Shown here: piece after piece, positions 1 to 17,780 of the stretch
Numbering within the stretch: the first letter of the stretch is position 1
Layout: each line of letters starts with the position of its first letter
DNA from: JBFMHD01 sp040752395 [NCBI: Candidatus Hydrogenedentota bacterium]
GTDB lineage: Bacteria; JBFMHD01
DNA length: 17,780 nt
Assembly: GCA_040752395.1 (NCBI GenBank)
Contig: JBFMHD010000028.1
Span: 1-17,780, forward strand
Direction: 5' to 3'
Notes under the pieces: generated by a model
Seen by the model: only the letters and a program-made list of their open reading frames with translations
The model's database searches: none
Told to the model about the DNA's origin: nothing
Translations under genes and position numbers: made by a program

Positions 1-1272
1 GCGTTTACATTTTTCAAGTTCAGAGATAATCTCCATCGCTCTTATCTTAGGTGCGCCTGAGACCGTACCTGCTGGAAATGATGCTTTTAATACATCGAAC
101 ATCGATTTATTTTTCTTTATTTTCGCTGTTACGTTTGAGACTATATGCATAACGTGTGAATATCTTTCTATAACCATCAGGTCATCGACCTTAACCTCGT
201 TACATACTCTTCCTAAATCATTTCTTCCTAAATCAACAAGCATAATATGTTCAGCCCGTTCCTTGGGGTCAGCTAACAGTTCGGCTTCGAGTTTTTTATC
301 TTCTTGTTCTGTCTTTCCCCGTGGCCTTGTTCCTGCGATCGGCCTCAATCTCGCTCTGTCACCCGTTACTGTTACAAGGATCTCCGGCGAAGAACCTATA
401 AGTTTGAGTTCAGGAGTATCAAAATAAAACATATATGGTGACGGATTCAAAATTCTAAGAGCCCTGTAAATATTAAACGGCTCAGCAGAGGTCTCTTTTT
501 CAAACCGCTGTGATAAAACTACCTGGAATATATCTCCCTCATAAATGTAATCTTTGCACTTCTTAACAACTCGTTTGAAACTTTCTTTTTTAAAATTTGA
601 TTCGAATTGAGTTGCTGATTTTTTGTTAGATCTTTCAGTTGATGGTAGCATAACCCCTTTTTGTAGTTTATCTTTTATCTTTTTAATTTTTTCTAACCCT
701 TCCTCATAAACATTCCTGGGGTCTTTATCGCCGGTTCTTAAAATAGTAGTTATAATCACTTTACGTTTAAAATTATCAAATATAATCAGAGTATCAGTAA
801 ATAAAAAATAGAAATCAGGCACCTCTAAATCTGTTCTATTTTTCATTATAGGAGCGAGCCTCTCCTCAATAAAACCTACTGCCTCATAACCGATATATCC
901 AACAGCTCCTCCTAAAAACGGAGAAATCTTTTCATTAACTAAATCAATCTTTTCTTCACAAACGAGACCCTCAAGAACTGTCCATGGATTACCTCTAACT
1001 ATTAGCTCTGTATCATTCTCTTTTATAGAAATTTTATTTCCATAAGATTTAAATATTTTTCGTGGCGATATACCTATAAAAGAGTATCTTGCAAATGGTA
1101 GCCCGCTTTCAACACTCTCAAGTAAAAAGTTGTAATTACCCTCTTCTGATACAGAAAGGTACGCTGAAACCGGGGTTAATAAATCAGCCAGTAATTCAGT
1201 CGATAATACTATATTCTTTATTCCGATTTTTACTAAAGATAAATACTCTTTTATTTCTGGATAAACCTTCAT
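1..1272 (-). CDS. trpE: Anthranilate synthase component I (TrpE), C-terminus cut by window edge
   Basis: Catalyses chorismate plus ammonia/glutamine to anthranilate, the first step of tryptophan synthesis, normally with a TrpG glutaminase partner. The frame is open from the ATG at 1272 to the left edge, giving 424 residues of a family usually near 490. Visible motifs: LLES at residues 50-53 (the tryptophan feedback site), GDIFQVVLSQRF from residue 246, GSSPEILV, PIAGTRPRG at 311-319, an ERAEH stretch with His342, and FPAGTVSGAPK near the cut end. Ala in PIAGT favours anthranilate synthase over aminodeoxychorismate synthase (PabB), which has Lys there (PIKGT); the LLES motif agrees. The start codon shares one base with the stop of the upstream TPR gene (TAATG), so it is probably translated by re-initiation as the last visible gene of a four-gene operon. 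A trpG would be expected to the left, outside the window. Confidence 0.93.
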   Translation of the reverse strand, partial: MKVYPEIKEYLSLVKIGIKNIVLSTELLADLLTPVSAYLSVSEEGNYNFLLESVESGLPFARYSFIGISPRKIFKSYGNKISIKENDTELIVRGNPWTVLEGLVCEEKIDLVNEKISPFLGGAVGYIGYEAVGFIEERLAPIMKNRTDLEVPDFYFLFTDTLIIFDNFKRKVIITTILRTGDKDPRNVYEEGLEKIKKIKDKLQKGVMLPSTERSNKKSATQFESNFKKESFKRVVKKCKDYIYEGDIFQVVLSQRFEKETSAEPFNIYRALRILNPSPYMFYFDTPELKLIGSSPEILVTVTGDRARLRPIAGTRPRGKTEQEDKKLEAELLADPKERAEHIMLVDLGRNDLGRVCNEVKVDDLMVIERYSHVMHIVSNVTAKIKKNKSMFDVLKASFPAGTVSGAPKIRAMEIISELEKCKR

Positions 1273-2582
1273 TATAAATATTCCCTCTTTATTTCATCCA
1301 TCCTGTTTTTAACACCATTGGCAAGATTTCTTAAATTTTCGTCAAATGGATATGAGTTATATTCTTGATAAAGCTTTTCATAATTATCTACGGCTTTCTG
1401 AAAATTACGCATAAACCGAACCCTGTCATAAATAATCGCTTTGTTGTAGAGTGCATAGCCACAGGCATCGGTACCAGGATAATTATTAACAGTACCATCA
1501 AGCTCGGCAAATGCCTTATTATAATATTCTATGGTTTTCTGCACAGAGCGTTCTTTTGTAAGCATATAATCAGCAATCTCTTTATAAAATAATCCTATGT
1601 TAAGCCTTGCATTATCACAGTATTCGCTTGTTTTGTAAGATACGATTACTTTTAGATATTCAATAATAGCATCCTCAAAATTTGTAAGCGGTATCTCTTC
1701 CTTAACGCTGAGTTCATAATCATCTATCTCAAACTGGGTTTTAGCTATCATATTCTGACTGAGCGCGATATAAAATTGTGCTCTATCATTGAACTCTCCA
1801 CCCGAAAACTTTATTTTAACTCTCTGGTACTGGTCTTTTGCTTTTTCAAATAAAGTTTTAGACTCATTAAACTTTTTAATAGCTTCTTCTTTTTTTTTCT
1901 GGTTTTTATCTTCTTTAGCAGAAGCGAACTTGTTCATGCCATCTTCATAATACGCATCACCGATCCTTAATGATACGAACTCTATTAAAACACCTTTCGG
2001 AAACTTATATAATAACCTGGTATATTCGGTAATCGCTTTAACATAATAACCACGTTTGAATATCTCCTCAGCAAACTGATACTGCTCAAGTTCTTCTACT
2101 GATGCATGCTTAAAAAGATATTTTAAAGTTTTGTCTTTGCCTGGCTCATCGCTAACCGCTTCTCTACTTAAATAATTATCAATACTTGAATAAACGATAA
2201 ACGGGAAACACTCTGGCACTCTTTCGTAATCTTTTACTTTTGTTTCTTTTAAACCTTCATAACAAATTATTACCTCATACCTTAATTCCTCGATAACCGT
2301 TCCATCCTGCTTTTTATTTTTAAAACCTATTGTAGTTTTGCCCGTCTCAAGTGGTAAAAAATAATAAATATCTTTTGCGTAACTCTCATCATACTCTTTC
2401 TTCTCAAATTTTATCCTTTCTGTCTCGAGTAGTATAAGCTCTGTTGTAATTCCCTCTGGTGGATGATTTATTCCTATTTTAAATATTTTATTTAATTCAC
2501 AATGTATCGTTTTGAATGAAACAGATGGCGTTAACGCAATATTAAAAAATAATAGACCAGCAAGAATAATTTTTTTTAACAT
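1272..2582 (-). CDS. Secreted TPR-repeat protein, BamD/YbgF-like
   Basis: 436 residues. It begins with a signal peptide (two Lys, a hydrophobic run at about residues 6-22). Residues about 30-115 are rich in beta-strand-like sequence and may form an Ig-like domain (inference). From about residue 165 to the end there are helical repeats of tetratricopeptide type, with the pattern of aromatic and Ala/Gly positions seen in BamD/YfiO and YbgF (blocks beginning near AEEIFKRGYYVKAITEY, AIIEYLKVI, TIEYYNKAF and AVDNYEKLY). One repeat is interrupted by a charged Lys/Glu-rich segment around residues 225-245. No lipobox Cys is apparent right after the signal peptide, which argues against a classic BamD lipoprotein. 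It is probably periplasmic and scaffolds an envelope complex; the specific role is unknown. It overlaps the end of maf by seven bases and its stop overlaps the trpE start. Confidence 0.75.
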   Translation of the reverse strand: MLKKIILAGLLFFNIALTPSVSFKTIHCELNKIFKIGINHPPEGITTELILLETERIKFEKKEYDESYAKDIYYFLPLETGKTTIGFKNKKQDGTVIEELRYEVIICYEGLKETKVKDYERVPECFPFIVYSSIDNYLSREAVSDEPGKDKTLKYLFKHASVEELEQYQFAEEIFKRGYYVKAITEYTRLLYKFPKGVLIEFVSLRIGDAYYEDGMNKFASAKEDKNQKKKEEAIKKFNESKTLFEKAKDQYQRVKIKFSGGEFNDRAQFYIALSQNMIAKTQFEIDDYELSVKEEIPLTNFEDAIIEYLKVIVSYKTSEYCDNARLNIGLFYKEIADYMLTKERSVQKTIEYYNKAFAELDGTVNNYPGTDACGYALYNKAIIYDRVRFMRNFQKAVDNYEKLYQEYNSYPFDENLRNLANGVKNRMDEIKREYL

Positions 2583-3187
2583 TTAGCGAACCATTTTAAT
2601 ACCCTGATAAATTTTTCTAACGGGAAACCCATCACATTATAATAAGAACCGTCTATACTTTCAATGAATTCTTCTCTTGTTTCCTGAACACCATATGCTC
2701 CAGCTTTATCAAAAGGTTTGTATAAATAAATATACTTTTTTATCATATTATCATCAAGAACTTTAAATCTAACAAGACTCGTATCAGTAAATACTTCATA
2801 ACTGCCCTCAGGAACCCTGTATAAAGTTACACCGGAATATACTCTTTGAACCCGGCCTGATAATATTTTCAACATTCTGTATGCTTCTTTATCATCTCTG
2901 GGTTTTCCTAATATTTTATCATCTATAAAGACAATTGTATCTACACCTATAACAATGGTCCTCTTGTTTTTAAGTAAATCTATTGAGCTCTGTGCTTTTA
3001 AAAAAGATAATATTTTTACAAGTCTTACAGGATCCTTAATACCTTTTATGGACCCACTTTCTATTCCCTCACTCAGTTTAGGAAACAAGAATTTTATCTT
3101 TTTAAAATGTTTTTTTAATAACTCCCTCCTTCTTGGCGATGAAGTAGAGGCGTAAAACTCTATGTCTCTACAAGAACATAATTTCAT
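2576..3187 (-). CDS. maf: Maf-family nucleoside triphosphate pyrophosphatase
   Basis: Maf proteins hydrolyse non-canonical or pyrimidine nucleoside triphosphates to monophosphates and are linked to septum-formation arrest. The 203-residue length is typical. Visible family motifs: STSSPRRRELL at residues 14-24 (phosphate-binding loop), GVDTIV at 81-86 with the catalytic Asp83, LGKP at 93-96, and DKAGAYGVQ at 160-168, followed by GSYYNVMGFPLEK. The KAGAYGVQ form resembles the dTTP/UTP-specific YhdE branch more than the YceF branch (inference from the motif). The ATG overlaps the upstream HAD-gene stop in an ATGA arrangement, indicating translational coupling, and its own stop lies seven bases inside the TPR gene. 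Confidence 0.95.
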   Translation of the reverse strand: MKLCSCRDIEFYASTSSPRRRELLKKHFKKIKFLFPKLSEGIESGSIKGIKDPVRLVKILSFLKAQSSIDLLKNKRTIVIGVDTIVFIDDKILGKPRDDKEAYRMLKILSGRVQRVYSGVTLYRVPEGSYEVFTDTSLVRFKVLDDNMIKKYIYLYKPFDKAGAYGVQETREEFIESIDGSYYNVMGFPLEKFIRVLKWFAKC

Positions 3188-3759
3188 AAATTATCTTTTT
3201 CTATTTTTAGTATCTCACTTAATTTTTTTATCCTGATGACACGATGACTTTTAAAACTATTCTTCATATTCCAGGGGCAGGTAAGCAAATAGACCCTTTG
3301 CACAACTTTTGAGATATCAAAAGCAAAATGTAACCCATCATCAACAAAAAAATCAAATTTATAACCTGATTTCCTGATTACCCTGCTCTTTGGTGTTCTG
3401 TCTGCTACCAGTATATCATCCACAAGTATCCTGTTTTTTATAAACCATCTTCGGGTTTCGAACACGCTCACAGATGGTCGTGAAGTAACTACCACAATAC
3501 TCTTTCGCATTTTTTTTAATTCATCAATGAATCTTCGCGCATCTTCAATGAGCGGTATGTCTTTCCATTTGTTTTCATTATTAAATTCATTAAGAATTGT
3601 ATCCATTAAAGGTTCTGACATACCCAGCGCCTTTTGCAGCGAATAATCTTTTATCTCAGCCACCCTGTATCTCTCCCCTGTTTTCACATATACAAACTCA
3701 AGAAAAGTTGATACAAAATCAGCTAAAATATTATCAAGATCAAGACCCACTATAGACAC
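3184..3759 (-). CDS. HAD-family 5'(3')-deoxyribonucleotidase-like phosphatase
   Basis: A small HAD hydrolase of the NT5C type (nucleotide 5'-phosphatase, cytosolic). Near the N-terminus is motif I, GLDLDNILADF, giving the DxD nucleophile and acid/base pair. Then come motif II (VVVTSRP), a Lys in the TPKSR segment, and motif IV (FFVDDG), where family members have paired aspartates. The cap lies between motifs I and II, as in the 5'-nucleotidase C group. The start is uncertain: I use GTG at 3759, which has a weak purine-rich GGGGCAGG eight bases upstream and puts motif I at residues 5-15; a TTG at 3780 would add seven residues but has no ribosome site. It is the first gene of the HAD-maf-TPR-trpE operon. 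Sharing an operon with Maf suggests a nucleotide clean-up pair (inference). Confidence 0.8.
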   Translation of the reverse strand: MSIVGLDLDNILADFVSTFLEFVYVKTGERYRVAEIKDYSLQKALGMSEPLMDTILNEFNNENKWKDIPLIEDARRFIDELKKMRKSIVVVTSRPSVSVFETRRWFIKNRILVDDILVADRTPKSRVIRKSGYKFDFFVDDGLHFAFDISKVVQRVYLLTCPWNMKNSFKSHRVIRIKKLSEILKIEKDNL

Positions 3760-3796
3760 GATGAATACCTGCCCCAGCAATTTTAATGAATGGAAT

Positions 3797-3826
3797 CACA
3801 TTATTTATGTAGCAATCAATAATGTG
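3797..3826. repeat. 9-bp perfect inverted repeat before the HAD-maf operon
   Basis: Arms CACATTATT (3797-3805) and AATAATGTG (3818-3826) are exact complements with a 12-base loop. The site lies between the flgM terminator and the HAD start, about 40-70 bases upstream of the start codon. It could be an operator for a dimeric repressor or a leader hairpin. No convincing promoter hexamers could be placed around it. Confidence 0.5.
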
Positions 3827-3831
3827 GGTAT

Positions 3832-3869
3832 AAAAAATACTTAAGGCCAGGTGATCAGCCTGGCCTTAA
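3832..3869 (-). terminator. Rho-independent terminator downstream of flgM
   Basis: On the minus strand an 11-bp perfect stem (TTAAGGCCAGG with CCTGGCCTTAA; 3841-3851 and 3859-3869) with a seven-base loop is followed by a T-rich tract (GTATTTTTTAT). This is the textbook layout. It ends flgM transcription and insulates the HAD-maf-TPR-trpE operon. The plus-strand side lacks a T run, so it acts mainly on the minus strand. Confidence 0.88.
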
Positions 3870-3986
3870 TTCCTTATAAATATAGATGAGGAAGTATATA
3901 AATTCTTATGACCTTATAAGTCCGTCTGGGGCTTAAATCACTTACCTCATCCTGTCCCTTTCCCCATCATGCAACCATTATCTCGT
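3870..3986 (-). other. 117-base gap between flgM stop and its terminator, GGA-rich on the minus strand
   Basis: No reading frame of useful length was found. The minus strand carries several purine-rich GGA motifs (around GGGGAAAGGGACAGG, at about 3947-3963) and a GGGG/CCCC pair that could close a stem. It would be transcribed as the flgM 3' untranslated region up to the terminator. GGA motifs in loops are what CsrA-type proteins bind, but no clear stem-loop presentation could be confirmed by eye. Confidence 0.35.
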
Positions 3987-4274
3987 TTAAAGCCCCATAC
4001 TCTCTATAATCTTTTCAGCTACAACCTCTGCTACTTTCTCAGATAAATATTCGCCACTATCTAATTTTTTTCGTGCTTCTTCTACTTTTTCTTTTCTAAT
4101 ATCCGGCGCTTCTTTTATCACTTCTTTTATTGCTGATTTTAAATGCTCTGCTTTTGCTGTATCTGAAATTACAACACTATCTTTAATAGTATCTGATTTA
4201 GAGACTTTCTCAGAGGATTTCTTATAAGTTTTGTCAAGTGGAGTTGTACCTGTAATCCGTAGAATGTCTGTCAT
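3987..4274 (-). CDS. flgM: FlgM, anti-sigma-28 factor
   Basis: 95 residues, the normal FlgM length. FlgM binds sigma-28 (FliA/SigD) and holds back late flagellar genes until it is exported through the completed hook-basal body. The N-terminal half is polar and low in complexity, as expected of the disordered export region. VVISDTAK at residues 34-41 and the C-terminal helices DIRKEKVEEARKKLDSGEY (58-76) and VAEVVAEKII (81-90) match the sigma-binding part of the family. The start is supported by GGAGGG about nine bases upstream. A sigma-28-type promoter precedes it and an intrinsic terminator follows, so it appears to be its own transcription unit. No other flagellar structural gene lies in the window; the FlgT-like domain at 8111 and the GGDEF protein are the only possible functional links. 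Confidence 0.88.
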   Translation of the reverse strand: MTDILRITGTTPLDKTYKKSSEKVSKSDTIKDSVVISDTAKAEHLKSAIKEVIKEAPDIRKEKVEEARKKLDSGEYLSEKVAEVVAEKIIESMGL

Positions 4275-4295
4275 CTTAATGTCCCTCCATTTACC

Positions 4296-4323
4296 TTTTC
4301 GTCAAATACTTTAATAAACTTTA
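4296..4323 (-). promoter_or_regulatory. Sigma-28 (FliA/SigD)-type promoter of flgM
   Basis: TAAAGTTT at 4323-4316 equals the FliA -35 consensus exactly. GACGAAAA at 4303-4296 matches six of eight bases of the -10 consensus GCCGATAA. The spacer is 12 bases, one more than the E. coli optimum of 11 but within what is tolerated. Transcription would start about 15 bases before the ribosome site of flgM, whose product inhibits the same sigma factor (autoregulatory logic known in enterics). A sigma-70-like pair, TTGAAA (4336-4331) and TAAAGT (4313-4308) with a 17-base spacer, overlaps it and could also work. Confidence 0.6.
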
Positions 4324-4378
4324 ATAATTTTTTCAAACATTTTTTAAAGATTATATATTTTTACTGCTAATATTATAA

Positions 4379-5827
4379 TTACGCCTTCAGCTTTTTCACT
4401 AAAATCTCGTTAACAAGCCTTGGATTTGCTTTGCCTTTTGATTTCTTCATAACCACACCGACTAAAAACCCTAAAGCTTTGTCTTTACCTTTTTTAAAAT
4501 CAAAAGCGGTCTCTTGGTTCTCTTTTATAGCTTCTTCAATTAATCTCTCTATCTCTGCTACATCTGTTATCTGAACCAACCCCCTTTCTTTAACTATCTC
4601 CTCTGGCTCTTTTCCTGTTTCATAGACCTCTTTTACTACCTCCTTCCCAATTTTGCCACTTATCTTATCCTCATCTATTAATCTTAAAATCTGTACAAGT
4701 CGTTCTGGGGTGAGATTACATTTGTTAATATCAGCATTGTCTCTGTTAATGAAAAAAAGTAATTCAGAAATTATCCAGTTTGCTAATTTCTTTGGATCCC
4801 CTCTGTAAAGTTTTGCTGTATTTTCAAAATAATCAGCTATGTTTCTATCACTGGTCAATATTTTTATATCATAATCATTTAATCCAAATTCTGTCTTAAA
4901 TCTCTCTTTTTTTCTTTTGGGTAATTCTGGCAGACTACTTATTATAGCCTCTATCATATTTTCTGATATCACCAGTGGTACAAGGTCAGGGTCAGGGAAA
5001 TATCTATAATCATGTGCTTCTTCTTTTGTTCTCATTGGTATTGTTTTGGAGGATTGTGGATCAAAAAGTCTTGTCTCCTGTATAACTTTTTCACCACGTT
5101 TAATTACCTTTATCTGTCTATCGATCTCATACTCAAGCGCCTTCTCCACGAATTTAAACGAGTTCATATTTTTAAGTTCTGTTTTGGTCCCGAACTTTTC
5201 TTCGCCAATCTTTCGAACCGACACATTTGCATCACAGCGTAAACTCCCCTCTTCCATATTACAATCCGAAACATCAAGATACATAAGTATCTGTCTTAGG
5301 GTTTTAAGATAAAGCGAGGCTTGCTGTGCAGTCCTTATATCAGGCTCACTGACTATCTCGATAAGCGGCGTGCCTGTTCTATTATAATCAACATAACTCT
5401 CTTTAGCTTTCTGTAAATCATCTATAGAATGAACTAATTTACCCGCATCCTCCTCCATATGAATACGAGTTATGCCAATCCTTTTTTTAGTTCCTTCTTC
5501 GACTTCAATCTCCAGGTAGCCGTTACTTGATAAAGGTCTATCGTATTGAGATATCTGATAATTTTTAGGTAGATCCGGGTAAAAATAATTCTTTCTGTCA
5601 AATTTCGAATACTTATTAATTTTACAATTCAAAGCCACTGCTACTTTTATTGCGAATTCAAGCGCTCTTTTGTTAAGAACTGGCAGCGAGCCAGGTAACC
5701 CCAGACACACGGGACAGGTCTGGGTATTGGGCTCTGCACCAAACTTCGTTGAACAATTACAGAATAGTTTTGTCTCTGTTTTTAGTTGGACATGGACCTC
5801 AAGCCCGATTACAGCCTCGTAATCCAT
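4379..5827 (-). CDS. gatB: Aspartyl/glutamyl-tRNA(Asn/Gln) amidotransferase subunit B
   Basis: GatB is the kinase and tRNA-binding subunit of GatCAB, which turns Glu-tRNA(Gln) and/or Asp-tRNA(Asn) into the amidated forms. 482 residues, full length. The N-terminus has YEAVIGLEVHVQL, then the zinc-site cysteines C23, C25, C38 and C41, then the KNYFYPDLPKNYQISQYD signature around residues 84-101 and the HMEEDAGKL segment. The C-terminal part (about 335-482) is the helical YqeY-like tRNA-binding domain, ending KGKANPRLVNEILVKKL. The start ATG follows AGAGGAGGG by two bases; that ribosome site is part of the TTTTTCAGAGGAG string shared with dnaB, dus and ppx leaders. It is the last gene of gatC-gatA-gatB. 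The 83-base gap from gatA is filled with heptamer repeats. Confidence 0.98.
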   Translation of the reverse strand: MDYEAVIGLEVHVQLKTETKLFCNCSTKFGAEPNTQTCPVCLGLPGSLPVLNKRALEFAIKVAVALNCKINKYSKFDRKNYFYPDLPKNYQISQYDRPLSSNGYLEIEVEEGTKKRIGITRIHMEEDAGKLVHSIDDLQKAKESYVDYNRTGTPLIEIVSEPDIRTAQQASLYLKTLRQILMYLDVSDCNMEEGSLRCDANVSVRKIGEEKFGTKTELKNMNSFKFVEKALEYEIDRQIKVIKRGEKVIQETRLFDPQSSKTIPMRTKEEAHDYRYFPDPDLVPLVISENMIEAIISSLPELPKRKKERFKTEFGLNDYDIKILTSDRNIADYFENTAKLYRGDPKKLANWIISELLFFINRDNADINKCNLTPERLVQILRLIDEDKISGKIGKEVVKEVYETGKEPEEIVKERGLVQITDVAEIERLIEEAIKENQETAFDFKKGKDKALGFLVGVVMKKSKGKANPRLVNEILVKKLKA

Positions 5828-5842
5828 AACCCTCCTCTGAAA

Positions 5843-5897
5843 AAGTTCGAAGTTCGGAGTTCGGAGCTCGTATCTATTATTACGAACTCCTAACTCC
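5843..5897. repeat. Heptamer repeat pair forming an imperfect hairpin between gatA and gatB
   Basis: Four tandem seven-base units AAGTTCG, AAGTTCG, GAGTTCG, GAGCTCG occupy 5843-5870. Two units in inverted sense, CGAACTC and CTAACTC, occupy 5883-5896. Arms 5856-5870 and 5883-5897 pair at 13 of 15 positions across a 12-base loop, so the gatA-gatB transcript would form a hairpin just before the gatB ribosome site. On neither strand is it followed by a convincing T tract, so a terminator is unlikely. Confidence 0.8.
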
Positions 5898-5910
5898 TAT
5901 CTTTTTCATA

Positions 5911-7314
5911 TCATCCATCTAAAAAAGTTTTCGGTATCATTCTATGCCAGTTTGTGTTTCTCTGATATATATCAGCAACTTTTAGTATTATTTCTTCACT
6001 AAGTGCAGGTCCAATTATCTGTAAACCAACTGGTAGATTGTTTTTATCAAAACCACAGGGTATAGAGATAGCCGGGATACCAGCAAGATTTACTGAAATA
6101 GTAAATATATCTGACAGATACATAGACAATGGGTCATCTACTTTTTCGCCAATCTTAAATGCAACTGTAGGCGAGGTTGGCGTAATAATAACATCTACTT
6201 TTTTGAAGCTTTCTAAAAAATCCTGTTTTATCAAACTCCTTACTTTCTGAGCCTTTAAATAATAAGCATCATAATATCCTGATGATAGTGCATATGTTCC
6301 GAGCATAATTCTTCGTTTAACCTCAGACCCGAAACCCGCTCTCCTTGTCTCTTTATACATCGCTATCAAATTCTCTTTTTCAATCCTTAATCCATATTGC
6401 ACGCCGTCAAATCTGCTAAGATTAGATGAGGCCTCAGCTGTAGCTACAAGATAATAAACAGGCACAGCATATTCTGTATGAGGTAAAGAAATATTTTCTA
6501 CCGTTGCTCCAAGAGACTTTAATAATTCTATGGCTTCAAGTACCCTCTCTTTAACATCTTTTTCTATACCCTCAATAAAATATTCTTTTGGTATCCCGAT
6601 TTTTAAGCCCTTTATATCACCATTAAGCGCTTGAGTGTATTTTCTTCTATTACCAGGTATTGATGTAGAATCATTCTTATCGTATGATGCTATAATTTCA
6701 AGGAGTAAAGCTGCATCATAAGCTGTTATTGTGATAGGTCCTATCTGATCAAGACTGGAGCCAAAAGCTACAAGCCCAAATCTTGATACCAGTCCATACG
6801 TAGGTTTTAAACCAGTCACACCGCAGAAAGCAGCAGGCTGTCTTATTGATCCACCAGTATCAGAACCGAGTGCCCAGGGAACAAGCCTTGCTGCGACCGC
6901 TGCTGCGCTACCACCGCTCGAACCACCAGGAACATAATCTAAATTCCATGGATTTTTTGTTATAAAAAACGAAGAATTCTCAGTCGATGACCCCATAGCA
7001 AACTCATCAAGATTGGTCTTCCCCATTATTGTAAAATCTGCCTCTTTAAGTAATTTTACAACTGTAGCATCATACGGTGGTATAAACCCTTTTAATATCT
7101 TTGAAGCACAGGTTGTCTCTACACCTTCAGTACAAATATTATCTTTTATCCCGATCGGGACACCGTCACCATCTATAATAGTAGTATTTATAAAAGCATT
7201 AATTAAGCTATTATGTTTATCAATTCTCTGTTTATAAAAATTAATCACTTCTTTAGCATTGATACTTTTTTTATCAATCTCTTCTATTAATTCTTTTGCA
7301 GATTTATCAATCAT
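5911..7314 (-). CDS. gatA: Aspartyl/glutamyl-tRNA amidotransferase subunit A
   Basis: GatA is the amidase subunit that releases ammonia from glutamine and passes it to GatB. 467 residues, slightly shorter than the usual 480-490. Amidase-signature residues are all present: Lys57 in GIKDNI, Ser132 in PGGSSGGS and Ser156 in [10 protein letters not shown]. Their spacing (75 and 24) equals that of the Lys-Ser-Ser triad of S. aureus GatA as I recall it. [12 protein letters not shown] and [17 protein letters not shown] follow. The ATG at 7314 has GGAGGA upstream at 7334-7329, but 14 bases away, which is long; no better in-frame start exists. It is cotranscribed with gatC (82-base gap) and gatB (83-base gap). 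Confidence 0.98.
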
Positions 7315-7359
7315 TATTATTACTATATTCCTCCAGTCTTCAGTAAGGTTTCACCTATC

Positions 7360-7395
7360 TTGCTTCTTGCCTCTATATATCACCAAAGTTACGTT
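7360..7395 (+). repeat. Decayed copy of the heptamer leader element in the gatC-gatA gap
   Basis: Reads TTGCTTC (7360-7366) TTGCCTC (7367-7373), then sequence resembling the single-copy part of the elements at 11898 and 10808 (TATATATCACCAAAGTTACG against the ACTTGATATCATTAGAGTTACA type). It lacks the TTTTTCAGAGGAG end and points opposite to gat transcription, so here it cannot act as a leader for either neighbour. Confidence 0.6.
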
Positions 7396-7396
7396 A

Positions 7397-7684
7397 TTAC
7401 TCTATTATCTTCGGTACTACAAACTGGCCATCCTTTACTAAAGGTGCAATATTTAAATATTTCTCTCTATCAATACCTTGTTTAACCTCATCATTACGTG
7501 TTATGTTATAAACATCTATCGTATGAAAGGTTGGTTCAATATTTGTAGTCTCGAGTTGCTTAATCTTTTGTACATACTCAAGGATATTAGCAAGCTGTTT
7601 AGTAAAAAGTTCTTCTTCGTCATTACTAATCCCCAATCTTGCAAGGTTCGCTACATATCTTACAGTTTCTCTTGTAATACTCAT
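7397..7684 (-). CDS. gatC: Aspartyl/glutamyl-tRNA amidotransferase subunit C
   Basis: GatC wraps around and stabilises GatA-GatB. From the ATG at 7684 the product is 95 residues, the family norm, and begins MSITRETVRYVANLARLGIS, matching the GatC N-terminal helix. The end is PLVKDGQFVVPKIIE, the typical VP-containing tail. A longer frame from TTG at 7747 is possible but adds 21 residues unlike GatC, and CAGGGGTG lies just before the 7684 ATG. That TTG is better read as part of the -35 box TTGACA. First gene of gatCAB. Confidence 0.95.
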   Translation of the reverse strand: MSITRETVRYVANLARLGISNDEEELFTKQLANILEYVQKIKQLETTNIEPTFHTIDVYNITRNDEVKQGIDREKYLNIAPLVKDGQFVVPKIIE

Positions 7685-7718
7685 TTTGCACCCCTGAAAA
7701 GCGTTTTTGAAAAAATTA

Positions 7719-7747
7719 AGATTAAGAAGTAAAAGGTAAAATGTCAA
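7719..7747 (-). promoter_or_regulatory. Putative promoter of gatCAB
   Basis: TTGACA at 7747-7742 is a perfect -35 box. Seventeen bases on, TAATCT (7724-7719) is a poor -10 box (three of six). The predicted transcript would start about 28 bases before gatC. The -35 and spacing are good and the -10 is weak. Confidence 0.4.
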
Positions 7748-7820
7748 TTAAATTCTGGTCTTGTTTTTGCTTCTTTTAATTAATAACAAAATTATTTCTC
7801 TTTTTTGTAAAAATTTTTTC

Positions 7821-7850
7821 TTGAATTTATTCATTGGAGTTATATATAAT
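7821..7850 (+). promoter_or_regulatory. Putative promoter of the FlgT-like/FG-GAP gene and glycosyltransferase
   Basis: TTGAAT (7821-7826, four of six) and TATAAT (7845-7850, six of six) are separated by 18 bases. The start would be near 7857, giving a leader of about 250 bases that contains the heptamer arrays and the 12-bp inverted repeat before the gene at 8111. Confidence 0.55.
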
Positions 7851-7898
7851 GTTTTTGTGTAATCCCTCGGTTATTGGTGCAGTAGAACTTATACTTTA

Positions 7899-7980
7899 GA
7901 AGCAAGAAGCAAGAAGCAAGATAACGGAAGAAGTGAGAAGTGAGAGGTATCAGAAAATAGAAGCAAGAGGCAAGAAGCAA
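7899..7980 (-). repeat. Heptamer repeat arrays, inverted copies of the leader element
   Basis: Three GAAGCAA units (7899-7919), then GATAACGGAA, two GTGAGAR units (7933-7946), GTATCAG, then GAAGCAA-GAGGCAA-GAAGCAA (7960-7980) and GACTACGG. The order GAAGCAA array, GATAACGGAAGAAGTGAGA, GGTRTCAG is the same as in 17705-17760, so this is the heptamer part of that element without its ribosome-site end. Unit counts differ between copies (three here and four there; two GTGAGA units here and one there). Confidence 0.85.
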
Positions 7981-8006
7981 GACTACGGAATTCCACTGAA
8001 GACTGA

Positions 8007-8081
8007 GAACGTGTGAAAAAATTAGACTTTTTTAGAAAACAAAGAGTTACCCGGTATTAATGATGATTATTTCACACGTTC
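8007..8081. repeat. 12-bp perfect inverted repeat in leader of the 8111 gene
   Basis: GAACGTGTGAAA (8007-8018) and TTTCACACGTTC (8070-8081) are exact complements, 51 bases apart, ending about 30 bases before the chosen start at 8111. In the transcript this would be a long-loop stem with an inner A/T hairpin just upstream of the ribosome site. Confidence 0.75.
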
Positions 8082-8110
8082 TGAGGGAATACGTTTTTGT
8101 GAGGTTAATT

Positions 8111-9547
8111 ATGTTAAAGAAATCATTTATCTATCTACTTTTTATATTTTTTATTTCTGTTCCGCTTTTTGCCGAGTCTACTCAAGAAATAGGGAAAGTT
8201 GTTTTTGTTAAAGGTGATGAGTTTTATTTTGATATTGGCGAGACCACGGGTTTACGGCCCGGAATGAACGTTGAGGTATATAAGATAGGTTCTGAGATAA
8301 AAGACCCGAATACAGATGCTATTTTAGGCTATGAGGAAGAAAAAATAGCCAGCGGTGAAGTTATATTCGTTCGGGAACAGATAAGTTGTGCCAAAGCTAA
8401 AGACCTCTCGGCCTCCATCCAGATAAATGTAGGTGACAAAGTTGTCGCTTATCTTTTTTCGCCAGCAAAAGACGAGATTGAAGGTTATGCAGGCCCATTA
8501 CTATATAAAACAGCTCCAACAAGTCCTGATGTTATTGCAGAGTTTCTCATAGATAAATTCGAGGCAAAAGATTTTACACTTGGCGATTTTAACGGCGATG
8601 GTAGAAAAGAGATAGCTGTTACTAATGGTGAAGACATATTGTTTTATACTTATTACGGTGCTAAATTTATGCATTACTATACTTTCAAGGGCCCCTGGAA
8701 CGCTAAATTTATTGATGTTTCAGCCGGTGATTTCAATGCAAATCAAAAAGATGAATTATTCGTTACAAATAAGCCCGGAAATTTCACTCAGCTACTCGTT
8801 TATGAATTCGATACTAACAAGAACGAGTTAATTGAACTTTTTAAAACTAAAAATCGGTATGCAAATGTTGTTACGCTTAATCGTGAAAAAATACTGCTTG
8901 GCCAGGAATACGGATATACAAGCCCATTTATAGGACCTGTTCTGAGATTAATATGGAAAGGAACAAATCTAACGGGTCGAAAAATGAATCTGCCTCATGT
9001 TGATTCTTTATATGGTTTTCTACCACTGGACTTTACTGGCGACGGGTTTGACGAGTATGCTGCTCTTGATAGAGACGACTTTTTGAGACTCTATAATTCA
9101 AATAATAAAGAGATATATAAATCGCCAATGAAATACGGTGGCTCTAATATCAAAATTATCGCACGTGATAGAAAAACACAAGGATATAAAATAGATTTAA
9201 TAAGAAAAGATGACCTCGATGGTGATTTAATCCAGGAAATAATCGCTGTAAAAAATATCAGACTTATGGATAGCGCACTTTTTGCTTTAAAAGGTGGTTT
9301 GAACCCGTTCAGAGATAGCCAGATCTTTGGCCTGAAATATAAAATGGGGATGCTTGAGGTAATATGGGAAACCCAGAAACTCGGTGGTTATATATGTAAT
9401 CTTGAAATAACTGATATTAATGAAGATAATAAAAAAGACCTGCTTATCTGTATTATTACTGACTTTGATAAAAAAGGTAAATCTGTACTTCGGGCATTTG
9501 ATTTAAAAACATTACAGCTAAAAAAAACTTCTGAAACCACTAAATAG
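8111..9547 (+). CDS. Secreted FlgT-C-like / FG-GAP repeat protein
   Basis: 478 residues from the ATG at 8111, chosen because it follows GTGAGGTT by a few bases and begins a clear signal peptide (MLKKSFIYLLFIFFISVPLF, cleaved after about AES). A start at 8060 would place 17 odd residues before it and lie inside the inverted repeat. Residues about 27-105 resemble the FlgT C-terminal-type small beta domain (GKVVFVKGDEFYFDIG, then GLRPGMNVEVY, then IASGEVIFV). The rest has at least five FG-GAP/VCBS-type calcium-loop repeats: GDFNGDGRKEIAV (about 157), GDFNANQKDELFV (208), LDFTGDGFDEYAA (306), DDLDGDLIQEIIA (367) and TDINEDNKKDLLI (434). These are typical of a beta-propeller outside the cytoplasm. 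Function unknown; possibly envelope or surface assembly. The glycosyltransferase gene starts 11 bases after its stop, so they are probably cotranscribed. Confidence 0.8.
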   Translation: MLKKSFIYLLFIFFISVPLFAESTQEIGKVVFVKGDEFYFDIGETTGLRPGMNVEVYKIGSEIKDPNTDAILGYEEEKIASGEVIFVREQISCAKAKDLSASIQINVGDKVVAYLFSPAKDEIEGYAGPLLYKTAPTSPDVIAEFLIDKFEAKDFTLGDFNGDGRKEIAVTNGEDILFYTYYGAKFMHYYTFKGPWNAKFIDVSAGDFNANQKDELFVTNKPGNFTQLLVYEFDTNKNELIELFKTKNRYANVVTLNREKILLGQEYGYTSPFIGPVLRLIWKGTNLTGRKMNLPHVDSLYGFLPLDFTGDGFDEYAALDRDDFLRLYNSNNKEIYKSPMKYGGSNIKIIARDRKTQGYKIDLIRKDDLDGDLIQEIIAVKNIRLMDSALFALKGGLNPFRDSQIFGLKYKMGMLEVIWETQKLGGYICNLEITDINEDNKKDLLICIITDFDKKGKSVLRAFDLKTLQLKKTSETTK

Positions 9548-9558
9548 CAGGTGACTAA

Positions 9559-10674
9559 ATGCGGCTATGTGTTATATGTCCTACGTTCCAGCCTTCAAAA
9601 ATACCCTGCGGCGTTGGTGATTACACAACTATACTTGTTAATCATATCTCAAAACTACACAAATTAGAGATCACAGTAATTTCATCAAAACATTATACAG
9701 GTGAGAAAAATGATTGTATTATAACAAATTACGAATTAAATAAAACATTGGGAATTATTAAATTATTCTTTTTTCTATATAAACAAAGATTTGATATATT
9801 ACTTATTGAATACTCACCTCCTCTTTATGATAAATTTTTATTCATCATAAACTTAGTACCTCTTTTGAGACTCTTTACAAAAACTAAAATTATATTTTCT
9901 TTCCATACTCTTTATGGGAATTTCTTATCAAAACTTATGCTTATACCTGCTCTTATTTTTTCTTGCCATCTAATTTCTACGAACGAGGAGATAGATGCCA
10001 TATTTGAGAAAAGACTTAGATTTTTTAAATATAAACTCTCATCAATACCAATAGGCTCAAATATCTTCCCTTTAACTATGAACCTGTCAATCGGTGATCT
10101 CGGGAAATCTTTAGGATTAAAAGAGAATATTTTAACTCTTATATATTTTGGTTTTTATTATCCTGGCAAAGATATAGATATTTTTATCAAAGCTTTGAAA
10201 ATTTTAAAAGAAAAAGGATTGGATTTTCAGTGCATCTTTGCCGGTAGTAAATGGCCATACACACCTCAATATTATGATGAAATGAAAAAACTCTGCACTC
10301 TTTTAAATCTGGATTCACATTGTATCTGGACAGGTTACCTACCACCCGAAAAAGTAGCTTTGTATCTATCTATCGCTGACATCTCTGTTAACCCTTCAAG
10401 CGCTGGCTTAACCTCAAGAAATGGCAGTGTAATGGCATCAGTAGTATTTAATATACCAATAATCGGCACAAATGTTAAAACCTCAAAATACTTTATTGAT
10501 AATAAGACCTGTTTATTATTTGAAGCCAGGAATTGTGTTGAGCTTGCTTCCTGTATCATAAAACTATCGCAAAATAAAGAACTTTATAATACCATAAAAT
10601 CTAATCTAAAAGAACTATCTAATATCTTTGACTGGGATAAAATAGCAGAAGAACACTGTAAATTATTTGAGTGA
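9559..10674 (+). CDS. GT4-like (GT-B fold) glycosyltransferase
   Basis: 371 residues. It transfers a sugar from an activated donor, probably a nucleotide sugar, to an unknown acceptor. The N-terminal half has the GT-B start RLCVICPTF and the GVGDYT loop (residues 18-23), then IEYSPP and FSFHT segments. The C-terminal half has YFGFYYPGKDIDIFIKAL, IFAGSKW and GYLPPEKVALYLSIADI, as in GT4 enzymes. The usual donor-site E-x7-E motif is absent: that position reads SSAGLTSRNGSVMAS, like the subgroup with an RRG/RNG-S-L-M-A version. The start follows AGGTGA by four bases. It is probably cotranscribed with the secreted propeller gene upstream. A hydrophobic stretch near residues 90-130 may mediate membrane association (inference). 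Confidence 0.85.
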   Translation: MRLCVICPTFQPSKIPCGVGDYTTILVNHISKLHKLEITVISSKHYTGEKNDCIITNYELNKTLGIIKLFFFLYKQRFDILLIEYSPPLYDKFLFIINLVPLLRLFTKTKIIFSFHTLYGNFLSKLMLIPALIFSCHLISTNEEIDAIFEKRLRFFKYKLSSIPIGSNIFPLTMNLSIGDLGKSLGLKENILTLIYFGFYYPGKDIDIFIKALKILKEKGLDFQCIFAGSKWPYTPQYYDEMKKLCTLLNLDSHCIWTGYLPPEKVALYLSIADISVNPSSAGLTSRNGSVMASVVFNIPIIGTNVKTSKYFIDNKTCLLFEARNCVELASCIIKLSQNKELYNTIKSNLKELSNIFDWDKIAEEHCKLFE

Positions 10675-10793
10675 ATGAATTTCGACTCCTCATCCTAAGA
10701 CCCCTGACTCTGAGCACTACACCTATAACCATGTTAGTCGACATTCTGCATAATGTTAAATTGGAAATTTTAGCCCGTTAGATTTTGTTTATC
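10675..10793. other. Gap between glycosyltransferase and the leader element of ppx
   Basis: No gene, terminator or tRNA was seen. A short ACATT/AATGT hairpin (10741-10756) is too small to call. The stretch around 10690-10720 (GACTCCTCATCCTAAGACCC) may be decayed repeat material, but I cannot align it to a specific unit. Confidence 0.4.
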
Positions 10794-10846
10794 TTGCCTC
10801 TTGCTTTTACTTGATATTATTATAGTTACAGCGTTTTTCAGAGGAG
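10794..10846 (+). repeat. Heptamer leader element copy, with ribosome-site end, upstream of ppx
   Basis: TTGCCTC (10794-10800) and TTGCTTT (10801-10807), then a single-copy part (ACTTGATATTATTATAGTTA, then CAGCG) ending TTTTTCAGAGGAG at 10846. The same order and nearly the same sequence occur before dus and dnaB. Here the AGAGGAG is about 30 bases before the chosen ppx ATG, too far for direct use. The intervening DNA holds another heptamer array. Confidence 0.85.
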
Positions 10847-10860
10847 TAAAAATAAATTTG

Positions 10861-10881
10861 CGATTTACAATTTACAATGGA
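10861..10881 (+). repeat. Heptamer array CRATTTA spanning the ppx start codon
   Basis: CGATTTA (10861-10867), CAATTTA (10868-10874), CAATGGA (10875-10881). The third, mutated unit contains the ATG chosen as the ppx start. The array separates the AGAGGAG of the leader element from the gene, as if inserted between them. Confidence 0.55.
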
Positions 10882-11836
10882 GCAAAATGACAAAATGTCT
10901 GAATTATACTCAAGTATCGATCTTGGAACTAACACATTGCGACTCTTAATAGCAGAATTCAAATACCCATATTTACAGCCCATTGAGATGCTTATCTCTA
11001 TGCCACGAATCGGCGCTGATCTTATTAATACAAACTATATTGATACAAACTCATTAAAAAGAACTATTCATTACTTAAGAGTTTATTCTAAAATATTGAA
11101 TAATTATTCAATAAAAAACCCTATCTGTTTTGCTACCGCTTCTCTACGTTATGCGAAAAATAAAAATACTGTTCTACAAAAAATTAAGAAAGCCACAGAT
11201 CTCGAATTCACTGCAATTAGCGGTGAGAAAGAAGGCTATTTATCATTTCTTGGTGCCACTTATTCGCTTGGTTCAAAATTTAAAGAAAAATTAGTTATGG
11301 TTATAGATATAGGTGGTGGTTCAACTGAATTGTCAGTTGGTTATCCCTGCAGGAAACCAATTATCAGTCATAGTCTTCGGCTTGGCTCCTGTATGCTATG
11401 CGAAAAATTCAACCTATTCGAATACCCTGATAAAAAATCTATACTCAATGCAAAAGAATATATCATCGAGCAAATTAAAACTTTGAAAAAATTTCAATTT
11501 ACCCATTTAATAGGTGTTGCCGGAACAATTACTACATTAAAAACAATCAGTTTGAAACTTGAAATATATAAAAAATCACTTATACAGAACTCCACGCTGT
11601 CATTAAACGAGGTCTCTGAAATATATAATTTAGTAAAAATATTATCAATAAAACAAAGACTCTCTATGAAAGGGTTACCAGAGGGTAGAGCTGATGTGAT
11701 TATTGGTGGAAGTCTTATTACAAAAACAATACTTGAATACTTTGACGTTAATTCATTAATAGTTTCTGATGAGGACATAATGTATGGTGTTATATACGAA
11801 AAAGTAGGAACTAAGAAAGCCGGGTGTAGTCCGTAG
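10877..11836 (+). CDS. Exopolyphosphatase / pppGpp phosphatase family (Ppx/GppA)
   Basis: 319 residues, the short two-domain form without the C-terminal HD-like part. These enzymes remove phosphate from polyphosphate or from pppGpp; which substrate applies cannot be told here. Seen motifs of the ASKHA fold: SSIDLGTNTLRLLI (residues 12-25, phosphate 1), CFATASLRYAKN (catalytic Glu lies downstream in SGEKEGYLSFLG), VIDIGGGSTELSVG (phosphate 2), GVAGTITTLKTI, and MKGLPEGRADVIIGG. The start is uncertain: ATG 10877 lies within a heptamer array without its own ribosome site, while ATG 10895 (MSELYSSIDLG) has GGAG 12 bases upstream and would fit the family better. The last residues (about AGCSP) and the stop codon lie in the repeat element upstream of dus, so the native C-terminus seems to have been replaced. 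Confidence 0.9.
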   Translation: MEQNDKMSELYSSIDLGTNTLRLLIAEFKYPYLQPIEMLISMPRIGADLINTNYIDTNSLKRTIHYLRVYSKILNNYSIKNPICFATASLRYAKNKNTVLQKIKKATDLEFTAISGEKEGYLSFLGATYSLGSKFKEKLVMVIDIGGGSTELSVGYPCRKPIISHSLRLGSCMLCEKFNLFEYPDKKSILNAKEYIIEQIKTLKKFQFTHLIGVAGTITTLKTISLKLEIYKKSLIQNSTLSLNEVSEIYNLVKILSIKQRLSMKGLPEGRADVIIGGSLITKTILEYFDVNSLIVSDEDIMYGVIYEKVGTKKAGCSP

Positions 11837-11936
11837 CCTGTAGCCTGTAGCCCGTCCTGACACCTCTCACTTCTTCCGTTATCTTGCTTCTTGCCTCTAC
11901 TTGATATCATTAGAGTTACAATGTTTTTCAGAGGAG
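11826..11936 (+). repeat. Heptamer leader element copy, with ribosome-site end, upstream of dus
   Basis: Starts AGTCC, then GTAGCCT x2 and GTAGCCC (11833-11853), GTCCTGACACCTCTCACTTC, TTCCGTTATC, TTGCTTC-TTGCCTC (11884-11897), then the single-copy part and TTTTTCAGAGGAG (to 11936), six bases before the dus ATG. It aligns over its whole length with the minus strand of 17666-17780. The main differences are array unit numbers (two TTGCYTC here and four there; three GTAGCC here and two there). Confidence 0.92.
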
Positions 11937-11941
11937 ATGAT

Positions 11942-13042
11942 ATGCACCACCAGGCTTTATTTAATCAGAATAAAACACCTGTCTTTCTCGCACCTATGGC
12001 AGGAGTTTACGATTATCCAGTAAGAAGACTTTATAGAGAAGTCTTTGATAAACTAAAATCAAATCAAAACGATTCTTTGTATTGTTTTACCGAACTATTA
12101 AGTGCAAAGGCTTTATCTCTTAAAGATAAAAAAACTCTCTCCCTGATACCTAAAGACGAAATAAATACGAGTATCCAGCTTTTTGGTAGTTGCGAATATG
12201 ATTTTCTAAAAGCATTAGAATTTTTACAAAATAATGGAATCAATAAACCCGTTGATATAAATCTTGGTTGCTCTGTAAAAAAAGTAATGAAATCAGGTGC
12301 CGGGATTAAATTAATGGAATCACCTGATAATCTAGTTGGTATTATAAAAACTATTAAATCTCTTTTTAAACTCCCGGTCTCAGTAAAAGCAAGACTTGGT
12401 TATAAAGAAGTATTAATACTTAAAATCGCGCCTTATTTAGAAGAAGCAGGATTGGATTTTATAACATTACACCCAAGACTCGGTAAAGAAACATACGCCA
12501 ATAAACCGAGATGGGAATATATAAAATTATTAAAAGATACTCTTAAAATCCCTGTTATAGGTAACGGTAATATTACTAACACAAAACAAGCAAAAGAAAT
12601 GCTTATTCTAACAAATTGTGATGGTATTATGATAGGTCGTGGTGCTATGGGTTTATTTGATCTTCCTTATATTATATATAGTTCCATAAATGAGGCAGTG
12701 CCTCAACCCATTCTGCCATCTGATAGCTGCTATCCCATATCGCAAGAACAAACTGTACTCGCAAAAATAAAAAGTTCTGCTGAGAAAGAGACGGATGAGG
12801 CAGTGCCTCAACCCAAAATGCTATCTATCTCAGAAAGAATAAAGCTCTTTTATACCCTTATAAACTATTATCTTGAGGAATATAAAGAGAAAAAAGCCCT
12901 GGTTCAAATACGAAAACATCTATGCTGGGGTATAAAATTCTTCAAAGGAGCTAAAACTATTCGGCCAGAGATTATGGCAGCTGACTCAGTTGAAGAGATT
13001 CTTAAAATCATCTCCAGACTCGAAGTATATCTGAATTATTAA
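11942..13042 (+). CDS. dus: tRNA-dihydrouridine synthase with an in-frame repeat-derived insert
   Basis: FMN enzyme that reduces uridines in tRNA to dihydrouridine. 366 residues from ATG 11942, five bases after GAGGAG; upstream in-frame starts lie inside the repeat and are rejected. Seen: PVFLAPMAGVYDYPVRR (TIM-barrel entry), QLFGS, NLGCSVKKVMKSGAG with catalytic Cys110, VSVKARLGY, ITLHPR (His178), PVIGNGNI (residues 204-211) and IMIGRGAMGLFDLPY, then the helical C-terminal domain with QIRKHLCWGIKFFKG. DusB-like, but the subtype is not certain. Residues about 250-292 have no counterpart in Dus as I know it. They are encoded by DNA with two 21-base direct repeats and several palindromes, described separately. 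Confidence 0.93.
   Translation: MHHQALFNQNKTPVFLAPMAGVYDYPVRRLYREVFDKLKSNQNDSLYCFTELLSAKALSLKDKKTLSLIPKDEINTSIQLFGSCEYDFLKALEFLQNNGINKPVDINLGCSVKKVMKSGAGIKLMESPDNLVGIIKTIKSLFKLPVSVKARLGYKEVLILKIAPYLEEAGLDFITLHPRLGKETYANKPRWEYIKLLKDTLKIPVIGNGNITNTKQAKEMLILTNCDGIMIGRGAMGLFDLPYIIYSSINEAVPQPILPSDSCYPISQEQTVLAKIKSSAEKETDEAVPQPKMLSISERIKLFYTLINYYLEEYKEKKALVQIRKHLCWGIKFFKGAKTIRPEIMAADSVEEILKIISRLEVYLNY
12690..12815 (+). repeat. In-frame insert in dus: two 21-base direct repeats with palindromes
   Basis: The repeat ATGAGGCAGTGCCTCAACCC(A) stands at 12690-12710 and 12795-12815, offset 105 bases (35 codons), so both encode EAVPQP. Its core TGAGGCA-G-TGCCTCA is a perfect palindrome. Between them, GATAGC-T-GCTATC (12722-12734) is a second palindrome. 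The block falls between the FMN barrel and the helical domain, a position where an exposed loop could be tolerated. Confidence 0.85.
12874..12898 (+). repeat. Direct repeat, left copy (in dus 3' part)
   Basis: 25 bases identical at 24 positions to 13274-13298, exactly 400 bases away. Here it encodes EEYKEKKA within the dus helical domain and is clearly native coding sequence. Confidence 0.85.
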
Positions 13043-13084
13043 TCAAATAAAAATTCAATAGACAGAAAGAGTCAATCCTTTATT

Positions 13085-13276
13085 ATGTCAAATCATATTT
13101 CTTGCGGCAAGAGTTTATTGGACGATATTTTGAAAAACGTTTCAGTGCTAGTTCTTCCCGAACCAAATAACCGCTATTCCAAGACTGAGAGTACATCCAT
13201 ACTGAATTTTGTCCGTCAGGGTGGTGGACTTTTACTCACAGCAGACCATATTGGGTCTGATAGGGTGAATGGGTGA
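13085..13276 (+). pseudogene. Remnant of a secreted-protein domain resembling a ThuA/DUF4350-like amidotransferase fold
   Basis: 63 residues with a coherent motif, VLVLPEPNNRYSKTESTSILNFVRQGGGLLLTADHIGSDRVNG (residues 21-63). This resembles the GGGLLL-ADH-xxSDR segment of class-I glutamine-amidotransferase-like domains in secreted proteins, where a DGWDS-type continuation would be expected (from memory, not searched). It stops right after VNG, where the 25-base direct repeat begins. It lacks both an N-terminal region and a C-terminal half, and has no ribosome site. I read it as an internal fragment left by a deletion or import; a functional small protein is unlikely. Confidence 0.6.
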
Positions 13277-13298
13277 AGAATATAAAGAGAAAAAAGCC
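13274..13298 (+). repeat. Direct repeat, right copy (at the end of the remnant)
   Basis: 24 of 25 bases equal 12874-12898. The remnant's stop codon TGA (13274-13276) is its first three bases, so the remnant is cut exactly at the repeat border. Confidence 0.85.
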
Positions 13299-13367
13299 AG
13301 TTACTATAAATATTAAAGATTTTGCCTTCTTAAGTCGATTTAAATAATAGAGATTTTCTAATAAAAT

Positions 13368-15380
13368 ATGAGAGTATTTGAGATACTTAAAGATTTAATT
13401 AATAGTAAAGAGAGCACTTATCAAAATAATAATATTGATACTTTTTTAAAGACTCTTAAGACCGATGATGACTTTGTTATCTATCAATTACCAAGGATTT
13501 CTCACTCTTTTATTGCAGATTACCTTGATCTACAACTCGAAATTATTGAAAAAGTAATATCTTATTATACTGGCGTCATTTATCTAAGAAATAATGAGGG
13601 TAATTTAGGCCTCTTTTCAATAAAGGGAAGTGATAATTACCTTAAAAAATATGTCGAGATAGAATCAGGTATCGGGCCTATCGGCTGGTGCTATAAGTAC
13701 GGTAAACCACTGAATATCCCGTCATTAAAAGAGAGAACAAGAACATTATATCATTACAAATATAACCCTTCTGTTAAATCTCTTATCTGTGCTCCTTTAT
13801 GGATAGGCAAAAAGTCAGTTGGTGTTATAGCATTAGATAGTCAGAATCCCAATGCATTTGATGATAATGCTGTGAAGACTTTATATAATTTTTCTTCGGC
13901 AATCAGCCAGTTTCTTGAGATGCGCTCAAAGATTATCGATAATGACTCTAATTCTCGGTATTATTACAGAATAAACACGATTATCCAAAAAATGCTTAAT
14001 ACAGAGTTTATAACTACTCTATCAAAAAATCTGTTTGAAGAGATACATAAATTAATGCCATATAAAAAAGGGTGTATTTTTATAGCGAATGAAGAAACAA
14101 TAAAAATAATAGATACCTCTGGTTATAATGATATTTATAGTAAAAATGTGCTTTTAAAAATTCATACAGATATAGCTCAATTGTCAATGAAAAATAATCA
14201 AGTTTTAAAATACGACACTAATTTTAAATCTAATTATCTGCCATCTCTATCTCTCTCTGTCAGCTCTGAAAATATAGAAGAATCCTGTATCGCCATACCC
14301 TCTACTTGTGATAAACTTCACTTTTCGCTTGTTTTAACCTCAAATGAACAGTACTTTTTTGAGGATGAAGATATTAATTTATTAAATGAAATTTTAACCT
14401 GTTTTTCGAAATGTTATCTCAACCTCAGTAAAATTGAGGCTATTTCTTCAGCTTCTAGTAAAAATAAATTAAAAATAGATATTCTTACTGATTTACTCAA
14501 TATTACAAACTTAAAAGATTTTTCACGATATCTATGTTCTAAATTAGTTGAAGTCTTAAAAGCAAAATCAGCTGGTGTTTTTTATTTAAAAGAAGAAAAC
14601 GATTTAAAACTTTATTATACATTGGGCGAATTTCCTGACTTTTTAACAAGAACTTATCTCCCCGAAACTCAGGCTATATTGAAATCAATATCTACTTCAA
14701 CATCATTTCAGATAATTGATACTTCCTCTAAACAGATAGTCGTTTTACCACTTTTAAATAATGAATTTTTATTCGGTGCTGTGCTTCTTTCCTGTGATAC
14801 TAAAAGATTAAAATTAGAGATATCAAGGGTTTATAAAGAAATTATCCCTGTTTTTGTTTCTTCATTTATCAAAATTGTAGAGACTGAAAAACTAAAACAT
14901 AAATCCAATACCGACCCTTTAACAGGCATCTATAACCGCAATTTTTTCTTTGATGAACTAAGACTCCAATACGAGAGAAGCAAACGGACAAAAAAAGAGT
15001 TTGCACTCCTTATGATAGACATAGATAATTTTAAATATATTAACGATACCTACGGCCATCCTGTTGGCGATTGCGTCCTTATAAATGTCTCGAGTAATCT
15101 TTCTTCAAATCTACGTGATATGGATATCCTGGCAAGATATGGCGGTGAAGAGTTTATTGTTCTTCTCCCTGAAACCACTATGAACGAGGCATATCAAATC
15201 TCTGAGCGAATAAAATTCTGCGTAAGCTCATCAAAAACCTATGATCTCTCCATCTCGATTTCCATAGGTATTGTCACTTCAACTGAAGCAAACTCGTTAG
15301 ATGAATTACTGAAAAAAGCAGATAAAGCATTATACACCTCCAAACAAAACGGCAAAAATAGAATTACATGCTATAAATAA
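13368..15380 (+). CDS. Diguanylate cyclase with three GAF-like domains (GGDEF protein)
   Basis: 670 residues, no signal peptide or membrane segment, so a cytoplasmic sensor. GAF 1 spans about 45-190 (clear: GIGPIGWCYKYGKPLNIP and SLICAPLWIGKKSVGVIALDSQNPNAF). A second GAF-like region spans about 215-355 and a third about 365-500 (weaker). The C-terminal GGDEF domain starts near residue 513 (DPLTGIYNRNFF). It has MIDIDNFKYINDTYGHPVGD, the active site GGEEF at 592-596, and an intact product-inhibition I-site RDMD (583-586) five residues before it. It should therefore make c-di-GMP from two GTP under feedback control. The ligands of the GAF domains are unknown. No Shine-Dalgarno is evident before the ATG. 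With FlgM in the same window, a motility/attachment switch is plausible, but this is inference. Confidence 0.93.
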   Translation: MRVFEILKDLINSKESTYQNNNIDTFLKTLKTDDDFVIYQLPRISHSFIADYLDLQLEIIEKVISYYTGVIYLRNNEGNLGLFSIKGSDNYLKKYVEIESGIGPIGWCYKYGKPLNIPSLKERTRTLYHYKYNPSVKSLICAPLWIGKKSVGVIALDSQNPNAFDDNAVKTLYNFSSAISQFLEMRSKIIDNDSNSRYYYRINTIIQKMLNTEFITTLSKNLFEEIHKLMPYKKGCIFIANEETIKIIDTSGYNDIYSKNVLLKIHTDIAQLSMKNNQVLKYDTNFKSNYLPSLSLSVSSENIEESCIAIPSTCDKLHFSLVLTSNEQYFFEDEDINLLNEILTCFSKCYLNLSKIEAISSASSKNKLKIDILTDLLNITNLKDFSRYLCSKLVEVLKAKSAGVFYLKEENDLKLYYTLGEFPDFLTRTYLPETQAILKSISTSTSFQIIDTSSKQIVVLPLLNNEFLFGAVLLSCDTKRLKLEISRVYKEIIPVFVSSFIKIVETEKLKHKSNTDPLTGIYNRNFFFDELRLQYERSKRTKKEFALLMIDIDNFKYINDTYGHPVGDCVLINVSSNLSSNLRDMDILARYGGEEFIVLLPETTMNEAYQISERIKFCVSSSKTYDLSISISIGIVTSTEANSLDELLKKADKALYTSKQNGKNRITCYK

Positions 15381-15390
15381 TTTAATTCTA

Positions 15391-15420
15391 TTGACTTATT
15401 AGCTTATTCCAAAATATTAT
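15391..15420 (+). promoter_or_regulatory. Putative promoter giving a leaderless transcript of the 15427 gene
   Basis: TTGACT (15391-15396, five of six) and TATTAT (15415-15420, five of six) with an 18-base spacer. The start ATG at 15427 lies six bases after the -10 box, where transcription itself would begin, and no Shine-Dalgarno is present. The mRNA would therefore begin at or next to the start codon. Confidence 0.5.
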
Positions 15421-15426
15421 TAGAAT

Positions 15427-16338
15427 ATGAAATTATATAAATGCTCTGTTATTATTTTTTTATCCATCTTTTGTTTGTCCGGTTCCATATACTCGATTGA
15501 TTGGAAATATAAAGAAGACGAGTATTTTTATTATAGTGAAAAGTTCTCAAACAACACTATTGTAGTAGTTAATCAGAAACGTATCTTCCCCGATAAAAAA
15601 AACAAATATAAAACAAAAGTTGAGTTAATAAATGGAGTTAACCTTATCTCGGCAAGAATAATAGAACCGCCTCTAGAAAAGATATATTATTATTGTATTC
15701 TTCATAAACTGCCACGGCCTGTTATAGAAAAAGATAAATATGTTATTTTTACCAACGTAAAAGATCTTATGGTAAGAGGGGATGTTGCAGCTAATATAGG
15801 TTATGTCTCGGTTTTTGGCCAGCGGTTCCCTGAAGGATATTTTAATTATAAAACAAAACTTTTTTTTGAGGAAAATCTTTTAGAGATAAAGTTCGGAAAT
15901 CAGCCATCATACTACCACGGCCCTGAAAAAATACTCTTTATTTATGATTATATACCGCCTCAAATATTATTCATAGAAACAGAATATCATAAAGAAAAAT
16001 ATAAAACGTCTTTGAGGCTTAATATTATAGATAAAGGTATCTACATAGAACGCGGTAGCGGTATCAAAATTAAAAAAAGATATTACATAATTGTTGGTTC
16101 AGAAAAAGAGAATAAAACCTACAAAATATATTTAAAAAAAGATTCTGATATATTTTCACAGGAGATATCTGCGAGGAGGTTTAGAGACAAGATTCTAACA
16201 TTACTCGGGAGCAATATTGAAGATAATGCAGGTAATAAACTTCTAATACCAAAGGATTTAAAAATAGATATATTATTCAGCGGGGCCCTCAAGTGCAAGA
16301 TCCTCAAACGAGGCGAGATGCTTAACAAAAGACAATGA
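15427..16338 (+). CDS. Secreted protein with Ig-like (Big/glucodextranase-B-like) domains, function unknown
   Basis: 303 residues. Signal peptide at about 1-22 (Lys, a hydrophobic core IIFLSIFCLSG, then a YS-I cleavage site). Two segments look like the bacterial Ig-like module with pattern VxVNxxxx...F/YKTKVxLxxGxNLI: residues about 43-80 (TIVVVNQKRIF, then KTKVELINGVNLISARI) and about 105-155 (VMVRGDV-type start, YVSVFGQRF, then YKTKLFFEENLLEIKFG). A third begins near DYIPPQILFIE (about 175). The family is not recognised with confidence. It probably sits in the periplasm or on the surface. The last 66 bases run through the end of convergent dnaB, so its C-terminal tail (about residues 282-303) is encoded opposite dnaB codons. 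This suggests lost native ends or read-through into the neighbour. Confidence 0.65.
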   Translation: MKLYKCSVIIFLSIFCLSGSIYSIDWKYKEDEYFYYSEKFSNNTIVVVNQKRIFPDKKNKYKTKVELINGVNLISARIIEPPLEKIYYYCILHKLPRPVIEKDKYVIFTNVKDLMVRGDVAANIGYVSVFGQRFPEGYFNYKTKLFFEENLLEIKFGNQPSYYHGPEKILFIYDYIPPQILFIETEYHKEKYKTSLRLNIIDKGIYIERGSGIKIKKRYYIIVGSEKENKTYKIYLKKDSDIFSQEISARRFRDKILTLLGSNIEDNAGNKLLIPKDLKIDILFSGALKCKILKRGEMLNKRQ

Positions 16339-17661
16339 AACTATACCTGTTGGCCCATTTCTCTGTTTTGCTATATTAATCTCAGCGAGACCACTATACT
16401 CCGGTTTCTTAGGAAAATATATTTCGGGTCTGTAGATAAACATTACCATATCAGCATCCTGTTCAATCGAGCCGCTCTCACGTAGATCAGAGAGCTGTGG
16501 CATCATATCTTTTGTGCTACGTTTTTCAGGTGCACGTGATAGCTGTGATACTGCAATCAGTGGTATCTCAAATTCTCTTGCTATCTGTTTCAATCCAAGA
16601 GATATCTCACTTACTTCCTGTACTTTATTCTGATACTTCTGTATAGAACTCATCAATTGAAGATAATCAACAGTCACAAGGTCTATCTTCCCCACTTCCT
16701 GTATAAGTCTTCTCAACTTGGCTTTTATATCTACAACGTTGAGCTGTGGTTTGTCATCGATATATATCGGTGCCTTTCTCAAAGCTATCTGTTTTATCCC
16801 TATCATTGCAAGAAGACGTTTATCAATCTTAGCTGTTCGTAGTAAATGCAAATTTATGCCGCTCAATCTTGATAACATCCTCATCATTAATTGTTCAGCA
16901 GGCATCTCAAGAGAAAACATAGCTATAGAATATATCTTTTCTTCACCCTCTCCTGCCTTTTCACCGCTACGTGGCAGAATCCCGGTTGCCCTCATCGCAA
17001 CATTTAAAACAAAAGCTGTCTTCCCCATCCCCGGTCTCGCAGCTACAATTATTAAATCAGATTTCTGAAACCCTGCTGTCATCTCATCAATCTTTGCATA
17101 ACCCGATGATACACCTGTTATCCCCTCACCTATCTCAATCCTCTGTATCACGCCTGGCAGTTTTTCATCTATGATTTTACTAAGCGGTACCAAACCTTTG
17201 TCAATTTTATCCTGCACTATTTCAAAAATTCGCTGCTCCGATTTATCAATTATCTCTTTTATCTCCTGTCCCTGATCATATCCCATCTTCGCCATCTCAT
17301 CAGAAACTTGTATTAATTTTCTTCTTAAAGATTTTTGTTTAATTATTTCTACATAAGTATAAGCATTCGCAGGTATACCCACCCCATCAAAAAGAGAAAG
17401 TATATAATCGATCCCGCCTGCAGCCTCAACAGCATTTTTTGAGATAAGAACATCCTTTAAAGTTATAAGGTCTATTGGTCTATTATTCTGAAAGAGATCA
17501 ATCATTGCCTGATAAATAACTCTGTGGCTTTCTCTGTAAAAATCATCTAGCTTTAATTTATCTATATAGTATGTTATTAATTCGGGTTCGGTTAATATTG
17601 CCTGAATAAATGATTTTTCAGCCTCTATATCATGTGGTAAGACTTGAGCTATATCTTCCAT
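16273..17661 (-). CDS. dnaB: Replicative DNA helicase DnaB
   Basis: Hexameric 5'-3' helicase that unwinds DNA at the replication fork. 462 residues, full length. N-terminal DnaB domain (VLPHDIEAEKSFIQAIL at 7-23). RecA-like core: Walker A ARPGMGKTA (208-216), FSLEM (249-253), Walker B region IDLVTVDYLQLM with Asp332, and QLSRAPEKRS, then LSDLRESGSIEQDADMVMF. The C-terminus is NIAKQRNGPTGIVSLSF, then a short tail. Between Walker A and SLEM about 16 extra residues (ILPRSGEKAGEGEEK at 228-242) replace the short loop usual in DnaB. The ATG follows AGAGGAG, which is the end of the shared leader element. Its 3' end overlaps the convergent gene by 66 bases. Confidence 0.97.
   Translation of the reverse strand: MEDIAQVLPHDIEAEKSFIQAILTEPELITYYIDKLKLDDFYRESHRVIYQAMIDLFQNNRPIDLITLKDVLISKNAVEAAGGIDYILSLFDGVGIPANAYTYVEIIKQKSLRRKLIQVSDEMAKMGYDQGQEIKEIIDKSEQRIFEIVQDKIDKGLVPLSKIIDEKLPGVIQRIEIGEGITGVSSGYAKIDEMTAGFQKSDLIIVAARPGMGKTAFVLNVAMRATGILPRSGEKAGEGEEKIYSIAMFSLEMPAEQLMMRMLSRLSGINLHLLRTAKIDKRLLAMIGIKQIALRKAPIYIDDKPQLNVVDIKAKLRRLIQEVGKIDLVTVDYLQLMSSIQKYQNKVQEVSEISLGLKQIAREFEIPLIAVSQLSRAPEKRSTKDMMPQLSDLRESGSIEQDADMVMFIYRPEIYFPKKPEYSGLAEINIAKQRNGPTGIVSLSFVKHLASFEDLALEGPAE
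16936..16983 (-). repeat. GC-richer in-frame insert in dnaB
   Basis: These 48 bases encode about residues 227-242 and are visibly richer in G+C than the surrounding gene, with the look of intergenic repeat DNA (GCCACGTAGCGGTGAAAAGG, then a purine-rich CAGGAGAGGGTGAAG). Short arms CTGCC/GGCAG flank the centre. No second copy lies in the window. Confidence 0.45.
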
Positions 17662-17665
17662 AACT

Positions 17666-17780
17666 CTCCTCTGAAAAACATTCTAACTCTAATAATATCA
17701 AGTAGAAGCAAGAGGCAAGAGGCAAGAAGCAAGATAACGGAAGAAGTGAGAGGTGTCAGGACAGGCTACAGGCTACGGAC
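17666..17780 (-). repeat. Heptamer leader element copy upstream of dnaB, running to the window edge
   Basis: Read on the minus strand it has GTAGCCT units, GTCCTGACACCTCTCACTTC, TTCCGTTATC, four TTGCYTC units (17732-17705), the single-copy part with TTGATATTATTAGAGTTAG, and TTTTTCAGAGGAG at 17678-17666, five bases before the dnaB start. Nearly base-for-base the same as the element before dus. The left end is likely beyond the window. Confidence 0.92.

Follow-up and report, generated by a model that had tools for sequence, protein, structure and literature searches.

Introduction

Putative mobile promoters (PMPs), reported by Matus-Garcia, Nijveen and van Passel in 2012, are said to be homologous sequences located directly upstream of non-homologous genes of one genome, in sense orientation. 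As described, mobile promoters are units of transcription. The 2012 work is cited in the available text of two later papers (PMC4596501, PMC9208149). According to the available part of its description, BrickBuilt from Porphyromonas gingivalis is a MITE with a minisatellite that varies by whole units between strains and was proposed as a possible PMP (PMC4596501). The Correia elements of Neisseria, as presented in the accessible portion of a review, are MITEs too: small dispersed repeats found immediately upstream of genes and carrying promoters and IHF sites (PMC10969869).

Other dispersed repeats are made of heptamers. In Beggiatoaceae, direct repeats of the heptamer TAACTGA lie, for the most part in sense orientation, upstream of the start codons of genes that are unrelated and in part essential; 14 of the 169 repeat sets overlap the end of the upstream ORF, and a Shine-Dalgarno sequence (SD) was found in 15 (about 10%) of the repeat-bearing intergenic regions, the repeats overlying the place of the SD (PMC4679880, available text). 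Furthermore, the excerpts available of PMC4692102 and PMC2700814 describe dispersed tandem heptamers in intergenic DNA, namely the heptamer repeats of Cyanobacteria and Xanthomonas and the heptanucleotide elements of Geobacter metallireducens.

Genes of the window and its heptamer arrays

The window, i.e. the whole stretch of DNA that was analysed, spans 17,780 nt and is AT-rich (33.6% GC). Its minus strand carries a trpE-like gene, a gene for a weakly BamD-like protein (score below the NCBIfam cut-off), maf, a nucleotidase gene, flgM, gatB-gatA-gatC and dnaB. Its plus strand encodes an FG-GAP protein, a glycosyltransferase, ppx (ORF 10877-11836), dus, a GGDEF protein and one protein of no assigned function. 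A Pfam match was obtained for 13 of the 15 proteins tested, the exceptions being proteins of 303 and 436 aa. The genes ppx, dus and dnaB, assigned via Pfam/NCBIfam, are mutually non-homologous. The best identity of GatB was 58-60% among the 80 stretches kept of at least 589 in genome contigs, and 61% in nine partly overlapping draws of genomes from unnamed phyla (198, 145, 148, 144, 9, 74, 198, 198 and 199), eight of which were run with strict E-value cuts; these draws do not imply the absence of any relative. The placement of GatB in a tree was weak.

The window contains short tandem repeats of 7-bp units arranged head to tail, mainly in intergenic DNA. Tandem Repeats Finder gave ten rows of period 7, nine of which lie in intergenic DNA (9.6% of the window) or overlap it, and identity at lag 7 is 0.354 in intergenic versus 0.280 in coding DNA.

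Repeats of other kinds occur around dus. The dus frame includes two 32-nt copies (12690-12721 and 12795-12826, 88% identity) with the palindrome TGAGGCAGTGCCTCA; they sit close to the end of the Pfam Dus match and resemble an intragenic palindromic repeat. In the interval from dus to the GGDEF gene, positions 13050-13300 appear by eye to be a fragment of another gene, which ends in a 25-nt near-copy (96%) of the dus piece 12874-12898, as if it were the remnant of an insertion or duplication.

A 38-nt leader upstream of ppx, dus and dnaB

As a preliminary description of this DNA had proposed, three related segments, here called copies A, B and C, precede ppx, dus and dnaB, each in sense orientation. 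They and the features next to them are:

10789..10846, plus strand: copy A, before ppx; short CTTGCCT/CTTGCTT array, then the 38-nt leader; tail at 10834-10846, ATG at 10877
10855..10878, plus strand: (ATTTACA)n array that separates the SD of copy A from the ppx start (Tandem Repeats Finder)
10858-10890, plus strand: possible 10-codon TTG mini-ORF (LRFTIYNGAK*), ending 4 nt before ATG 10895
11826..11936, plus strand: copy B, before dus; (GTAGCCT)n, CTGACACCTCTCACTTCTTCCGTTAT, (CTTGCTT)n, then the 38-nt leader; SD 5 nt before ATG 11942
11834..11836, plus strand: ppx stop codon TAG, within the first heptamers of copy B
17666..17780, minus strand: copy C, before dnaB; like B minus one GTAGCCT unit, plus two CTTGCCT-type units; SD 4 nt before ATG 17661

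The part that is not repeated in tandem is a leader of about 38 nt (ACTTGATATYATTAKAGTTASARYGTTTTTCAGAGGAG), present three times in the window and ending in the SD. The preliminary description had put this single-copy part at about 50 bases, of which the remainder belongs to the heptamer array, and was right in extending the likeness of two copies beyond 100 bases. The three leaders are all in sense orientation and at most 30 nt from the starts of their genes. A scan of the window gave no further one, the next-best score being 17 versus 40 for copies A, B and C.

Identity amounts to 88% between A and B (58 nt), 91% between A and C (55 nt) and 93% between B and C (55-58 ungapped nt). Over their whole length, B and C align in 108 gap-free columns, 105 of them identical and three with substitutions, and differ by three gaps (7, 14 and 1 nt). 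The two longer gaps correspond to whole heptamers and the shortest lies between SD and ATG, while substitutions affect none of the 60 columns in the heptamer arrays versus three of the 48 from the arrays to the ATG. The likeness is far above chance. Judged from these alignments, B and C are copies by descent and not convergent sites, and copy A is older or partial. The right end is common to the copies, and their left ends vary. Copy B starts inside ppx, the last codons of which are element sequence. As for the (ATTTACA)n interval between copy A and ppx, a role of the TTG mini-ORF before ppx would be speculative.

The match between B and C starts at GTCCGTAG and still holds at the last base of the window, so copy C may extend past it. 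Within the three copies and their near flanks, no pair of inverted repeats of at least 8 nt was found, the far end of C lying beyond the window; hence, nothing marks the element as a transposable element. An end inside copy C is also typical of assemblies at repeats and might betray a repeat-induced misjoin in a metagenome contig, although the end of the window may be an arbitrary cut. Such an artefact is very improbable in view of the intact neighbouring genes that copies A and B join, of the substitutions and heptamer counts by which the copies differ, and of the Pfam matches reported above for most of the proteins.

The shared tail as a probable Shine-Dalgarno sequence

All three copies end in TTTTTCAGAGGAG, as had been noticed before. 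This 13-base tail occurs exactly four times in the window, at 10834-10846 and 11924-11936 on the plus strand and at 17666-17678 and 5832-5844 on the minus strand. The last occurrence precedes gatB and had been given as 5842-5830; the string is there exactly, with its coordinates two positions off.

5832..5844, minus strand: D, tail TTTTTCAGAGGAG of gatB; SD 4 nt before ATG 5827

The tail is followed by the start codon after 30 nt for ppx, 5 nt for dus, 4 nt for dnaB and 4 nt for gatB, and is in sense orientation in all four cases; a random intergenic position and strand has a probability of 0.10 of being at most 30 nt from a same-strand start. By eye, it is the only good SD within 60 nt before the starts of dus, dnaB and gatB. 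Position and sequence make TTTTTCAGAGGAG the likely SD of these three genes.

Exact copies of the tail are rare elsewhere: none was present in 80 other loci, and 18 unrelated genomes (those of 18 of these 80 loci; about 51 Mb, a hand sum of rounded genome sizes) contained six, distributed over five genomes. When up to three mismatches were allowed, the window gave 22 matches versus a shuffle mean of 10.8, and none of 200 shuffles reached 22. Moreover, a 15-base motif scored at 13/15 or better picked out only ppx, dus, dnaB and gatB among the 15 leaders of the window.

The gatB leader has only the 13-base tail in common with the copies as a set, and matches dnaB over 22 nt with one mismatch through ATGGA. 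For the 7 bases before GAGGAG in gatB, the chance p is about 0.0002 per leader and 0.003 over 14 genes, so gatB is likely, but not certain, to belong to the tail-bearing set.

Heptamer arrays without the leader

Arrays related to those of the copies, or made of other heptamers, also occur in the gat region:

7898..7942, minus strand: E, the 5' array of B/C lacking the leader, on the strand of gatC and about 213 nt upstream of that gene; 36/38 against B and 42/45 against C
7356..7375, plus strand: F, 20 nt identical to the array of B, antisense to gatA in the gatC-gatA gap
5845..5900, minus strand: inverted (AGTTCGG)n/(AACTCCT)n arrays before the gatB tail, with a strong predicted hairpin

The element is a mosaic, found as array alone (upstream of gatC and, in antisense, before gatA), as array plus the leader of about 38 nt (ppx, dus and dnaB) or as other heptamers plus the tail (gatB). 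The sequence that follows F weakly suggests a degenerate leader. Its similarity to the leaders was matched by 11 of 500 shuffles for B, 126 for A and 213 for C; being not significant against A or C, this antisense candidate was rejected.

The 81-nt leader of gatB has a predicted fold of -29.2 kcal/mol (z -5.6), in an array that is not common to the other copies. Its hairpin is followed by the T-run of the tail and could form an attenuator within gatCAB; a terminator scan listed none at the hairpin (5845-5900).

Such a distribution raises the possibility that these are ordinary heptamer arrays or MITE-like intergenic filler. The SD would then be the edge of the gene's own leader, carried along by a few local duplications without regulatory meaning. 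The array devoid of leader (E), the antisense array (F) and the other heptamers before gatB all agree with this, as do, in the available text of both sources, the over-representation of heptameric repeats in many bacterial genomes (PMC4692102) and their large number in Beggiatoaceae (PMC4679880). Against filler, the 38-nt leader is not heptameric and yet precedes three unrelated genes in a form shared as far as the SD, with a suitable spacing to the start in two of them. We consider this explanation possible but rather doubtful.

The preliminary description is supported in its proposal of a dispersed copied segment that provides, with its 3' end, the likely SD for housekeeping genes unrelated to each other. 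The array half, in contrast, also occurs away from leaders. The two parts differ likewise when placement is considered, copies lying at random or in antisense having been named as the observation that would speak against a link with ribosome binding sites: E is far from a start and F is antisense, while the leader (3/3) and the tail (4/4) are in sense orientation near starts.

Promoter and RNA structure candidates

Two variants of a promoter-like string were read from the sequence of the copies:

11902..11910, plus strand: candidate extended -10 TGATATCAT of copy B
10812-10820, plus strand, and 17700-17692, minus strand: candidate extended -10 TGATATTAT of copies A and C, respectively

The string TGATATYAT that they represent is present in A, B and C, 31 nt before the ATG in the case of dus; going by the general consensus, we take it to be an extended -10 in form. 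The arrays of B and C also include CTGACA-17-TATCTT (listed by a scan for C, seen by eye for B). Since a two-hexamer promoter scan of the whole window gave 99 sites versus 74 expected, neither string counts as promoter evidence. The reluctance of the preliminary description to name a promoter was justified; TGATATYAT is an alternative that it had not mentioned. By eye, a promoter-like pair, TTGACA-17-TAATCT, can be seen at gatC (7684-7760, minus strand).

Compared with shuffles, the leaders of B (z +3.1) and C (z +1.7) are less structured, and that of A does not differ (z -0.3). The leaders gave no Rfam match at the gathering score. Together, single-sequence folding and the Rfam result speak against a structured cis-regulatory RNA for A-C, and this reading was rejected.

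These data also bear on a selected regulatory leader. In this view ppx, dus, dnaB and gatB would be preceded by one regulon site (operator, sRNA or translational control), kept alike by its function. In favour of such a site, GTTTTTCAGAGGAG is free of substitutions across A, B and C, and the leader of gatC has a related sequence, CGCTTTTCAGGGGTG, which resembles the tail (11/15, shuffle p 0.016). Nevertheless, between B and C the likeness of the arrays equals or exceeds that of the leader. Selection for a site leaves this unexplained, and recent copying explains it better. In addition, the gene names point to no evident common pathway and the leaders have no stable fold. A common regulon site is accordingly quite unlikely.

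Controls and distribution

Repeat pairs of 40-400 nt were collected from 92 other loci (about 1.37 Mb; 1.38 Mb with the window). Including the window, 41 pairs were found in 17 records. Both 3' ends lie near candidate starts for three pairs in the window versus two in the 92 other loci, in a test that is lenient since the starts are candidates from mechanical ORFs. Neither of these two control pairs is of the leader type: one end of the first (L003) is inside gatB, and the second (L034) is a G-rich stem-loop, one copy of which lies between two gene 3' ends. The latter, from a Nitrospirae bin (8284-8346 and 11552-11611, 83% over 64 nt), is a dispersed stem-loop repeat unrelated to the leaders.

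Searches with exact degenerate patterns, which diverged relatives would escape, gave no match to the leader in 84,980 species genomes or in IMG/VR. A pattern without the SD tail had five matches in IMG/VR, all to one same unrelated stretch that lacks this tail, and these were discarded. A blastn search of plasmids and phages with a 111-nt query, which would likewise miss diverged relatives, was negative.

Comparison with known elements

Copies A, B and C share with PMPs the homologous segment upstream of non-homologous genes, as well as the sense orientation and closeness to the start codon, seen in 3/3 leaders and 4/4 tails at 4-30 nt. Unlike PMPs, the unit copied here comprises the SD as well and adjoins heptamer arrays; three copies of it were seen, and its promoter is putative. 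The repeats of Beggiatoaceae, as far as the text available goes, consist of one heptamer and related ones and overlie the SD place, whereas the window contains several unlike heptamers, followed by a fixed non-repeat leader with the SD. For the heptamers covered by the available portions of PMC4692102 and PMC2700814, those of Geobacter occurring also within genes, no fixed SD-bearing leader is described.

Tandem repeats that lie near genes and are accompanied by fixed flanking units recall BrickBuilt, and the small dispersed repeats directly before genes recall the Correia elements, in so far as the available texts portray them. BrickBuilt, however, is described there with 23-nt units and small inverted-repeat ends, and the terminal inverted repeats of MITEs of the Correia or BrickBuilt type have no counterpart of at least 8 nt within the copies studied here. 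The words 'ribosome', 'start codon' and 'Shine-Dalgarno' do not occur in the text of the Correia review (PMC10969869). No SD-bearing mobile leader was seen in the literature searched, which is weak evidence of absence. The anatomy of the element is that expected of a putative mobile promoter which includes the SD and is linked to heptamer arrays.

A possible portable leader spread with heptamer arrays

The explanation that we prefer, at about even chances, is a portable leader of about 38 nt ending in an SD, copied with the adjoining 7-bp arrays before unrelated genes. The leader, ending in TGATATTATTAGAGTTACAATGTTTTTCAGAGGAG and variants, would reach new genes together with the arrays. The latter would be the recombinogenic part, one array interacting with another by gene conversion or ectopic recombination, besides slippage, and the leader would travel along with them. 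A copy whose SD landed just before a start codon would be kept, since it would allow translation to start and might also bring an extended -10 promoter. With the putative extended -10, the 5' UTR would be about 25 nt long and little structured. Between B and C, change has been mainly by whole heptamers. The element would thus act like a putative mobile promoter that also brings a ribosome binding site.

Several observations weigh against a portable leader. The three leaders come from one window, two of them flank a single gene and all lie within 7 kb; being so few and so close, they could result from local duplication, which would suffice. Furthermore, the SD is displaced by 30 nt from the ppx start, arrays occur without the leader and in antisense, gatB has just 13 nt in common with the copies, and no transposon-like ends were found within them. 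By extrapolation, three leaders in 17.8 kb, one of them cut by the end of the window, suggest many copies genome-wide. This number, like the promoter and the way in which the element spreads, is inferred. A stronger version appears unlikely: an extended -10 plus SD cassette, spread on heptamer arrays in hundreds of copies, that would provide a common leader for replication, translation and polyphosphate genes, with expression tuned by the number of heptamers.

If the portable leader is real, a copied unit with its ribosome binding site would rewire a gene at once in its transcription and its translation. Heptamer arrays could plausibly carry such a unit, and the arrays of this kind in bacteria, which are poorly explained, would gain a role open to testing.
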